A stretch of DNA of 63,216 nt. Source: Archaeoglobi archaeon JdFR-42 (GTDB lineage: Archaea; Halobacteriota; Archaeoglobi; Archaeoglobales; JdFR-42). Positions 1 to 63,216 of this stretch are shown one piece after another; position 1 is the first letter of the stretch; each line of letters starts with the position of its first letter. Position numbers and translations under genes: made by a program. Where the stretch lies: positions 1 to 63,216 of the forward strand of contig MTND01000031.1 of the NCBI GenBank assembly GCA_002010305.1, written 5' to 3'. A model generated the notes under the pieces. It was not told the origin of the DNA and ran no database searches. It worked only from the letters and a program-made list of their open reading frames with translations.

Positions 1-106
1 CCCTCTCGTACACCTCCTCCCCAACCCAAGCTCGGTTGACTATCTCCTCCGGAGGATGATACACCCTCTCCTCTCTGAGAAGGGATGTAATGGTCTTTCC
101 AGACAT
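1..106 (-). CDS. acs: AMP-forming acetyl-CoA synthetase, N-terminal fragment (runs off the left edge)
   Basis: Only the first 35 codons are inside the window, starting at the ATG at 106-104. The visible peptide has a short helix, then RVYHPPEE, IVNRAWV and EEVYER, which matches the N-terminal lid region of AMP-forming acetyl-CoA/acyl-CoA synthetases (ANL superfamily). These enzymes activate acetate or another short acid with ATP and CoA in the cytoplasm. The adenylation domain lies outside, so substrate and integrity cannot be judged. A 56-aa membrane protein is encoded 64 bp upstream on the same strand and may be co-transcribed. Confidence 0.6.
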   Translation of the reverse strand, partial: MSGKTITSLLREERVYHPPEEIVNRAWVGEEVYER

Positions 107-170
107 GATGTGGATTCAGGAATTGTTAATATATAACAATTATTGCATACATATAATCCGCCGGTTATGA

Positions 171-341
171 TTAACTCCTTATAAGAAGAGTGGATTTAAT
201 AAGTTTCTTGAAGAAGGGAACAACTACTAATACTTCTCTGGTACCGAGGATTATCTCAAATAGGAGTATAATCATAGCTCCAATCCATAGAACAGTTACC
301 AATAGATGCAACCCTCCTATAACCAGATAAATCATATCCAT
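171..341 (-). CDS. 56-aa membrane protein upstream of acs
   Basis: A 56-codon frame begins with an ATG preceded by GAGGGTG at good ribosome-binding distance. The product is strongly hydrophobic: a first segment of about 25 residues (LVIGGLHLLVTVLWIGAMII) followed by a second apolar stretch around residues 28-45 and a basic tail with several lysines and an arginine. It probably spans the membrane once or twice. I do not recognise the family. It lies immediately upstream of the acetyl-CoA synthetase on the same strand, which could hint at a role in acetate handling, but that is only context. Confidence 0.5.
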   Translation of the reverse strand: MDMIYLVIGGLHLLVTVLWIGAMIILLFEIILGTREVLVVVPFFKKLIKSTLLIRS

Positions 342-440
342 TTTTCACCCTCTTGTAGATACTAACATACATCGCATATTTTATTCTTATTTCTCATTGT
401 CAAAAAATAGGACGGAGTGTAACTCCACCCAATACCAACA

Positions 441-641
441 TTATTTTATTTCTCGTTTTATCTCTTTTATCGCCTTTTCCACACCGGTAATCTCTTTTTG
501 TAATTGTCTTTTGTAGTCCTCCAGTATCTCTATCTTTTCCTCTGGCGTAAAAAATCGCCTGAGTCCTGAACAACCACATCCACAGTAGAGAGATTCAATT
601 CTTCTGTAAGATTGCGGTGGTGTAATACATTCTTCATACAT
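441..641 (-). CDS. Small Cys-rich coiled-coil protein, divergent from HxlR regulator
   Basis: This 66-aa protein has an N-terminal cysteine cluster (YCGCGCSG, around residues 19-26) followed by RRFFTPEEKIEILEDYKRQL and a highly charged coiled-coil C-terminus. The arrangement resembles small archaeal proteins of the DUF5320 kind, whose function is unknown to me. The start is supported by GGTG just upstream of the ATG. It is transcribed divergently from the HxlR-family regulator at 746, with a perfect palindrome between them, so it is a plausible target of that regulator. Confidence 0.6.
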   Translation of the reverse strand: MYEECITPPQSYRRIESLYCGCGCSGLRRFFTPEEKIEILEDYKRQLQKEITGVEKAIKEIKREIK

Positions 642-688
642 TTTTTCACCTCTGTAACTTTATACTTTGTAGTAAGTATAGATAATAA

Positions 689-703
689 AGTATTTAAAAT
701 ACT
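689..703. promoter_or_regulatory. 15-nt palindrome in the HxlR divergent promoter
   Basis: AGTATTT and AAATACT arms flank a single central base. The palindrome sits in the 104-bp gap between the divergent small Cys-rich gene and the HxlR gene and overlaps an AT-rich TATA-like stretch. HxlR-type dimeric winged-helix regulators bind such palindromes. Autoregulation and control of the divergent gene is inference. Confidence 0.4.
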
Positions 704-745
704 AAGTTTATAATTGTAAAGTAGGTAGTAGAAAAGTGATAAACT

Positions 746-1120
746 ATGCAAAAAGAAAGTGAGGTCCACTGTGATGAAGTAAATGAAGAAGAAAATAAAA
801 TCTGTTTATGTCCGACTGATGGTATTATAAATGTTATCAGCAAAAAATGGGCATTACCGATACTCGGTACAATAGGCAATCATAAAAAATTGAGATTTAA
901 TAAAATCATGGAAAATTTGGGGAATATAAGCCCAAAAACATTGTCAGATAGACTAAAAGAATTAGAAAAAGCTGGACTAATCAAAAGAGAAGTTTTTGCA
1001 GAAATACCACCGAGAGTGGAATATTCATTAACTCAAGAAGGAATTGAATTCAGAAATTTAATGATACCCTTAATGGAGTGGGCAGCTAAAAGAGTCAATG
1101 TAGAGAAACAGGATAATTAA
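746..1120 (+). CDS. HxlR-family winged-helix transcriptional regulator
   Basis: The 124-aa product is a single winged-helix domain of the HxlR/MarR superfamily, cytoplasmic and DNA-binding. Diagnostic features are the opening CPTDGIINVISKKWALPIL (about residues 24-42), the recognition-helix region NISPKTLSDRLKELEKAGLI and the wing EIPPRVEYSLTQEG. The N-terminal 22 residues are acidic and contain cysteines, including CLCP, which may sense redox state or metal as in some family members. The length is typical. It is divergent from the Cys-rich small gene at 441-641. Confidence 0.9.
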   Translation: MQKESEVHCDEVNEEENKICLCPTDGIINVISKKWALPILGTIGNHKKLRFNKIMENLGNISPKTLSDRLKELEKAGLIKREVFAEIPPRVEYSLTQEGIEFRNLMIPLMEWAAKRVNVEKQDN

Positions 1121-1329
1121 TTAAAAGTGCCACAACTACTGTTTTTGATAAATATATACGTCAAAGCATCTGCCTTTACGCTGTTCTGGTTAAAGATGGA
1201 GAAAGTATTCGTAAAAAGCCAGAGTTTCCAATTGTCTCTCATTGATCAGATTTGGTTTTCACAAAAGTTTCTCAATGTTTTATCATAGAACTAAAAGGCG
1301 CAAGTATTATATAACTTCAGACTGGAGCT

Positions 1330-1866
1330 ATGTTAATGAACCATGAAGATCCATTTGAATTCCTGAAGAAGTTCCTCAGGGCTATTTTTGGAGATAACGT
1401 ACAGTTTGAGGAAGTATTTGATGAAGAATCTCTAAATGAGATTGAAAAAGAGTTCTCAAAACTATATGAGAGTCTGGTGAATGAAATAGAAGAGAAGATA
1501 TCTAAAGGAGAATTTGATCCAGCCGAGTTCTTTTTCATCAAACCACAAATTTTTAGTTTCTCAATTTCCATCCCTCAACTAGAAATTAATGACATCTCTG
1601 AAAAACAGAATGATTACGAGCCCATTCATGCAGAAGTTATGGAAGAGGACGAAGTCATCAGAGTGATTGCTGACCTTCCCGATGTAGAAGAGGAAGATAT
1701 TGCTGTAATTCTAGAAGATGATGTATTGCAGATACAGACCGTGGGGGACAAAAAGTATAAAGCTTCTATAACTCTTAATACGGAAATTGAGGGAGTGGAC
1801 TCAAGGATATTCAATAATGGGGTTCTTGAACTCGTCCTCAAAAAACAGGTTAGAATAACCTCTTGA
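1330..1866 (+). CDS. Hsp20/alpha-crystallin-like protein with acidic N-terminal extension
   Basis: The protein has 178 residues. Residues 1-90 are acidic and helical; residues from about 100 to 175 form an alpha-crystallin/Hsp20 beta-sandwich, recognisable from RVIADLPDVEEEDIAVILED and the closing NGVLELVLKK. Small heat-shock proteins of this type hold unfolding proteins in solution. The long N-terminal half resembles the archaeal Hsp20 variants often annotated beside gas-vesicle GvpH. A GGAG lies just upstream of the ATG. There are no gas-vesicle genes nearby, so a general stress role is more likely. A 209-bp gap separates it from the HxlR gene. Confidence 0.75.
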   Translation: MLMNHEDPFEFLKKFLRAIFGDNVQFEEVFDEESLNEIEKEFSKLYESLVNEIEEKISKGEFDPAEFFFIKPQIFSFSISIPQLEINDISEKQNDYEPIHAEVMEEDEVIRVIADLPDVEEEDIAVILEDDVLQIQTVGDKKYKASITLNTEIEGVDSRIFNNGVLELVLKKQVRITS

Positions 1867-1915
1867 TGCATTTGTCTGTGAAAAAGTTTTTAGATAAAGT
1901 GGCATTTTTTCATAT

Positions 1916-2374
1916 ATGTCCCTACAGGTAGGGGTTATAGGTAGTGGGGAGTGTGATAAACCACTGTATGACCTTGCTTATGAAGTTGGAAAATATCTGG
2001 CGAGAGAAAAAGCGATTCTTATCAATGGCGGTCTTGGTGGCGTCATGGAAGCTTCAGCGAAAGGGGCAAAAGAACATGGAGGGGTTACAGTTGGGATATT
2101 GCCCTACAAAGACCGATGGAAAGCAAACCCATACATGGATGTGGTAATCGCAACTGGGATGGGACATGCACGAAATGTGATTATAGTTCAGTCATCTGAT
2201 GTTCTAATCTCGGTTGGAGGAGAATTTGGGACTCTTTCTGAGATTGCCATTGCCCTTAAGGAGGGTAAAAAAGTAATCTCCTTATCTCCACCATACAGTA
2301 TCCGTGGTTTGATTACTGTTGAATCACCTGAAGCAGCAGTTAAATTCGCGGTCAAATATGGAAGAATAAAATAA
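1916..2374 (+). CDS. TIGR00725-family SLOG (Rossmann-like nucleotide-binding) protein
   Basis: The 152-aa protein fits the TIGR00725 family, a branch of the SLOG/LOG superfamily. Visible signatures are VGVIGSGECD at residues 5-14, INGGLGGVMEASAKGA (about residues 37-52) and GGEFGTLSEIAIAL (about residues 101-114), which correspond to the nucleotide-binding loops of the fold. The true ligand of this branch is unknown to me; lysine decarboxylase-like labels in databases are unlikely to be accurate. The ATG has no obvious Shine-Dalgarno, so it may be leaderless. It ends just before the first double palindrome. Confidence 0.8.
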   Translation: MSLQVGVIGSGECDKPLYDLAYEVGKYLAREKAILINGGLGGVMEASAKGAKEHGGVTVGILPYKDRWKANPYMDVVIATGMGHARNVIIVQSSDVLISVGGEFGTLSEIAIALKEGKKVISLSPPYSIRGLITVESPEAAVKFAVKYGRIK

Positions 2375-2393
2375 GTGTATCAAATGAGTGTAT

Positions 2394-2435
2394 CGTCAAT
2401 TTATGTTGACGAATTGTAAAATTATATCTTACAAT
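2394..2435. repeat. Double palindrome, copy 1 (downstream of the HTH gene)
   Basis: CGTCAA and TTGACG arms with a 6-nt spacer are followed one base later by ATTGTAA and TTACAAT arms with a 9-nt spacer. The same two-palindrome arrangement recurs at 3043-3083. The pair brackets the Lsm/HTH operon. It may be an operator for the HTH protein or part of a convergent terminator; which one is not settled by the sequence. Confidence 0.45.
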
Positions 2436-2456
2436 AACCATTCAAATTAGGATTTT

Positions 2457-2768
2457 TTAATGTTCTTTCAATCCTGTGGTCCAGATCCAGGCATCAAGAA
2501 TGCCACATGAAAAAGGGTCACAACCACTTTCCCCACATCCAAAACATGGAGGAAGTCGACTCGAGTTATCATGTTCTCCAGAGACTGTAATCATGAAAGT
2601 TACTACCCCTCCAGAGACAGTCTTTCTCCTCTGGATCATACCCTTCTCTTCAAGTTTTCGTATTAATTTTGAACATTTTCTACTGTCTATCCCGGCTAAT
2701 TTCCACAAATCTTTCTGAAGAATCTCCCCTCTTGCCCTGATAAGATCCAGTAATTCCTCTTCCTTCAT
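2457..2768 (-). CDS. Winged-helix regulator with a C-terminal cysteine-rich tail
   Basis: The 103-aa protein starts with a winged helix-turn-helix (residues 1-65: ELLDLIRARGEILQKDLWKL, then SRKCSKLIRKLEEKGMIQRR and a short wing). The C-terminus carries CFGCGESGCDPFSC (roughly residues 75-88), a cluster of four cysteines that could bind a metal or Fe-S cluster, followed by ILDAWI. Similar HTH proteins with a Cys-rich tail occur in methanogens, but no function is established to my knowledge. It is 16 bp downstream of the Lsm gene and probably co-transcribed with it. Confidence 0.75.
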   Translation of the reverse strand: MKEEELLDLIRARGEILQKDLWKLAGIDSRKCSKLIRKLEEKGMIQRRKTVSGGVVTFMITVSGEHDNSSRLPPCFGCGESGCDPFSCGILDAWIWTTGLKEH

Positions 2769-2784
2769 GAAGTCGGTGTTCCTC

Positions 2785-3009
2785 CTACTCTTTAAATGGC
2801 TGAATCAGGATAATATTATTCCCTCTGAGAACCACCGAACCGAGGGTTCTTATCTTCTCACCATCTCTATACTCTGACGTCTCGCTGAGAAGCAGGTTCA
2901 TGTAGTCATCGACACTTTCCAGCTTTCCCACAAGAATGTTCTGTTCTCCTTTCATCTCTACCTGAATGAATTTCCCTACAAGACTTTTGACCTTTTGCGT
3001 CGGAAACAT
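2785..3009 (-). CDS. Sm-like (Lsm) RNA-binding protein
   Basis: The 74-aa product is a single Sm fold. The Sm1 motif is seen in LVGKFIQVEMKGEQNILVGKL through DDYMNLLL, and the Sm2 motif in LGSVVLRGNNIILI. Archaeal Lsm proteins form heptameric or hexameric rings that bind U-rich RNA. A longer reading frame extends 50 codons further upstream, but I chose the ATG at 3009-3007 because it has GGAGG directly upstream, matches family length, and the upstream codons run through the palindromic promoter region. First gene of an Lsm-HTH operon. Confidence 0.85.
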   Translation of the reverse strand: MFPTQKVKSLVGKFIQVEMKGEQNILVGKLESVDDYMNLLLSETSEYRDGEKIRTLGSVVLRGNNIILIQPFKE

Positions 3010-3042
3010 AGTTTTTCCTCCTCTGGTTATCCACCATGTGAT

Positions 3043-3083
3043 GTCAACGCAAGTTGACAATTTGTAAGTTTTTAACTTGCAAT
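3043..3083. repeat. Double palindrome, copy 2 (upstream of the Lsm gene)
   Basis: GTCAAC and GTTGAC arms (4-nt spacer) are followed by TTGTAAGTT and AACTTGCAA arms (3-nt spacer, one mismatch). It repeats the arrangement at 2394-2435. It lies 33 bp upstream of the Lsm start codon and between that gene and the divergent radical SAM gene, a natural place for an operator. Confidence 0.5.
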
Positions 3084-3213
3084 ACTGTATGAGATTCAAC
3101 TTATATTTGACTTTTGGTCTTGATAGAGGATGCTGGCAATTTGTAAAGGTAAATCCCAAGTGCTCTTTGTTAGTGTTAGTAATTTTTATATTAAGTTTTT
3201 GTACTCTTATTTG

Positions 3214-4053
3214 GTGATACGGCCCTTTGATCCATGGAAATCAAAGATGTGTACATGCCCTCCCAAATTTTCCCTCTCTCCCTATACTGGATGTGCTCAT
3301 TCTTGCTTATACTGTTATATCACTTCCTATATTCCAGATGCCTTCAGGCCAAGGCTCAAACGAGATGTGATTAACCATGTTAAAAAAGATTTGAGGAAAA
3401 TACCTAGTACTTCTCTGATTTCCATTGCAAACAGTTCAGACCCATATCAGCCCTTAGAGTTGAAACATCAGATTATGAAACGTTTACTGCCCATTTTAAA
3501 AAAACACAGGGTGCTGATAATCACCAAATCAGATATTGTTAAAAGGGACTCTTCGTTGCTGAAGGAAATTGGCGCATCAGTCTCTATTACCATTACAACG
3601 GATGATGATGACCTTGCAAAAGTACTGGAACCTGGAGCTCCCCCTCCAAGAAAACGCATTAAAGCGCTAAAAAGATTAGTTGACAAAGGAATCAGAGTAA
3701 GTGCGAGGGTAGATCCGATCATTCCATTTTTGAATGAAGATGTGAACCATCTTATAGAGGAGCTTTCTGTCGTGGGAGTAAGTCATGTAATCTCATCCAC
3801 CTACAAGCTCAGATACGATTCATGGAACCGATTGAAAGCCGTATTTCCCGAGTGTGAAAGAATGTCTACTTTATATTTTAAGGGAGGAGAGTGGATTGGA
3901 GGTTCTCTGTATCTTCCAGCTGAAATTCGACGAAAAATACTTTTGAAAATCAAGCAATATGCTGAAGAGAAAGGAATGACATTTTCATGTTGCAGAGAAG
4001 GATTACCATGGACCTCCCCGTCCTGTGATGGGTCCCATCTGATTGAAAAGTGA
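3214..4053 (+). CDS. SPL-family radical SAM protein
   Basis: This 279-aa protein belongs to the spore photoproduct lyase-like (SPL) radical SAM family common in archaea. The CxxxCxxC cluster-binding motif is at residues 27, 31 and 34 (YTGCAHSCLYCY), preceded by the conserved RPFDPWKSK. Later landmarks are NSSDPYQPLE, the SARVDPIIPF strand and a C-terminal CxxG-type stretch FSCCREGLPW that may hold extra ligands. The function of these non-spore relatives is unproven; DNA repair is often assumed. The frame is open from an ATG at 3130, but the GTG at 3214 matches where the family homology begins. It ends 28 bp before the epimerase gene. Confidence 0.8.
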   Translation: MIRPFDPWKSKMCTCPPKFSLSPYTGCAHSCLYCYITSYIPDAFRPRLKRDVINHVKKDLRKIPSTSLISIANSSDPYQPLELKHQIMKRLLPILKKHRVLIITKSDIVKRDSSLLKEIGASVSITITTDDDDLAKVLEPGAPPPRKRIKALKRLVDKGIRVSARVDPIIPFLNEDVNHLIEELSVVGVSHVISSTYKLRYDSWNRLKAVFPECERMSTLYFKGGEWIGGSLYLPAEIRRKILLKIKQYAEEKGMTFSCCREGLPWTSPSCDGSHLIEK

Positions 4054-4081
4054 TTTATATGTTCCAGAAATATCTGGCTGT

Positions 4082-4993
4082 ATGCACGTTCTCGTGACTG
4101 GAGGAGCAGGATTTATCGGATCTCATATAGTTGAAAGACTTATTATAGATGGACACGGTGTAAGGGTTGTTGATAATCTCAGTTCTGGAAAAAGAGAAAA
4201 TATCCACCCGAAAGCAGAATTCATTAAGGCGGATCTCATCAAAGAGGATATTTTTTCATATCTGGAAAATGTGGACATGGTATTCCATATTGCTGCAAAC
4301 CCAGATGTGAGGATAGGAGTTGATAATCCAGATTTGCATTATGAGCAGAATATTGTGGCCACTTATCGACTGCTAGAAGCCATGAGACGAAGAGAGGTTG
4401 AAGCTATTGTGTTTACATCTACATCTACTGTCTATGGAGAAGCAACAACCCCTACTCCAGAAGAACATCCAACAACTCCTATATCTCTCTATGGGGCATC
4501 AAAACTGGCGTGTGAGGCTCTTATCTCTGCATATTGTCATACCTTTGGTATGAAGAGCTGGATTTACAGACTTGCGAATGTAATTGGTGGGAGATCTGGA
4601 CATGGTGTAATTTTTGATTTTATTGCTAAACTGAAGAAAAATCCAGAAAAACTGGAAATACTGGGGGATGGAAATCAGAACAAGTCCTATATTTATGTGG
4701 AGGATTGTATAGAGGGTATGATGGTCGGATTGAAAGCAGAAGAGAAAGTGAACATTTTTAACATTGGAAGTGAGGACCAGATTTCTGTAAGGAGAATAGC
4801 AGAGATAGTTTCCAAGGAGATGGGATTGCATCCTGAATTTGTATATACAGGTGGAGACAGGGGATGGATTGGAGATGTTCCAGTAATGTTGCTGTCGATT
4901 GAAAAACTTAAGGCGCTGGGATGGACACCGAAGTATTCTTCTGAAAGGGCGGTTATAAAGACAGTGAGGGAAGTTCTCTGGAAAGGGAACTAG
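4082..4993 (+). CDS. NAD-dependent nucleotide-sugar epimerase/dehydratase (GalE-like)
   Basis: A 303-aa extended short-chain dehydrogenase/reductase. The Rossmann glycine motif TGGAGFIG occupies residues 6-13 and the catalytic YxxxK is Tyr137-Lys141 (LYGASK), with TSTSTVYGE just before it providing the Ser/Thr of the triad. The later GDGNQNKSYIYVED is typical of UDP-glucose 4-epimerase/UDP-glucuronate epimerase-type enzymes. It probably interconverts a UDP-sugar for glycan or S-layer glycosylation in the cytoplasm. The start was moved to the ATG at 4082, which directly precedes the Rossmann strand and does not overlap the radical SAM gene. Confidence 0.85.
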   Translation: MHVLVTGGAGFIGSHIVERLIIDGHGVRVVDNLSSGKRENIHPKAEFIKADLIKEDIFSYLENVDMVFHIAANPDVRIGVDNPDLHYEQNIVATYRLLEAMRRREVEAIVFTSTSTVYGEATTPTPEEHPTTPISLYGASKLACEALISAYCHTFGMKSWIYRLANVIGGRSGHGVIFDFIAKLKKNPEKLEILGDGNQNKSYIYVEDCIEGMMVGLKAEEKVNIFNIGSEDQISVRRIAEIVSKEMGLHPEFVYTGGDRGWIGDVPVMLLSIEKLKALGWTPKYSSERAVIKTVREVLWKGN

Positions 4994-5065
4994 TAAAATG
5001 TAAACAAGCTGGTTTGGTTAATACAGGTATAACGTTAAAATGGTTAAGAACCAAAGGTTATTATT

Positions 5066-5899
5066 CTACTGCTCCAAATCTTCTCCTTTCTCCAGCTTTT
5101 CTTGCAAGTTTTCGGTCATTGTAGTATGTGCTTCAAGTCCAAGCATTTCCAGTTCGAGCCCAAAAGCAGTTGCCAATAATTGGGAATAATGTAATACAGG
5201 AATATTGAAATTCACCCCTTCATTTTTCAGCTCTACTTGACCAACATCAAACTGATGCTGACATAAAGGGCAGACCACCACAATACAGTCAACATTCAGT
5301 ACTTTAAGAGGGGTAAGTTTTCTCTTCAGTATTTCAAGGGCGACTTCTCTGTGTCCAGCTCTCACACCACCCCCGCCTCCGCAGCACACCATTTTTGTTG
5401 GATATGGTACACTCTCTGCTCCCACAGCCTCAACAAGTACATCCAGTATTACTGGATTTTCTGGGCTATCCACCTCTCGGTATATACTTGGCCGAAGAAG
5501 GTGACATCCGTAATGAACGGCCACTTTCAAAGGGAGAAATTTTGTTACTCGAGCTTTAATCTTCTCAAGACCAACATCCCGATATAAAAACTCCACCACA
5601 TGTCGAATCTCCCTTTCACCGTTTCCTGAAAGACGATTTGCATCGAAGAGGGTCGCGAAACAGCCATTGCACGCAGTCATTATGGTTCTGTCGTCATAAA
5701 GGCTCAGGTTTCTTGTGGCAAGGCTAAACCATAACTCTTCGTCCACTGATCTGACTATGCCCGGAGGAGGACAGCAGGAGTAGCCTTCCATCGGTTTCAT
5801 TATATAACCGAGCTTTTCCATTGCATAGTACATGGTCTTTTCAACCCCAGGATATCGATTAGGAATCACACACCCAGGATAAAACACCATCTCTTTCAC
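5066..5899 (-). CDS. hdrB: Heterodisulfide reductase subunit B (HdrB)
   Basis: The 277-aa product has two complete CCG domains: Cys10, Cys42-Cys43, Cys77xxCys80, and Cys132, Cys172-Cys173, Cys210xxCys213. These ligate the noncubane Fe-S clusters where CoM-S-S-CoB or a similar disulfide is reduced. The start YPGCVIPNRYPGVE is diagnostic of HdrB from methanogens and relatives. The last 25 residues are an acidic tail. The start ATG overlaps the stop of hdrC by four bases (ATGA), so the two are translationally coupled. No hdrA, hdrD or mvh genes are in the window, so the flavin subunit must be encoded elsewhere. Confidence 0.9.
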   Translation of the reverse strand: MKEMVFYPGCVIPNRYPGVEKTMYYAMEKLGYIMKPMEGYSCCPPPGIVRSVDEELWFSLATRNLSLYDDRTIMTACNGCFATLFDANRLSGNGEREIRHVVEFLYRDVGLEKIKARVTKFLPLKVAVHYGCHLLRPSIYREVDSPENPVILDVLVEAVGAESVPYPTKMVCCGGGGGVRAGHREVALEILKRKLTPLKVLNVDCIVVVCPLCQHQFDVGQVELKNEGVNFNIPVLHYSQLLATAFGLELEMLGLEAHTTMTENLQEKLEKGEDLEQ

Positions 5900-6360
5900 A
5901 GTTTATCTCTCCTGCTGTCTATGATCTCTCTTACTTCTTTCAATGATTTTTCTATGAACTGGGCAGAATAATTTTTTAGACCCAGTTTTCTTCTCATATC
6001 TATATCGCTTTTTCTTGGCGGTACTCCCATTCCATACTCTCGAATGTTTTCGATAAACTTTTTAAGCTTTGAAGGGAGGTGTTCTTCAGCCACCTCTTCT
6101 CTTACTCGAATGAGAATGTCGGTGAGCATGATACCCCGAGGACATCGTTCTTGGCAGCTATAACAGGTTGAGCAATACCATATTGTATCGTCATGCATGG
6201 GAATGTTTTTATTGATATAATCAAAAACCAGACGTCTAGTATTGAGAGCCGTCGCTCTGCTGGAGTAGCAGCTTGCAACACACGTTCCACACTGGATACA
6301 GGTATTGACCTTGTTCAGCTCTTTTCTGGAGAGGAGCATATCTTTCATTTGAATATACAT
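5896..6360 (-). CDS. hdrC: Heterodisulfide reductase subunit C (HdrC)
   Basis: A 154-aa ferredoxin-like subunit with two [4Fe-4S] motifs: Cys21, 24, 27, 31 (CIQCGTCVASC) and Cys63, 66, 69, 73 (CSTCYSCQERC). HdrC passes electrons from the flavin subunit HdrA to the CCG subunit HdrB in the soluble HdrABC complex. Family length is about 150-190 aa, so it is complete. ATGs at codons 1, 5 and 8 are all possible starts; I use the first. The gene leads the hdrCB operon, and the upstream gap to the divergent SIMPL gene is 113 bp. Confidence 0.9.
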   Translation of the reverse strand: MYIQMKDMLLSRKELNKVNTCIQCGTCVASCYSSRATALNTRRLVFDYINKNIPMHDDTIWYCSTCYSCQERCPRGIMLTDILIRVREEVAEEHLPSKLKKFIENIREYGMGVPPRKSDIDMRRKLGLKNYSAQFIEKSLKEVREIIDSRRDKL

Positions 6361-6473
6361 TTATATTAAAAGTATCGGAAATTGTCAGATGCACGAAAAC
6401 CGGACTTTTGATGACTTCGAACGAATTCGAAGCTAAAGAAAGGTATTTTTAGTTTATCAATGTATTACTATCC

Positions 6474-7202
6474 ATGAAAAGAAAATATCTTTATACTGGA
6501 ATAGGGTTAGTGGTGTTTCTTGCAATCATCGCTATAGTGTTACCGACCAGCTCTGGAGATCAAGCAGGAAATATTACCAAGACTATCGCTGTCACAGGGG
6601 TTGGTGAGGTAAAGGCACAGCCAGATATTGCAAGGTTAACCATCTCTGTAGTAACCGAGTCAGAAAAAGCGGATGTTGCGGCCACTGAAAATTCAGCAAG
6701 GATGAATAGCGTGATATCTGCTCTCAAAAGAGTGGGTATATCTGAGGAAGACATGAAAACAACAGGATATTCTTTATATCCAAAATATATTTACCCCAGA
6801 GACGGAGAACAGAGAATCGTTGGTTATATAGCTAGGAATTCTCTTGTAGTGACGGTTGAAAACATGGATATTCTTGGAAAAGTGATTGACGAAGCGGTAG
6901 CAAATGGTGCTAATAACATTGATAACATTCAGTTCACTTTTTCTGACGAAAAATATGCAGAGTTGTATGATTTAGCCCTGAAAAAAGCTGTAGAAAATGC
7001 TCAGAACAAGGCACAGGTGATAGCCAAAACCATGGGCATCAAAAACTATTATCCAATGACCATAACTTTACAGGAGGCGTACTATCCTGTTCCTGTTCCC
7101 ATGGTAAAAGAAGCTTATGCTGGTAGTGTTACTACCACTCCCATTCAGGTTGGCAAGGAGTCGTTAAGCGTCAGGGTGAATGTGATTTACGCCTTCCCCT
7201 GA
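6474..7202 (+). CDS. SIMPL-domain (DUF541) secreted or anchored protein
   Basis: The 242-aa protein begins MKRKYLYTGIGLVVFLAIIA, a signal peptide or signal anchor, and continues as a SIMPL/DUF541 domain: ITKTIAVTGVGEVKAQPDIA, then SRMNSVISALKRVGI-type helix and VTVENMDILGKVIDEAVANG. SIMPL domains form oligomeric outward-facing assemblies; their role is unclear, with links to oxidative stress in bacteria. The domain faces outside the membrane. Complete length for the family. It stands alone between divergent hdrCB and the downstream thiolation gene. Confidence 0.85.
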   Translation: MKRKYLYTGIGLVVFLAIIAIVLPTSSGDQAGNITKTIAVTGVGEVKAQPDIARLTISVVTESEKADVAATENSARMNSVISALKRVGISEEDMKTTGYSLYPKYIYPRDGEQRIVGYIARNSLVVTVENMDILGKVIDEAVANGANNIDNIQFTFSDEKYAELYDLALKKAVENAQNKAQVIAKTMGIKNYYPMTITLQEAYYPVPVPMVKEAYAGSVTTTPIQVGKESLSVRVNVIYAFP

Positions 7203-7280
7203 ATGGAATATTATTTTTATATTTTATTTTATGTATTCACCTCAAAAGGTTGAAATATGAGTCCCACTGTTCTGTGAATA

Positions 7281-8174
7281 ATGAGAAAATGCAGGAAATG
7301 TGGTGAGCCAGCTAGTATATTCCTTAAGAGCTACAGGATCAGATTGTGCAAGAATTGTTATCCTGAATTCTATGAACGCCTTGTAGAAAGAACTATAAAA
7401 AAATACCGGCTGATCAAAAAGGGTGAAAGAATTGGTGTTGCCATCTCAGGAGGAAAAGACAGCGCTGCCTTGGGGAAAGTATTAACTACCCTCTCAATGA
7501 AAATTGGTTTTGAGCTAGAAACGTTTTTTATAGACTTGGGTATTGAAGAATATTCTAGGAAATCTCTTGCAGTGGTAAAAAAGATTGACCCAGATGTGAA
7601 TGTAGTTAACTTGAAAAACATTACCGGATCGGCTCTTGTAAAAATGAGTAAAGGTAAAAAAATCTGTTCTGCATGCGGAACCATAAAGAGATACCTTATG
7701 AATAAAACAGCGAGAGAAATGAGAGTAGATAAACTTGCCACAGGACACTGTGCTGATGATATAGCGGTATTCTTTTTCAAAAACTGGCTGGCTGGAAATT
7801 TTGAATGGAGTGAAAAACTCCTGCCATTAACAGAATCATTTGATCCAAGGATTCTTCCCAGGATTCGCCCTTTGTATGAGAGAACAGAAAAAGAAAACGC
7901 ATATTATGTCCTGACAACTTGTACACCTTTTCTTGTAGATGAATGTCCTCTTGCACCAGAAGATGAATGGAAAGAAATCTTATATGGCATTGAACGAAAG
8001 AAACCTGGATTTAAGCAGAGTTTTGTGAGAGGTATCGTGGGCTTTTACAAACGGTCAGAAAAAAGAGAAACCTATGAAGGGAGATCATGTTCCATCTGTG
8101 GTGAACTCACTACGGGAGAGATATGCAGTTTTTGCAGGATTGTAAAGCGAAGCTTTACAGATTGTCACCATTAG
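7281..8174 (+). CDS. TtuA/Ncs6-type tRNA 2-thiolation protein
   Basis: A 297-aa TtcA/TtuA-type PP-loop ATPase. An N-terminal zinc ribbon (Cys4, Cys7, Cys23, Cys26) precedes the PP-loop SGGKDS at residues 56-61. A central CSACG and the ATGHCADD motif follow, together the probable Fe-S and ATP site, and a second zinc ribbon (CSIC, CSFC) closes the protein. These enzymes adenylate tRNA uridine and insert sulfur, at U34 (Ncs6) or U54 (TtuA, important for thermostability of tRNA). Sequence alone does not decide between the two. A U54 role would suit a thermophile. Confidence 0.85.
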   Translation: MRKCRKCGEPASIFLKSYRIRLCKNCYPEFYERLVERTIKKYRLIKKGERIGVAISGGKDSAALGKVLTTLSMKIGFELETFFIDLGIEEYSRKSLAVVKKIDPDVNVVNLKNITGSALVKMSKGKKICSACGTIKRYLMNKTAREMRVDKLATGHCADDIAVFFFKNWLAGNFEWSEKLLPLTESFDPRILPRIRPLYERTEKENAYYVLTTCTPFLVDECPLAPEDEWKEILYGIERKKPGFKQSFVRGIVGFYKRSEKRETYEGRSCSICGELTTGEICSFCRIVKRSFTDCHH

Positions 8175-8198
8175 GTGACAAAACTATAAGACAGATAA

Positions 8199-9230
8199 GT
8201 GAGGCCTATGGGATGTAAATATCGTAGAAGAACACTCCTGAAAGGATTAACTGTTTCAGCTATGTATCTATTAGGTTGTATTCAAAAAAATAAGGATGAG
8301 AGTAGGGATCAAGTAGAGGGAAGGAGGGATAACGTGGCTAAAGTATTTGTTATTAAAACAGAAGATAGGGAAGAGGGAATTGAAGAGCTTTTCAATTCAA
8401 TGGCCGATAGAGTTGATAGTTTGGGGAATAAAGTAGCGATAAAAGCTAATTTCAACAGTGGAGATCCATTTCCAGCCTCAACTCATATAGACACTCTGGA
8501 AAATATATTGCGAAAAGTGAAAGACCACTCCACTCATATTACCTTAGCTGAGAGGAGCGGTATGGGCATCACAGAAGAGGTATTTCAAATGCTGGGTGTA
8601 ACCAGGCTTGCCAGAGGGTATGATGTTGAGTTAATCCCTTTGGACAGGGAAAAGTCTGGGTGGATTAGATTTGAAGGAGAACACTGGAGAAGGGGTTTTC
8701 TTATGCACTTTTCCTTTCTTAATGCGGACTCAATTATTCAGACGTGCTGTCTCAAAACACACGCCTTTGGAGGACATTTTACTCTCTCTTTAAAGAATTC
8801 GGTTGGAATGGTTGCAAAATATGACCCTGAAGATAACTATAACTATATGGCGGAGTTGCACTCTTCTAGACATCAAAGGTTGATGATAGCTGAGATTAAT
8901 TCAGCGTATACTCCTGATTTTATAATACTGGATGCGATACGCGGGTTCAGAAAAGGTGGTCCTGCTACCGGTGAAGTTATATCTCCGAATCTTATGGTGG
9001 TTTCAGAAGACAGAGTTGCGATGGATGCAGTGGGTGTTGCATTGCTCAGAGTTTACGGCACAACTCCTGAACTTGAGAGAGGAAACATAATGGATCAGGA
9101 ACAGCTAAAAAGAGCGATTGAACTAGGATTAGGAGCTAAAAATGTAGATGAGATATTAATAGAACCACTGAATAGTGGGGCTGAAAAAGTAGTGGAACAG
9201 ATAGAAGAAAAACTCCGAGAGGTAAGATGA
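8199..9230 (+). CDS. DUF362 protein with Tat-type lipoprotein signal
   Basis: The 343-aa product opens with CKYRRRTLLKGL, a twin-arginine motif followed by an apolar stretch and the lipobox-like LLGC, so it is probably exported folded and lipid-anchored outside the cell. The rest is a DUF362 domain, with VAIKANFNSGDPFPAST, the internal CLKTHAFGGHFTLSLKN and the end region VVSEDRVAMDAVG. DUF362 proteins often carry a ferredoxin domain; none is present here. The frame opens at GTG 8199, and an in-frame ATG at 8208 is equally credible. The stop overlaps the next start (ATGA-type). Confidence 0.7.
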   Translation: MRPMGCKYRRRTLLKGLTVSAMYLLGCIQKNKDESRDQVEGRRDNVAKVFVIKTEDREEGIEELFNSMADRVDSLGNKVAIKANFNSGDPFPASTHIDTLENILRKVKDHSTHITLAERSGMGITEEVFQMLGVTRLARGYDVELIPLDREKSGWIRFEGEHWRRGFLMHFSFLNADSIIQTCCLKTHAFGGHFTLSLKNSVGMVAKYDPEDNYNYMAELHSSRHQRLMIAEINSAYTPDFIILDAIRGFRKGGPATGEVISPNLMVVSEDRVAMDAVGVALLRVYGTTPELERGNIMDQEQLKRAIELGLGAKNVDEILIEPLNSGAEKVVEQIEEKLREVR

Positions 9231-9415
9231 TGGTGAAAATATGCCCAGTATGTAAATCAAGCAGGGTTACACTGGATGCAGGAGGATATACAGGAAAATA
9301 TCGATGTGAGGATTGCGATTATGTGGGTGTGTTTATTATTGAGGTGGATGAATCTGAGGAAACTTTCAGAAAAATAGAAGAACTGGGCAGGAAAAAGAAA
9401 AACAATAATACTTGA
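9227..9415 (+). CDS. Small zinc-ribbon protein
   Basis: The 62-aa protein carries a single zinc ribbon with Cys6, Cys9, Cys27 and Cys30 (CPVC and CEDC), followed by an acidic beta-hairpin and a basic, asparagine-rich C-terminus. It could bind nucleic acid or a partner protein; the specific role is unknown. Its ATG overlaps the stop of the DUF362 gene by four bases, which implies co-translation. Confidence 0.7.
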   Translation: MMVKICPVCKSSRVTLDAGGYTGKYRCEDCDYVGVFIIEVDESEETFRKIEELGRKKKNNNT

Positions 9416-9466
9416 AAACATGATATAGCTATTTGACAATTATCTAAACATAATGGAGGGGGAAAA

Positions 9467-9640
9467 ATGGAAAGTCAGGTTAAATGGGGTATTGGGTTTA
9501 TTGTAATTGGATTGACTCTCTCTTTTATGGCTTTTGCAGTCTTTCCAATCATGATATATGGTATTCCTGTCACTCTCGTGGGTATTGCATTAATTCTTTT
9601 CAGGGAACGAGAAAAAATTATCGAGGAGGTGAAAGAATGA
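9467..9640 (+). CDS. 57-aa membrane protein co-translated with YbjQ
   Basis: The start ATG is preceded by a strong GGAGGGGG ribosome-binding site. The product has two hydrophobic segments, residues 7-27 (WGIGFIVIGLTLSFMAFAVF) and 30-47 (YGIPVTLVGIALILF), joined by a tight PIM turn, then a charged tail REREKIIEEVKE. It is a probable two-helix membrane hairpin. The stop overlaps the YbjQ start by four bases, so the two are translationally coupled. I do not recognise the family; a membrane anchor or partner for the YbjQ ring is a reasonable guess. Confidence 0.65.
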   Translation: MESQVKWGIGFIVIGLTLSFMAFAVFPIMIYGIPVTLVGIALILFREREKIIEEVKE

Positions 9641-9954
9641 TAGTTACAACAACTGATTACGTGCCCAAACATGAGCTGAGTGAAATTCTGGGTATTGTAA
9701 CAGGGAACACCGTAAGGGCAAAACATATTGGCAAGGACATTTTAGCCGGACTAAAAAATATTGTTGGGGGTGAACTCCAGGAATATACCGATATGCTCTC
9801 TGATGCGAGGAAAGAAGCTCTCAACAGAATGATAAACGAAGCCAAAAAATTGGGGGCTGATGCAATCATAAATGTCCGATTTACCACATCTCAGACTATG
9901 GCCGGGGCAGCAGAGCTTCTGGCCTATGGGACAGCTGTAAAGCTGAAAAAATGA
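9637..9954 (+). CDS. YbjQ/UPF0145 (DUF74) family protein
   Basis: The 105-aa product matches the YbjQ family: an initial VTTTDYVPKHELSEILGIV, GNTVRAKHIGKDI, then MINEAKKLGADAIINVRF and the glycine/alanine-rich end LLAYGTAVKL. Members form pentameric rings and are loosely called heavy-metal-binding; the physiological role is unknown. I chose the ATG at 9637, which has GGAGGTG upstream, instead of a longer open frame from 9484 that runs antiframe through the membrane microprotein. Complete length. Confidence 0.85.
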   Translation: MIVTTTDYVPKHELSEILGIVTGNTVRAKHIGKDILAGLKNIVGGELQEYTDMLSDARKEALNRMINEAKKLGADAIINVRFTTSQTMAGAAELLAYGTAVKLKK

Positions 9955-9975
9955 GCTATTTCATTATTTTTTAAC

Positions 9976-10722
9976 TTACCCTTGATATCTTGTTCTGACT
10001 ATTCTAGGGAATATTTTCTCGCGAGCGAGTTTTAAATCCTCAACAGTATCGATCTCTATCCAGGGTAGACCTCTGGTCGATTCACAAGTTACCCAATACC
10101 CAGAGTCTATCATGTGCTGAAAGGCCTCCTCGTAAAAGACACCAGTTCCTTTATGGCTTATAACTTCTTTTATCGATCTAAACAGCTTTTTGAAGGCCTC
10201 TTCTGTAACCTTTGAGAGGCCTATATATTCTCCAGAAGCCTCTGATAAGGATATCTCCTTACTTATCCGGGTTATTCTATCCCCCATTCTTATCACTTTC
10301 ATGTCTTCTTCCTTTAACTTCTTCTTTAAATCCACAGATAGAATTAACCCCTCTTTATTGCTGAAATGAAGATTCTGGAAAATTCTTTCATGAAATAGTA
10401 CATCTGAATTGATTATATAAAAATTACCTCCAGAAAGTTCCTCTTTTGCAAGATACAGGCTGTAGATGTTATTTGTAGTCTCATAATCACTGTTGTGAAC
10501 GAATTTTATATCCATAGTATATTTTCCTTTAAGGTATTCCTGGATTTTTTCTCGCTTATATCCAGTGATGATAATAACATTTCGAACTCCATTTTTTTTC
10601 AAAGTTTTCAGGATATGGTCTATAAGGGTTCTGTCTCCGATTTTGATCAGGGTTTTAGGATCATCTCCTTTGTGCCGACCTAACCTTGAACCAAAACCGG
10701 CTGCCAGTATAACTGCCTGCAT
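9976..10722 (-). CDS. Sugar-phosphate nucleotidyltransferase (IPCT-like)
   Basis: A 248-aa GT-A-type nucleotidyltransferase. AVILAAGFGSRLG (residues 3-15) is the nucleotide-binding signature, KTLIKIGDRTLIDHIL follows, and INSDVLFHE (near residue 110) supplies the metal-binding aspartate. The C-terminal WIEIDTVEDLKLARE is typical of MobA-like/inositol-phosphate cytidylyltransferase enzymes. It is divergent, 47 bp away, from a CDP-alcohol phosphotransferase, so it may supply that enzyme with a CDP-activated alcohol. The fused homologue at 32958-34211 has the same two activities in one chain. Substrate is inferred only from this pairing. Confidence 0.75.
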   Translation of the reverse strand: MQAVILAAGFGSRLGRHKGDDPKTLIKIGDRTLIDHILKTLKKNGVRNVIIITGYKREKIQEYLKGKYTMDIKFVHNSDYETTNNIYSLYLAKEELSGGNFYIINSDVLFHERIFQNLHFSNKEGLILSVDLKKKLKEEDMKVIRMGDRITRISKEISLSEASGEYIGLSKVTEEAFKKLFRSIKEVISHKGTGVFYEEAFQHMIDSGYWVTCESTRGLPWIEIDTVEDLKLAREKIFPRIVRTRYQG

Positions 10723-10769
10723 AAAGAAAGGTTTAAATGCCAGATTATTTAAGATTTATCCATTAAGAG

Positions 10770-11354
10770 GTGATTTTAATTAAATGGGAATATTTTCTGA
10801 CTGAAATGGTATACCGGAGATTTTCAAAACCTCTTGCGAGATTTTTTCTGAGATTTAATATCAACCCTAATACCATAACATATTTTGCGGCTTTTCTGGG
10901 CATATTTTCAGGCCTTCTTATCTATACCGGACGTATATATGAAAGTGTACTTGTCATACTGGTTTCTCAGATTCTTGATTGTACTGATGGAGATATGGCT
11001 AGATTGAGTGACAGAGTTACAGCAAAAGGGGGTTTTCTGGACAGAATCTTTGATAGATTTGTGGATGCCGCCATTATCATAGGTATGATCGGTCTTGATC
11101 CTAATAAGCTGTGGTTGATAGGCGCTCTGGCTGTGGTGGGGTCATTTGGGGTGAGTATTTCCAGAGCGATGGCTGAAGCATATGGAGTGGAATGCAAAGT
11201 GGGGATTGGTAGCAGAGATACAAGAATTGCAATAATCATGGTGGGATTAATTGTAAAGCTGTTTTATGCAACTCTCGCAGTCATAGCTGTTATAGGGTTC
11301 ATTACCACAATCCATAGAATTGTGCATGCCTTAAATAAGCTCGAGGCAAATTGA
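10770..11354 (+). CDS. CDP-alcohol phosphatidyltransferase
   Basis: The 194-aa integral membrane enzyme has the full signature D70xxD73G74xxA77R78 followed by G87xxxD91xxxD95 (DCTDGDMARL then GGFLDRIFD). About five or six membrane helices surround it. It transfers a phosphoalcohol from CDP-alcohol to an acceptor such as inositol phosphate, for archaeal phospholipid (archaetidyl headgroup) or DIP-type solute synthesis. The GTG at 10770 gives an N-terminal amphipathic segment; an ATG at 10806 is the alternative start. It diverges from a nucleotidyltransferase, which suggests the two work in series. Confidence 0.8.
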   Translation: MILIKWEYFLTEMVYRRFSKPLARFFLRFNINPNTITYFAAFLGIFSGLLIYTGRIYESVLVILVSQILDCTDGDMARLSDRVTAKGGFLDRIFDRFVDAAIIIGMIGLDPNKLWLIGALAVVGSFGVSISRAMAEAYGVECKVGIGSRDTRIAIIMVGLIVKLFYATLAVIAVIGFITTIHRIVHALNKLEAN

Positions 11355-11677
11355 ATGAAGATCGAATTAGAACTTATTGATATAGAGGATTTATGTACTC
11401 AGGTTATTTCCTTTAATCGCTAGAGATGGTCAAAATAAAGTTTTCTAGAACTGTATTGTAAACATACGTGTACAATAAATAACATTACAATACTCGAATT
11501 CTTTCAAGAGCTGACAGAGTGAGTATGTAGATAACCATTATGGATTGATACTATATTGACTTTATGTGTCATGTTTATAAAAATTCAAGGCAAATTATAG
11601 CAGATAGTGTGAATCCACTACTTCTCCAAAAGAAGTAGAAGATAAACCTTTTTATTATCCAATCCATATCATGTTAC
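11355..11677. other. Intergenic region with hairpin and inverted repeats, no gene seen
   Basis: No convincing coding frame is visible; a 22-codon ATG frame at the start ends quickly. Two structures stand out. ATTGTA at 11455 and TACAAT at 11471 form a spaced inverted repeat, with a further TTACAAT at 11485 resembling the palindrome arms seen near 2.4 and 3.1 kb. A perfect 8-bp hairpin CTACTTCT/AGAAGTAG with a 5-nt loop occupies 11618-11638, followed by a CCTTTTTA run. The hairpin lies 39 bp before the next gene. Confidence 0.5.
11618..11638 (+). terminator. Perfect 8-bp hairpin followed by a T-run
   Basis: CTACTTCT and AGAAGTAG pair fully around the loop CCAAA, and a short T-run (CCTTTTTA) follows about 10 nt later. 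It could be a terminator for upstream transcription or a leader structure of the adenosine-specific kinase-family gene starting at 11678. Confidence 0.35.
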
Positions 11678-12166
11678 ATGAAGATAGAAGTGGTGGACGT
11701 AAAAAATCCAGAAGGGAAATATCAGGTTATCATTGGTCAAGCGAATTTTTCTATATTTACAACAGACGATTTGTTCAAAGCTCTTTTGACTACAGTTCCG
11801 GGAATAAGAGTTGCAGTAGCCATGAATGAGGCTGTTCCAAAACTCACAAGAGTGACAGCTAACGACGATACTTTAAAAGAACTGGCTTCTGAAAATTGTT
11901 TGAAAATAGGTGCCAGCCATGTATTTGTAGTTATGACAGACAATGCATTCCCTCTCAACATACTCAACACTATAAAACAACACCCAGCTGTTGCAAATGT
12001 GTATGTTGCTTCTGCAAATCCGATGCAGGTTGTTTTAGGAATTACAGACCTTGGAAAGGCTGTACTCGGTGTGGTGGATGGAACAGCCGTGAACAGAATT
12101 GAAAGTGAAGAAGAAAGGAAGGATAGAAGAGAACTGTGTGAGAAACTTGGATACAGGATTCAGTAA
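11678..12166 (+). CDS. Adenosine-specific kinase-family protein (DUF355)
   Basis: The 162-aa protein matches the adenosine-specific kinase family (Pfam DUF355). Landmarks are FSIFTTDDLFKALLTTVPGI (residues 26-45), VAMNEAVPKLTRV, GASHVFVVMTDNAFPLNILN and PMQVVLGITDLGKAVLGVVDG. The family was named from a Pyrobaculum structure; the in vivo reaction is not well established. If it acts on adenosine or a related nucleoside, it would fit with the methylthioadenosine salvage genes at 15.5-17 kb. Complete length, single-gene transcription unit by spacing. Confidence 0.85.
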   Translation: MKIEVVDVKNPEGKYQVIIGQANFSIFTTDDLFKALLTTVPGIRVAVAMNEAVPKLTRVTANDDTLKELASENCLKIGASHVFVVMTDNAFPLNILNTIKQHPAVANVYVASANPMQVVLGITDLGKAVLGVVDGTAVNRIESEEERKDRRELCEKLGYRIQ

Positions 12167-12526
12167 AGCATCACCTCGAATTCTTTAAGATATGGGATGT
12201 AGACCCAACATCTCACTAATTTAGATTCTATGGAGTGTCAGTGGAAATTGAAAATGCGGATCACTGATGCCGGATGAGAGTTTAAAAAGAATCAATCTGA
12301 AGGATAGCGATAATGAGTGGAGGAAGTTGAGGACTAATTATCTACAAGGAAAAAGAAAGTTTAAATCCAGAATAGACTTTCTGGAGACTTTTATGATAAC
12401 AGGGGGGACACAAATTAGTGGTCTGATCTGATGACATCCCCTGCCATCTTTTGTTCATACAATCTCTTGGAAGTGTATCTGAAGAGATAAGTCCCTTCAT
12501 CATATTTTCTCTCTTTGCATCCATTT
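12167..12526. other. Intergenic region without recognisable gene
   Basis: Short frames occur on the minus strand but have poor composition, no ribosome-binding site and no family resemblance. A hairpin CCAGAA/TTCTGG with a 6-nt loop lies at 12367-12384 and a TATA-like TTTAAAAAG near 12280. A small RNA is conceivable but unsupported. Confidence 0.4.
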
Positions 12527-13501
12527 TTAAATAAATTCAAGCCTGGATCCAGCTCCTCTTTCAATAGCTTTCTTGTATATCTCGTAAGCAGTGGCAACGT
12601 CCTGAACAGCAAGGCCTGTCGAATCGAAGATGGTTATCTCCTCCTCATTCTCTCGTCCTGGCTTGGCTCCTGAAACAATCTCTCCAATCTCTCCATAGAT
12701 GTCTTCCATGGAAATTATACCTTTTTCGAGAGGAACGTTAATCTCACCTGAATGGCTAGCCTGATGTATATCATCCACAACCACTTTTGCTCTTCTCAGC
12801 AAAAGAGGATCAAGTTCCTGTTTTCCTTTTGCATCTGCACCAATGGCGTTTATGTGAGTTCCCTCCTGAATCCATTCATCCATCACCACAGGTTTTCTGA
12901 CTGGCGTTGTGGTTACAAGGATATCACAGTCGCATACTCTTTCAACAGGATAGGAGTGAATGTCAGCATCCACCACTTTTTCTATGTACTCTTTGAAACT
13001 TCTCTCACTTCTACCCGATTTACTGGTTATTCGAACCTCTTCAATATCGATGAAATGGCTGATAGCCATGAGCTGAGTTCTAGCCTGATTGCCCGTCCCA
13101 ATCATTCCAACTATAGAAGAATTTTTTCGGGCAAGATATTTCACAGCTATGCCTCCGGCTGCTCCTGTTCGCATGTCAGTCAAGTATGTCCCATCCATCA
13201 ATGCCAGTGGTATCCCAGTATCAGGATCAACGAGTTCCACTATAGCCATAACAGATGGGAGGGACCGTGTATGATTGTGAGGATGTACATTTACTACTTT
13301 TACCCCACTAATGTTAGTCTCCTCTAAGTAGGCAGGCATGGCTCTCAAATCTCCCTTAGGGAAATACAGGTATATCTTGGAAGGCATCTGGACTTTTCTC
13401 AGACCATGCATCAAAAAAGCCTGTTCAACAGCCTTTAATGCCATTCCAATGTCGAGGATGGATTCTACATCCTTTTTACTTAACCACAAAATGTTGTTCA
13501 T
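12527..13501 (-). CDS. ala: Alanine dehydrogenase (ornithine cyclodeaminase/mu-crystallin family)
   Basis: A 324-aa NAD(P)-dependent enzyme of the ornithine cyclodeaminase/mu-crystallin family. RAMPAYL with Arg53, GVKVVNVHP with Lys68, and MDGTYLTDMRTGAAGGIA form the substrate site; the Rossmann motif is GTGNQA at residues 135-140. The protein resembles the archaeal type of alanine dehydrogenase known from Archaeoglobus, which makes alanine from pyruvate and ammonia. Ornithine cyclodeaminase or another imine reductase remains possible, since these activities are hard to separate by sequence. Start ATG at the family-typical position. Single gene, divergent from the thioredoxin-like gene. Confidence 0.8.
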   Translation of the reverse strand: MNNILWLSKKDVESILDIGMALKAVEQAFLMHGLRKVQMPSKIYLYFPKGDLRAMPAYLEETNISGVKVVNVHPHNHTRSLPSVMAIVELVDPDTGIPLALMDGTYLTDMRTGAAGGIAVKYLARKNSSIVGMIGTGNQARTQLMAISHFIDIEEVRITSKSGRSERSFKEYIEKVVDADIHSYPVERVCDCDILVTTTPVRKPVVMDEWIQEGTHINAIGADAKGKQELDPLLLRRAKVVVDDIHQASHSGEINVPLEKGIISMEDIYGEIGEIVSGAKPGRENEEEITIFDSTGLAVQDVATAYEIYKKAIERGAGSRLEFI

Positions 13502-13646
13502 ACCCTCATATGTTTATGTTACACTTCCATAAACTTTTCTGAATGATTGTAATGTATCTTTTTCAACCTTTTTGTTGGGAGGTTTTGGTCTCTTCCTGAA
13601 CACACCACAACCCTTATATTATCGTCTTCTCAATATCCTGTTCCTG

Positions 13647-14120
13647 ATGAAACAGAAATGGTGGCTGTTGCTGGCCGTAGTGGTTGTGGTAATGATAATT
13701 TTTGTAGCTGTTTTAAGATCTAGTCCAAAGAATAGTTTGGATGAAGATATGTGGATGAGTTATTCCGATGGCTTAGACCTTGCTAGATCGAAAGGGATGC
13801 CTGCATTGATATATTTTACTCAGGAAGGATGTGTTTGGTGTGAACGGCTTGAAAAGGATGTGTTTTCGGATTCAGCAGTAATGAGAAATATTGCTCAGAG
13901 TTTTGTTCTGATTAAAGTGGACATCAATTCTGAAAAGGATCTTACAGCGGAATATGGTGTTAAGGGTACCCCAACACTTTTGATTGTGGATGGTAATGGT
14001 TCGGTGATGGTCCCCGTTAATCATGGGTGGTTTTATGATGGAAAGAATTTCGACAAAAACCAGTTTTTGAACATAATGACTCACATCTATAAGTCTTTGA
14101 GTGAGACTGAGACACAGTAA
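13647..14120 (+). CDS. Membrane-anchored thioredoxin-fold protein (CVWC)
   Basis: The 157-aa protein has an N-terminal membrane anchor (residues 2-22, WWLLLAVVVVVMIIFVAVL) and an external thioredoxin-like domain. The redox motif is CVWC in FTQEGCVWCERLEKDVF, followed by the cis-proline loop GVKGTPTLLIVDG. It resembles the Thioredoxin_7/DsbD-gamma group and probably reduces or isomerises disulfides on the outer face of the membrane. The ATG at 13647 directly precedes the KQK-hydrophobic anchor; the longer frame from 13572 lacks support. It is followed 46 bp later by the thymidylate synthase-like gene. Confidence 0.8.
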   Translation: MKQKWWLLLAVVVVVMIIFVAVLRSSPKNSLDEDMWMSYSDGLDLARSKGMPALIYFTQEGCVWCERLEKDVFSDSAVMRNIAQSFVLIKVDINSEKDLTAEYGVKGTPTLLIVDGNGSVMVPVNHGWFYDGKNFDKNQFLNIMTHIYKSLSETETQ

Positions 14121-14166
14121 ACTTTTCCACCCGTTTAGTTTTTATCATATGTTGTTCTCATTATAG

Positions 14167-15468
14167 TTGATGTTAATAGCAGAAGATTTTGAGGAGGCTC
14201 AACAGCAACTCTATTCCAAAATCAGATCAGAAGGCATTTATTCGTCCTCGAGATATGGAGATACAAAAAGAGTTCATAATAGCTTTGTTGTGGTAAAAAA
14301 TCCAGACTTCAAAGATCCTCTGGAACCAGATTCGAGTGGGTGGAAACTAGGTAATAGAGAGAGTTATCTCAGCAGGATTGAAGGATTACTGGATATTGCT
14401 GCGAGAAAGCTGGAGGAAGTGGAGTTTACAAGGCGAGTCTCTTTACCTGTATGGAGGCCATGGGATCATTCTTCTTCCACTCCCCCAGCGATTACTGAAG
14501 TGAGCTGTCTGGTTGTTAATCATGCCATCAATCTTACAGCCTTTATAAGAAGTTTTGATGTAATCAATTATTTCCAGAGTAACGGAAACTTTCTAGCCTA
14601 TCTGATGGAATATCTTGTGGATAAGACCTCCTATAAGGAAGGAACCATTGGTATGATAATTGGTGTACCACATTATTATCTCAGAGACGAAAATAGACTT
14701 TCTGAATCTCAATATGAAGAAGTTTATGGAACAACTCCCTATGGTACACACCTCAAAGAACGGTATTTATCTTCTGCTTGGCATCAGGCCCTTCATGAGA
14801 TTTACAATAATGGAATGAAAAAATCCACAGAATGGGGCGAATTGTTTGAGGGCCAGTCAGAGAGCCGGTATATACATCGTTTGATGATTGAAGTGGATGA
14901 AACCGAAGAACATGACATCCATGACAAAGCTCCCTTTTCTCGGGATTATGGAGTTGATTACGCCCATGAATATCTTATCTGTGCAGGATACATAGACAAG
15001 AGAGTTGAAACATCCATTTTAAAGGAAGGAGAGGTGTATTCATACGCGGAACGGGCAAGATACTGTGAGATGGATGATCAGAAAGTAGATCAACTGTATG
15101 AAAGCCTCCTGAAACTCAAAAAAGATAGGTGGAGACGGGATGCCTACGTTGGCATATCAAGACCATGGGATCTGGACCATGATGACCCTCCCTGTCTGAG
15201 AGGATATATGTTTTATGCATCCGGGAAAGATGAATTAACAGGGTTGTTTTACATGCGTTCCAACGATGCATACGGAGCCATGCATGCTAACATGTTTGGT
15301 TTTAATATTCTCACCCGTTATGTAAGAGAATTAACTGGATTTAACAGGCATAAGCTTGTTCATTTCGCACTGGATGCCCATATATATGGCGAGTTCTACA
15401 ATAGTGTTAAGGACCTCTTGTATCCTGATATGCCTAGTTTCAGTGAGGAGATCGCCAGCTCACGTTAA
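14167..15468 (+). CDS. Tandem-duplicated thymidylate synthase-like protein
   Basis: At 433 aa this is about twice the length of an archaeal ThyA. The C-terminal half (about residues 195-433) looks like a complete thymidylate synthase: YSYAERAR, RPWD at 332-335, PPC with the candidate nucleophile Cys343, the dUMP-binding RSND at 364-367, and DAHIY at 403-407. The N-terminal half repeats the order in a diverged form: GWKLGNRESY, RPWD at 97-100, PPA at 106-108 and RSFD at 129-131, with alanine where the nucleophile should be. So one active and one inactive copy appear fused. Whether it makes dTMP, a modified pyrimidine, or is regulatory is not known. Single gene by spacing. Confidence 0.75.
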   Translation: MMLIAEDFEEAQQQLYSKIRSEGIYSSSRYGDTKRVHNSFVVVKNPDFKDPLEPDSSGWKLGNRESYLSRIEGLLDIAARKLEEVEFTRRVSLPVWRPWDHSSSTPPAITEVSCLVVNHAINLTAFIRSFDVINYFQSNGNFLAYLMEYLVDKTSYKEGTIGMIIGVPHYYLRDENRLSESQYEEVYGTTPYGTHLKERYLSSAWHQALHEIYNNGMKKSTEWGELFEGQSESRYIHRLMIEVDETEEHDIHDKAPFSRDYGVDYAHEYLICAGYIDKRVETSILKEGEVYSYAERARYCEMDDQKVDQLYESLLKLKKDRWRRDAYVGISRPWDLDHDDPPCLRGYMFYASGKDELTGLFYMRSNDAYGAMHANMFGFNILTRYVRELTGFNRHKLVHFALDAHIYGEFYNSVKDLLYPDMPSFSEEIASSR

Positions 15469-15509
15469 CAGAATTGCATAATTTATATTTTCAGAATCAT
15501 TGAGGTATC

Positions 15510-16355
15510 TCACAGGTATTTACTTATCAGCAACCCAAGTTTTTCACGGGTCTCTTCTGATATATATTCTCTAGCTGTGGTGATAGCGAATTTCAAAGCA
15601 TCCTGACATCCACAACTCCTCTCTCCTCCAATTTCTGGTATGGCTGCTTTGAGAATTTCCCTGACCTTTTCCTCGTTTTTCTTTGCATTCTCAAGCACCA
15701 TTTCCACATCCACTTCTTCTCCATACCAAACATCATAGTCAGTTACGGTGGCGATGGTAACATAACAGATCTCAGCCTCTCTTGCAAGTTTTGCCTCCGG
15801 GATAGCAGTCATTCCTATTATATCAAATCCAAGTTTCCTATGAACTTCCGACTCTGCCCTAGTGGAAAACTGAGGTCCTTCGATGCAAACATAGGTCCCG
15901 CCCGAATGATATCTAAACTTCTTTTCCTTTATTACTCCTTCAATGAGCCCAGATAGGTTCGGGCAGAAAGGATCAGCAAAACCTATGTGTACAACTATAT
16001 CCTCGAAAAAGGTATTTTCTCTTAACTTGGTCTTATCATAAATTTGAGATGGGATAACAATATCCAGGGGTTTTATCTCCTTTTTCAGAGAACCAACTGC
16101 AGCTACTGATATAATGTACTCCACTCCGAGTTTTTTAAGGGCAAATATGTTGGCTCTATAGTTCAAAGTAGTGGGAGAAAACACATGTCCTTTTCCATGT
16201 CTGGGAAGAAAAGCTACTGTTTTACCCTCATACTCACCCACCATAATTGGACCGGAGGGTTTACCAAAAGGTGTGTTCACCTCTACCTCTCTGGCGCTGG
16301 AAAAAACATCTTGATCATATACACCCGTTCCACCTATTATTCCGATTTCAGCCAT
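15510..16355 (-). CDS. mtnP: S-methyl-5'-thioadenosine (or thioinosine) phosphorylase
   Basis: The 281-aa enzyme belongs to the PNP/MTAP family. GIIGGTGVYD opens the protein, PRHGKGHVFSP and GPQFSTRAES form phosphate and ribose sites, and GMTAIPEAKLARE with VTDYDVW form the base site. It cleaves methylthioadenosine (or methylthioinosine in some archaea) to a base and methylthioribose-1-phosphate. I chose the ATG at 16355, which has GGAGTG upstream, rather than the in-frame GTG at 16364. It starts 5 bp after the phosphoribosyltransferase gene, an arrangement that suggests a purine salvage operon consuming the by-product of SpeD-dependent polyamine synthesis. Confidence 0.9.
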   Translation of the reverse strand: MAEIGIIGGTGVYDQDVFSSAREVEVNTPFGKPSGPIMVGEYEGKTVAFLPRHGKGHVFSPTTLNYRANIFALKKLGVEYIISVAAVGSLKKEIKPLDIVIPSQIYDKTKLRENTFFEDIVVHIGFADPFCPNLSGLIEGVIKEKKFRYHSGGTYVCIEGPQFSTRAESEVHRKLGFDIIGMTAIPEAKLAREAEICYVTIATVTDYDVWYGEEVDVEMVLENAKKNEEKVREILKAAIPEIGGERSCGCQDALKFAITTAREYISEETREKLGLLISKYL

Positions 16356-16360
16356 AATAA

Positions 16361-17059
16361 TCACTCCACGGGTTTCCAGAAAATCTTACCCTCTTTAACC
16401 ACTCTTTTAACTTTCTTCCTCTTTTCCATTTCTTCCAGTATTTCTTTCATCCTGTTAGGCTGGGCAACCTCCAGAAATACAGGATCGAGAGAATGATATC
16501 GGTATAACCCTGATTTAATGTCTTTCACGCTCCATAATTCCTTTTTCTCTTTACTCATCAATCTGCTCACTAGATCTATCATATCCTCTACAAAGTTCCA
16601 AGGAAAAATGACCCATGCCCAGTCTTCCAGGTATTCACCGTAATAATCTGGCTCTATTTTGGAAGTATACAGTAACTGCAGTGTGGCGGTTTTTACTTCA
16701 GCAGGCTCTTTGGCAAGAACATATTCTTTTGCCAGAGCAATACTCTTTCCCGTGTCTGCTATATCATCCACAATAAGTACATTTTTCCCGGTTACTGCAC
16801 CATCGGGTAAGGGGTATCTAACCTCTGCCTCATCTTTCTGGGCCGCGGTCCCCACATAATGCTCAACTTTAAGGCTGGTCAGGTCATCTAGGCCAAGCAA
16901 ATCACATAACACTCTCCCAGCAAACCATCCACCTCTGGCTAGGGCCACAATAGTATCTGGCTGAAAAGAACTGTCTTTAACCTGTTCGGCAACATCTTTG
17001 CAGAGTTTATACATATAATCCCATGTAGTAACAACACATTTGAATTTGTCCGGAAGCAT
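16361..17059 (-). CDS. Purine phosphoribosyltransferase
   Basis: A 232-aa type I phosphoribosyltransferase. The PRPP motif is VLIVDDIADTGKS (about residues 93-105), preceded by IVALARGGWFAGR, the pyrophosphate loop, and SLKVEHYVG. The C-terminal 60 residues are extra and basic, ending in a small winged-helix-like MKEILEEMEKRKKVKRVVKEG. Family members convert hypoxanthine, guanine or xanthine to nucleotides. Co-transcription with mtnP suggests it recovers the purine released from methylthio-nucleosides. The exact base is not decided by sequence. Confidence 0.8.
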   Translation of the reverse strand: MLPDKFKCVVTTWDYMYKLCKDVAEQVKDSSFQPDTIVALARGGWFAGRVLCDLLGLDDLTSLKVEHYVGTAAQKDEAEVRYPLPDGAVTGKNVLIVDDIADTGKSIALAKEYVLAKEPAEVKTATLQLLYTSKIEPDYYGEYLEDWAWVIFPWNFVEDMIDLVSRLMSKEKKELWSVKDIKSGLYRYHSLDPVFLEVAQPNRMKEILEEMEKRKKVKRVVKEGKIFWKPVE

Positions 17060-17226
17060 GGAATCACCATTGCTAACTTAAAGCAATAAATAAAATCTTT
17101 TTCCCAAGAGAGATTGGAAAATATTGGTAGACTCTATTTCCAAATTGTTAACATAGTTGACAAATACTTTCGTCATGACCACAACTTTATTCTATGATGT
17201 GAATGGAACTTTAAGCAGGTGTTATA

Positions 17227-18147
17227 ATGATTGAGGCCCATGTGCAGCGGATTAAAGAAAGGTTTCAGAACGCAGGTTATCAGATTGATGAGAATGAAAT
17301 TGAGAGACGGTTGAGAATATTATTGGAGGAATATAAGGTGCCTGTTGATGAGGCCGTAAGATCTGTAACAAATTATTTCTTGAAAGAATTTAAGATAACT
17401 TCACTGGATCTCCAGAGGCAACGAGAATCTCCGGTTATCAACATAAAGGATATTGGCCAGCCAAATCAGTGGATTAGTGTAAAGGGGAAGGTGGTTCAGC
17501 TATGGGAAAGTGAAAGTCCCAAGATATCTCAAGTAGGTCTGATTGGAGATGAAACAGGAACTATTAAATTTGTAATTTGGAGCAGTTCTGGTCAACCTCC
17601 TGTGGAAGAGAGTAAGAGTTACATCTTTAGAAATGTGGTTTCTGACTCTTTCCTCGAACGAATGCAGATCAATGTCAATAAAAATAGTGAGATTGAGCCA
17701 ATTGAAGAAGATATTGAAGTTACATCTTCAAAACTTGATGTGAGAGGAGCTCTTGTTGCAATTCAGCCTAATTCAGGACTTATTCTTCGTTGTCCATCCT
17801 GTAACAGGGCTATATGGAAAAATAAATGTACTGAGCATGGAGATGTTGAAGGAAAATACGATTTGAGAGTTAAAGGAGTCCTGGATGATGGATCTCATGT
17901 ATATGAAGTACTTCTGAATGAGGAGAATTTAAAGAGTCTTATCAGGATTGACGTCTCCCAGGCGAAAAAAATGGCAGAAGAAAACTTGGATAGAGGAGCA
18001 GTTTTGGACTACATCAGAGGAAAAATGCTGGGTCGGTATTTTAATGTCAAAGGAACAAGGGTCGGGAGGTACTTTCTGGTTGAGGAGATCTCTTTTGTTG
18101 ACAAGATCGATCCAGACGAAATAAAGAATCTTTTGGAGGCGATTTGA
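17227..18147 (+). CDS. Replication protein A (single-stranded DNA-binding, OB-fold plus zinc finger)
   Basis: The 306-aa protein has an N-terminal helical region, an OB fold (about residues 70-160, including WISVKGKVVQLWES and GTIKFVIWS), a second segment with a zinc finger (CPSC at about residues 189-192, then KCTEHG) and a C-terminal OB-like part. This is the architecture of euryarchaeal RPA41-type single-stranded DNA-binding protein, used in replication and repair. It is co-transcribed with, and directly abuts, its COG3390 partner. Start ATG follows a short gap after a weak ribosome-binding site. Confidence 0.88.
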   Translation: MIEAHVQRIKERFQNAGYQIDENEIERRLRILLEEYKVPVDEAVRSVTNYFLKEFKITSLDLQRQRESPVINIKDIGQPNQWISVKGKVVQLWESESPKISQVGLIGDETGTIKFVIWSSSGQPPVEESKSYIFRNVVSDSFLERMQINVNKNSEIEPIEEDIEVTSSKLDVRGALVAIQPNSGLILRCPSCNRAIWKNKCTEHGDVEGKYDLRVKGVLDDGSHVYEVLLNEENLKSLIRIDVSQAKKMAEENLDRGAVLDYIRGKMLGRYFNVKGTRVGRYFLVEEISFVDKIDPDEIKNLLEAI

Positions 18148-18843
18148 ATGCCAGCTTTCAGGAGAGAAGTGGCAAAAAGGGTTTTTGCAAAGGAATATAA
18201 TGATTCCAGTATTACGTTCAAAGGGGATGACAGGTATTCTCCTTTGTATCTTTTGACTCCTACTGGAGTCAAATGTAATCGGATTTTTGTGGTAGGAATT
18301 CTTCTTGAGAAAGAAGATGTTGGTGGTGAGGGAGAATTCTGGAGGATACGGGTTAGCGATCATACTGGAGCTTTTGTGGGATATGTTGGACGATATCAGC
18401 CTGAAGCATTGCAAAGCCTTGCCTCTATTGAGCCCCCTCAATATGTAGCAGTGAGTGGGAAGGTGAACGTATACGAGGGAGAAAACAGAGTCCTCGTTTC
18501 CATCAGACCGGAGGAAATTTCTGTATCTGATGCCGGAACAAGAGAGATATGGACTCTGGAGACAGCCAGATACACTCTGGATAGAATAGAAGCCTTGGAG
18601 AAGCTCTCTACAGAAGAGGCAAAACTGGCTATGGAAAAATACTCCCCTGACCCTCAAATCTACAGAGATATGGTAAAAGAGGCTTTGAAATCTCTGATAG
18701 GAGATATGGGACCATTAGATGAGGAGAAGGAAGAACCTGAAGAAGATATGGAAGAGGAGTTGTTTGGAGAGCCATCTCAGGTAAGTCTTGACGAACTGGA
18801 TGAGATACTTATGGATGAAGAGTGGGATTTAAGCAAGTTTTAA
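18148..18843 (+). CDS. RPA-associated protein (COG3390, RPA32-like)
   Basis: The 231-aa product starts directly after the RPA stop codon. It has the conserved opening PAFRREVAKRVFAKEY, an OB fold with RIFVVGILLEKEDVG and FWRIRVSDHTGAFVGYVGRYQPEAL, and an acidic C-terminal third that ends in LDEILMDEEWDLSKF. This is the standard partner of euryarchaeal RPA, thought to form a complex on single-stranded DNA. The acidic tail may contact other replication proteins. Both genes form one operon. Confidence 0.88.
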   Translation: MPAFRREVAKRVFAKEYNDSSITFKGDDRYSPLYLLTPTGVKCNRIFVVGILLEKEDVGGEGEFWRIRVSDHTGAFVGYVGRYQPEALQSLASIEPPQYVAVSGKVNVYEGENRVLVSIRPEEISVSDAGTREIWTLETARYTLDRIEALEKLSTEEAKLAMEKYSPDPQIYRDMVKEALKSLIGDMGPLDEEKEEPEEDMEEELFGEPSQVSLDELDEILMDEEWDLSKF

Positions 18844-18965
18844 TACCCTTTTTATAAAAAAGTTCGTTGAATTTCTGGTGGATGAGGTAAAAGGGGGCAT
18901 CTACTCCAGAACTATAGAGATGTTAGAGAAGCTGTTATGATTGTCATGAGTCTACATCCCCCAAA

Positions 18966-19106
18966 TTAGTAGAACCGAAAATTTTTCTTAGAGGAAAATA
19001 CATCTCTATGGGAATACATGGCAATTTTTTTACTGAACTGACTCCTCCTCCTGAAATGATCGTATTTTACAGCTCTTTCCACAAGCTCTTTCCAGAATTC
19101 ATTCAT
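18966..19106 (-). CDS. 46-aa basic small ORF
   Basis: A 46-codon ATG frame preceded by GGGTGAT at Shine-Dalgarno distance. The product is basic and helical at first (MNEFWKELVERAVKYDHF, then RRRSQFSKK) and ends in KNFRFY. I do not recognise it. It lies alone in the 442-bp gap between the RPA operon and speD, which otherwise shows no gene. The good ribosome-binding site is the main support. Confidence 0.4.
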   Translation of the reverse strand: MNEFWKELVERAVKYDHFRRRSQFSKKIAMYSHRDVFSSKKNFRFY

Positions 19107-19223
19107 GATATCACCCGTTAACCGAGGTGTAGAGAGCTTAATATACTAAGGGTATATCCTGAAAGTAATCATACGATACAAAAACTCAAACGTGTGATAC
19201 CATTTTTAAAATTGAGGTACTTC

Positions 19224-19243
19224 AATTCCACTTGAATGGAATT
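19224..19243. repeat. Hairpin between the small ORF and speD
   Basis: AATTCCA and TGGAATT form a 7-bp stem with a 6-nt loop. It is 43 bp downstream of the speD stop codon (speD is on the minus strand) and could mark its transcript end. No strong T-run follows. Confidence 0.35.
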
Positions 19244-19285
19244 TAAACAAGTATTGAACCTAATGATACCAAAAACCTGTTTATT

Positions 19286-19693
19286 TCAGCTTTCAGATCT
19301 GAGATTGATACCAGCTTTATATCTATCGGGTGAGATGGGATGGAATCCGTCTATCTCCCCACGATAGAATTTTTTAACTTCAACTTTCTGGGGAGATAAT
19401 CCTTCAAGAATAGTGGTAAGAGCATTATTGGCCTTTTCCTCAGTGCTACAAGTGTAGATGTCTACAGCGGCATATTGATACTCAGGCCACGTATGGATGG
19501 ATATATGAGATTCAGCGAGAAGTACAAATCCAGTTACACCAAATGGAGTAAATTGATGATACTGAGAGGTGATTTCGGTCAGTCCGGACTTTTCCACTGC
19601 CTGTTCCATCAGAGGTCTCAGATTTTCCACAAAAGAAATCAGATCTCTATTACATCCATACAGTTCCGCGATGATATGCACCGCTAACACCAC
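19286..19693 (-). CDS. speD: S-adenosylmethionine decarboxylase proenzyme
   Basis: A 135-aa pyruvoyl-dependent decarboxylase. The self-cleavage site is Glu61-Ser62 in LAESHISIHTWPEY; Ser62 becomes the pyruvoyl group, and His67 and Cys82 (DIYTC) are the accompanying catalytic residues. The N-terminus has the usual HIIAELYGC. It supplies decarboxylated SAM for polyamine synthesis, which yields methylthioadenosine, the substrate of MtnP at 15510. Some archaeal members of this family decarboxylate arginine instead, and the sequence does not rule that out. Full length. Confidence 0.9.
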   Translation of the reverse strand: MVLAVHIIAELYGCNRDLISFVENLRPLMEQAVEKSGLTEITSQYHQFTPFGVTGFVLLAESHISIHTWPEYQYAAVDIYTCSTEEKANNALTTILEGLSPQKVEVKKFYRGEIDGFHPISPDRYKAGINLRSES

Positions 19694-19915
19694 ATCATCA
19701 CCTCCCGTTGAATAGAATTACAACCCAACATATAACTTCTGATATTTAAGTATTTCACTACTATTTCAGTGAATTGTCAATCTGGTTTACTCATATAATG
19801 AGTTAAAACCACAATATTATTCGTTTTTTGATGATAAAAATCCCTCTCCGTTAAATCAATCTTTGCCAAATAGTGTGGAAGAAAGATTATATAGGACTCG
19901 ATATATCAATATTGT

Positions 19916-20713
19916 GTGGATGTATATAAAAAAATAATTCTTGAGAATGGTAGAAAAACGCCTAAAAAAATTGCAATAGGCCTGAATAGCATGAAAGGTG
20001 TTAGAGCAATTGAGCAAGCAGAAGATTTCCATAATGTGGTTATTGTAACTCCACGAGATCTTGGGAAAGAAAATCAAATCATCACTGATAATCCAGAATT
20101 TAAGCTCATTCAGCTTTTAAGATCAGGAGAAGTGGAAGGAGTGGTGAGGGGAGAACTATCAGCTAGAAAATTCAAAGATGCTATTAAGAAATTATTGAAG
20201 GAAGAGAACCCTCAGCGAACAAGTCTCATTAAGATTAGGGATAGCACTTTTTACCTTAGTCCTGTGGGGATAGATGAGGGTAAAAATATCGATGAAAAAC
20301 TAGAAATAGCTGAAAAAACAGCAAAAATCCTCGTAGATTTTGGTTTAAACCCATATGTGGGCATTCTTTCAGCTGGAAGGCTTGAAGATGTGGGTAGAAC
20401 TGAAGTTGTCGATCAGAGTATATTCGATGGAAAATCTCTTGAATCGATTCTCAGAAACAGAGGGTTTGAGGTCAAACATTTTGGGATTTTAATTGAAGAA
20501 GCAGTAAAAGAATGCAACATTTTAATAGCCCCTGATGGAATTGTGGGAAATTATCTCTTTCGCATCATGGTCCTAGTGGGAAGTGGAGAAGGGTTTGGTG
20601 CTCCATACCTAATCCCATGGGTCGTAGTTGACACTTCTAGAGCGTCTCCCTATTACTCCAATGCCATATTTCATGCTGCGGCTTTGGCATCACTCGACAA
20701 GGAAAATCAGTAA
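19916..20713 (+). CDS. mtxX: Methanogenesis marker protein 4 / MtxX family
   Basis: The 265-aa protein resembles MtxX (methanogenesis marker protein 4), related to phosphate acetyl/butyryltransferases. Landmarks are KIAIGLNSMKGVRAIEQAED, VVRGELSARKFKDAIKK, LSPVGIDEGKNIDEKLEIAE, VGILSAGRLEDVGRT and NILIAPDGIVGNYLFR, followed by GSGEGFGAPYL. The function is not known. Its usual taxonomic range is methanogens and related MCR-bearing or formerly methanogenic archaea, so it is a useful lineage hint. The start is a GTG at 19916. The 3' end overlaps the convergent pgiA gene by 7 bp. Confidence 0.75.
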   Translation: MDVYKKIILENGRKTPKKIAIGLNSMKGVRAIEQAEDFHNVVIVTPRDLGKENQIITDNPEFKLIQLLRSGEVEGVVRGELSARKFKDAIKKLLKEENPQRTSLIKIRDSTFYLSPVGIDEGKNIDEKLEIAEKTAKILVDFGLNPYVGILSAGRLEDVGRTEVVDQSIFDGKSLESILRNRGFEVKHFGILIEEAVKECNILIAPDGIVGNYLFRIMVLVGSGEGFGAPYLIPWVVVDTSRASPYYSNAIFHAAALASLDKENQ

Positions 20714-21432
20714 GTAATATCATAGAGGGTTTGGAATACATCCATATATGCTTCAGGACTCCACAGGAATTCAAGTTTTTCAGGATTTTTTATCATACCG
20801 TACATTTCCTTCCCCTTTTTTATACCTAATGAACTAAGTCTAGGGGGATCGAGTATTCGCAGGTCAGAGATTTTCTTGTAATTGTTATTAGGGATCCATC
20901 CTGTTGAAAGGTAATAATAGCATCCACCCTTTCTTTTAATGATCGGGTCATATATGGATGAAAAATGACGATAAACCCAGTTGGACATTTTAAGGATCTT
21001 GTTGGATGGATTTATGGTTATATGGCCATACTCCGGTGGTATCAACACTTTATCTCCCGCTTCTGCCCGTACGACAATCACATCCAGAACATCTCCGTTT
21101 GAAACTCTCTGAAAAAAGTACATAGCCTCTCCATCCAGGACTTCGTAAATCTCTGTATATGCTGTTCCCATTTTATTAGGGGGATGGTAATGTCCAAGAG
21201 TTTTAATGTACTCCTTTCCAATCCTTTTAGGAGGGATAATGGTGATATCATACCTCAACCCATATTCAAGAATTGTTGATCTATCCTTTTTGCTTAGATA
21301 CAGATCCCTGTACATAAAATAAGCCGGTTCGTTTTTATTAACATCAACATCTGGGGTGTACAGGACAGGTAACAGGTCTCCAATATATCTTACATCTGGT
21401 GAGACGGTTTTATTTCCAAAAGTCAGTTTCAT
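20707..21432 (-). CDS. pgiA: Cupin-type glucose-6-phosphate isomerase
   Basis: The 241-aa enzyme is the archaeal metal-dependent cupin phosphoglucose isomerase. The metal ligands are His81 and His83 in LGHYHPPNK, Glu94 in TEIYEVLDGEAMYF and His137 in PEYGHITIN. It interconverts glucose-6-phosphate and fructose-6-phosphate; glucose-6-phosphate is also the substrate of the inositol-1-phosphate synthase at 34213. At 241 residues it is longer than the about 190-residue Pyrococcus enzyme, with roughly 50 extra residues at the C-terminus that contain WIPNNNYKK and MIKNPEKLEFL. Confidence 0.85.
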   Translation of the reverse strand: MKLTFGNKTVSPDVRYIGDLLPVLYTPDVDVNKNEPAYFMYRDLYLSKKDRSTILEYGLRYDITIIPPKRIGKEYIKTLGHYHPPNKMGTAYTEIYEVLDGEAMYFFQRVSNGDVLDVIVVRAEAGDKVLIPPEYGHITINPSNKILKMSNWVYRHFSSIYDPIIKRKGGCYYYLSTGWIPNNNYKKISDLRILDPPRLSSLGIKKGKEMYGMIKNPEKLEFLWSPEAYMDVFQTLYDITY

Positions 21433-21573
21433 ATTTTGTGTTATGATTTTTCAAGTTAAAAAAATTTTAGATGAAAATGGTCTATGGATGGAGTTAACAG
21501 AGTAATCTGACCAATCAAAGGAACTAAAGACACAAGTAAAAAAATTTTTATTGAGAAAAGAAAAATACACTTT

Positions 21574-22344
21574 ATGCTACGATTTGCGCTCATCCAGATG
21601 GACATTCAACTCGGCAGACCTGATATAAATCTTAGCAGGGCTGTTGAAGGCATCATTCAGGCATCAGAAATCAATCCAGATGTGATTTTACTTCCTGAAC
21701 TTTTTACCACAGGTTTTTCTGAAAATCTTCTGAAAGTTAGTGAACCCATTGATGGAAACACTGTTACAACCCTGAAAGAATTGGCTGTAAAGTATAATGT
21801 TAACATAGCAGGGAGCTTTGCTGAAAAGTGGAAAGGTCAGATATATAATTCCATGCCTGTGATAACTCCAAAAGGAATTGCCGGAATATACAGAAAAACT
21901 CATTTATTTAAACCAATGGATGAGCCGAATACCTTCCAACCTGGAGATGAAATTGTAGCAGTTGATCTGGATTTTGGAAAAGCTGGATGCTTGATCTGCT
22001 ATGATATACGATTTCCCGAAATGGCAAGGAGACTCACCCTTGATGGAGCAAAAGTTTTGATGGTATCTGCTGAATTTCCTCATCCCAGACTTGACCACTG
22101 GACTACCCTTTTGAAAGCGAGGGCTATAGAGAATCAACTGTTTGTGTGTGCTGTTAACAGAGTTGGCAGAGATGATACCAATGAGTTTTTTGGCCATTCC
22201 ATGATAATAAGCCCTTGGGGTGAGGTTATCGCAGAAGGGAGGGTTGGAGAGGAGATTATTTTTGCTGATCTTGAACTGGAGGAAGTGGAAGAAGCTCGCA
22301 GGACTATTCCTGCTCTTGAAGATAGAAGGGAAGATCTATATTGA
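21574..22344 (+). CDS. Carbon-nitrogen hydrolase (nitrilase superfamily)
   Basis: A 256-aa member of the nitrilase superfamily with the catalytic triad Glu42 (LLPELFTTGF), Lys108 (YRKTHLF) and Cys142 (CLICYDIRFPE). The compact length and the motif order resemble omega-amidase/YafV-type enzymes, which hydrolyse alpha-ketoglutaramate or other small amides. Substrate is unproven. It is convergent with the amidohydrolase/glutamate-dehydrogenase-like pair, so a shared role in nitrogen-compound breakdown is possible but not shown. Confidence 0.85.
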   Translation: MLRFALIQMDIQLGRPDINLSRAVEGIIQASEINPDVILLPELFTTGFSENLLKVSEPIDGNTVTTLKELAVKYNVNIAGSFAEKWKGQIYNSMPVITPKGIAGIYRKTHLFKPMDEPNTFQPGDEIVAVDLDFGKAGCLICYDIRFPEMARRLTLDGAKVLMVSAEFPHPRLDHWTTLLKARAIENQLFVCAVNRVGRDDTNEFFGHSMIISPWGEVIAEGRVGEEIIFADLELEEVEEARRTIPALEDRREDLY

Positions 22345-22413
22345 GAATTTACGATTTCGTATAACATAACTTCATAGAGAAAAATGGTTAAAATCTAAAA
22401 GACTCTTTAATTT

Positions 22414-23256
22414 TTAATCAAAAGCTCCAGCACGTCTAAGAAGAGTATAGGCGTTATCCCATAATATTTTTCGCTTTGTCTCCTTTTTCAGAGGAAGATC
22501 CAGAATTACACGGATGTTTTTCCCGATTCCAGGTACTCCAGGCCAGTCAGAACCAAAGATGACTTTGCTGGATATCCTTTCTATATCTGGGTAGTAATCC
22601 AGTAATCTGGCCGGTGGCACCCCTGAAATCTCAAGGTAAACGTTGGAATGGAGTCTTGCTAAGAAACTCGCAGTTTCATACCAGATACCACGCCCTCCAT
22701 GGACAAGAAGAATAGGCAATTCAGGGAAATCCACGGCTACATCATCCAGATGGATAGGGTCAGCATATTTCAGTTTGGCTCCTCTGAACACCGACGATCC
22801 AGTGTGAAACATCACCGGGAGAGAATATTCCATGGCTGTAGAGTATAATGGATACAGTCTAGGGTCGTTGGGATACATGTGGATGTAACTGGGGTAGATC
22901 TTGACACCCTTTATACCCATGTCGATGAACTCCTTGAAGGTCTCTCTGGGATCTGTAATAAGGTGTGGGTTTATTGATGCGAAAGGTATGAACATCTCAT
23001 GGCTTTTGCAGAAATCCACTACAAATTCAGTTGTAACAATACCAGTGGTAATGGGAGAGTACTCAGGGAGAACAACTGCAAAGTCCACACCATTTTCCTG
23101 AAGATATTTTGCAAGACCATCAGGAGACATAATCTCCTCAAATCTCTCTTTAAGTTCCGGATTTATTCTCGACTGATATTCCTCAACCCAGGGTTTCCAG
23201 TCTCCCTTTTTACCCACATGGATATGGAAGTCTATGATCTTAAATCCACTAATCAT
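22414..23256 (-). CDS. Amidohydrolase-superfamily protein (COG2159-type)
   Basis: The 280-aa protein is a TIM-barrel metal hydrolase. The first-strand metal motif is IIDFHIHVG (residues 7-15); GVKIYPSYIHMYP, PVMFHTGSS and LLVHGGRGIWYE supply later His ligands, and FGSDWPGVPG supplies the C-terminal Asp. COG2159 members include decarboxylases and hydrolases. The ATG overlaps the stop of the glutamate-dehydrogenase-like gene by four bases, so they are co-translated. The reaction is not deducible, but coupling to an amino-acid dehydrogenase suggests an amide, ester or carboxylated intermediate of amino-acid metabolism. Confidence 0.8.
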   Translation of the reverse strand: MISGFKIIDFHIHVGKKGDWKPWVEEYQSRINPELKERFEEIMSPDGLAKYLQENGVDFAVVLPEYSPITTGIVTTEFVVDFCKSHEMFIPFASINPHLITDPRETFKEFIDMGIKGVKIYPSYIHMYPNDPRLYPLYSTAMEYSLPVMFHTGSSVFRGAKLKYADPIHLDDVAVDFPELPILLVHGGRGIWYETASFLARLHSNVYLEISGVPPARLLDYYPDIERISSKVIFGSDWPGVPGIGKNIRVILDLPLKKETKRKILWDNAYTLLRRAGAFD

Positions 23257-24368
23257 CTCATCCTCCTCAGATTGGTTCTGGCATATTCCTCAGCAATCTC
23301 CCGGTAATTTCTTCTCTCTTTAATACCTTTTCCAATTACATGGGCAGTTGCTTTTCTAATTCTTTTCTCGATTTCAGAAAAAGCTTCTCTACCACTGGTG
23401 ACTTCTCCTAACATGAATAGGGTGTATCCGGCTGCAAGACCAGCGTTGGCAATAAAGTCGGGAATATAGACCACTCCGTTATCAAAAAGTATTTTCTCAG
23501 CCTCCTTTGTAACCGGTATGTTAGCGGCCTCCACTACAAAGTCAGATTCCACAAGAGAGACATTGCCTTCATGAATTACATGAGATATGGCTGCGGGGAT
23601 CAGGATATCAGCATCAACATCCAGCCATTTATCTGACTTATACTCATCAAAATCTCCAGAAAGGTTCTCTCTATCTATTGTTCCATCCTCTCGCCTGGCT
23701 CTGAGAAGGTCTGAAATAGGGAGCCCCATTTCATTGTGAATGACGCCATACACGTCAGCCACTCCGACAAGTTTGATTCCACTTTTCTGTAAATATAGGG
23801 CTGTGCTGCTACCAACAGATCCAAATCCCTGGATAAAGACAGTTTTATCCCTTAGTTTATAATCTGTCACTCTACAGGCTTCCTCGAGACTTTTCACAAC
23901 ACCGTAACCAGTTATCGTGTTGCTGAAGTCATCTCCCATCTCTCTCTTTGCGGATAGGTAGGAATTGTAAGGCATATTTCTGCAAAGCCTTTCCGCATGG
24001 ATTTTCCAGAACTCGAATGGGTCTCCGAGAGTAAGAGAATAGAGGTATTCTATATCTGACTGTGTGGTTCCTAGGTCCATTCCTGCAAAATACATTGTTG
24101 AAAAAGGTCTCATTATCTCTGCAAATCTCTCGATCAGCTCTTTTTTATTTTTACTGGATAATACTATTCCGGCTTTAGCACCACCAACTCTCACATTCAT
24201 GGCTCCGTATTTCAGAGACATAGTTTTGGCAAGCGCTTTTACCTCTTCTTGTGTTACGCTGGGGCTTATTCTCAATCCACCTGCAGCGATACCATCGACA
24301 AGAGTGTCTATGGCAATGAATGCTTTGAACTCGTCTTCTGGTATCTCAATGGCCACATCATACAGCAA
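23253..24368 (-). CDS. Glu/Leu/Phe/Val dehydrogenase-family protein, short N-terminus
   Basis: The 371-aa protein has both dehydrogenase domains. The catalytic region reads GGLRISPSVTQEE, LKYGAMNVRVGGAKAGI with the conserved lysines, and GMDLGTTQSDIEYL. The NAD-binding motif is FIQGFGSVGSSTA. Canonical glutamate dehydrogenase has GGGKGG where this has GGAKAG and is about 415 residues, so this form is shorter by about 40 residues at the N-terminus and probably acts on another amino acid or 2-oxoacid. The start is TTG 24368 with GGTGAT upstream. It forms an overlapping pair with the downstream amidohydrolase. Confidence 0.8.
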   Translation of the reverse strand: MLYDVAIEIPEDEFKAFIAIDTLVDGIAAGGLRISPSVTQEEVKALAKTMSLKYGAMNVRVGGAKAGIVLSSKNKKELIERFAEIMRPFSTMYFAGMDLGTTQSDIEYLYSLTLGDPFEFWKIHAERLCRNMPYNSYLSAKREMGDDFSNTITGYGVVKSLEEACRVTDYKLRDKTVFIQGFGSVGSSTALYLQKSGIKLVGVADVYGVIHNEMGLPISDLLRARREDGTIDRENLSGDFDEYKSDKWLDVDADILIPAAISHVIHEGNVSLVESDFVVEAANIPVTKEAEKILFDNGVVYIPDFIANAGLAAGYTLFMLGEVTSGREAFSEIEKRIRKATAHVIGKGIKERRNYREIAEEYARTNLRRMR

Positions 24369-24426
24369 GCTATCACCAATTTCATTGTGTTCCCAACCTT
24401 TATATTATATACCCATTGGATGGTAT

Positions 24427-26691
24427 ATGAGCATGGTGGAATATGTATCCCATCCACTGATAAAGAGAAATAAGGTTGAAAGGAGAACGTATCAGGTCTC
24501 TATTGCAGCCACAGCTTTGAAATACAATACTCTGCTGATTTTGCCGACTGGTCTGGGGAAAACCGCAGTAGCATTGCTAGTGATCGCGTCTCGACTTATG
24601 AATAAGGGTGGGAAGGCTCTGGTTTTAAGTCCGACCAAACCACTTGTAGAGCAACATGCTGCATTTTTCAGAGATAATATGAATATTGGAGAGGATAGAG
24701 TAATTGCTCTGACGGGAGAAGTCAGTCCTGAAAAACGTGGAGAGCTATGGGACAATGCATCTGTTGTAGTTGCCACTCCGCAGATTATTGAGAATGATCT
24801 GTTGACAGGAAAATTGAGTCTGGAAGAGGTAACTCATATTACCTTTGATGAAGCTCACCGGGCTGTTGGGAGATATGCATATGTTTTTATTGCAAAAAAA
24901 TATATGGAACAGAATAAAAACCCTCTGATCCTCGCCATGACTGCATCTCCAGGAAGCAATCTGGATCGTATAAGAGAGGTTTGTGAGAATCTGTTTATAG
25001 AAGAGATTGAAGGCAGGACAGAAATGGATGAAGATGTAATCCCATATATCCATTACCGGCATATCGAATGGGTTAGGGTGGAGTTACCCCAAGAATATGC
25101 TAGAATCCGAAGTCTGTTAGAGCAGTTCATTTCTTCCAGATCATCCAGGCTTAAAAAGCTTGGACTCGTTGGGAGTGTGAAAGAGCTAGAATCTAAACGA
25201 AATGTCCTCCTCCTTCAGGGAAAACTTCAGGCAATGCTTTCAAGAAATCCTTCTCCCTCTCTTTATGAAGGTATTTCCATTGTAGCTGAAATCATGAAAG
25301 TCAAACATGCAGTGGAACTGGTTGAAACACAGGGTATTGAGGCGTTGAAGAAGTACGTGGAAAAACTTGGGGCTGAGGCAAACTCTAGGGGGGGAAGTAA
25401 AGCCTCAAGAAGCATATTTAAGGATACTCGTTTTAAAAAAGCTGTAGAGGAGATTTACAGGTGTACTACCACCCATCCTAAGCTGAAAAAGTTAAAAGAA
25501 ATTGTGGAAGAGCAAATTCAAGCTAATCCAGATTCAAGAATAATAGTTTTTACCAATTATAGAGATACCGCAGAAGTTGTTACCAGTTTTCTCAAAGAAA
25601 ATACCCTTGCAAATCCGGTAAAGTTTGTCGGGCAGACCAATCGGCATAATGATAAGGGAATGTCTCAAAAGCAGCAAGTGGAAACCATTGCCAAATTCAG
25701 AGGGGGCGAATACAATGTACTGGTTGCCACATCTGTTGCTGAAGAGGGACTTGATATCCCTTCGACAGATCTGGTTATTTTCTACGAGGCCGTCCCATCA
25801 GAAATAAGGGCCATTCAGAGAAAAGGGAGAACTGGTAGAAAAAAGGTTGGAAAAGTCGTTGTTCTCATGGGTCGGGGAACGAGGGATGAGGGATATTACT
25901 GGGCAAGCACAAGCAAAGAGAAAAAAATGTACGAGCAGTTAGATCGTATCAGGCATTACATGAAAAATTACCTTCATATGAAGAGACAGGAAGGACAGAC
26001 CAACCTCGATACCTTTTTCATGAGTAAGATTCCGAAGGAAGCAATACAGATATTTGTGGATTTCAGAGAATCAAAGTCTGGAGTGGTGAGAAAACTTCAT
26101 GAAAAAAACATTGGTCTGGTGATGAAACAGCTGGATGTAGCAGACTACGTACTGAGTGATAGAGTTGGAGTAGAGAGAAAAACAGTGGAAGATTTCCTTG
26201 AATCACTGGTTAACCGACAAAGGGATATTTTCAGTCAGCTCATAGATCTGAAACGCGGTTACCAGAAACCCATTCTGCTGATAGAAGGAGACGGTTTGTA
26301 TTCAAAACGTAGGATACATCCCAATGCTATTCGCGGTGCTCTAGCATCCATAGTTATAGATCTCGGCGTTCCCATTTTGTTTACGAAGGATCAGGAAGAA
26401 ACTGCTGAAGTTCTTTACATGATTGCTAGGAGGGAACAGGAAGATAAAGAAAGGGATGTATCTCTTCACAGTGGAAAAACGTCTATGAGCTTGAAGGAAC
26501 AGCAAGAATATGTTATCTCGTCTATATCTAATATAGGACCAATTTTGGCAAGAAATCTTTTGAGGCATTTCAAAACTATAGAGAAAATCGTGACAGCAGA
26601 TAAGAAAGAGCTGGAAAAAGTTGAAAAAATAGGCCCAAAAATTGCCGAAAGAATTAGGGAAGTGGTCTCCACACCATATGAAGAAAAATAA
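24427..26691 (+). CDS. hef: Hef/FANCM-type fork-structure helicase-nuclease
   Basis: At 755 aa this is close to the 764 aa of Pyrococcus Hef. The SF2 helicase part has GLGKT at residues 42-46, SPTKPLVEQH, the DEAH box, AMTASPG, VATSVAEEGLDIP and QRKGRTGR. The XPF/ERCC4 nuclease part has VDFRES and VERKTVEDF. Tandem helix-hairpin-helix motifs close the protein (NIGPILARNLL and KIGPKIAERI). It processes stalled forks and flap DNA. The frame stays open back to 24064, but that part is antisense to the dehydrogenase; the ATG at 24427 with a GGATGG upstream is the natural start. Confidence 0.92.
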   Translation: MSMVEYVSHPLIKRNKVERRTYQVSIAATALKYNTLLILPTGLGKTAVALLVIASRLMNKGGKALVLSPTKPLVEQHAAFFRDNMNIGEDRVIALTGEVSPEKRGELWDNASVVVATPQIIENDLLTGKLSLEEVTHITFDEAHRAVGRYAYVFIAKKYMEQNKNPLILAMTASPGSNLDRIREVCENLFIEEIEGRTEMDEDVIPYIHYRHIEWVRVELPQEYARIRSLLEQFISSRSSRLKKLGLVGSVKELESKRNVLLLQGKLQAMLSRNPSPSLYEGISIVAEIMKVKHAVELVETQGIEALKKYVEKLGAEANSRGGSKASRSIFKDTRFKKAVEEIYRCTTTHPKLKKLKEIVEEQIQANPDSRIIVFTNYRDTAEVVTSFLKENTLANPVKFVGQTNRHNDKGMSQKQQVETIAKFRGGEYNVLVATSVAEEGLDIPSTDLVIFYEAVPSEIRAIQRKGRTGRKKVGKVVVLMGRGTRDEGYYWASTSKEKKMYEQLDRIRHYMKNYLHMKRQEGQTNLDTFFMSKIPKEAIQIFVDFRESKSGVVRKLHEKNIGLVMKQLDVADYVLSDRVGVERKTVEDFLESLVNRQRDIFSQLIDLKRGYQKPILLIEGDGLYSKRRIHPNAIRGALASIVIDLGVPILFTKDQEETAEVLYMIARREQEDKERDVSLHSGKTSMSLKEQQEYVISSISNIGPILARNLLRHFKTIEKIVTADKKELEKVEKIGPKIAERIREVVSTPYEEK

Positions 26692-26831
26692 CCATAGTTA
26701 TACTCTTACTCTAATTCTGTTTAAATCTGAAAAATTTAAAGAAAGTTGTCTGTATCCATATCCTGAGAATCTGTGCCGGAGACACACGATATATGTTTTA
26801 GACAATTTGATGAAACAATAAACGAAACTAG

Positions 26832-28202
26832 TTATGTGAACCTCTCTTTTATGTGTTTGTATTCGAAGAGCCCTTTGATCCCCCAAGCCGCCTCTTCAGG
26901 AGTTGAATAGGCAGGAATACCATTTTCAGCCAGCTTTTCTATTTCTTTTTCCACTACTTTGTATTCGGCTGGATAGCATACTACTACAGGTATACTGGAG
27001 TTTTTTACCACCTCAATAATCTCTGGAGTGGGAAACCTCCAGTGCCTGTGCTGTATTGTAATGGCAAGAAAGGCATTCACTTCTGGATCTTGAATCACAG
27101 CCTCGCTCAATGCTCTGAAGTCGTCAGGCATGAAACCGGAAGCTGCAACATCCAAAGGATTTTTAATAACCAGTGGGGGATTCTCTCCCATTCGCTCCTT
27201 TACTTTATTTATGGTTTTCTCATGAAATTCAGGCATCTTACAGACATCTGCGATCATATCAAGAATAACAATAGAGGGTCCTGCTGATATAGTGAGAATT
27301 CCCAGATTATCTCCTTCTGGAACTGGCTGAAGGCTCAAAGCTTTACATTTGGCTATAAGTTCTCTGACACTATCAGCCGTAATGATTCCGAACTGTTTAA
27401 AAGCAGATTTATACAGGTTGTAGTCTCCAACTGTACTGCCTGTATGGGTTTGGGCCGAGAAATCAACCTTCTTGCTTTTTCCCACTTTGAACACAACTAC
27501 AGGTTTTTTCAAAACAACTTTTTTAGCAATTTCCAGAAATTCTCTAGCACGCTCAGTACCTTCCATAAAGATACCAATAACCTTTGTAGAGGGGTCCTTC
27601 TCGAGATATTTAATTACATCAGGAAAATCTATCACAGATCTATTTCCAACTCCGATCCATTTGGACACTCCCACTTTCTCTTCCATAAGCTTGTAGAGGA
27701 TGGTTAGACCCACACCCCCACTCTGGGTTATGATGGATATGCCCCCTTTTTTCAGTTTCATGGGGTAGAAGGTGGAATAAAAGTTAACATCAGTATTTAT
27801 AACCCCTAATGTGTTGGGTCCCAAGAGAGGGATTCCATATTGTTTCGCCTTTTCAACAAGCCTCTTTTCAAGTTCTTTGCCTTCATCTCCAACTTCTCGA
27901 AAACCACCAGCTATGGATATTATACCCTTTACACCCTTTGATGCACAGTCGTCAATGATCTCTGTCGTGGTGTACTGGTTGAGGGCAATAACTGCCAGAT
28001 CGATCTTTTCTTCGATCTCAAGGATATTCCTGTATGTTTTCAAACCGAGAATTTCTTCATACCTCGGATGTACAGGAAAAATTTTCCCTTGGAAGCCTCC
28101 ATAAACGATGCTTTCCAGACAGTTAAAGCCCACTTTATTTGGAGTGGCAGAAGCTCCTATAACAGCAACACTCTCTGGATTGAAAATAGCTTGAAGATCC
28201 AT
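26832..28202 (-). CDS. acdA: ADP-forming acyl-CoA synthetase alpha subunit
   Basis: The 456-aa subunit carries the CoA-binding domain (IFNPESVAVIGASATPNKVG at the start) and two succinyl-CoA-synthetase-like ligase domains with TQSGGVGLTI. The probable phosphohistidine is in QTHTGSTVGD. With AcdB it converts acyl-CoA, ADP and phosphate to acid, CoA and ATP, a substrate-level phosphorylation typical of archaea. It starts 5 bp after the acdB stop, with GGAGG upstream; I used ATG 28202 rather than the TTG one codon earlier. Acyl specificity (acetyl, aryl or other) cannot be told from this. Confidence 0.88.
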   Translation of the reverse strand: MDLQAIFNPESVAVIGASATPNKVGFNCLESIVYGGFQGKIFPVHPRYEEILGLKTYRNILEIEEKIDLAVIALNQYTTTEIIDDCASKGVKGIISIAGGFREVGDEGKELEKRLVEKAKQYGIPLLGPNTLGVINTDVNFYSTFYPMKLKKGGISIITQSGGVGLTILYKLMEEKVGVSKWIGVGNRSVIDFPDVIKYLEKDPSTKVIGIFMEGTERAREFLEIAKKVVLKKPVVVFKVGKSKKVDFSAQTHTGSTVGDYNLYKSAFKQFGIITADSVRELIAKCKALSLQPVPEGDNLGILTISAGPSIVILDMIADVCKMPEFHEKTINKVKERMGENPPLVIKNPLDVAASGFMPDDFRALSEAVIQDPEVNAFLAITIQHRHWRFPTPEIIEVVKNSSIPVVVCYPAEYKVVEKEIEKLAENGIPAYSTPEEAAWGIKGLFEYKHIKERFT

Positions 28203-28207
28203 CAACC

Positions 28208-28846
28208 TTAAGCCTCCTTGATGATAAGGGCATCTACCACTTCGGCATTGTCAGCTACCATTACAGGATTTAGATCAATTTCCAGAATTCGTTCCTTTTC
28301 CATTAGTTCACATACCCTAAGGAGGAGGTTTTTAATCTCCTGAATATTTACTTCTGGCATATTTCGATATCCTTTCAAAATCCTGTGTCCTTTTATCTCC
28401 TGAATCATTTCCTCCGCATCAGCTTCAGTTATAGGGCAAACTCTCAGAGAAAAGTCCTCCAACACCTCTGTAAAAATCCCTCCAAGACCAAAAAGTATAA
28501 CATAACCGAAAGCATCATCTCGCTTTCCTCCCACCATGACTTCAACACCTTTGCTCATTCGCTGGATGAGCATCGCCTTTCCTTTGAATTTTTGGGACAT
28601 TTTATCAAAAGCATTTTCAAGCTCAGACTCGTTCTGTATTCCCACCACTACGCCACCTACATCTGACTTGTGGAGGACGTCTTTTGAAAGAATTTTCAGT
28701 ACCACTGGAAAACCCGTCTTTCTGGTGAATTCAACAGCCTCATCAAGGGATGTAATTTTTCGCTCTTCCACGGTTCTGATACCATATTGCTGGATAAGTC
28801 GCTTTGATTCATATTCATCCAGTATTATCTTTTCTATCCCGGACAT
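28208..28846 (-). CDS. acdB: ADP-forming acyl-CoA synthetase beta subunit (ATP-grasp)
   Basis: A 212-aa ATP-grasp subunit. DEYESKRLIQQYGI opens the protein; VVLKILSKDVLHKSDVGGV is the nucleotide-binding strand-loop, and FGLGGIFTEVLEDFSLRVCP and EIDLNPVMV supply metal and nucleotide ligands. It binds ADP and receives the phosphate from the AcdA histidine. The split beta-then-alpha organisation is a common archaeal arrangement. The gene leads the acdBA operon and diverges from a short ORF and the RHH/yhhQ genes. Confidence 0.88.
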   Translation of the reverse strand: MSGIEKIILDEYESKRLIQQYGIRTVEERKITSLDEAVEFTRKTGFPVVLKILSKDVLHKSDVGGVVVGIQNESELENAFDKMSQKFKGKAMLIQRMSKGVEVMVGGKRDDAFGYVILFGLGGIFTEVLEDFSLRVCPITEADAEEMIQEIKGHRILKGYRNMPEVNIQEIKNLLLRVCELMEKERILEIDLNPVMVADNAEVVDALIIKEA

Positions 28847-28874
28847 CGTTTGAAGTACTCCTACATCTCTATAA

Positions 28875-29015
28875 ATGGTTTTTCATAAATACCTGACTGC
28901 ATGTTTTGAAGATCCAGAGGTAAGAGAGAATAAAAATCTCTATGAATCTGAAATACTGTGGTATTTTGATGTTTGCAGAGAAAGTTTGAGAGAATATGGG
29001 GGTAACATTGTTTAG
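28875..29015 (+). CDS. 46-aa possible small ORF
   Basis: An ATG frame of 46 codons encodes an acidic peptide with two cysteines (TACFEDPEVRENKNLYESEI, then LWYFDVCRESLREYGG). The composition looks protein-like, but there is no ribosome-binding site and no family is recognised. It could be a relic or chance. It lies in the gap between acdB and the RHH gene. Confidence 0.25.
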   Translation: MVFHKYLTACFEDPEVRENKNLYESEILWYFDVCRESLREYGGNIV

Positions 29016-29061
29016 AAAATTGTTAAATATTCCCCATAAGAAATGTAAAATAGAGTGTCAT

Positions 29062-29108
29062 ATACCCTCATGGTAGAAAGTTTTAAATATATATTCTTGA
29101 GAGGGTAT
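29062..29108 (+). promoter_or_regulatory. TATA box flanked by inverted 8-mers (RHH/yhhQ promoter)
   Basis: ATACCCTC (29062-29069) and GAGGGTAT (29101-29108) are perfect inverted copies that bracket a TATA-like TTTTAAATATATA at about 29080-29092. A further GGGGTATTAT follows at 29121, just before the ATG. Sites on either side of the TATA box are typical for archaeal repressors, and the first gene of the operon is a ribbon-helix-helix protein, so autoregulation is a sensible inference. Confidence 0.5.
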
Positions 29109-29131
29109 TGGAGTAATATTGGGGTATTATC

Positions 29132-29347
29132 ATGCCAAAGGTAAGTGTTGATATTCCACAGCATATCATCGATGATGTGATGGAACATGTAGGTGACGAT
29201 AAGAAATTTGTAAACTTCTCAGATGCAGTGAGAACAGCTCTTAGAAAGATGCTAGACCAGCTTGATGAAATTGACAGACGACACGGACGGCTGAAAGATA
29301 AGGACTGCATTGATGGGAGCAAATCTAATAAACAGAAGGAGGAATGA
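29132..29347 (+). CDS. Ribbon-helix-helix (CopG-like) regulator
   Basis: The 71-aa protein starts PKVSVDIPQHIIDDVMEHVG, the beta-ribbon and first helix of a ribbon-helix-helix domain, followed by FVNFSDAVRTALRKMLDQL as the second helix and a charged tail. RHH dimers bind short inverted repeats in operators. The gene lies immediately before yhhQ (1 bp between stop and start) and behind a promoter with inverted 8-mers, so it probably controls its own operon and possibly responds to queuosine/archaeosine precursor supply. Confidence 0.75.
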   Translation: MPKVSVDIPQHIIDDVMEHVGDDKKFVNFSDAVRTALRKMLDQLDEIDRRHGRLKDKDCIDGSKSNKQKEE

Positions 29348-29348
29348 G

Positions 29349-30059
29349 ATGATTGAGATTCTTATTGTCTGGATATTGATCACCTTGGGAGTGGTAACTT
29401 TCAGTGCAATTCTGGCCAGAATATACAGTGTTGAGATCGTTATTGGAGTATTTGCCTCTCTCACCGTGGTGGCTAACATCATTGCCTTTAAACTAGTAAA
29501 TTTTGGACCATTCGTTGTACCTTCTGCAGTGATAGCGTATGCATCTACTTTTTTGATTACTGACATTGTGAGCGAGTTTTTCGGGAAAAAAGAAGCCAGA
29601 AAAGCTGTTTGGGCAGGCTTTATAGCGAATATTGTGATGGTCATGGTTGTCTCAATGGCTGTACAATGGCCTGCAGCCCCTTTCGTGGATCAAAAAGCTG
29701 TAGAAGCTTTTAATACGGTAATGGGGTTTGCCCCCAGAGTAGTGCTAGCATCCATGGTCGCATTCTTACTTTCTCAGCATCATGATGTCTGGGCTTTTCA
29801 TTTCTGGAAAAAAATGACCAGAGGAAAGCATCTATGGCTCAGAAATAACGCATCTACCATGGTATCTCAGCTATTTGATACGATTATTTTCATCTCTCTG
29901 GCCTTTTATGGCATCATGCCAGGAAATGTCATTCTCCAGCTCATAATGGGACAGTATGTCATAAAGATCTTAATCGCCATTCTGGACACCCCTTTCATTT
30001 ACATCGCCATCAAATTAGCTGGTATTATCTCTAGCAAAACTCAAGTGGCTCCTGAATAA
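29349..30059 (+). CDS. yhhQ: Queuosine-precursor transporter, YhhQ/VUT_1 family
   Basis: The 236-aa protein has six or seven membrane helices and the YhhQ family motif around YASTFLITDIVSEFFGKKEARKAVW, plus QHHDVWAFHFW and NNASTMVSQLFDTIIFI. Such carriers import 7-deazaguanine precursors (preQ0/preQ1), which archaea use for archaeosine in tRNA. I took the ATG at 29349 with GGAGGA upstream rather than a frame start at 29310 inside the RHH gene. Co-transcribed with the RHH regulator. Confidence 0.85.
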   Translation: MIEILIVWILITLGVVTFSAILARIYSVEIVIGVFASLTVVANIIAFKLVNFGPFVVPSAVIAYASTFLITDIVSEFFGKKEARKAVWAGFIANIVMVMVVSMAVQWPAAPFVDQKAVEAFNTVMGFAPRVVLASMVAFLLSQHHDVWAFHFWKKMTRGKHLWLRNNASTMVSQLFDTIIFISLAFYGIMPGNVILQLIMGQYVIKILIAILDTPFIYIAIKLAGIISSKTQVAPE

Positions 30060-30110
30060 GTTTGTAAAGTCACAAATGTCGTGGATAGAGAAAGAACCAT
30101 CTTAATGGAT

Positions 30111-30806
30111 TTACATTTCAAGGTATGCTTTTTCTATTTCATCTTTAAGTTCTTCTTTTGTCCCTTCCTTTTCTATATGACCCCTTGAAAGTATGTACAG
30201 TCTTTCAACAAGGTCTATGGCCATGTGTACATTCTGCTCGACAAGAAGGATTGTTGTGCCCGTCTCCTTTATCTTTTTGATACTTTCTGTTATTGCCTGT
30301 ATAACAATTGGAGCAAGACCGATGGATGGTTCATCAAGGAGGAGTAATGTAGGTCTTGCCATAAGAGCTCGGCCTATGGCAACCATTTGCTGTTCCCCTC
30401 CACTCATAGTTTTAACGACTTGGTCTCTTCTCTCTTCCAGTCTGGGAAAAAGTTTGTAAACAAATTCAAGGTCTTTCTGGATATTATTTGAGTCCTTTCT
30501 TAAAAATGCACCCATGAGAAGATTATCTTCAGTGGTCATGTCCCGGAATAACCTTCTATGCTCAGGACACATCACAATGCCTTTTTCTACGATTTTATAC
30601 GGTGGAAGTCCATTGATCCTCTCTCCGTTGAAAACTATCTCTCCTGTGGTGGGAGCAAGACCACTTATAGCCCTCAGTAGAGTTGTTTTACCTGCGCCGT
30701 TTGGCCCAAGAACTCCTACTGTCTCTCCTTCTTCAACTTTAAGGCTTATGTCATGCAATATGATAGCTTTTTCATACTGGACTCTCAGATTATTTACTTC
30801 AAGCAT
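30111..30806 (-). CDS. livF: LivF-type ABC transporter ATPase
   Basis: The 231-aa ATP-binding protein has Walker [10 protein letters not shown], the signature [19 protein letters not shown], Walker [14 protein letters not shown] and the H-loop in LVEQNVHMA. The [12 protein letters not shown] and [14 protein letters not shown] segments are characteristic of LivF, one of two ATPases of branched-chain amino acid or amide-type (HAAT) importers. The start was set at ATG 30806, where homology begins; it overlaps livG by 8 bp. No permease (LivHM) or binding protein gene is adjacent. Confidence 0.85.
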
Positions 30807-31521
30807 TGGATTCACCTTTTGTTCCAAGGTATGCTTCAACTACCTTAATGTCCTTTACCACTTCTTCAGGAGAGCCTTCAAAAATCAGTTTTCCAAAATT
30901 GAGAACGAGAACTCGATCTGCAAGGTTAAACAGTTCTCTTAACCTGTGTTCTATAATTATCTGAGTCACTCTATCTTTTTTCATTTCATCAATTATATCG
31001 TCCAGTTCAACAACTTCATCAGGATTAAGTCCCGCAAAAGGTTCATCTAGTAATATCAATTCTGGCTGAGTAGCTAGGGCAATGCCTATGCTGAGCTTTT
31101 TCAGATCTCCATGGGACAGGTTGGTAGCTGTTGTGTCCAGATATTCCTCCAGATGGATTTTTTTAGCTATCTTCTCAGCAACCTTCTCGTAATTTTTTGA
31201 GTGAGCCATGCTAGGGATTGAAAGGTTCTCTTTCACAGTAAGATGGGTAAAAACTTTTATCAACTGGAATGTTCTGGTCATTCCAAGTGAAACAAGTTTA
31301 TGGGGTTTCATTCCTGTTACATTTTGTCCTTTGAAAATGATCTCCCCTGAATCGGGTTTCAAAAATCCAGATATAATAGAAAAGAGGGTGGTCTTTCCGG
31401 CACCATTTGGACCTATAATCCCAAGACACTCTCCTCTCTTTACACTAAAACTAACGTCATCAGTAGCAATAAGTCCTCCAAATCGTTTTATGAGATTTTT
31501 AACTACCAGCACTTCTTCCAT
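30799..31521 (-). CDS. livG: LivG-type ABC transporter ATPase
   Basis: A 240-aa ABC ATPase with Walker [10 protein letters not shown], signature [20 protein letters not shown], Walker [16 protein letters not shown] and the H-loop [10 protein letters not shown]. The motif [20 protein letters not shown] is typical of LivG. It is the partner of LivF for importing branched-chain or other amino acids, or amides. The gene is the first of a livGF pair; a TATA-like stretch (minus strand) lies near 31580-31600. Transporter membrane subunits must be encoded elsewhere or the pair is orphaned. Confidence 0.85.
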
Positions 31522-31771
31522 GCTCTCACGTCCTGCACGGTAATGATAGACTATGAGATTGACTTAATAAAGTTAACGATTTTTAAATTATAAAGTTTCT
31601 TCTGAGTTTTTTGTGACTTAATAGCACGTAGCATTGTTCTCAAATGCTAGAAATCATGCCTGTAACGCAATCCATTTATATACAGAGATCAAATTTTCAC
31701 TGTGGAGTATCTGAAAGTAGATCAAAGTAAAGGATGTTGCTATCGTCTAATGTCCTATAGTATTTCAGGAG

Positions 31772-33019
31772 GTGGATTGGCTGGAGACACATGAGAAAGA
31801 AGAGTTGCCTACGATCGGGATGGCAGATCTAGAAGGGAAAACTGTTGTTCTTAGACTAGATCTTAATTCACCGATGGTTGGAAATAGAATACTGGATGTC
31901 TCCAGATTTTTAGCTCATCTTAAAACTCTGAGAGATCTCGCAGATTCCAAAGTGGTAATCTTGGCCCATCAGAGTCGTCCAGGAAAATCTGATTTTACCA
32001 CTCTTGAGGCCCATGCACTGAAACTTGGTGATATCTTGGGGAGAGATGTTTACTATGTAGATGACATCTTTGGGAATCGTGCTCTCGAACGAATAAAAAA
32101 TCTCCAGCCGGGAGAAATACTCCTTCTTGAAAATGTGAGATTTTATTCAGAAGAGGTGTGTGTACTATCCCCTGAGCATCATGCAAAAACCCATCTGGTG
32201 AGAAGGCTATCAGGAGTCTCAGATGTGTACGTCAATGATGCTTTTTCTGCATCACACAGACCCCATGCTTCCATAGTGGGTTTCCCTCCAGTGTTACCCT
32301 CTTTTGCTGGATGGCTGATGGAAAAAGAAATTTCAGCCCTTGCTAGGGTTATGGGCAGTAAGGAGAGCAAAATATTCATATTGGGTGGAGCAAAAATTGA
32401 TGACTCTGTTAAAGTGATGCGTAACATTCTGGAAAATAAAATAGCCAGTAAGGTCATTCTTACAGGCTTGATGGCCAATTACTGTCTTATGTTAAAGGGA
32501 TTTAATATTGGAACTAAAGGAGAAGATCTGGTGAATTCTGCAAAAAGTAATGTAAATGATGATGTGGTTAGAAAGCTTCTTGGAAAATATGATAACGTGA
32601 TTATGCTTCCAGTTGATGTTGGAGTACTAGATGGAGAGGAAAGAAAAGAGATAAAGATTGAGGAACTGAAAGATGACCACGTTATAATGGACATTGGAGT
32701 GGAAAGTATTGCTAGGTTTTCTGAGGAGATTCAGCAATATTATATATCTGTAATTAATGGCCCGGCCGGGGTATTTGAAGATGAACGTTTCTCTCTTGGA
32801 ACTTTTGAATTATTGCGGAGTATGTGCAAAACCAGCTTCTCTTTTGTTGGGGGTGGCCACATCTCAACAGCTGCAAAAATGGCAGGCCTTGAAAGGAAGA
32901 TCACCCATGTCAGTACTGGGGGTGGAGCCAGCCTCCTCTTTTTATCAGGTGAACCTCTTATTGGCGTGGAGATGATAAAGAAATACTGGAATGAGAAGTG
33001 GAAGAAGAAGTTTTCCTGA
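31772..33019 (+). CDS. pgk: Phosphoglycerate kinase
   Basis: The 415-aa enzyme has the PGK landmarks VVLRLDLNSPM, ILAHQSRPGK, LLLENVRFYSEE, NDAFSASHRPHASIVG, FILGGAKIDDSVKVM and VGGGHISTAAKM followed by VSTGGGASLLFLSG. It transfers phosphate between 1,3-bisphosphoglycerate and ADP in glycolysis or gluconeogenesis. The GTG start has GGAG upstream. Its 3' end overlaps the convergent IPCT/DIPPS gene by 62 bp. Family-typical length. Confidence 0.92.
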   Translation: MDWLETHEKEELPTIGMADLEGKTVVLRLDLNSPMVGNRILDVSRFLAHLKTLRDLADSKVVILAHQSRPGKSDFTTLEAHALKLGDILGRDVYYVDDIFGNRALERIKNLQPGEILLLENVRFYSEEVCVLSPEHHAKTHLVRRLSGVSDVYVNDAFSASHRPHASIVGFPPVLPSFAGWLMEKEISALARVMGSKESKIFILGGAKIDDSVKVMRNILENKIASKVILTGLMANYCLMLKGFNIGTKGEDLVNSAKSNVNDDVVRKLLGKYDNVIMLPVDVGVLDGEERKEIKIEELKDDHVIMDIGVESIARFSEEIQQYYISVINGPAGVFEDERFSLGTFELLRSMCKTSFSFVGGGHISTAAKMAGLERKITHVSTGGGASLLFLSGEPLIGVEMIKKYWNEKWKKKFS

Positions 33020-34211
33020 ATTTGAACAGGGAATATAGGACTCCCCCGTTGGTTAGTACTCCAATTATGAGCAGGATCGGAATTACTAGGCCTGAGATGC
33101 CCATTATAAATATGAGAAACAATCTCACATCACGGGATGTCAAGGGGTTATGATAATTGAATCTTGCCCGAAGGTAACTTGGTTGTAAACTCCCGATTAG
33201 TGCAAAAAGTCCTGGGATGAGAATGTTAACATCATGTGCAATTATTATACCAGCTATAATAATAAAATCCGCATATCTGTCCAGGACTGTGTCAAAAACG
33301 GCACCATAACGACTTTTCATGTTTTTAAGCCGTGCAAGCTCCCCATCACATCCGTCAAGGATAGAGGAAATCTGGGCAAGGACTCCACCTACTATAAGAT
33401 TGCCATAACCGAAAGTAATTCCTGAAAAAACAGCGAGAATGAAACTCATCACGCTAACTTGGTTTGGAGTAATATTGAAGCGAGATAGGATTCTGGTTAT
33501 GGCGAGAGAGAATCTACGGTTTATATATCGTGAAACAAGACCATCTTCGCTTTTTGTCAGCATTTTTTTTATAATTTTCTCGGCTTTTTCTAGGTCTTCT
33601 GGGAAATCTATATCCACCCAGTCAGCATCAGTGATACGTGCCGCCACTCCCTCTATTTTGACAATCCTCCTGATAATTTCTGAAAGACTCACCCTTTTCT
33701 GCTGGTTTATCAGATCATGAGCATACTCGAATATGGAGGGTTTGCAAATGAAAAATCCCGTGTCATAGTAGTCATAGGAAGTGATCTCTTTTCCTATATC
33801 TACTATCTTGCCGTCCCGTATCTTGACTTTAGTGGCCTCCTCAGGATCAATTAAAGTACTTTTTCCTACCAGCAAAGTGGTCTTTTCTGGAATAAATGCT
33901 TCATGGAAAAAGCTTTCATCAAAAAGATGATCTCCCATAACAAGAATAAAATCATCCTGGATATATTCTCTGGCGAGATATAGAGAATATCCATTACCTC
34001 TTTCTGGATACGGGTTATAAACTAATTTCACTTTAAATCCTTTTTTCCTAATGATCTGCGGAATTCTGGGATCATGATATACTATAACTACATTTCGGGC
34101 ATTAATACGCCTTAAAGTGTGTTCAATCAATGGGATTCCAAAAATATTCAGGATGGGTTTTGTCTCCCCCATCCTCTTACCGAGACCTGCAGCGAGGATA
34201 ACTGCATCCAT
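32958..34211 (-). CDS. Bifunctional IPCT/DIPPS (inositol-1-phosphate cytidylyltransferase/DIP phosphate synthase)
   Basis: This 417-aa protein fuses a nucleotidyltransferase domain (residues 1 to about 230, AVILAAGLGKRMGETKPIL at the start and VMGDHLF metal site) to a CDP-alcohol phosphotransferase domain with DGCDGELAR and GAVFDTVLD, the D-xx-DG-xx-AR-...-G-xxx-D-xxx-D signature. The same architecture in Archaeoglobus makes CDP-inositol and then di-myo-inositol phosphate phosphate. It starts one base after the myo-inositol-1-phosphate synthase stop. The last about 20 residues are serine-rich and overlap the pgk 3' end, so that tail may be non-essential. The product, DIP, protects thermophiles at high temperature. 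Confidence 0.88.
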   Translation of the reverse strand: MDAVILAAGLGKRMGETKPILNIFGIPLIEHTLRRINARNVVIVYHDPRIPQIIRKKGFKVKLVYNPYPERGNGYSLYLAREYIQDDFILVMGDHLFDESFFHEAFIPEKTTLLVGKSTLIDPEEATKVKIRDGKIVDIGKEITSYDYYDTGFFICKPSIFEYAHDLINQQKRVSLSEIIRRIVKIEGVAARITDADWVDIDFPEDLEKAEKIIKKMLTKSEDGLVSRYINRRFSLAITRILSRFNITPNQVSVMSFILAVFSGITFGYGNLIVGGVLAQISSILDGCDGELARLKNMKSRYGAVFDTVLDRYADFIIIAGIIIAHDVNILIPGLFALIGSLQPSYLRARFNYHNPLTSRDVRLFLIFIMGISGLVIPILLIIGVLTNGGVLYSLFKFRKTSSSTSHSSISLSSPRQ

Positions 34212-34212
34212 T

Positions 34213-35439
34213 TCAGGTTCCAAGGGTCAGTATCCCCTTCTTTGGAAGTCCTTTTGGTCTGCCGAGGTTTTTATACCATTCCTTCAAAATTTCAAATTGA
34301 CGGTGGGTGTTGACAATATCTGTATCCATTGGGCTTTTGAAAAAGAAACCCATCTCTCGTATGACGCCATATTCTCCCCTCTTCTTGGCTGTATAGAGGA
34401 ATCGTGCAATATCTAAGATGAGTGGTGCAGCTAAAATGGCGTCAATCCCATCCCAGATGAAATAAAATTTCATTTTCGATCCGAGAAATCCTCTGAAATG
34501 AACGAAATCAAAGGCTATTTTATTATCTACTAGAGAGGGAAACATTCGGATTTCACAGATAGAGTAAGGAGAATATCCGTAAGTTTTTTCCAGCACACTA
34601 TCTTTGGATATCACTTTGCTTTCTTTGTTTTCTGCATGAGCTAGAACCTTACCATCATCGTCACCGAGGATGTTGTAGCTCATCCATCCCTCAACAGTCA
34701 TGTTTCTGTACAGAAACATAGGAGCAATGGTAGTTTTAACCAGTGTTTCACCGGTTTTACCATCATTACCTGCGTGAGGAACTCTATTTTTAATGGCCAG
34801 TTCTTTTAATGCTGGAATGCTGGATCCGACACTTGGAGTGAAGTTTCCATATGGGATCCCCTCTTTAAGGGCAGCATAAGCGTATAACATGCTCGCATTT
34901 GCATGGTCGGTTATGTTATCATCAAGCATGGTCTCAAATCCTTCTAAAGTGTCGTGGTAGTCCTTGGAAAAATTAACAACAGGTTCTGTAGAAGCAACAT
35001 TGATAACAACACCATCATTTTTCACAAACTCAGAAATATCATCTCTCAGAATGTCTACGATCTCCCTCAAAGTATAACCTTCTTTTTCGAAGGCAGATAG
35101 TTCTCCGAGGGACTCGACTCCAGGACCACAGTTTAAAGCAGTTCCTTTTTTTGGGATGATCTCTTTCAAATCATCCTTTACTCCTTTCAGAATTTCATAG
35201 TCATAATGTTTGTTCAGATTCCAGTGCTTTAATGCAGCATCATACGCATCTTCATTAATCCATCTGATTTCATGACCTGAAAAATCGAATTCAGGAGGTG
35301 CTATTTTTTCAATTCCATCGAACTCAGGAAGTTCTGAAACCAGACCATTTGAATCGACTATACTCTTTTCTAGTGCTTTTGCTCCCACCATTGCTGTGGT
35401 AGCGACAACACCATGCATTCCAAGTAACCAGATTTTCAT
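34213..35439 (-). CDS. ino1: myo-Inositol-1-phosphate synthase
   Basis: The 408-aa enzyme converts glucose-6-phosphate to inositol-1-phosphate with NAD. WLLGMHGVVATTAMVGAKAL is the NAD-binding strand, and VNVASTEPVV, GSSIPALKELA, GNDGKTGETLVKT and GWMSYNILGDDDG are active-site segments of the family. It is the committed step to inositol phospholipids and DIP. The gene is the first of a two-gene operon with IPCT/DIPPS. About 150 bp of AT-rich DNA with a strong ribosome-binding site (GGAGGTG) precedes it. Confidence 0.93.
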   Translation of the reverse strand: MKIWLLGMHGVVATTAMVGAKALEKSIVDSNGLVSELPEFDGIEKIAPPEFDFSGHEIRWINEDAYDAALKHWNLNKHYDYEILKGVKDDLKEIIPKKGTALNCGPGVESLGELSAFEKEGYTLREIVDILRDDISEFVKNDGVVINVASTEPVVNFSKDYHDTLEGFETMLDDNITDHANASMLYAYAALKEGIPYGNFTPSVGSSIPALKELAIKNRVPHAGNDGKTGETLVKTTIAPMFLYRNMTVEGWMSYNILGDDDGKVLAHAENKESKVISKDSVLEKTYGYSPYSICEIRMFPSLVDNKIAFDFVHFRGFLGSKMKFYFIWDGIDAILAAPLILDIARFLYTAKKRGEYGVIREMGFFFKSPMDTDIVNTHRQFEILKEWYKNLGRPKGLPKKGILTLGT

Positions 35440-35593
35440 CGTATCACCTCCTCGAAACCCATTGGAAAAATGGCGTTATTTGATTGTTTTAACTTCTATA
35501 AATATTTTGCTGTTTATTAACAAGATATAACATGAGTATATACTGTGTCAATGAAGGCTAAAAATTTAAATCTGAAGGAAATAAGAGAGTAAA

Positions 35594-36679
35594 TCAAGTA
35601 ACCACTTTTTCGAGTTCATCTTGTTCGTTAGCAATTCGCACCTCTCGTACTATACGTCGGCCCATACTCATGAAATCACCGTATCTGAGGAAAGAATATG
35701 GAGATGAGTCCATAAATGTGTTTGTTCCTCCATCACTTCTCGCACTGATCTCAAAGGCATAGAATTCCATGTTATCAGTGCACATGGTCTGAATACAGAA
35801 AGCTCCAAGTAGGCCAGGCGGTACCAGTTTTTTTGCTGCGTCAGCAAGTCTGTCCCCCATCTCGAATATCTGAGGTAAGAGACTCTCTCTTACGACTATC
35901 GGGAAATTACCTACCACAACATAGCTTGGAGGAAGATCTGCCTCTATCTGGTCTCTGGCTGGAATTCTAACCAGTCCATCAATGTTTGCTTCATATCTCC
36001 GATCCATACCCAAAACCTCTACTTCATCAGCCAGAGGAGAGTAGAAATAGTGGATGCAAAAATTGTTTCCTACAATATATTCTTCGATATGAGCAATTTC
36101 CCAGTCCTCATCCGTCACCCATCCTCGCTGTTTCATTTCCTCAAACTTGTTTTTAAAGCCTTCATAGGAGTCAGTGATAAAGTATCCTCTCCCTCCTCGT
36201 GCTCCGGGAAATTTCACCATTACTGGACGATCAATTTTTTCAGGCTTTTCTATCTTTGAGGGTGTTTTTATCCCGGCCTCACTCAGAAGCTGTCTTTCAA
36301 GACTCCTTTCTGATTCCCACCTCAGGATTCTCCTATTCCCCATCATGGGAACCCTGAAATCTTTCTCAATATTATCGAGTCCCACGTAAGCTACAAAGGA
36401 TCCATGAGGAATGATTATGGCATTCATTTCTCTGAGTTTTTCCTGGATTTCAGGTTTATTCATCTCAGCAAAATGCTTGACGATTATAATTTCATCTGCA
36501 ACTCCAAAACGCCTGTAAGGAACGTCTCTCCCTTCCTGACATACAGCAAGGGTTCTGAAACCTTCAAGCTGAGCCCCTTTAAGCATATGTAAAGAACTAT
36601 GGCTCCCAAGGGTGGCTATAGTGAGATTATCCCTGTCGTAGTTCTCAAGGACTTCGAGAATATCATCTTTGGTTATCAT
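35594..36679 (-). CDS. purP: 5-Formaminoimidazole-4-carboxamide ribonucleotide synthetase PurP
   Basis: The 361-aa ATP-grasp ligase forms FAICAR from AICAR, formate and ATP, the archaeal alternative to the folate-dependent PurH step. Seen are [17 protein letters not shown] at the start, [18 protein letters not shown] as the ATP-grasp glycine loop, and [11 protein letters not shown] at the metal site. I used the ATG at 36679 because it gives the 361-residue family length; a frame start lies ten codons upstream. Single gene, not in an operon with its neighbours. Confidence 0.9.
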
Positions 36680-36785
36680 ACCAACACCAGTAAGGAAGAT
36701 TCCATTCATCTTTAAATTATTTTCTAAATTTCTGTAGAGGTTTTTTTATGAAGATAGTACTGGCTAAAACCGGACACTAGAACTT

Positions 36786-37880
36786 TTATACATCTTTCAG
36801 AGCTCTTGATATATCGTCTATTAAATCCTCGACATCTTCGATACCAATGGCCAGTCGTACTGTTCTGGGCGTTATATTACCCATTTGATCTTGTGGCAGC
36901 CCTTTCATTATTATCTCAGACGGAATGGTAACTAAGCTCTCAACACCTCCCAGACTGACTGCATTTTTTATGAGCTGCAAGCCATTAACAAATTTTTTTG
37001 CACCTCTCTCATCTCCGGCTACATCGAAACTGAGAACACCACCAAAACCCTTCATCATCTTTTTTCCTCTGGCATGATGCGGGTGAGAAGGTAGGCCGGG
37101 ATAATAAACCCTCTCCACTTTTTCGTGTTCTTCGAGAAATTTTGCTACTTCTAAAGCGTTGCTGTTATGCTTTTCCATCCTTACCGGGAGGGTTTTGATA
37201 CTTCTCTCCAAGAGATAAGCGGTAAAGGGATCAAGGTTGGTCCCTTCCATTTTTCTGGTATTTTTGATTTTTTCAATGATGTCATTATCTCCTGCCACTA
37301 CTCCGGCAATAAGATCGCTATGACCACCAAGATACTTCGTGGCACTGTGAACGATCACATCAGCTCCATAGTCAACTGGGTTAAAGTTATATGGAGATGG
37401 AAAGGTGTTATCAACTACCAGCATTCCTTGAAAAGACCGTCGAATACCTTTAATATCCGGGATGTTTACGAGAGGATTTGTGATCGACTCCAGAAAAATT
37501 ATGTCTGCTTCAGATGCGTGCTCCCGAATCTCGTCCACTGGAAAGCGCTTAACAGTAAGACCAAATTTTTCAAGGAAGTTGAATAGCTTTGAAGTGCCTC
37601 CATAGATATCCGGGTGTGTAATCAAAACAGAACCTCTTTTTGCTAGGGTAAGAATGGTTGTGGATATCGCGCCCATCCCTGAGGAAAATAAAGCCGCATC
37701 CTCAGTTTTTTCAAGTAAAGCAATTCTTTTCTCTGTATTCTCTATAGTTGGGTTGGATACTCGGGAATACACATACTTACCATTTCTCTGAGAAAATGTG
37801 GAGTTCAGGAAAAGAGGGAAAACCACACTGCCGTATATTTCTCTCTCCCCTCCGTGGATGCATAATGTTGAAAATTTCAT
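36786..37880 (-). CDS. Cys/Met metabolism PLP enzyme (cystathionine gamma-synthase/lyase type)
   Basis: The 364-aa enzyme is of the cystathionine family. CIHGGERE, YSRVSNPTIENTEKRIALLE and SSGMGAISTTIL form the PLP and substrate region, VIVHSATKYLGGHSDLIAG contains the PLP-binding lysine, and SLGGVESLVTIPSEI is the C-terminal active-site loop. It may act as cystathionine gamma-lyase or gamma-synthase, methionine gamma-lyase or O-acetylhomoserine sulfhydrylase; sequence does not separate them. The start is ATG 37880; an upstream frame extends five codons. Confidence 0.85.
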   Translation of the reverse strand: MKFSTLCIHGGEREIYGSVVFPLFLNSTFSQRNGKYVYSRVSNPTIENTEKRIALLEKTEDAALFSSGMGAISTTILTLAKRGSVLITHPDIYGGTSKLFNFLEKFGLTVKRFPVDEIREHASEADIIFLESITNPLVNIPDIKGIRRSFQGMLVVDNTFPSPYNFNPVDYGADVIVHSATKYLGGHSDLIAGVVAGDNDIIEKIKNTRKMEGTNLDPFTAYLLERSIKTLPVRMEKHNSNALEVAKFLEEHEKVERVYYPGLPSHPHHARGKKMMKGFGGVLSFDVAGDERGAKKFVNGLQLIKNAVSLGGVESLVTIPSEIIMKGLPQDQMGNITPRTVRLAIGIEDVEDLIDDISRALKDV

Positions 37881-37940
37881 TGCTGACATTAGCAAAAGGG
37901 TTAATATGAGCAGGATATAAACTTTTCCTGTTTATTCTGA

Positions 37941-38873
37941 TTACAAAATAAGATCCAGAAAAATTGAGAGTAACATTATAAAGCTTACCATGGCGTTGAG
38001 ATTAAAAAAAGCAACTTGAATATGCTTTTTTTCCACATTTCCCGGGCGAACAATCCAGTGCTCGGTAACCAGTAAACAGGATATAATAACTAGTCCTGTG
38101 AGGAACACACGGTTGAAAGGAAACACCCATAAGGTGAGTGCGAAAAATATTATGGTAAATAGATGGGACAGAGCAGAAATGACCAATCCCTTTTTTATAC
38201 CGAAATCAGCTGGAATAGAATGGAGGGAATGGTTTATATCAAAATCTCTGTCCTGGATGGAGTAAATGATATCAAATCCAGCCACCCAGAACATTACACC
38301 CAGAGCAATCATCAAAGGTGGCAATTCTGATGATAAGGGACGGAAGGAGTTTGTAACGGCAACCCAACCACCCAGAGGAGCATATGCGAGAGCAAGTCCC
38401 AAAACATAATGAGAAAGAGAGGTATATCTTTTCAGGTATGGATACACTATAGCAGTAATAACCGGGATGGGAGACAACAAAAAAGTTGTCCTGTTGATGA
38501 AGTATGCAGCCATCTCATAAGCAAGAATGGAAATCACTATAATCCCATACACCTCTTGAATGCTTATATTTCCTGAGGGTAAAGGCCTATCAGAAGTTCT
38601 GGGATTTATGGCATCGATTTCTCTGTCTATCAGGTTGTTTAAGGCCATGGATGCAGTCCTGAGCCCAATAAAAGCGATAAAAATTAACAACATGATTCTC
38701 AATGAGGGGATCCCCCTCGCAGCCATAAATGCGCCTGCATAGGCAAAAGGAAGTGCAAATAGAGTATGCTGTATTTTAACAAGATCTGCGTAGATTTTAA
38801 GTTTGGAAAGAGATATGTAATCCAGACGCATTTTATTCTGTCTCATAGAGAGGTGGTAAAAAAGGTTTTCCAT
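37941..38873 (-). CDS. UbiA-family prenyltransferase, MqnP-like
   Basis: The 310-aa integral membrane enzyme has about eight helices and two aspartate motifs: NNLIDREIDAINPRTSDRPL and IYSIQDRDFDINHSLHSIP. The first motif, with NPRTxxRPLPSG, resembles the MqnP branch that prenylates the aromatic nucleus in the futalosine menaquinone route. The UbiD homologue at 40274 would fit as the decarboxylase. A role in archaeal lipid synthesis is the alternative, but the usual DGGGP synthase lacks the NPRT pattern. Starts at codons 10 and 15 are also possible. Confidence 0.75.
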   Translation of the reverse strand: MENLFYHLSMRQNKMRLDYISLSKLKIYADLVKIQHTLFALPFAYAGAFMAARGIPSLRIMLLIFIAFIGLRTASMALNNLIDREIDAINPRTSDRPLPSGNISIQEVYGIIVISILAYEMAAYFINRTTFLLSPIPVITAIVYPYLKRYTSLSHYVLGLALAYAPLGGWVAVTNSFRPLSSELPPLMIALGVMFWVAGFDIIYSIQDRDFDINHSLHSIPADFGIKKGLVISALSHLFTIIFFALTLWVFPFNRVFLTGLVIISCLLVTEHWIVRPGNVEKKHIQVAFFNLNAMVSFIMLLSIFLDLIL

Positions 38874-39015
38874 TAATGCAGGTTTTTTGTTTCTGGGTTG
38901 TTAAGGTAGATTTCACTGGAGTTTTATATGATAAAAGAAGTATGAAGAAAGGAGTTATCCAGGTGTTTCCTGGATATCTATTGTGATTATTAAGAGCAGG
39001 TTACGGGTGGATCTC

Positions 39016-39711
39016 ATGGAGAAAATGAGAAATAGGTCAGAGGAATTCAATTCTGCTAGTTTAAAAGTATCTGAAGGACTTGAGAATATAACCCATGAGA
39101 TTTTGTGCTGTAAAAAATGTGAACTATGGAAAACAAAAACCAGATATGTGCCAGGAGATGGAAACCCTTATAGCAGAATAGTTTTTGTTGGAGAAGCCCC
39201 TGGAAGGGAAGAAGACCGACAGGGCAAGCCATTTGTTGGGGCTGCTGGGAAATTGCTCGAAGAAAGCATTCAGAAATATCTGAGACTCAAGAGAGAAGAA
39301 GTTTTCATTTGCAATATTTTGAAGTGCAGACCTCCCGGCAATAGAGATCCGGAACCTGACGAGATACAGGCGTGTTTTCCATACCTGGAGAGACAGATAG
39401 ATATAATTCGTCCCAAGCTTATAGTATGTCTGGGACGATTCGCAGCCTCAAAACTTTTTGAGTATTTTGGTGTAGACTTCAGAGGTATCACTAGGGATCG
39501 TGGAAAGGTCTTCACTATAGAGAGATGGGGGGGAAAAATTAAGCTGGTGGCAACCTATCATCCAGCAGCCATATTATATAAAAGAGATCTGGGAGAAATT
39601 TTTTCAAGAGATTTTCATTTGATGGCAAGTCTTCTGAAGGGGGATACTGGAAAAAATAATGATAGGGCTAAAGGAAAACATAGGGATACAAGATTACTGG
39701 ATTTCTTCTGA
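39016..39711 (+). CDS. Uracil-DNA glycosylase, family 4
   Basis: The 231-aa enzyme is a [4Fe-4S] family 4 uracil-DNA glycosylase. GEAPGREEDRQGKPFVGAAG (residues 59-78) is motif A, and the Fe-S ligands are Cys32, Cys35, Cys104 and Cys120. ATYHPAAIL is the motif B region. It removes uracil from deaminated cytosine in DNA, which matters more at high temperature. ATG 39016 has GGGTGG upstream; a GTG at 38983 is the alternative. The 3' end overlaps the CcmC-like gene by 18 bp on the other strand. Confidence 0.9.
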   Translation: MEKMRNRSEEFNSASLKVSEGLENITHEILCCKKCELWKTKTRYVPGDGNPYSRIVFVGEAPGREEDRQGKPFVGAAGKLLEESIQKYLRLKREEVFICNILKCRPPGNRDPEPDEIQACFPYLERQIDIIRPKLIVCLGRFAASKLFEYFGVDFRGITRDRGKVFTIERWGGKIKLVATYHPAAILYKRDLGEIFSRDFHLMASLLKGDTGKNNDRAKGKHRDTRLLDFF

Positions 39712-40308
39712 TAGAGTTTTAAAAAGTACCACCCCACTCATAGATGCAAGAATAAAAAATACAGCAATGCTGATGAAGAAAATTTCCAGGTGAGTCCCAG
39801 AAGTGGGATTCTCCGGGTGGAGTAGGTTCCCCACTCCAAACCGGATAATCCATGGCAGGATGGAGAGAATGATCAGAATAACTGACTGGTTGTTGTGACT
39901 GATTTGATCCATCGTAAGGAGCGCTATGAGTGAAACGGCAAAAAGAAGAACTCCTGAAACCAATTTTGGCTCAATGAGCAGTAACCCACCCCAAGTGAGG
40001 TAAGCGGTTATTACCCCAACTACTAGGGAAACAGCCCACACCACAATTGCCATTTTCAAAATAGCTATGGCCCAGAGGATGTAAAAATCTTTCTTTCCAA
40101 AGAGATATAATACTCCGAAAACCCCACCAAATGAAAAGAGAACCATGGCTGTGAAAGTCAAAGACCCATGGATGAGAACAATGCCTATCATCTTACCCAG
40201 AAACGCCTCTTCTGGAGTTGCCAGCCCTAGGCTCACTCCGAGGAGTGAAAAAATAATTCCTGAAACTATCATTTTATGGCTGGTTCTGTTCTCTATTGAG
40301 GACTGCAT
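39694..40308 (-). CDS. CcmC/CcsA-like membrane protein
   Basis: The 204-aa protein has six predicted membrane helices. The order of helices, LTWGGLLLIEPKLVSGVLL and LPWIIRFGVGNLLHPEN parallel the CcmC/CcsA family, which handles haem in cytochrome c maturation. However, the tryptophan-rich WGTxWxWD loop is replaced by WGGLLLIEP, so haem binding is in doubt. It overlaps the ubiD 3' end by 35 bp when started at ATG 40308, which has GGAG at about nine bases; ATG 40272 is a second option. It shares a unit with ubiD. Confidence 0.55.
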   Translation of the reverse strand: MQSSIENRTSHKMIVSGIIFSLLGVSLGLATPEEAFLGKMIGIVLIHGSLTFTAMVLFSFGGVFGVLYLFGKKDFYILWAIAILKMAIVVWAVSLVVGVITAYLTWGGLLLIEPKLVSGVLLFAVSLIALLTMDQISHNNQSVILIILSILPWIIRFGVGNLLHPENPTSGTHLEIFFISIAVFFILASMSGVVLFKTLSEEIQ

Positions 40309-41746
40309 GTTTTATCGTCTCCCATACAACATCCATTTTTTTCTTTATTTCAGGACTCATCTCCACTACTTCAGGCCATTCTCTGCTATATCCCTCCGAT
40401 TTCCATTTTCTAGTAGCGTCAATTCCAAGCTTTCCGCCAAGATTTTGGTGGTATGCTGAATGATCTAGACTATCAAGAGGGGCCTCTGGTATAATCACCA
40501 CATCTTTTCCTGGATCAAATCTACCTGTAACAGCCCATAAAACTTCCCGCATATTATGAACATCTACATCGTCATCTACTACCAGAATGATCTTGGTTAG
40601 GCTTAGCAATCCGAGACCCCATAGGGCAAACATCACCTTTTTTGCATGCCCTGGAAACCGTTTTTTGATGCTGACAATGGCAAGGTTGTGAAAGCACCCT
40701 TCTACAGGGAGATTTATATCAACTATCTCTGGAAGAATCATTTTTATCAACGGCAGGAAGATTCTCTCTGTTGTTTTACCCAACCAGGCATCTTCCATAG
40801 GTGGTTTTCCAACGATAGTGGCATGATATATGGGATCCACTCTATGAGTAATGGTCGTGATATGAAACACGGGATACGGTTCAGGTGGTGTATAATATCC
40901 TGTATGATCTCCAAAAGGCCCTTCCATTCTTGTCTCATTCACATTAACATATCCTTCAAGGATAATCTCAGCTGAAGCAGGCACCTGAACATCCACAGTC
41001 TCACAATCCACCAGTTTCACTCTCTCTTTTCTGATAAACCCAGCAAACATGAATTCACTTACACCTTCTGGAAGAGGAGCTGTGGCAGCATACAAGATGG
41101 CAGGATCAACTCCTATAGCCACTGCCACTTCTAATCTTTTCTCACCTCTTTCTTTCAATTTGCTGAAATGTAAATTACCATGTTTGTGTATCTGCCAGTG
41201 CATCCCTGTTGTTTTCTCATCAAACACCTGCATTCGATACATTCCAGCATTTAACTCTCCTGTTTCTGGGTCTCTAGTTACGACAACGGGTAATGTAATA
41301 AATCTACCAGCATCACCAGGCCAGCATTGTAAGATCGGGAATACGTTGAGATCCTGTTTTTCCATTATAACTTCTTTACACGGTGCCTTCTTTACTTTCT
41401 TAGGAATAAAATTTAGGAATTCTCTTGCCCTCCCAACATTTTTTAACCCATCAAGGAGTGAAGAAGGGTGAGCAGTGACCATGGAGACCAATCTTTCTCC
41501 TATCTCTTCAAGTCGTTCTACACCAAGAGCCAACTTCATCCTTTTTTCAGATCCAAATGCATTGGTTAGTACAGGTATATCATGTCCCGCAACATTTTCA
41601 AACAGGAGAGCCCTTCCACCACCTTTACTCGCCCTATCAGTGATTTCTGCAATTTCGAGAATAGGGCTAACTTCATCCTTTACTCTTACCAGTTCATTCC
41701 TGTTCTCGAGTTCTTCAATAAAATTTCTCAGATCTTTATGAGCCAC
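40274..41746 (-). CDS. ubiD: UbiD-family prenylated-FMN decarboxylase
   Basis: The 490-aa protein has the UbiD signature: RALLFENVAG, QVPASAEIILEGYVN, MEGPFGDHTGYYTPPEPYPV and PMEDAWLGKTTERIFLPLIK. The catalytic Glu-Arg-Glu arrangement is consistent with a working decarboxylase. It uses prenylated FMN and probably decarboxylates an aromatic or enoic acid. With the UbiA-like gene this could serve menaquinone (MqnL-type) synthesis; an aromatic degradation role is the alternative. I set the start at GTG 41746 because GGAGG lies six bases upstream. Confidence 0.85.
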   Translation of the reverse strand: MAHKDLRNFIEELENRNELVRVKDEVSPILEIAEITDRASKGGGRALLFENVAGHDIPVLTNAFGSEKRMKLALGVERLEEIGERLVSMVTAHPSSLLDGLKNVGRAREFLNFIPKKVKKAPCKEVIMEKQDLNVFPILQCWPGDAGRFITLPVVVTRDPETGELNAGMYRMQVFDEKTTGMHWQIHKHGNLHFSKLKERGEKRLEVAVAIGVDPAILYAATAPLPEGVSEFMFAGFIRKERVKLVDCETVDVQVPASAEIILEGYVNVNETRMEGPFGDHTGYYTPPEPYPVFHITTITHRVDPIYHATIVGKPPMEDAWLGKTTERIFLPLIKMILPEIVDINLPVEGCFHNLAIVSIKKRFPGHAKKVMFALWGLGLLSLTKIILVVDDDVDVHNMREVLWAVTGRFDPGKDVVIIPEAPLDSLDHSAYHQNLGGKLGIDATRKWKSEGYSREWPEVVEMSPEIKKKMDVVWETIKHAVLNREQNQP

Positions 41747-41805
41747 GATCTTCCTCCACTCAAATAATTCCAAAGGTTTTAAATAAATCTTTTTGAATCT
41801 ACTGA

Positions 41806-43242
41806 ATGATACTCATGAATCCAGAAGCTAAGGAGAAGCTTGAGGGGATTTTTGGAGACAGAGTTCGTTTTGATAGAGATGAGGCGTTGGTGTATTCCCA
41901 CGACCTTGCTACTTTACCAGATCCAGTAAATCTTCTCATAAAAACCGTGCCAGATGCTGTGGTACTTCCAAAATCAACAGAAGAAATTGTCAAGCTTATA
42001 AAAATTGCTGGAGAGTTTGGTATCCCTGTTGTTCCAAGAGGTGCCGGGAGTGGAGGATATGGAGGAGCCCTTCCGGTAGATGGTGGAATTGTCGTAGACA
42101 TGTCTTTTATGAACAGTATTATTGAGATCGATGAAGAGAATATGATAGCAATCGTAGAGCCAGGTGTGGTATGGAAAGATCTGGAGCATGAAATCAATAA
42201 AAGAGGGTTATCTCTGAGAGTGTATCCCACCAGTGCTCCTTCAGCCACAGTGGGTGGCTGGGTCGCCCAGGGAGGATGGGGCGTTGGGAGTCTGACCTAT
42301 GGGTCTGTGGTCGACAACATAGAAGAACTCGAGTTTGTAGATGGATTGGGGGAAATAAGGGTAATAAGAAACAGAATGAAACTCGATTTAGTAGCTGAAT
42401 GTGAAGGAATCACAGGCATAATAACTAAGGTGGCCATTAAGCTTAAATCTCTCGAAGATATGGTTCCTATTGTCGTCCAGTTTCCTTCTGCTACAGCACT
42501 TTCTATGGTCATCGAACGAATACTTGCTGAGATGAATCCGTATACCCTCAATTTTGCAACTCCTAAGTTTATAAAAATGAAACAGGAGGCTACAGGTCAT
42601 AGATCACTGGATGAGAAATATACCGCCATGTTCGTATTTACAGAGGAAGAGTATGGACGAGTTAAGGAAACCTTTTCCGCCATTGTGGCAGAGTATCTTG
42701 GTATCATTCATGAGGGTGAAGTTGCCATTGAGGAATGGAATGAGCGATTTTATCCTATGAGACTCAAAAGGCTTGGACCTACGGTGATTCCTAGTGAAGC
42801 TATAATTCCAATAGGCAATTTGGGGGATTTCCTAATGGCTGTAGAAACAGAACTGGGAGAATTTGCTCTTGGTATTGAAGGGTGGGTTATAGGTCCTGAT
42901 AAAGTCTCTGTTCTTGCCTTTTTCCTGGACGATGAAAGGAGCAAGAGATTCACTTTTAGTTTCGGGAAATCAATAGTTATTCTGAATCTGGCAAAAAAAT
43001 TCGAAGGAAAACCCTATTCAACTGGGTTGTGGTTGTCCCATGAAGCTGAGGAATATTTCGGGAAAAAGCGTCTGAGCGAGATATTAAAATTTAAGAAGAA
43101 ATTTGATCCTTATGGCATTTTAAATCCAGGAAAAATATTTCCTGCTAGAATAAGGGGTATTCCTTTCGTAGATATCGGGAAAATGATGAAAATCGGAACT
43201 CCTTTTCTGGAGTTCGCTGGAAAATCTCTTGGTAAAAAATGA
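41806..43242 (+). CDS. FAD-linked oxidase, GlcD/DLD family (stand-alone)
   Basis: The 478-aa protein has an N-terminal FAD PP-loop domain (VPRGAGSGGYGGALPVDGGI) and the C-terminal FAD-oxidase domain ending in FDPYGILNPGKIFPA. This group oxidises 2-hydroxyacids such as lactate or glycolate. No Fe-S partner gene adjoins it; instead a hotdog thioesterase follows with an ATGA overlap. It is paralogous to the GlcD subunit at 54778. The acceptor and substrate are unknown. Two in-frame ATGs lie three codons apart at the start. Confidence 0.8.
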   Translation: MILMNPEAKEKLEGIFGDRVRFDRDEALVYSHDLATLPDPVNLLIKTVPDAVVLPKSTEEIVKLIKIAGEFGIPVVPRGAGSGGYGGALPVDGGIVVDMSFMNSIIEIDEENMIAIVEPGVVWKDLEHEINKRGLSLRVYPTSAPSATVGGWVAQGGWGVGSLTYGSVVDNIEELEFVDGLGEIRVIRNRMKLDLVAECEGITGIITKVAIKLKSLEDMVPIVVQFPSATALSMVIERILAEMNPYTLNFATPKFIKMKQEATGHRSLDEKYTAMFVFTEEEYGRVKETFSAIVAEYLGIIHEGEVAIEEWNERFYPMRLKRLGPTVIPSEAIIPIGNLGDFLMAVETELGEFALGIEGWVIGPDKVSVLAFFLDDERSKRFTFSFGKSIVILNLAKKFEGKPYSTGLWLSHEAEEYFGKKRLSEILKFKKKFDPYGILNPGKIFPARIRGIPFVDIGKMMKIGTPFLEFAGKSLGKK

Positions 43243-43646
43243 GTACTATGAATGAAAATCTTATTGAAAAATTCAGAGAGGATTCATATGCATCCCACCT
43301 GGAAATCAATATTGTTGATGTTAGTGAGGGATATGCAAAGGTCGAAGCAGTTGTTAAAGAAGATTTTCTGAATTTTAATGGTGTATGTCATGGAGGTTTC
43401 ATTTTTACTCTAGCCGATGTGGCATTCTCTATGGCTTCCAATTCCCATAATCAGCAGGCATATGCTATCAATGTGAGCATTAACTTTATGAAAGGAGCTC
43501 AAGTGGGTGATCATCTCGTAGCGGAAGCAAGAGAGACTAAACTATCTGGCCCGCTCGGGTTCTATGAGATGAAAGTCTGGAAAGGAGATGAGCTGATAGC
43601 TGAATGTCAGGCCATTGTTTATAGAAAAAGGGAACCAGTTATATAA
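43239..43646 (+). CDS. PaaI-type hotdog thioesterase
   Basis: A 135-aa single hotdog domain. NFNGVCHGGFIFTLADVAFS is the PaaI/4HBT-II family active-site helix, with the conserved glycine and aspartate; AYAINVSINFMKGAQVGDHL and FYEMKVWKGDELIAECQAIVYR complete the fold. It hydrolyses a CoA thioester. Its ATG overlaps the stop of the FAD oxidase by four bases, so the two probably act in one pathway on an organic acid and its CoA ester. Confidence 0.85.
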   Translation: MSTMNENLIEKFREDSYASHLEINIVDVSEGYAKVEAVVKEDFLNFNGVCHGGFIFTLADVAFSMASNSHNQQAYAINVSINFMKGAQVGDHLVAEARETKLSGPLGFYEMKVWKGDELIAECQAIVYRKREPVI

Positions 43647-43704
43647 TCAGAGATTTTGCTCGTTCATTTCAGAACCTCTTTAATTTTATCCAATACCTTT
43701 CCTG

Positions 43705-43863
43705 TTAAAACTGAATAGCACCCTTTTTTGCCAATCTTCGGGCTCCACAAAAAGGACAGAAGAGATTGGGTAAGTGTAATGTCCCAGAGTATGCAGTGGT
43801 ACGTTTAACTTTCATTTCAAACTCGGAACCACATCGTGTACAGTAAAGATTTTTAAACTCCAT
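43705..43863 (-). CDS. 52-aa double-CxxC zinc ribbon protein
   Basis: A short frame of 52 codons encodes MEFKNLYCTRCGSEFEMKV, then a linker and LFCPFCGARRLAKKG: two CxxCG knuckles typical of a zinc ribbon. The ribosome-binding site is weak, so translation is supported mainly by the conserved motif pattern. It may bind nucleic acid. It lies downstream of the 4-TM membrane protein on the same strand. Confidence 0.6.
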   Translation of the reverse strand: MEFKNLYCTRCGSEFEMKVKRTTAYSGTLHLPNLFCPFCGARRLAKKGAIQF

Positions 43864-43908
43864 GAGGCTTTGGTGGAATTTCAAGATTTATAAGGATTTC
43901 CTGCATTG

Positions 43909-44328
43909 TCATATTTTCAGTTCTCGTTTATGAGTGAGAATTTTGAAGATCACATATCCAACAGCCATGCATACTCCGAATATAGCGGTAAACTCATCTA
44001 GATCTATCACTGGATTATCCTCTAAGTAATTTTTCACTAGATACTGTATCCCAGATATCACTGCGATTGTAAGGAATATTGATATCCCAGAAAGAATCAA
44101 ACCGCCAATAATCGAGTAAAGGTGTAATGCTCCTCTGTATTCAACAAACACTGAGAACACAATGAAATATATGGCGAAAAGAATTATCAGATACTGGTAT
44201 GGGATTAGAAGCTCCCCTTCATTCAGAAGATAGAATATACCATAGGAACTGGCAATAATGATAAGTGAGAAGAGGACGGAGAAAAGGAGGGCAGTAATGA
44301 GTGCAGAATAAAAACTTTTGTCTTTCAT
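43909..44328 (-). CDS. Four-helix membrane protein, unknown
   Basis: The 139-aa protein has four hydrophobic segments (about residues 8-33, 42-62, 67-90 and 115-132) with a short acidic loop NPVIDLDEF between the third and fourth. The family is not recognised. It lies 16 bp downstream of the DUF371 gene and upstream of the zinc-ribbon gene, all on the minus strand, and probably belongs to one transcription unit. Confidence 0.6.
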   Translation of the reverse strand: MKDKSFYSALITALLFSVLFSLIIIASSYGIFYLLNEGELLIPYQYLIILFAIYFIVFSVFVEYRGALHLYSIIGGLILSGISIFLTIAVISGIQYLVKNYLEDNPVIDLDEFTAIFGVCMAVGYVIFKILTHKRELKI

Positions 44329-44344
44329 GATAACAGGTACTGTA

Positions 44345-44779
44345 TCATCCCATAAAATTTTTATCCTTAGGGATAATCTTCACTATCATTTCGGTTTTAC
44401 TGTCCTGAAGGAGATATACGAATTCTCTTTTGAGGTCTATGGCAGCCTTGTCTGCTTGAATCAACATGGTTCTGTTGCATATGTACCTGCTTTTCCGGAT
44501 CACAATGTCAGAAGAATGGGTTAATGACAGAGCATTATGGCCATAACCGATTACTCGTTCTTCAATGTCGTAATCTGGAAGATGAAAGATCACTTCAAAT
44601 TGTTTTCCGTTTTTAAGATGGATTCTGGTCTCTTCTTTCAGATCAGCAAGTCCCTTATCTGCCTTTATCCCTATTATACAATCACCTCTTGGTGTTAAAT
44701 GTTCATCTCGAGTTATTTCCAGAGTCGTGGTGTGAATAGCCCGGATGTTAGGATGGCCATAAGCAATGATAATTTCCAT
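44345..44779 (-). CDS. DUF371 archaeal protein
   Basis: The 144-aa protein matches the archaeal DUF371 family: EIIIAYGHPNIRAIHTTTLE at the start, ITRDEHLTPRGDCIIGIKAD, and SDIVIRKSRYICNRTMLIQADKAA. It is a small beta-rich cytoplasmic protein of unknown function, widely conserved in euryarchaea. The gene heads a minus-strand unit and diverges from the zinc-finger gene at 44892. Confidence 0.85.
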   Translation of the reverse strand: MEIIIAYGHPNIRAIHTTTLEITRDEHLTPRGDCIIGIKADKGLADLKEETRIHLKNGKQFEVIFHLPDYDIEERVIGYGHNALSLTHSSDIVIRKSRYICNRTMLIQADKAAIDLKREFVYLLQDSKTEMIVKIIPKDKNFMG

Positions 44780-44891
44780 GAACTCTAACTGTGAATTTCC
44801 AGTATTTCTGGTTTATGGAGCAATTCTCTGGAGTGGACTGTAACCTATCCGGCGATAGGCTTTTAAATACAACAGATTGTTCTGAGAGTAT

Positions 44892-45476
44892 ATGAGATTG
44901 TACTGTGATGTTTGCCAGTCTGATACATCACATGTTCTTATCAGGGAAAATAAAAACATGTATCAATGTGGGGAATGTGGTAGTGTTAGGGAGTGGAAAG
45001 AAAGACCTTACATTTCGGTGAAATCCATTGTGAGCAAGGGTAATAGGTCTTTTACGGGGGAAGCTGAACTGCCATTCGATGAGCCCGTGGTTACTGGAGA
45101 AGAGCTTGTAGTTCAGGTAAATGGAGAATATATATTGTCTGAGGTGACTGCAATTGATGACCTTTCAGGACGTAGAGTTAAGGAAGAAATGCCTGATAGA
45201 ATCAAAACTCTTTGGGTTAGAGAAATTGAGAATGTTGAAGTGAAATTCTCTCTCCATGAAGGTCGTATTACCACTCCTTTGAAACTCGTGCTGGATGGAG
45301 AAGAGGTTTTTAAAGTTGATGATGTGATTTCTGTGAAGGGAAAACAATACAGGATATTGCGTATCAAAACGAGAGATGGTCGCTTACTTAAGTACCCTGA
45401 TCAGAAAGCCGTGGCTAAGGAGATAAAGAGGGTTTATGCCAGATATGAATGGAAAGGCAGGAAATATACGACTTAG
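44892..45476 (+). CDS. HVO_0476-type zinc finger protein
   Basis: The 194-aa protein begins with a zinc ribbon (CDVC at residues 5-8, CGEC at 27-30) and continues with beta-rich repeats of VVQVNGEYILSEV and VDDVISVKGKQYRILRIK that resemble OB/TRAM-like nucleic-acid binding modules. The archaeal HVO_0476 family has this layout. The function is not established; RNA or DNA binding is likely. It overlaps the nucleotidyltransferase gene by 41 bp, giving a tightly packed operon. Confidence 0.8.
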   Translation: MRLYCDVCQSDTSHVLIRENKNMYQCGECGSVREWKERPYISVKSIVSKGNRSFTGEAELPFDEPVVTGEELVVQVNGEYILSEVTAIDDLSGRRVKEEMPDRIKTLWVREIENVEVKFSLHEGRITTPLKLVLDGEEVFKVDDVISVKGKQYRILRIKTRDGRLLKYPDQKAVAKEIKRVYARYEWKGRKYTT

Positions 45477-46395
45477 GGATTTTATTGAGACCATTGATGG
45501 CTATTTCTTCTCAGTAGTTGGATATAACAACATTCCGAAAGTCAGGGCATACCTCAGATATATCCCACATGCCAAAGGAGAGAGATGCAGCAGATTAGGA
45601 ATGGGTTATTACAAAAAACTTGGTTCAGTCGAAGCTGATGAGATCATACGGAAAAGGAGACCGGAGTATAGAGAAAATGGCATTCACATGATTCCCTTGA
45701 ACCATGTGGTCAGAGTATATAAGCCCGATAGAATGCTCTATCGAACCATGCAGAGAGACCCGGTGGTTAAAAAAATCGTCCGGTTTTTTTCTAGGCATGT
45801 TCCTTTTCATTCCATGGGAGTTACAGGATCGTTACTCATCGGCATGGAAACAGAAAAATCTGATATTGATTTTGTGGTTTATGGTAATCACTGGTTTATT
45901 GCTCGAGAAATTCTGGCCAGATCTCTTGGTAAAGAGATAGGTGATTTGAATGAGGATATGTGGAGGGCAATATACAGTAAACGTAAAGTTTCAATTCCTT
46001 TCGATGTTTTCATGCTGCATGAGAAACGGAAATATATTCGCGGCATGATGGAGGGCAGATATTTCGATTTACTTTATGTCAGAGACTGGATGGATATGGA
46101 CGGAATTATTGAATCCAAGGGTGAGCCTTTAGGAAAAAGAACCATTGAGGCAAAAGTAGTAGATTCTACTCACGCTTACGATTATCCTGCTGTATATGTC
46201 CTTGACCATGAAGATATACGGGCTGTGCTCAGTTTCACCCATACTTATATTGGGCAAGTGCAGAAGGGGGAGTTGCTTGAGGCAAGGGGAATGGTAGAGG
46301 TTATCGGCAAAGAGAAATATCTGATAGTAGGAACGAGCAGAGAAGCTGTTGGCGAGTACATCATATCAAAAACCCTTTTGGAGGAAAGAATGTGA
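45436..46395 (+). CDS. COG1665-type predicted nucleotidyltransferase
   Basis: A 319-aa archaeal protein with a DNA polymerase beta-like nucleotidyltransferase core: GVTGSLLIGMETEKSDIDFVVYG supplies the GS and DxD catalytic signature, and VSIPFDVFMLHE a further acidic strand. The N-terminus (DFIETIDGYFFSVVGYNNIP) and C-terminus (VVDSTHAYDYPAVYVLDHED) are family-specific. The target of nucleotidyl transfer is unknown. Its stop overlaps the cofD start by four bases. Confidence 0.75.
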   Translation: MPDMNGKAGNIRLRDFIETIDGYFFSVVGYNNIPKVRAYLRYIPHAKGERCSRLGMGYYKKLGSVEADEIIRKRRPEYRENGIHMIPLNHVVRVYKPDRMLYRTMQRDPVVKKIVRFFSRHVPFHSMGVTGSLLIGMETEKSDIDFVVYGNHWFIAREILARSLGKEIGDLNEDMWRAIYSKRKVSIPFDVFMLHEKRKYIRGMMEGRYFDLLYVRDWMDMDGIIESKGEPLGKRTIEAKVVDSTHAYDYPAVYVLDHEDIRAVLSFTHTYIGQVQKGELLEARGMVEVIGKEKYLIVGTSREAVGEYIISKTLLEERM

Positions 46396-47330
46396 AAATT
46401 GTAGTTCTTTCAGGTGGGACCGGAACACCAAAACTTCTAATTGGTTTCAAAAAAGTTGTCGAAGAAACATCATTGGGTATAATTGTGAATACAGCTGAAG
46501 ATGTATGGGTATCAGGGAACAAAGTTTGCCCAGATATCGATTCAGTGATATATGCTTTGTCTGGTGAGATCGATACAAAAAAATGGTGGGGTATCAGGGA
46601 TGATAGCTTCCTCACCAATACTTGGCTAAAGTCCCTTGGATATGAAGAACCTTTGATGATAGGAGATAAAGATAGAGCGACACATATTCTTAGAAGTGAA
46701 ATGCTCAGAAAAGGTCTCTCATTAACAGAAACCACCAAAATCCTGGCAAAAACTTATGGAGTGACAGCATCCATTCTCCCTATGACTGAACATGAAGTTG
46801 CTACCATGATTTCGACACCTGAAGGTGTTATGCATTTTCAGGAATTCTGGGTGGGCAGGAAAGGGGAACCTGAGGTCATAGACGTGTTTATTAGGGGAAT
46901 AGAAGGTGCAGAGCCTACTGAAGAGGTGATAAGAGCAATAGAAACATGTGATGCCGTAGTAATTGGCCCCAGTAATCCAGTGACGAGTATAGGCCCCATT
47001 TTATCCCTTAAAGGTGTAAAGGAGCTTTTGAAGGAAAAATTGGTAGTGGCAGTAAGCCCTTTTCTTGGTGATAAACCCTTCAGCGGTCCTGCGGGTAAAT
47101 TTATGACGGCCAAAGGGTTTGAACCCTCTTCAAGAGGGATTCTGGAATACTACAAGGATATAATTAACTGGCTGGTACTTGATCATTCTGATACTCTTTT
47201 AAAGGGTATAACTGTATCAGATAACTATAGGAAAATACGGGTGGTTAAAACCAATACTGTTATGAAAAGCAGAGAAAACAGTATCAGACTTGCTGAATTC
47301 ATTGTTAATCTTTTTGATGAGGATGTATGA
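46392..47330 (+). CDS. cofD: 2-Phospho-L-lactate transferase CofD
   Basis: The 312-aa enzyme transfers the phospholactate moiety to 7,8-didemethyl-8-hydroxy-5-deazariboflavin in coenzyme F420 biosynthesis. VLSGGTGTPKLLIGFKKV (from residue 4) is the nucleotide-binding loop, and NTAEDVWVSGNKVCPDIDS and IGPSNPVTSIGPIL are active-site segments. The start is GTG 46392, overlapping the previous stop. It indicates that the organism uses F420, as methanogens and Archaeoglobus do. Confidence 0.93.
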   Translation: MKIVVLSGGTGTPKLLIGFKKVVEETSLGIIVNTAEDVWVSGNKVCPDIDSVIYALSGEIDTKKWWGIRDDSFLTNTWLKSLGYEEPLMIGDKDRATHILRSEMLRKGLSLTETTKILAKTYGVTASILPMTEHEVATMISTPEGVMHFQEFWVGRKGEPEVIDVFIRGIEGAEPTEEVIRAIETCDAVVIGPSNPVTSIGPILSLKGVKELLKEKLVVAVSPFLGDKPFSGPAGKFMTAKGFEPSSRGILEYYKDIINWLVLDHSDTLLKGITVSDNYRKIRVVKTNTVMKSRENSIRLAEFIVNLFDEDV

Positions 47331-47578
47331 CCATTTCACTATTCATCTTTTTGATTGTTGTGAGTCTAAAAGGTATATCTTCACTATGAGTTTTTTTCCT
47401 TTATGCAATAAGTTTAGCAATTCTTTTTTTAAGACTTTCACCTTTTTTAAATAAGAGCTGAACAATCAGTATCTGGGTAATATTAGGTAATATTAGGAGT
47501 TATGGCAAGTAAGCGATATAGGGTATCATGGATGGTTTAAAGGGGATATTTCTGAAATAATATGAATGTCCATCTCTT

Positions 47579-47953
47579 TCAATCAACTAACGATATCCGG
47601 GATTCCCATGGGCCAGTTTGCTCACCAACCTTGGTTATCACGAAAGTCGTCTCTCTTGCATCACTAGGTATCGGGTCAAACAGCCAGGTAATCCTGATAC
47701 CTCCTTCAACCCATCTGAACCCAGGACTATACAGCTTCTGTTCAGGACCATTATCCACTCGGTACCATGCTGAAACAGGATATATGCCTGGGGGAGGGGT
47801 AGGTTCAGGTGTAGGAGTCTGAGGTATTGGTGTTGTGGTAGGTATAGTGAGTGGTTTTTGTTCAACACATCCTAGTGTTACTACACCAGCAAGCAGAATA
47901 ATGGTTACCAGCCACGCAATAATTAAGTTCTTATTTAATTTTTTGACTAACAT
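47579..47953 (-). CDS. Secreted lipoprotein with Pro/Thr linker
   Basis: The 124-aa product has an N-terminal signal (KKLNKNLIIAWLVTIILLAG) with a lipobox-like LGC, a proline/threonine-rich linker (TPIPQTPTPEPTPPP), and a short beta-rich domain beginning WYRVDNGPEQKLYSPG and ending near EQTGPWESRISLVD. It is probably anchored outside the cell. I do not recognise the domain. ATG 47953 gives the shorter signal, which is more usual than the frame start five codons earlier. A 16-bp palindrome lies about 55 bp upstream. Confidence 0.6.
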   Translation of the reverse strand: MLVKKLNKNLIIAWLVTIILLAGVVTLGCVEQKPLTIPTTTPIPQTPTPEPTPPPGIYPVSAWYRVDNGPEQKLYSPGFRWVEGGIRITWLFDPIPSDARETTFVITKVGEQTGPWESRISLVD

Positions 47954-48319
47954 GCATCCATCCCCCATTATTTAATGTATTTACTCGAATTTAAATTTTA
48001 TCTAAAGTTCAAATGAATTTGAAATTATATCTGGGTGTTTATATATGTTTAATCTTTCATGGAGAATTAGAAAATTAATCTATATCCTGGATATTATAAC
48101 CTCCTCAATACACTCTATTGGTGGATGGATAATGATTGTAATTACTTTTTAATCAGAATGGAGAAATTAACCTATTTTTGGTCTAATCCATGTAAATATC
48201 ATGGTTATAGGCGTAATCTATTATAGTAACTTAAAAGTTTTCAAAGCTGATTTTCATTATAGGTGGTACCTGAATTTGTATCGGCTTTAAATTACCTTAA
48301 AATGATAAAAAAGGAAATA
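47954..48319. other. AT-rich intergenic region with palindrome and TATA-like sites
   Basis: No gene is visible in this 366-bp stretch. A perfect palindrome (7-bp arms, 2-nt centre) lies at 48008-48023, next to a TATA-like element on the minus strand that would serve the lipoprotein gene. A smaller CCATG/CATGG inverted repeat is further right. The region also forms the 3' flank of the Clp-fold protease gene, with a T-run near its stop. Confidence 0.4.
48008..48023. promoter_or_regulatory. Perfect 16-bp palindrome upstream of the lipoprotein gene
   Basis: TTCAAAT, GA and ATTTGAA in order form an almost seamless dyad. It is about 55 bp upstream of the lipoprotein start and beside a TATA-like stretch, consistent with an operator. 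The binding protein is unknown. Confidence 0.35.
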
Positions 48320-49165
48320 TCAGGTTTTTTCCTGTCTTTGAGGAACAGGAACGAATTCTACACCAGGAGGACGTTTTGTCAGTGGCTGTGGATATAGTTC
48401 CATGAGTTCATACACTTCCTGAGGAACGTCCGTGGATACGTTCAACCCAAGTTCCCTAGCCACTTCAACAGTAATGGGGTAATCATGGGTCCATCTTCCT
48501 TCTGTGAGCAAATTGGCAACTTCTTTGGCTTTATCTTCTCCCATTCTGTCTTTTAAGAGGCTAAAGACAAAGTCTCTGACCTGATTAACAGCTTTTTCAG
48601 CTATATCTGCCATGATAATTGTCTGGTCATCAAGATCCTTTGGGTCCTTTTTTGATATGGCCTTTAAAATAGATGGTGCAGGATAGTTCATCAGTTGAGG
48701 ATCCACAGGACCAAGAACGGCATGGAAGTCCATAACGATCTCATCTGCAGCCAGAGCAATCAACGTCCCTCCACTCATAGCATAATGGGGAACAATGACT
48801 GTGGTTTTTGCCGGATGGTCTTTGATAGCTTTGGCAATCTGAGTAGCCGCTAGAACCAGCCCACCAGGTGTATGGAGTATCAGATCGATAGGTTGATCCT
48901 TCGGTGTCATCCGGATGGCTCTGAGAACCTGTTCGGAGTCTTCAACAGATATAAACCTGTAGAATGGGATTCCAAAAAGACCGATGCTCTCTTGCCTGTG
49001 TATCATAGTTATAACGTTGGAATTCCTTTTAGACCCCATCTTAAGCATTAGGTTTTTTCTTCCTGCCATAAGCTGCCGATGCTGGATCTGAGGTCCGAGA
49101 ACAAGGTAGAACAGGAGCAACCACCATATCAATGAGCTAAAAAGACCAGTCGGGTCGTACGCCAT
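48320..49165 (-). CDS. SDH-family Clp-fold serine protease (DUF114)
   Basis: The 281-aa protein has an N-terminal membrane segment (SSLIWWLLLFYLVLGPQI) and a ClpP-like crotonase fold: IGLFGIPFYRFISVEDSEQ, ILHTPGGLVLAATQIAKAI, and VPHYAMSGGTLIALAADEI with the candidate serine nucleophile in AMSGGT. The family (serine dehydrogenase proteinase, PF01972) probably cleaves membrane or secreted proteins at the membrane surface. I chose ATG 49165 over the longer start. The gene lies 3' of a 2-TM zinc-ribbon protein on the same strand and may share its unit. Confidence 0.85.
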   Translation of the reverse strand: MAYDPTGLFSSLIWWLLLFYLVLGPQIQHRQLMAGRKNLMLKMGSKRNSNVITMIHRQESIGLFGIPFYRFISVEDSEQVLRAIRMTPKDQPIDLILHTPGGLVLAATQIAKAIKDHPAKTTVIVPHYAMSGGTLIALAADEIVMDFHAVLGPVDPQLMNYPAPSILKAISKKDPKDLDDQTIIMADIAEKAVNQVRDFVFSLLKDRMGEDKAKEVANLLTEGRWTHDYPITVEVARELGLNVSTDVPQEVYELMELYPQPLTKRPPGVEFVPVPQRQEKT

Positions 49166-49240
49166 GTTTGTAGAAATGTTATGATTCAATAAATCTTTTT
49201 TGATGACCCATTAAATCCAGAGCTAATATCATTGACATTC

Positions 49241-49567
49241 TTAATTGGTCCATTTTTTTAATGGAATCACAGGAACCCTCTTCTTGCAAGAAGGACATGT
49301 TGTATATTTCTTGACCTCTCTTCCGGTGCCTATGCTAGGACTCCGAAGGAATCTTAAAGTGGTTACCTTAAATTTATGTCCACACACCCCGCATTGAAAC
49401 CCAAAAGGACCATAACTCCTCGTCAACCATATAAAAAAGAGGGTAATTACTATAAGGTCAACAGTAATCCAAGTTGCTAGCCCTACAGGAAAGTTGACAG
49501 GTGCCAGCAAGATGGCACCACTTACAATAACAGCAATCATCAAGACCCATGCAAGAGAAATCTTCAT
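49241..49567 (-). CDS. Two-helix membrane protein with C-terminal zinc ribbon
   Basis: The 108-aa protein has two hydrophobic helices (residues 2-20 and 24-48) followed by a cytoplasmic zinc ribbon with CGVCGHKF and CPSCKKRVP. The function is unknown. ATG 49567 is preceded by GGAGTG and is better than a GTG 12 codons earlier. It lies 75 bp upstream of the Clp-fold membrane protease, so the two may function together, as similar pairs occur in archaea. Confidence 0.65.
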   Translation of the reverse strand: MKISLAWVLMIAVIVSGAILLAPVNFPVGLATWITVDLIVITLFFIWLTRSYGPFGFQCGVCGHKFKVTTLRFLRSPSIGTGREVKKYTTCPSCKKRVPVIPLKKWTN

Positions 49568-49762
49568 CCATTCACTCCTAGACAATTCTTTAGTATTGGA
49601 CACAATTTACAATCTCCTTTCTGTTACTATATCTTTTTTTATACGTATGTGAATAGTTATTTTAATTCTGGATAATATAATGTTTGTTATAGAATTTACA
49701 TGGAAACCTTTATTGTGTACAGAACCAAAAATAAATTATACGTAAAAAAAGGACTCAAGTTT

Positions 49763-50611
49763 ATGGAATTGCCCTTTGTGAAGTTTCACGGGAATGGCAA
49801 TGACTTCATTCTTATAGATGAGATGAAGGAAGAGCTAATAGGAGAAAAAGATAAGGCTGATTTTGCCATCAGAGCTTGTCACAGAAGGTTTGGAGTTGGT
49901 GGAGATGGCGTCCTTTTCGTTCAGCCCTCTGAAAAAGCTGCTGCTAAAATGAGGATTTTCAATTCAGACGGGTCCGAGGCTGAGATGTGTGGAAATGGAA
50001 TCAGATGTTTTGCCAGATATCTTGTTGAGGAGGGAGTAGCTGGGAAAGGTACAGTAGATATTGAAACTCTTGCAGGTGTTCTGACAGTTGAAGTGAAACA
50101 AGAAGGAAACGAATACTGGGTGACTGTTGATATGGGCGTTCCAAAATTTAGAAGAGAAGAGATTCCAGCAGTAGGAAGTGGTGAGCTTATCAATGAGGTT
50201 GTGGAGGGAGTTAAGATATGTGCTGTGAACACTGGCGTCCCTCATGCTATTGTGTTTAGTGATAATCTGGAAAAGGATATAATTCCTCTTGCGAAGAAAA
50301 TACGTTACCATAGCCTTTTTCCTCAGGGAACCAATGTGAATTTTGTCAGGGTTTTGAACGATCATACCCTTGAGGTCAGAACCTATGAGAGAGGAGTAGA
50401 AAATGAGACCCTGAGCTGTGGAACTGGTTCTGTTGCCTCTGTGGCTATTGCCAGCAAGCTCGGCTATACAGGGGAAAACGTAGAGGTAAGAACTCTAGGA
50501 GGTGTATTGCGAATATATCTTAAGGATGGACATGCTTATATGGAGGGGCCTGCAGCAAAAGTTTTTGAAGGTATTTTAAACTACAAAGAATTGAGAGCTA
50601 TTGATATCTGA
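49763..50611 (+). CDS. dapF: Diaminopimelate epimerase
   Basis: The 282-aa racemase interconverts LL- and meso-diaminopimelate. The two catalytic cysteines are Cys76 (AEMCGNGIRC) and Cys219 (LSCGTGSV), each at the start of a conserved loop. FVKFHGNGNDFILID opens the protein. It works with DapL and LysA at 59-61.5 kb to make lysine. The ATG at 49763 is preferred; an open frame from 49700 adds 21 codons without homology. Confidence 0.93.
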   Translation: MELPFVKFHGNGNDFILIDEMKEELIGEKDKADFAIRACHRRFGVGGDGVLFVQPSEKAAAKMRIFNSDGSEAEMCGNGIRCFARYLVEEGVAGKGTVDIETLAGVLTVEVKQEGNEYWVTVDMGVPKFRREEIPAVGSGELINEVVEGVKICAVNTGVPHAIVFSDNLEKDIIPLAKKIRYHSLFPQGTNVNFVRVLNDHTLEVRTYERGVENETLSCGTGSVASVAIASKLGYTGENVEVRTLGGVLRIYLKDGHAYMEGPAAKVFEGILNYKELRAIDI

Positions 50612-50708
50612 AGTGGGAATTTTGGAAAGCCCTTGGATTTACTATATGACAAACAAAGAGAGATATAAAAATAAAAAATTTTAGTTATTTGGGAACCCTA
50701 TCAGCCTA

Positions 50709-52154
50709 TCAAAAGAACCTGTTCAGCGTTTTTTCTGAAATGTTGGTTGGTAAGATCAAACTTAGTACAACTATTGCTATGGTAGAGAATATTATCCCTG
50801 GGATAACTGGATGGACTATCTTTGCCCATGTAACACCATAAATGGTCATAATAGACCAGATAGCGGTTATAACGAATCCCCCAACAACAGAAACACCCGT
50901 GGCTATTTTAGACACCCTTTTCCAGCTCAATCCAAATACCATTGCTGGTCCAAAAGATGCTCCAAGCATTGCAACAGCATACGAAACCAGTTTAAGAATA
51001 ATCTCTGAAGTGTACAATGCTCCTATCACTGCTATAATTCCTACACCCAATATAGTAACTCTTGAAACTCGTACGTAAAACTCCTCAGATTTCTTGACTT
51101 TATTGGGTTCGAATAAACACTTCCTGATTATGTCATGAGCAATTCCTGCCCCAGACTGATGCAGTAAAGAGTCGGTAGTTGACATAGCAGCAGCAGCAAG
51201 ACCTGCAAAGGCAAAGGCTGCACCCATGGGGCCAAGAGCGGAATTGATAAGTATGGGGAATGCTTTATCGGGAGATGTGACCTGAGACCACACCAGTATT
51301 CTTGCAGCGCCACCGAAATAAATAATTGGGGTAAAGAACAGCAGTATAAGGGCACAGGCTATAGGTATTGTATATCTCGCAACTTTTGGATCCCTTGCTG
51401 CATACAATTTGGTAACAAACTCTACTCTGGTAAAATAAGCAACTATCCAGACGACATACCACGAGATCAATGCCATCGGGGCCCATCCAACTCCTGTTAT
51501 AGACGTCCATCCAGGTGCAACTTGCTCGACTTTGGTGGCCATGGCAGCCCATCCACCGATTTTCCCATATAGGGTGATGTATAGCAAAGCAAGTCCAGCA
51601 TACATCATTATAAACTGGGCAATATTGGTCCATACAACCGCTAGAAGGCCCCCAAGAGCAACATAGAGAATGAATATTGTGGCACCCAACAGTATGGATT
51701 GTTCAAGGGTCAAACCAGTCATACCTTGGATTATGAATCCCATTGCTCTGGTCTGGCCAATCAAATATACAGTGGCAGATATTATCACTACTAGTGCTCC
51801 AAAACCCCGTAAGAATCTACTATCGAATCTTTCCCCAAGGTAGTCAGGTAGTGTATAGCCACCAAGCGCTCTTAGCTTTCTGGCGAGGAAAACCACTACG
51901 ATTAAGAACCCTAAAGCAAAACTGAGATTGTTTACTGTAATTGCTCCAAGGAGGGCTGTAAAACCAACTCCGCTTAACATTGTTCCTCCGTGAGCAATTG
52001 AAGCTACTATAGCAACAGCAAGGACCACTGGACCAAATCTTCTCCCTGCAACCCAGAAATCATCAGTAGTTTTCTGATATCGAGAGGTTATTATCCCTAT
52101 CAATAGCATTAACGCCAGATATGCTCCCAGTATCAGTATCCCAGGAGACGCCAT
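50709..52154 (-). CDS. Sodium:solute symporter (SSS family)
   Basis: The 481-aa protein has about thirteen hydrophobic helices of the SSS family. RYQKTTDDFWVAGRRFGPV precedes the second helix, and GYTLPDYLGERFDSRFLRG is a core signature. These symporters use sodium to import acids, amino acids or sugars. Its gene lies back to back with the Lrp gene and the lactate-type oxidation operon, so a 2-hydroxyacid substrate such as lactate is likely. The start is directly preceded, without gap, by the stop of a 46-aa membrane protein gene. Confidence 0.88.
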   Translation of the reverse strand: MASPGILILGAYLALMLLIGIITSRYQKTTDDFWVAGRRFGPVVLAVAIVASIAHGGTMLSGVGFTALLGAITVNNLSFALGFLIVVVFLARKLRALGGYTLPDYLGERFDSRFLRGFGALVVIISATVYLIGQTRAMGFIIQGMTGLTLEQSILLGATIFILYVALGGLLAVVWTNIAQFIMMYAGLALLYITLYGKIGGWAAMATKVEQVAPGWTSITGVGWAPMALISWYVVWIVAYFTRVEFVTKLYAARDPKVARYTIPIACALILLFFTPIIYFGGAARILVWSQVTSPDKAFPILINSALGPMGAAFAFAGLAAAAMSTTDSLLHQSGAGIAHDIIRKCLFEPNKVKKSEEFYVRVSRVTILGVGIIAVIGALYTSEIILKLVSYAVAMLGASFGPAMVFGLSWKRVSKIATGVSVVGGFVITAIWSIMTIYGVTWAKIVHPVIPGIIFSTIAIVVLSLILPTNISEKTLNRFF

Positions 52155-52295
52155 TTATATAACCCCCTCTTCTCTAAAGAACTCCTCATCCTCTCCAGAT
52201 TTTTTCCAGACATACCAGACTTGCACTAACACTATTACTATTGGGACAATAAACAGCGCTAAGGAACTATACAATGGAAAGCCCAACAGACCCAT
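52155..52295 (-). CDS. 46-aa symporter accessory membrane protein
   Basis: This 46-codon gene ends TAA immediately before the ATG of the symporter. The peptide is one hydrophobic helix (residues 8-28, LYSSLALFIVPIVIVLVQVW) followed by a short charged tail (KKSGEDEEFFREE). Such small accessory membrane proteins are found beside SSS symporters in other prokaryotes. It is too short for most gene finders. Tight spacing suggests translational coupling, with the microprotein possibly stabilising the symporter. Confidence 0.65.
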   Translation of the reverse strand: MGLLGFPLYSSLALFIVPIVIVLVQVWYVWKKSGEDEEFFREEGVI

Positions 52296-52334
52296 GTTCC
52301 CACCAACTCAAGGAGAATTCATAACTATAAATAA

Positions 52335-52353
52335 TTTTCTTTAACAAAAGAAA
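52335..52353. promoter_or_regulatory. Operator-like inverted motif, copy 1 (symporter/Lrp gap)
   Basis: TTTTCTTTAACAAAAGAAA contains TTTCTTT and AAAGAAA arms. It abuts a TATA-like AAATATATAC that would serve the Lrp gene, and also lies upstream of the divergent symporter microprotein. An 18/19 match in the opposite orientation occurs at 52877-52896. A half site TTAACAAATGGAA lies at 52372-52384. Confidence 0.55.
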
Positions 52354-52392
52354 TATATACTATGAAATCTATTAACAAATGGAAGTGTTTAT

Positions 52393-52845
52393 ATGATAGA
52401 ACTTGACGATAAAGATATAATCATACTCAACACATTAAAAAATAATAGTAGAACAACTTATGCTGAGTTGTCAGAGCAGCTTAACATTTCCCGGGTGGCT
52501 GTCAGGGAGAGAATAAAAAAACTCGTTAAGATGGGAGTAATAGAGAAATTTACAGTAATTGTAAATGGCAGGAAACTGGGTAAAGAGATTTCGGCGTTCT
52601 TCGAAGTAGAAGTTGAACCCAGATTGTTAGAAGAGGTGGCAAAAGAGATATCTCAGGATGATAATGTGGCCATAGTGTATGAGATGACTGGACCGAATGT
52701 GCTACATGTTCATGCTTTTTTGAAGGATCATAATGAGCTGAGAGAATATGTGAAGGATAAGCTCTTCTCTATTAAAGGGGTAAAAAGAGTAGAAAGCAGA
52801 ATATTATTGAAAAGATATAAAAGCGACCTATCTATAAGGATTTGA
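52393..52845 (+). CDS. Lrp/AsnC-family transcriptional regulator
   Basis: The 150-aa protein has an N-terminal helix-turn-helix (LDDKDIIILNTLKNNSRTTY, then LNISRVAVRERIKKLVKMGV) and a C-terminal AsnC-type ligand-binding domain from about residue 75 (FFEVEVEPRLLEEVAKEIS through KGVKRVESRILLKR). Lrp proteins assemble as octamers and respond to small metabolites. It lies between the divergent symporter and the 2-hydroxyacid oxidation operon, and shared 19-bp motifs stand next to its own and the operon's promoter. It probably regulates the locus. Confidence 0.88.
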   Translation: MIELDDKDIIILNTLKNNSRTTYAELSEQLNISRVAVRERIKKLVKMGVIEKFTVIVNGRKLGKEISAFFEVEVEPRLLEEVAKEISQDDNVAIVYEMTGPNVLHVHAFLKDHNELREYVKDKLFSIKGVKRVESRILLKRYKSDLSIRI

Positions 52846-52876
52846 CCTTACAATATGAATTTGAATGGTAAGATTG

Positions 52877-52896
52877 TTTTCATTTGTTAAAGAAAA
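52877..52896. promoter_or_regulatory. Operator-like inverted motif, copy 2 (oxidation operon promoter)
   Basis: The reverse complement of this site reads TTTTCTTTAACAAATGAAAA, matching copy 1 at 52335 in 18 of 19 positions. On the plus strand it directly precedes a TATA-like AAAAATATTTATTT, 70-odd bp before the operon start. It is a probable operator of the adjacent Lrp protein. Confidence 0.55.
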
Positions 52897-52968
52897 ATAT
52901 TTATTTAACACTCATTACATATACTGCTACTCAATTATTTATTACGATAGAAGTTCGAGGTACAAAAA

Positions 52969-53628
52969 ATGATAAAAGAGGACAAAGGAAACACTGTTGT
53001 GTTCAGAGGATGCCATATCCGCAGAATGAGGTACTATGATTTTCTCGAAGACCATTTTGAGCTGTTCGATAAAGAGATTTGTTGTGGGTTCGAACATCAT
53101 CTTCATGGAAGAGAAAAAGGCCTAGAGATTATAAGAAAGAGGATTATAAACTTATTTTCGGAATATTCAGATAGAACGATTTTAGTATTATGTCCTCATT
53201 GTTATTACTTTCTAAAAAACGAATATAAATTCGGAAATATCTTTTATATTTTCCAGTATCTTGGAAACCTACCAGAATCCACTGGAGTTCATATATCAGT
53301 TTTCTCTTATTTCGATCCCTGTTATCTTACCAGATATGAGAGTATGTTCGATCTTTCACGATTTCTTCTCAAAAAGCATGTAAAAGGAGTTTATATCACA
53401 TCTGAGCGGGAAGGTTTGTCTTCTCCATGTTGCGGCCATCCTATTTCTAGAAAGTATCCTGAACTGGCATTAGAAATCTCAAAAACAACACTTCTCCAGT
53501 ACACAGCAGTAGATCATTTACTTACTTCATGTCCTCGTTGTATAAAATTTTTGAGTGATAATGTAAAGGATGCGGGTTTAGAAATAAAAATCCATGACCT
53601 TACTAAAATAATTCTGGAGGGTATTTAA
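52969..53628 (+). CDS. Compact double CCG-domain Fe-S protein (LutA/LldE-like)
   Basis: The 219-aa protein has two CCG units: Cys15, Cys38-Cys39, Cys75xxCys78, and Cys118, Cys154-Cys155, Cys188xxCys191. This pattern binds noncubane Fe-S clusters as in HdrB and the LutA/LldE subunit of lactate oxidation complexes. The first unit has a shorter Cys-to-CCG spacing than HdrB. It is the first gene of an operon with a LUD/Fe-S protein, a GlcD subunit and a GlcF subunit. The next ATG overlaps its stop by one base. Confidence 0.8.
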   Translation: MIKEDKGNTVVFRGCHIRRMRYYDFLEDHFELFDKEICCGFEHHLHGREKGLEIIRKRIINLFSEYSDRTILVLCPHCYYFLKNEYKFGNIFYIFQYLGNLPESTGVHISVFSYFDPCYLTRYESMFDLSRFLLKKHVKGVYITSEREGLSSPCCGHPISRKYPELALEISKTTLLQYTAVDHLLTSCPRCIKFLSDNVKDAGLEIKIHDLTKIILEGI

Positions 53629-54791
53629 TGCTCGATCCCGAAATAACAAAATGTTGGGATGATAAGTTGCGGGCTAATAGAAAGAAAGCGATAATGAACT
53701 TACGAAAAAATAATCTCAAGTTCTGGTTTAGTAAAGAGAAAGAAGATCTGGCAACAATAATCAGAGGTATTAAAGAGAAATCAACAAGAGAACTTAAAAA
53801 TCTTGTTCCTATCGCTATAAAAAATCTGAAAAAAAATGGATTTAAAGTTCATTATGCTGGTGACATAGACGAGGTAAAAAATATTCTTCTTGGACTTGTA
53901 AAGGGGTCTAGACTAGTTTGTAAATCAAAAAGTGTAGTAATGAGAGAGTTAAGAGTGTCAGAGACCCTTCAAAAACATGGAATTAGAGTTGTAGAGACGG
54001 ATATAGGAGACAGATTGCTTCAATTAGAGGGAGGTACTCCATCTCATCAGCATCATCCAAGTGCTCACTTAACCCTGAGGGACATCAGAAGCTTGTTAGA
54101 GACTGAAAATGAACAGCTTCCAGAGCATGCTGATGTGCTAGCAGGAAAGATCTCTGATACTGTGAGGAAGCACATCTTAAATTGTGACTGGGGTATTGTT
54201 GGGTGCAATGCGATTTCTGCAGATGAAGGGTCATTGTTCACTGTTGAAAATGAAGGGAATATACGGTGGCTCACTACAATACCAAAAAAATTGATGGTCG
54301 TCACGAGTATTGATAAAATTGTAAAATCTTACTATGAGGCTATGATGGTGTGCTATGCCACAGGATACTTTGCAATGAGTAAATTGACCACCTACATCGA
54401 TGTAATTACAGGTCCGAGCAAAAGTGGAGACATCCAGATGAAGTTTTCCTACGGAGTGTATGGACCAAGAGAGATTCATGTGATTTTAGTAGATAATGGA
54501 AGAATGAATTGTATTGAAAAAGGGTTTGGTGAGTTGCTTTATTGTATCAATTGCTCTGCCTGTCTCGATATCTGTCCGGTTTATGAGGAGGTTGGCGAAT
54601 CTTTTGGAGTTAAACACGCTCTTGCTCGTGGATTGATGCTTACTGCATGGCTTGAAGGGTTAGAAGCAATAGGAGACAAACTTGGAATGTGCCTTACTTG
54701 CAACCTGTGTTTCTCTATATGTCCTTCAAAAATAAACACAGGAAAATTGCTGCCAGAGTTCAGACGGAGGATTGTAAATGGAAGTGCCTAA
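53628..54791 (+). CDS. LUD-domain Fe-S protein (LutB-like)
   Basis: The 387-aa protein has an N-terminal LUD domain (residues 40-290, with VCKSKSVVMREL, GGTPSHQHHPSAHL and YGPREIHVILVD) and two C-terminal [4Fe-4S] sites, Cys306, 309, 312, 316 and Cys355, 358, 361, 365. LutB in Bacillus has this layout and supports L-lactate oxidation. Together with the neighbours it may form an electron-transfer hub of a lactate or other 2-hydroxyacid dehydrogenase. It overlaps the GlcD gene by 14 bp. Confidence 0.82.
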   Translation: MLDPEITKCWDDKLRANRKKAIMNLRKNNLKFWFSKEKEDLATIIRGIKEKSTRELKNLVPIAIKNLKKNGFKVHYAGDIDEVKNILLGLVKGSRLVCKSKSVVMRELRVSETLQKHGIRVVETDIGDRLLQLEGGTPSHQHHPSAHLTLRDIRSLLETENEQLPEHADVLAGKISDTVRKHILNCDWGIVGCNAISADEGSLFTVENEGNIRWLTTIPKKLMVVTSIDKIVKSYYEAMMVCYATGYFAMSKLTTYIDVITGPSKSGDIQMKFSYGVYGPREIHVILVDNGRMNCIEKGFGELLYCINCSACLDICPVYEEVGESFGVKHALARGLMLTAWLEGLEAIGDKLGMCLTCNLCFSICPSKINTGKLLPEFRRRIVNGSA

Positions 54792-56196
54792 GGAGGAGAT
54801 TTGCAAAGAGTTGGTAAATCTAACAGATGAAACAAGAGTATCTAACGATCCAGTTGTATTATGGTGTTATTCCAAGGATGCCAGTCCTCTCCCACCAGGA
54901 AATCCAGACTACGTTGTGATGCCAAAAAAGGAAGATGAGATTGTAGAGATACTGAAGCTTGCCAATAGATATAAAATCCCGGTGTATCCACGATCCAGCG
55001 GATCAAGCTTATGGGGCGGTTGTATTCCATATGCAGGGGGTATTGTGCTTGATTTGCAGCTGATGAATAGAATTATAAGCATCGATCCAGAATTGTTTTC
55101 CTGTACTGTGGAACCTGCTGTGACCTTTGGAGAGCTGGTATCTGCTCTGGCTGAAAAAGGTTATTATAACCTCATCTCGCCCGAAGGTGGGCTTACCTCA
55201 TGTGTAGCTGGAAGTTTTTTAACTCATGGAGAAGGGATTGGTTCCGGTTTATGGGGAACTCAGGGTGATGCTATTATTGGGTGTAGAGTTGTATTGCCAA
55301 CAGGAGAAATTGTTGAGACAGGATCGGCAGCCAATCCTTCTGCGAGAAAAATGGCAGGAGGTAGCGGGCAATTTTTCAGGTATGCATATGCTCATGATCT
55401 TACAGGTTTGTTCTGTGGCTCAGAGGGTACATTGGGGGTGGTAGTAGAGCTGACCACAAGGATCGAGAAAATTCCTGAAAGCTATGGATTCGTTACATTC
55501 AACTTTGAAAATGTTAAAGATGCTTGTAGAACCTTGTACGAGGCAAGATTGAAAAGGATACAGGCAAATTTTGCAGCGTTAAGAGAGAAAAAATCTCTTG
55601 AGGCCATCAAACAGGGGGAATATCCAGAAGCCCAACTGGTTTACATATTGGAAGGAGACGAATATATTGTAGGGTATCAGTTGAAGGTCTTAGAGGAAAT
55701 AGCAGAGAAAAATGGCGGGTCGAGAGGAGAACCGGGAATTGCTGAAAAATATTGGGACGAGAGATTCTTGAGTGTTCCGGGAAGTATGTTCAAACTGGGT
55801 TCCCGTTCCTTGTTGCCCCTTAATTATCCTCTAGGTAAGATGGAATGGTATTACGATAAAATAAAGGAAATCTGTGATAAGGTGATAGTAGAAAAATATG
55901 AATTGGCTTATTTTATAGGTGGATTTCAGATTAACACGGCTTTTGTATGTTATCCCACCATCATGTTTTTGGAACAATATCCAGAACAATATGAAGTAAT
56001 AATGAAGTGCACTGCAGAGATGCAAGAGGCCCTTCTTGGGTTGGGAGGAGCCCCGATTCAACTTGGGACTCTATGGAAAGGAAGTATGTTAAAAACAGGA
56101 ACTTATTATACGCTTATCAAGAAGATAAAAAAAGCTATCGATCCAAACAACATAATGTGTCCTGGAATATTGGACCTCCCAGGAGGTAGGCTCTGA
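54778..56196 (+). CDS. GlcD-type FAD-linked 2-hydroxyacid dehydrogenase
   Basis: A 472-aa flavoprotein. VYPRSSGSSLWGGCIPYAGG is the FAD PP-loop and IDPNNIMCPGILDLPGG closes the FAD-oxidase C domain. The group oxidises D-lactate, glycolate or other 2-hydroxyacids at a FAD and passes electrons to the Fe-S partner subunit. It is the likely catalytic subunit of the complex encoded here. The stop overlaps the start of the next gene by one base (TGATG). Archaeoglobus has a comparable Dld subunit for lactate growth. Confidence 0.85.
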   Translation: MEVPKEEICKELVNLTDETRVSNDPVVLWCYSKDASPLPPGNPDYVVMPKKEDEIVEILKLANRYKIPVYPRSSGSSLWGGCIPYAGGIVLDLQLMNRIISIDPELFSCTVEPAVTFGELVSALAEKGYYNLISPEGGLTSCVAGSFLTHGEGIGSGLWGTQGDAIIGCRVVLPTGEIVETGSAANPSARKMAGGSGQFFRYAYAHDLTGLFCGSEGTLGVVVELTTRIEKIPESYGFVTFNFENVKDACRTLYEARLKRIQANFAALREKKSLEAIKQGEYPEAQLVYILEGDEYIVGYQLKVLEEIAEKNGGSRGEPGIAEKYWDERFLSVPGSMFKLGSRSLLPLNYPLGKMEWYYDKIKEICDKVIVEKYELAYFIGGFQINTAFVCYPTIMFLEQYPEQYEVIMKCTAEMQEALLGLGGAPIQLGTLWKGSMLKTGTYYTLIKKIKKAIDPNNIMCPGILDLPGGRL

Positions 56197-57479
56197 TGGA
56201 GAGTATATTTCCAGAGTGGATAAGAGCCTGTTCACCATCTGGTGTATCTCCTGTACCCTTTAAGCCTCCATCTCAGTTGCCAATTCCGGGATGGTTTTCA
56301 GAGAAAGAATGGAAATTTCTGGCTAAGCCGGAGCTGGTAAATGCTCTATATAGGTGCCAGCGGTGTGGCATTTGCAGGACTGCTTTTCTGAAAGAGAAAG
56401 GATTTGAGAGGGTATGCCCTATCAGAGAGAATTATTCTTATCTAGAGCCTTATTCTCCAAGAGGAAAGATCAGTGTGATAAGAGGGGTGGTTGAAGGGAG
56501 ATTTGATCTGGAGCAGTACAAGGATAAAATACTGGATATAGTTACAAAATGTACTCTCTGTGGTAACTGTTCCGACCATTGCATTGCTAACGTCCCTTTT
56601 TATGAAAATTTCATGGTTGAACGAAATGTAAATCATACAGCACTATTTGAAGCTTTTAGAGCAGAGCTTGTGAGTAGAGGTGTTAGATTTGAACCATATG
56701 AGGAAATAGAGGGCAAGTTTAAGCGATATAGAAATCCGTATGGTGAAAATAATAAAAAGAGAGGGAAAAAGAGAATTGAGGGAAAATTTTTGTATTTCCA
56801 GGGATGCACGTCTTCATTTAGAACCACTGAGATAGGGAAGTCCGCAAGAGAGTTGCTTGATATTATAGGGATAGAATATTCAATGCTGGGTACCGAAGAA
56901 ATGTGTTGTGGATCTATTTTGATAAGGATGGGTTTTGTTGAAGAGGCTATAAAAGTGATGAAAGCAAATGCAGCACTCCTAATAGAGTATGGATTCAAAA
57001 CCATTATAACTCCTTGTGCTGGCTGTTATAAAACTCTATCTTTGGATTTTCCTAGGTTTACTGGTATTAGGTTGCCTGTCATCCATATATCCCAGTTGGT
57101 GGATGAGGCCATAAAAAAAGGTAGAATAAAGATTGATAGATTAAATCTCAGTACCACTTATCATGACCCGTGCCATCTGGGAAGACATGGGAATGTATAT
57201 GAGGAGCCAAGATCTGTTTTGAAAGCAATATCCAATTATGTAGAGCTTCTTCCATCAAAAAATAACTCAATATGCTGTGGTGCTGGCGGTGGAGTGAAAG
57301 CAGCTTATCCCGAACTGGCTGAGAAAATAGCCAGATCGAAGGTGAATAAAGTGTTGGACATGGGCGTAGATGTGCTGGTTTCTGCGTGTCCGTTCTGTAA
57401 ACTGAACCTAAAATTGGCATCTAAAGGTAAAGTTGAAGTGAAAGATATAACGGAAATCGTGTTGAATGGTCTGGCATAA
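56196..57479 (+). CDS. GlcF-type Fe-S subunit with two [4Fe-4S] and CCG domains
   Basis: The 427-aa protein has two N-terminal [4Fe-4S] motifs: Cys54, 57, 60 plus Cys74 after an unusual 13-residue spacing, and Cys119, 122, 125, 129. Two CCG domains follow with EEMCCGSIL, TPCAGCYK, HDPCHLGRHG and ICCGAGGGVK, SACPFCK. It is the electron-transfer partner of GlcD and sends electrons to a quinone or similar acceptor. It is the last gene of the operon. With the compact CCG protein at 52969 the cluster carries four CCG units. Confidence 0.85.
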   Translation: MESIFPEWIRACSPSGVSPVPFKPPSQLPIPGWFSEKEWKFLAKPELVNALYRCQRCGICRTAFLKEKGFERVCPIRENYSYLEPYSPRGKISVIRGVVEGRFDLEQYKDKILDIVTKCTLCGNCSDHCIANVPFYENFMVERNVNHTALFEAFRAELVSRGVRFEPYEEIEGKFKRYRNPYGENNKKRGKKRIEGKFLYFQGCTSSFRTTEIGKSARELLDIIGIEYSMLGTEEMCCGSILIRMGFVEEAIKVMKANAALLIEYGFKTIITPCAGCYKTLSLDFPRFTGIRLPVIHISQLVDEAIKKGRIKIDRLNLSTTYHDPCHLGRHGNVYEEPRSVLKAISNYVELLPSKNNSICCGAGGGVKAAYPELAEKIARSKVNKVLDMGVDVLVSACPFCKLNLKLASKGKVEVKDITEIVLNGLA

Positions 57480-57706
57480 TATATGGTCATATTCTCCACA
57501 TATCACCCAGCACACCTTAAGACTCTCAATAAGTAGCTCGTAGGATGATAAAGGAAAAACCTCATGTCATACAGAACATTTCCAAAAGAACAATGACATT
57601 CTTTCTGATTTTCCACATATTCTGTTTTTTCAGTTAGTTCAGATAAGCGAAGATAATACACAGGCATGAAAAAGCTTAAAAATGTCCGTGCATATTCTAC
57701 TGATTT

Positions 57707-58957
57707 GTGAAGGTATATATCGAGACCTACGGATGCACAATGAATCAGGGAGATAGTGATATACTTCGGGGTTCCATTGGGGCGAAATATGAGCTTGTAG
57801 AGTCAGTAGATAAGGGAGATGTGGTGGTAATCAATTCCTGTGGTGTGATTGATTTTACTGAGAAAAAGATTCTCAGGCGGATTACAGAACTGAAGAATAA
57901 AAATAAGAGAGTGTTTGTTACAGGATGTCTGGCAAGGATACATCCTGAAAAACTCAGAGAGATAACAGACGGAGTTTTTACTATAGATCAAACTCTGAAA
58001 CTGGTTGAGGCCATCGGTGGGAATAATAGCCTTTCTGTACAAGAATCTCAGGACCGATGGAGACTACCAAAGAAACGACTCCATCATTCAGCCATAGCAA
58101 TAGTGCCCATTTCAGAAGGATGTTTGGGATATTGCAGTTACTGTGCCGCTAGAATCGCAAGAGGACGATTGAGGAGCTATCCAGCAGAACATATTATTAA
58201 AGAAATTGAGGAATGCATCAGAGATGGTTTTAAAGAGATACAGCTTACTGCTCAGGACACAGGAGTGTATGGTTTTGACATTGGATCAAATCTCCCTAAT
58301 TTGTTAAAAAGGATTTCAAAGATTGATGGAGATTTCAGGGTAAGGGTGGGAATGATGAACCCTGGATACACCAGAAAGATTATGAGAGAACTGATTGAAG
58401 CTTTCAGGAGCAGGAAGATATATAAGTTCATTCATGTACCTGTTCAGAGCGGAGATAATACAGTATTGAAGGATATGAAAAGGAATTATTCGGTAAATGA
58501 TTTTGTGGAACTGGTTACGGCCTTTAAAAGGGCCTTCAGTGATGTGGTTCTTTCAACAGACATAATTGTAGGATATCCAACAGAAACTGAAGAGTCTTTC
58601 ACTAAGTCGGTGGAACTTGTAGAAAAGATTAAACCAGATATAATCAATATTACCAGATTTTCAAAGAGGGAAGGTACTGAAGCTTATGGTCTAAAAGATC
58701 TTCCTGGCTGGATAAAAAAAGAAAGATCCAGACTACTGACTGAAATTCACAGAAGAATTGGAGAAGATATTAACAGACAGTTTCTTGGCAGGGAATTTGA
58801 AGTGCTGATTACAAAGAAGGGTAAAAATGGTACTTTTTTAGCAAGAACTGACAGTTATCGTCCTGTCGTAGTGAAATCAGGTAAAATAGGAGAATTTGTC
58901 AGGGTTGAGATCACCGATTGCAACCCGTATTATCTGGTGGGAGAACTCCTCTCTTGA
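57707..58957 (+). CDS. MiaB-like tRNA methylthiotransferase (MtaB/CDKAL1 type)
   Basis: The 416-aa radical SAM enzyme has the UPF0004 domain with Cys10, Cys45 and Cys74, the radical SAM motif Cys139xxxCys143xxCys146 (CLGYCSYC) and a C-terminal TRAM domain (GREFEVLITKKGK). It adds a methylthio group to threonylcarbamoyladenosine at position 37 of certain tRNAs. The start is GTG 57707, which immediately precedes KVYIETYGC. Single gene, full length. Confidence 0.9.
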   Translation: MKVYIETYGCTMNQGDSDILRGSIGAKYELVESVDKGDVVVINSCGVIDFTEKKILRRITELKNKNKRVFVTGCLARIHPEKLREITDGVFTIDQTLKLVEAIGGNNSLSVQESQDRWRLPKKRLHHSAIAIVPISEGCLGYCSYCAARIARGRLRSYPAEHIIKEIEECIRDGFKEIQLTAQDTGVYGFDIGSNLPNLLKRISKIDGDFRVRVGMMNPGYTRKIMRELIEAFRSRKIYKFIHVPVQSGDNTVLKDMKRNYSVNDFVELVTAFKRAFSDVVLSTDIIVGYPTETEESFTKSVELVEKIKPDIINITRFSKREGTEAYGLKDLPGWIKKERSRLLTEIHRRIGEDINRQFLGREFEVLITKKGKNGTFLARTDSYRPVVVKSGKIGEFVRVEITDCNPYYLVGELLS

Positions 58958-59084
58958 TTATATTAACCTGCTCATTAAGGTCATAGCTTATCAACCAGAA
59001 TTCGAGTATCCTTCTCCGTTTATTTATGAATGCTAAGAAGGAGATGTCTTAATGAAGTAAATTGAACAAGAATTCAGTAAAAAT

Positions 59085-60347
59085 TTAAAGATTAAAGGGT
59101 AGTACCTGCCTCCCAACAAGGTCTGAATAGTTTTCCCGTTCCCGGATAAGGTACGATCTTCTCCCAGATACCATAACCTCAGCACATCTGAGCCGTCCAT
59201 TATATTGAGAACTCATAGCAAATCCGTAAGCTCCAGTATCAAAGATGGCGATATAGTCCCCCCTCTTTACCTCAGGTAGTTTTCTATCTTCCGCGAGGAT
59301 ATCACCGGTCTCACATATTGGACCCACCACTGTGTACTTCTCCACTGGCTCTTCGTCCATTTTATTTGCTACTACTATTCTATGATATGAGCCATAAAAT
59401 GCCGGTCTTATTAATAGATTGAATCCAGCATCAACCGCAACAAAATTTTTGAAAGCCCTTTTAACGGCATTAACCTTGGTTATCAGTACGGTTGTATCAC
59501 CTACAATACTTCGACCAGGTTCAAGTATCAATGTCGGGCTGGATTTAAGATCAGAGCCTCTTTCCTCAAAAGTTTCAAAAATTTTGGCAGAAAATACTTC
59601 CAGAGAAGGACCATTCTCCCCTTCTTTATATGGGATTCCAATTCCACCACCCATATCGAGGAACTCCAGGTCTACTCCAAGTTTTTCCACTTCTATGGCA
59701 ACATCGAACATTCTGTTAAGAGCCTCTATAAAAGGGTCAACAGACATGATCTGAGAACCTATATGGCAATGTATCCCCACTGGTCTGATGTTTTTAGTTT
59801 CCAGGGCTTTGCGATATGCGTTTACAATCTGTTCCCATGGAATCCCGAATTTAGATTCTCTAAGGCCGGTGGCTATTTTTGGATGAGTTTGAGGTGAAAC
59901 ATCAGGATTGACTCTGAAAGCTATATTAATTTCGTCCTTTGCCATTTCAGAGATGGCTTCCAGTTCATCTAGACTATCAACAGAGAACGTAACTCCTGCA
60001 GAAATTCCAGCCTTTATATCATCATCGTTCTTAGAATTTCCATTGAAGAGTATTTTATCTCTGTTAAACCCAGCTATCAATGCCAGATAAAGCTCTCCAT
60101 CAGAAAATACGTCAGCTCCAAAACCCATCTCGGCTATTATTTTCATTATGCTGAGATTGTTATTGGCCTTAACGGCATAATATAAATCTGCCTCTGAAAA
60201 TGCTCTCTGAAATCTTGTAATGTTGCTTTCAAGTTTCCCCCTACTGGTTACATACAGAGGAGTCCCGTATCTCTCTGCCAGATCAATCACATCTACCCCC
60301 TCTATAATAAGATGGGAGTTCTCAATTCCAAAAAATTCTGCTGACAT
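59085..60347 (-). CDS. lysA: Diaminopimelate decarboxylase
   Basis: The 420-aa PLP enzyme converts meso-diaminopimelate to lysine. The PLP lysine is Lys60 in YYAVKANNN; GIHCHIGSQI, LDMGGGIGIPY, LILEPGRSIVGDT and VGPICETGDILAED mark the barrel and dimer active site. It ends a two-gene lysine unit with the aminotransferase, from which it is separated by 2 bp. It works with DapF encoded at 49763. Confidence 0.93.
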   Translation of the reverse strand: MSAEFFGIENSHLIIEGVDVIDLAERYGTPLYVTSRGKLESNITRFQRAFSEADLYYAVKANNNLSIMKIIAEMGFGADVFSDGELYLALIAGFNRDKILFNGNSKNDDDIKAGISAGVTFSVDSLDELEAISEMAKDEINIAFRVNPDVSPQTHPKIATGLRESKFGIPWEQIVNAYRKALETKNIRPVGIHCHIGSQIMSVDPFIEALNRMFDVAIEVEKLGVDLEFLDMGGGIGIPYKEGENGPSLEVFSAKIFETFEERGSDLKSSPTLILEPGRSIVGDTTVLITKVNAVKRAFKNFVAVDAGFNLLIRPAFYGSYHRIVVANKMDEEPVEKYTVVGPICETGDILAEDRKLPEVKRGDYIAIFDTGAYGFAMSSQYNGRLRCAEVMVSGRRSYLIRERENYSDLVGRQVLPFNL

Positions 60348-60349
60348 TT

Positions 60350-61507
60350 TTATAACCCCGCCTCTTTCAGCCTTTCCACGGCTTTTTCAATGGTTTCAAC
60401 ATTTTTCGTAAGGGCAAATCTGATGAACCCCTCTCCATGATCCCCAAATCCCACACCAGGAGTTGTAACAATTCCCGCCTGATCAAGCAGAGTCCGACTG
60501 AAATCCATTGAACCCATTCCATCAGGAGTCTCCATCCATATGTAAAAGGTTGCTCTGGGTTTTTCTACGGAAAAACCACTCTCTTTGAGTCCTTTTATCA
60601 GAACATCACGACGTTCCTTATACACTGAGACTATCTCGTTAATGGTCTTTTGAGGGGTTTTCAGAGCTGCAATTCCAGCTTCCTGTACTGCCTGAAATAC
60701 ACCGGAATCAATATTGGTCTTCACCAGTTTCAGACCTTTAACTATATCAGCGTTTCCTACAGCAAAACCTATTCTCCATCCCGTCATGTTGTAAGTTTTG
60801 GATAACGAATGAAATTCAATGGCAACTTCGATGGCATCATGTACAGAAAATATGCTATCTGCTCTGTAACCATCGAAAGTTATTTCAGAATAGGCAAAAT
60901 CGTGTACTACTATGATATTGTTATCCATTGCAAAATCTACCACTTCTCTGTAAAATTTTTTATCTGCAACTGCTGCAGTGGGATTGTTGGGGTAATTTAT
61001 GTACAGTATTCGGGCTTTCTTTGCAGTTTTTGCATCTATACTATCAAAATCTGGTAAGAAATTATTCTCTTTTGTGAGTGGGACGAAAACGGGTTTGCCT
61101 CCTGCCAGTATGGTTCCGATGAAGTAAACAGGATACCCGGGATCCGGAACAAGTGTGACATCTCCATGGTTAAGAAAGGCGAGGGGAATATGTGCTATTC
61201 CTTCTTTTGAGCCTATTAGAGTAATAATTTCCAGCTCTGGATCAAAAGATACTCCTTTTCTTTCCGTATACCAATCAGCCACAGCCTCTCTGAAGGAAAG
61301 GAGTCCATCATATGAAGGATATTTGTGGTTTTCGGGTTTTCTGGCAGATCTACAAAGTTCATCTATGATATGCTGGGGTGTTGGCAAATCAGGATCTCCA
61401 ACTCCGAAATCGATAACTTCGATTCCTTCTCTGATTTTCTCTACTTTCAGCCTGTCTAGCTCAGCGAAGAGATAAGGGGGAAGTTTGTTCAGTTTCTCAG
61501 AGTACAC
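60350..61507 (-). CDS. dapL: LL-Diaminopimelate aminotransferase (DapL type)
   Basis: The 386-aa class I aminotransferase has VIDFGVGDPDLPTPQHIIDE near the start, YINYPNNPTAAVADKKFY, and SLSKTYNMTGWRIGFA with the PLP lysine. The FAELDRLKVEKIREG opening matches the DapL subfamily, which makes LL-DAP directly from tetrahydrodipicolinate. The frame extends upstream to 61699, but that part runs antisense through tRNA-Pro; the GTG at 61507 with a GGAGAGG upstream is the true start. It overlaps nothing and is followed 2 bp later by lysA. Confidence 0.88.
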   Translation of the reverse strand: MYSEKLNKLPPYLFAELDRLKVEKIREGIEVIDFGVGDPDLPTPQHIIDELCRSARKPENHKYPSYDGLLSFREAVADWYTERKGVSFDPELEIITLIGSKEGIAHIPLAFLNHGDVTLVPDPGYPVYFIGTILAGGKPVFVPLTKENNFLPDFDSIDAKTAKKARILYINYPNNPTAAVADKKFYREVVDFAMDNNIIVVHDFAYSEITFDGYRADSIFSVHDAIEVAIEFHSLSKTYNMTGWRIGFAVGNADIVKGLKLVKTNIDSGVFQAVQEAGIAALKTPQKTINEIVSVYKERRDVLIKGLKESGFSVEKPRATFYIWMETPDGMGSMDFSRTLLDQAGIVTTPGVGFGDHGEGFIRFALTKNVETIEKAVERLKEAGL

Positions 61508-61588
61508 ACAACCACCTCTCCGAGAGAGTGGAGAGTAAACTGTTATATAATTTTTCTTTCGAAATTCGCAAGAGGACTGTAGCAGAAA

Positions 61589-61597
61589 CTTTAAATA
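61589..61597 (+). promoter_or_regulatory. TATA-like box of tRNA-Pro
   Basis: CTTTAAATA lies about 28-36 bp upstream of the tRNA 5' end, the normal archaeal TATA position. Confidence 0.4.
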
Positions 61598-61624
61598 ATG
61601 ATTGGATTTGAGAGTGTAAGGCCA

Positions 61625-61698
61625 GGGGTGGTAGGGTAGCCTGGTCATCCTTGTGGCTTTGGGAGCCATAGACCCCAGTTCAAATCTGGGCCACCCCA
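61625..61698 (+). tRNA. tRNA-Pro (UGG)
   Basis: GGGGTGG pairs with CCACCCC as the acceptor stem, a GTGGC/GCCAT anticodon stem carries the loop TTTGGGA (anticodon TGG), and CCCAG TTCAAAT CTGGG is the T arm. The discriminator is A and CCA is not encoded. A reading frame of the dapL strand runs antisense through it and is not real. Confidence 0.92.
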
Positions 61699-61763
61699 TA
61701 TACTTTTTTGTCTGGCAAAAAGAGGTAAATTAATATGATATCATGTAATAATTAATATGGAGT

Positions 61764-62222
61764 GTGGTGGTGGTGAGACTCGTTTCTGGTTTATTAACGG
61801 CAATCCTTGTATTGCTGAAATTGATTCTGGCTATAATTGTTATCGCCTCCTTATATACAATGGTAAGTGTTTTTATAGGAACCATGTCCTCTGTGGATGA
61901 GTCTGCGTTTTATCAGAAATTTAATCCTGACGGCTCTATAGATTTGATTTTTAAAATTAATGCTAGGAATGATGGTTTTCTTGATTCTCGAATGGATGTT
62001 ACAGTGAAACTATTGAGTAATGGGGTTATCATAGCAGAGGGGAGTGATTCTACAATCATCTCTCCGAAAAGTTCCAGAGAGCTACAAGCTGTTCTATCCA
62101 TAACTCAATCCCAGGCTATGGAGCTGATGAATACGCAACCATCTCTTGAAATCTCTTTTAAGGTAAGAACCTTCAATGATCTCATCGGAATGGGCCTTAC
62201 TACAGAGGTGAAAGAGCTATGA
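61764..62222 (+). CDS. Membrane-anchored protein with beta-rich extracytoplasmic domain
   Basis: The 152-aa protein has a hydrophobic N-terminal segment (about residues 10-35) and a beta-rich remainder with LIFKINARNDGFLDSRMDVTV and ISPKSSRELQAVLS, which looks like a small Ig-like or LEA-type beta domain. The function is unknown. It starts at GTG 61764 after a run of GTG repeats, so the exact start is uncertain. Its stop overlaps the next start by four bases. Confidence 0.6.
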   Translation: MVVVRLVSGLLTAILVLLKLILAIIVIASLYTMVSVFIGTMSSVDESAFYQKFNPDGSIDLIFKINARNDGFLDSRMDVTVKLLSNGVIIAEGSDSTIISPKSSRELQAVLSITQSQAMELMNTQPSLEISFKVRTFNDLIGMGLTTEVKEL

Positions 62223-62686
62223 GCAGGAGAAAACTTAAAGGTATTGGACTGGCTATATCAACTATCTTATCTTTAGTGGTGGCACCACAGTTAATTATCG
62301 AACTCCTTCCTTCACAGCTCTCGGGTCAGATGGCAGGGATTATGGGGAGTTACCTTCAGATGTTGATGGTGTTTGGTGTACTTCTTGCCATACTTTATAT
62401 TGTAAAATACTTCACAGAACCATGGAGGTACGTTAATCTAGGATGTGTGCTTATTATGGATGGTCTCTGGCTATATCTCCTTCTGTATATTGCTGGTTTC
62501 GGAGATCCTGCAAGTTATGGGATGTTCGCGAGGTCCTTTGATGCGGTTAAGGTATCCTTTGATTTCCGATTTATCGTGAATTTTCTGGTACTTATCATAG
62601 CTGTGAGAGTAGTTAAGGATATAGTTGATTTTGCATATTCGCGGAAGGCTTGGAAAACAAGTAAAGCTAGAAGGATAAATAGTTAG
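62219..62686 (+). CDS. Multi-helix membrane protein, unknown
   Basis: The 155-aa protein has four hydrophobic helices (about residues 7-30, 44-63, 74-93 and 116-138), a KYFTEPWRYVN loop and a basic C-terminus (KAWKTSKARR). It is not recognised. The ATGA overlap with the upstream gene means the two are co-translated and may act together in the membrane. Confidence 0.6.
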   Translation: MSRRKLKGIGLAISTILSLVVAPQLIIELLPSQLSGQMAGIMGSYLQMLMVFGVLLAILYIVKYFTEPWRYVNLGCVLIMDGLWLYLLLYIAGFGDPASYGMFARSFDAVKVSFDFRFIVNFLVLIIAVRVVKDIVDFAYSRKAWKTSKARRINS

Positions 62687-62851
62687 GTTGAATTGTTCGA
62701 AGAAAGTTGCCCTAGAAGACTGTATGTACCTTGTAGGGATTCGTGGAGATATGTTACATAATTGAGTTTAAAGGTCATGAGGGCTAAGTTTGAGATTATT
62801 AATGTCAGAAATGCAATGGCATAACTCTTAAAAAAGAAGGAGAAATGAGAT

Positions 62852-62992
62852 ATGGGTGAAATAAGCGACCTACCGAAAAATAAATATAGAACTACTCTAT
62901 ACCTTGATTCTGAAATAGTCCTGAGATTCAAGGGAAACATGGCCAATTTACATCGGCTACTTGCAAACCATATGGTTTACGATACTCTGTGA
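62852..62992 (+). CDS. 46-aa RHH-like small protein
   Basis: The 46-codon frame has AAGGAG ten bases before the ATG. The product YRTTLYLDSEIVLRFKGNMA resembles the ribbon and first helix of CopG/Arc-type RHH proteins, followed by NLHRLLANHMVYDTL. It could be a small antitoxin-like or regulatory protein. No toxin partner is adjacent. Resemblance is short, so confidence is moderate. Confidence 0.45.
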   Translation: MGEISDLPKNKYRTTLYLDSEIVLRFKGNMANLHRLLANHMVYDTL

Positions 62993-63083
62993 GCAAATCT
63001 AAAGTGGTTGATAAACCTGCTACATACAATCGTTGAAGGAAAGTCCTCCGAAACTTAACTTTGGAAATATCTTGGAAATCTTG

Positions 63084-63157
63084 GGGCTCGTGGTCTAGGT
63101 GGTTATGACGTCGCCCTGACACGGCGGAGATCCCCGGTTCGAATCCGGGCGAGCCCA
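63084..63157 (+). tRNA. tRNA-Val (GAC)
   Basis: GGGCTCG pairs with CGAGCCC, GTC/GAC is the D stem, TCGCC/GGCGG is the anticodon stem with loop CTGACAC (anticodon GAC), and CCCGG TTCGAAT CCGGG is the T arm. The discriminator is A and CCA is not encoded. Confidence 0.95.
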
Positions 63158-63189
63158 CTCGTAATTTCTTGTTAACGGGTGATTTACGT

Positions 63190-63216
63190 ATGTCAGAAAC
63201 TCCTCCAGCTTTTTCT
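63190..63216 (+). CDS. Start of a CDS cut by the right edge
   Basis: An ATG with GGGTGAT about eight bases upstream opens a frame (MSETPPAFS) that runs off the window after nine codons. Too little is visible to identify it. Confidence 0.35.

Follow-up and report, generated by a model that had tools for sequence, protein, structure and literature searches.

A tandem thymidylate synthase of Archaeoglobi with one catalytically dead half, probably a fused pseudo-dimer with a single active site

The cross-talk between the two sites of a thymidylate synthase (ThyA) dimer, known as half-the-sites reactivity, is an old question that has been asked by means of hand-built heterodimers with a single working site, and Pookanjanatavip et al. 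reportedly described subunit complementation with such engineered heterodimers in 1992. Two arginines of ThyA, R126 and R127, belong to a loop in contact with the dUMP phosphate at the site of the other protomer. When wild-type and R126E/R127E subunits are combined in a heterodimer, one working site results, which is located in the mutant protomer (PMC5981203). Remixing of subunits has been named as the main difficulty of single-site heterodimers, and covalent linking as a wish (PMC5981203). Trypanosoma brucei thymidine kinase is a tandem pseudodimer with an inactive N-half and an active C-half, according to the passage of PMC5098729 that cites Ranjbarian et al. (2012). The biochemistry of archaeal ThyA has been little studied, and the cofactor use of ThyA in organisms of the H4MPT type is unsettled (PMC9012536). 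The closest single-domain relatives of the protein described here are the methanogen-type ThyA enzymes (TIGR03283, approximately 220 amino acids), which have the same fold.

Analysis of a 63,216-nucleotide stretch of contig MTND01000031.1 from Archaeoglobi archaeon JdFR-42 (the whole of which is referred to as the window) showed an open reading frame of 433 codons on the forward strand (14167–15468), which encodes two ThyA domains in one chain; all parts of this gene described below lie on this strand. The frame starts with TTG at 14167. Since an ATG (14170) comes directly after this codon and the corresponding Met2 hardly varies among relatives, the ATG is the likely start, and the gene would then span 14170–15468 (stop codon 15466–15468) and probably encode 432 residues. 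ThyA profiles matched each half separately, in agreement with the preliminary description of two tandem ThyA-like copies in a chain of 433 residues. The whole protein scored above the cut-off of PF00303 (78.4 vs. 24.3 bits) and below the equivalog cut-off of TIGR03283 (126.7 vs. 174.55 bits), which was passed by none of the 59 Archaeoglobi genomes. AlphaFold2 modelled the whole chain with a pLDDT of 92.1 and a pTM of 0.92, and in Foldseek searches against the PDB both this model and that of the N-half matched enzymes of the ThyA fold. A chance origin of the repeated motifs was excluded, since nearly all Archaeoglobi orthologues contain both stretches. A frameshift or MAG artefact was considered as well and ruled out, length and architecture being constant across 44 Archaeoglobi sequences and recurring in contigs of several closed-looking genomes. 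A thioredoxin-like gene is situated directly upstream (window positions 13572–14120). No conserved gene neighbourhood was found; the genes that flank the ThyA gene in the window do not lie close to its counterparts in relatives.

The N-half (residues 2–190; 14170–14736) was assigned as a ThyA domain that is catalytically dead and has undergone an internal deletion, based on TIGR03283, hhalign, AlphaFold2, and Foldseek. The preliminary description had made its identity depend on structure prediction and profile search of residues 1–190. Modelled alone, these residues gave a confident ThyA fold (pLDDT 91.3, pTM 0.88), and the Foldseek matches of this model were ThyA, dCMP hydroxymethylase, and dCMP hydroxylase. 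The same residues matched TIGR03283 with E=1.2e-12 and PF00303 with E=3.8e-4; the latter match, at 20.1 bits, is below the gathering cut-off of 24.3, and because of this weakness the N-half could be overlooked by plain Pfam annotation. An hhalign comparison of 42 N-halves with methanogen ThyA extended over 176 columns (5–207 of 211; E=4.8e-15), and the profiles of the N-half and C-half matched each other with E=6.7e-9. The N-terminal strands and helix are present, and the sole gap relative to single-domain ThyA is the middle segment, which in methanogen ThyA holds WNEERLEEYAKQL. The possibilities that the N-half is a fragment or a chance motif were both ruled out by the full-length profile alignment and the independent ThyA fold.

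At the nucleophile position the N-half carries Ala108 (14488–14490), within the PPA that had been noted to replace the catalytic Cys, and all 44 Archaeoglobi sequences have Ala, Thr, or Ser there (41, 2, and 1, respectively). No Cys was found at this position in 49 sequences (44 from Archaeoglobi and five from carriers outside this class), by which a variable or sometimes restored Cys was ruled out. The phosphate-site residues R128-S129 (14548–14553), equivalent to R166-S167, are invariant. The DxHxY motif had been described as missing, which held for its first Asp only: the position reads V-P-H-Y-Y, with Val in place of Asp, whereas H169 and Y171 (14671–14679) are invariant (44/44). Residue N139 is Asn in 34/44 sequences and Asp or Thr in 10/44.

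The C-half (residues 191–433; 14737–15465) appears to be a catalytically intact ThyA domain, as judged from TIGR03283 (E=5.8e-24), PF00303 (C-half alone, E=1e-16, 61.3 bits), and AlphaFold2, and all eight pocket positions tested in it are invariant. The catalytic cysteine, C343 (15193–15195), was found in 44/44 sequences and in the outside carriers. R364-S365 (15256–15261; R166-S167 in E. coli), D367, N375 (15289–15291; N177 in E. coli), D403, and H405 and Y407 (15379–15387; H207 and Y209 in E. coli) are all invariant in Archaeoglobi; the outside carriers have Asn in place of D403, which is therefore not essential. The nucleophile Cys, RSxD, the N177 equivalent, and HxY were thus each present in 44/44 C-halves, which is consistent with the earlier impression that the second copy is active. 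N177 of E. coli is responsible for the preference for dUMP rather than dCMP. The catalytic set may not be wholly canonical, since no obvious equivalent of R21 was present, an invariant W223 standing there in a region of uncertain alignment, and the position that aligns with a methanogen Glu, a candidate for the general-base Glu (E58) and likewise uncertainly aligned, is variable (Asp or Glu in 39/44, Ser or Asn in 5/44). A motif HDKAPF (residues 252–257; 14920–14937) is invariant in Archaeoglobi and absent from single-domain ThyA; its APF is kept in the outside carriers. It is possibly a lid or interface element.

Comparison of residues 86–108 with residues 321–343, which align in ungapped register, places R89 opposite R324, R90 opposite D325, and A108 opposite C343. 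The N-half has Arg-Arg at R89-R90 (14431–14436), equivalent to E. coli R126/R127, in 44/44 sequences and Cys in 0/44. The C-half has Cys in 44/44 and, at R324-D325 (15136–15141), Arg-Asp in 41/44, the rest being one Thr, one Asn, and one unread residue in place of Asp; in the five outside carriers Asp is replaced by Arg. The combined pattern of RR without Cys in the N-half and RD with Cys in the C-half was found in 41 of the 44 sequences. A ThyA homodimer has two equal active sites, and here Cys occurs in one half only. The arginine pair that a ThyA subunit is lent by its partner (R126'/R127') would be supplied by R89-R90 of the N-half, conserved throughout (44/44). Because R126/R127 act on the opposite protomer, the residues required by the site of the C-half are kept in each half. 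Judged from these residues, the two halves appear to divide the labour, the dead half keeping what a ThyA subunit lends its partner, and the active C-half of Archaeoglobi seems to have lost one of its two lendable arginines. R127 (R179 in L. casei) tolerates many substitutions, so that D325 by itself would not necessarily inactivate the site of the partner.

We consider it probable that the protein is an obligate pseudo-dimeric, single-site thymidylate synthase that arose from a fused tandem duplication and serves as the organism's own enzyme. Two ThyA subunits, fused by an old tandem duplication, would form one chain with a single working site, in which Cys343 of the C-half would attack dUMP while the nucleotide would be held by N375, H405/Y407, and R364/S365 of the same half. 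The N-half, without nucleophile and central segment, would act as the obligate partner, its fold completing the dimer through a ThyA-like interface within the chain. From there, R89-R90 would reach into the C-half site and hold the dUMP phosphate, in the manner of R126'/R127' in E. coli. The C-half would owe the dead site no arginines, and its second Arg could in this way have become Asp in Archaeoglobi. The predicted folds and the complementary residues lend support to the original proposal, in which the chain is a fused pseudo-dimer whose only active site is paired with a dead partner domain.

The protein search covered 59 Archaeoglobi genomes. Matches were obtained in 48, of which 47 were to the tandem family and the remaining one (G016) was to single-domain ThyA relatives only. 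The Archaeoglobi orthologues are about 48–68% identical to the window protein and nearly all full length; 44 of these tandem sequences formed the alignment behind the residue counts. When other genomes of the phylum were searched with the full-length profile, five additional carriers were obtained; they belong to three families outside Archaeoglobi and have ORFs of 475–528 amino acids with the same two-domain layout. Sampling outside Archaeoglobi was limited to the window's own phylum, so that carriers elsewhere are possible, and a single-sequence scan of genome contigs reached close relatives only. No viral relatives were found in a scan of viral contigs.

In a tree of the catalytic cores, rooted by midpoint and with one long single-domain row (L139), the N-halves formed one clade (99/96) and the C-halves another (99/94), and both together were set apart from single-domain ThyA (97/93). 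As the N and C clades jointly exclude single-domain ThyA, one old duplication is indicated, which, going by the sequences, would either predate the split of the carriers or have been shared among them by transfer. Both halves are also one residue shorter than single-domain ThyA in the stretch that leads from the Arg pair to the Cys position (RPWD motif). The N-half evolves faster than the C-half, with mean pairwise identities of 0.48 vs. 0.67.

The suggested survey for ThyA and ThyX elsewhere in the window's genome (2.15 Mb, 99.6% complete) showed the tandem gene to be its only PF00303 gene, and no ThyX was found in it. The 43 Archaeoglobi genomes of good quality (completeness of 90% or more, contamination of 5% or less) included 33 with the tandem gene only, 7 with ThyX only, 3 with both, and none with neither (Fisher p=3.7e-6 for tandem gene vs. 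ThyX, uncorrected for kinship). No ThyX was found in the five outside carriers. On grounds of gene content, this trade-off is good, if indirect, evidence that the tandem gene makes thymidylate. The 3 good genomes with both genes belong to genus g14 (genomes G040–G045), which keeps tandem ThyA together with ThyX, unlike the rest of the class; Cys343 is still present in its tandem copy. Archaeoglobi use H4MPT, and the lack of a DHFR (PF00186) match in the window's genome fits H4MPT rather than folate chemistry; methylene-tetrahydromethanopterin would be the likely carbon donor.

Other features were observed in these genomes. The window's genome contains two McrA-like genes (G000:C26:6862-8496 and G000:C29:7634-9313) that score well below the methanogen cut-off and are alkyl-CoM-reductase-like. 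In the five outside carriers and the window's genome, the McrA-like genes number two to four per genome and score below the TIGR03256 cut-off, which would seem to recall alkane-oxidising archaea. Two divergent mcrA have been described in Ca. Polytropus marinifundus (PMC6474303). A 66-kb contig of another Archaeoglobales bin (G016:C2; L143-L145, G016:C2:1-60000) carries four thymidylate-synthase-like genes, with matches at 3674, 24536, 26391, and 47480, which adjoin a uracil-DNA glycosylase family gene, a helicase, and KaiC/AAA ATPases. This contig resembles a virus or mobile element, whose DNA bases may be modified.

The conservation within the dead pocket bears on whether the N-half of this same enzyme is also a nucleotide-binding regulatory domain, which would bind dUMP, dTMP, or a later product, its emptied pocket tuning the C-half through the shared sheet. 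R128, S129, H169, and Y171, i.e., four of seven pocket positions, are among the 18 of 185 N-half positions that are invariant (hypergeometric p=0.002 vs. the N-half background, with the seven positions being the analyst's choice). They remained invariant although the N-half evolves faster, and in the outside carriers R-S-D-N-H-Y is retained in the N-half, as is RR in the C-half. However, these residues could be structural, in 41/44 Archaeoglobi sequences Asp stands where a partner Arg would be needed to complete the phosphate site of the N-half, the substitutions of N139 (10/44) fall in this pocket, and the first Asp of DxHxY is gone from it; we therefore hold a regulatory role to be possible but rather doubtful. 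It is unlikely that the second site turned into an allosteric nucleotide sensor, with the dead half, whose phosphate/ribose pocket is kept, binding a deoxynucleotide there and controlling the live half; if this were true, the debated half-the-sites behaviour would have been fixed as a regulatory device. Speculatively, the dead site of Archaeoglobi may instead be plugged by D325, which would mimic a phosphate against R128.

Chains that dimerise C-to-C (and N-to-N), or that swap, would give a dimer with extra dead domains. In Archaeoglobi, C-to-C pairing would place the Asp of the RD pair at the phosphate and leave the invariant RR of the N-half without use, while the RR kept in the C-half of the outside carriers would permit such pairing there; a swapped dimer, composed of the N-half of one chain and the C-half of another, would still have the same chemistry. 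Overall, this arrangement is judged very unlikely. Extremely improbable is a nucleotide hydroxymethylase or hydroxylase of ThyA fold in place of a thymidylate synthase. In the Foldseek ranking of the whole model, the dCMP hydroxylases 9iqu/9iqc and the CMP hydroxymethylase MilA stand next to ThyA, and in that of the N-half 9iqu/9iqc came first, but fold similarity at this level is common to the whole superfamily. dCMP hydroxymethylases carry Asp at the dUMP-selecting Asn position, which here is the invariant N375, and the gene shows the trade-off with ThyX described above, most carriers having no other candidate for a thymidylate synthase.

Annotation of the protein as a thymidylate synthase is straightforward; no description of its tandem, half-dead build was found in the literature searched, with subscription journals and annotation databases outside its scope. 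If the single-site pseudo-dimer is real, this ThyA, with one site and its halves covalently joined, would be essential in most of the organisms that carry it; it would thus show that one site suffices, and would provide a ready tool for work on half-the-sites reactivity. It would also clearly exemplify how the two halves of a fused homodimer degenerate in complementary ways. A thermostable, tractable archaeal ThyA for which a carbon donor of the H4MPT type is expected would be useful in itself.

Among the known systems, flavin-dependent thymidylate synthase (ThyX; PF02511) likely performs the same cellular task and replaces tandem ThyA in several Archaeoglobi genera, but is non-homologous. The principle of the fusion would seem, by analogy, to have a precedent in T. 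brucei thymidine kinase, which, as far as the passage cited above describes it, also consists of two fused copies of an oligomeric pyrimidine enzyme, whereas its fold, reaction, and domain of life are unrelated. Methanogen-type ThyA shares the catalytic Cys, RSxD, Asn, and HxY with the C-half and Arg-Arg with the N-half, but has two equal sites per homodimer, whereas tandem ThyA has two domains, one of them without Cys; the single-domain sequences fall outside the joint N and C clade, and the tandem protein falls below the TIGR03283 cut-off. In the engineered ThyA heterodimers, as would be the case here, one site combines the Cys of one half with the Arg-Arg of its partner, and the active half is the one with the altered Arg pair. 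Those heterodimers are two mixed mutants that can remix and have not lost a segment from the dead half, whereas tandem ThyA is natural, covalently joined, and has undergone such a loss.
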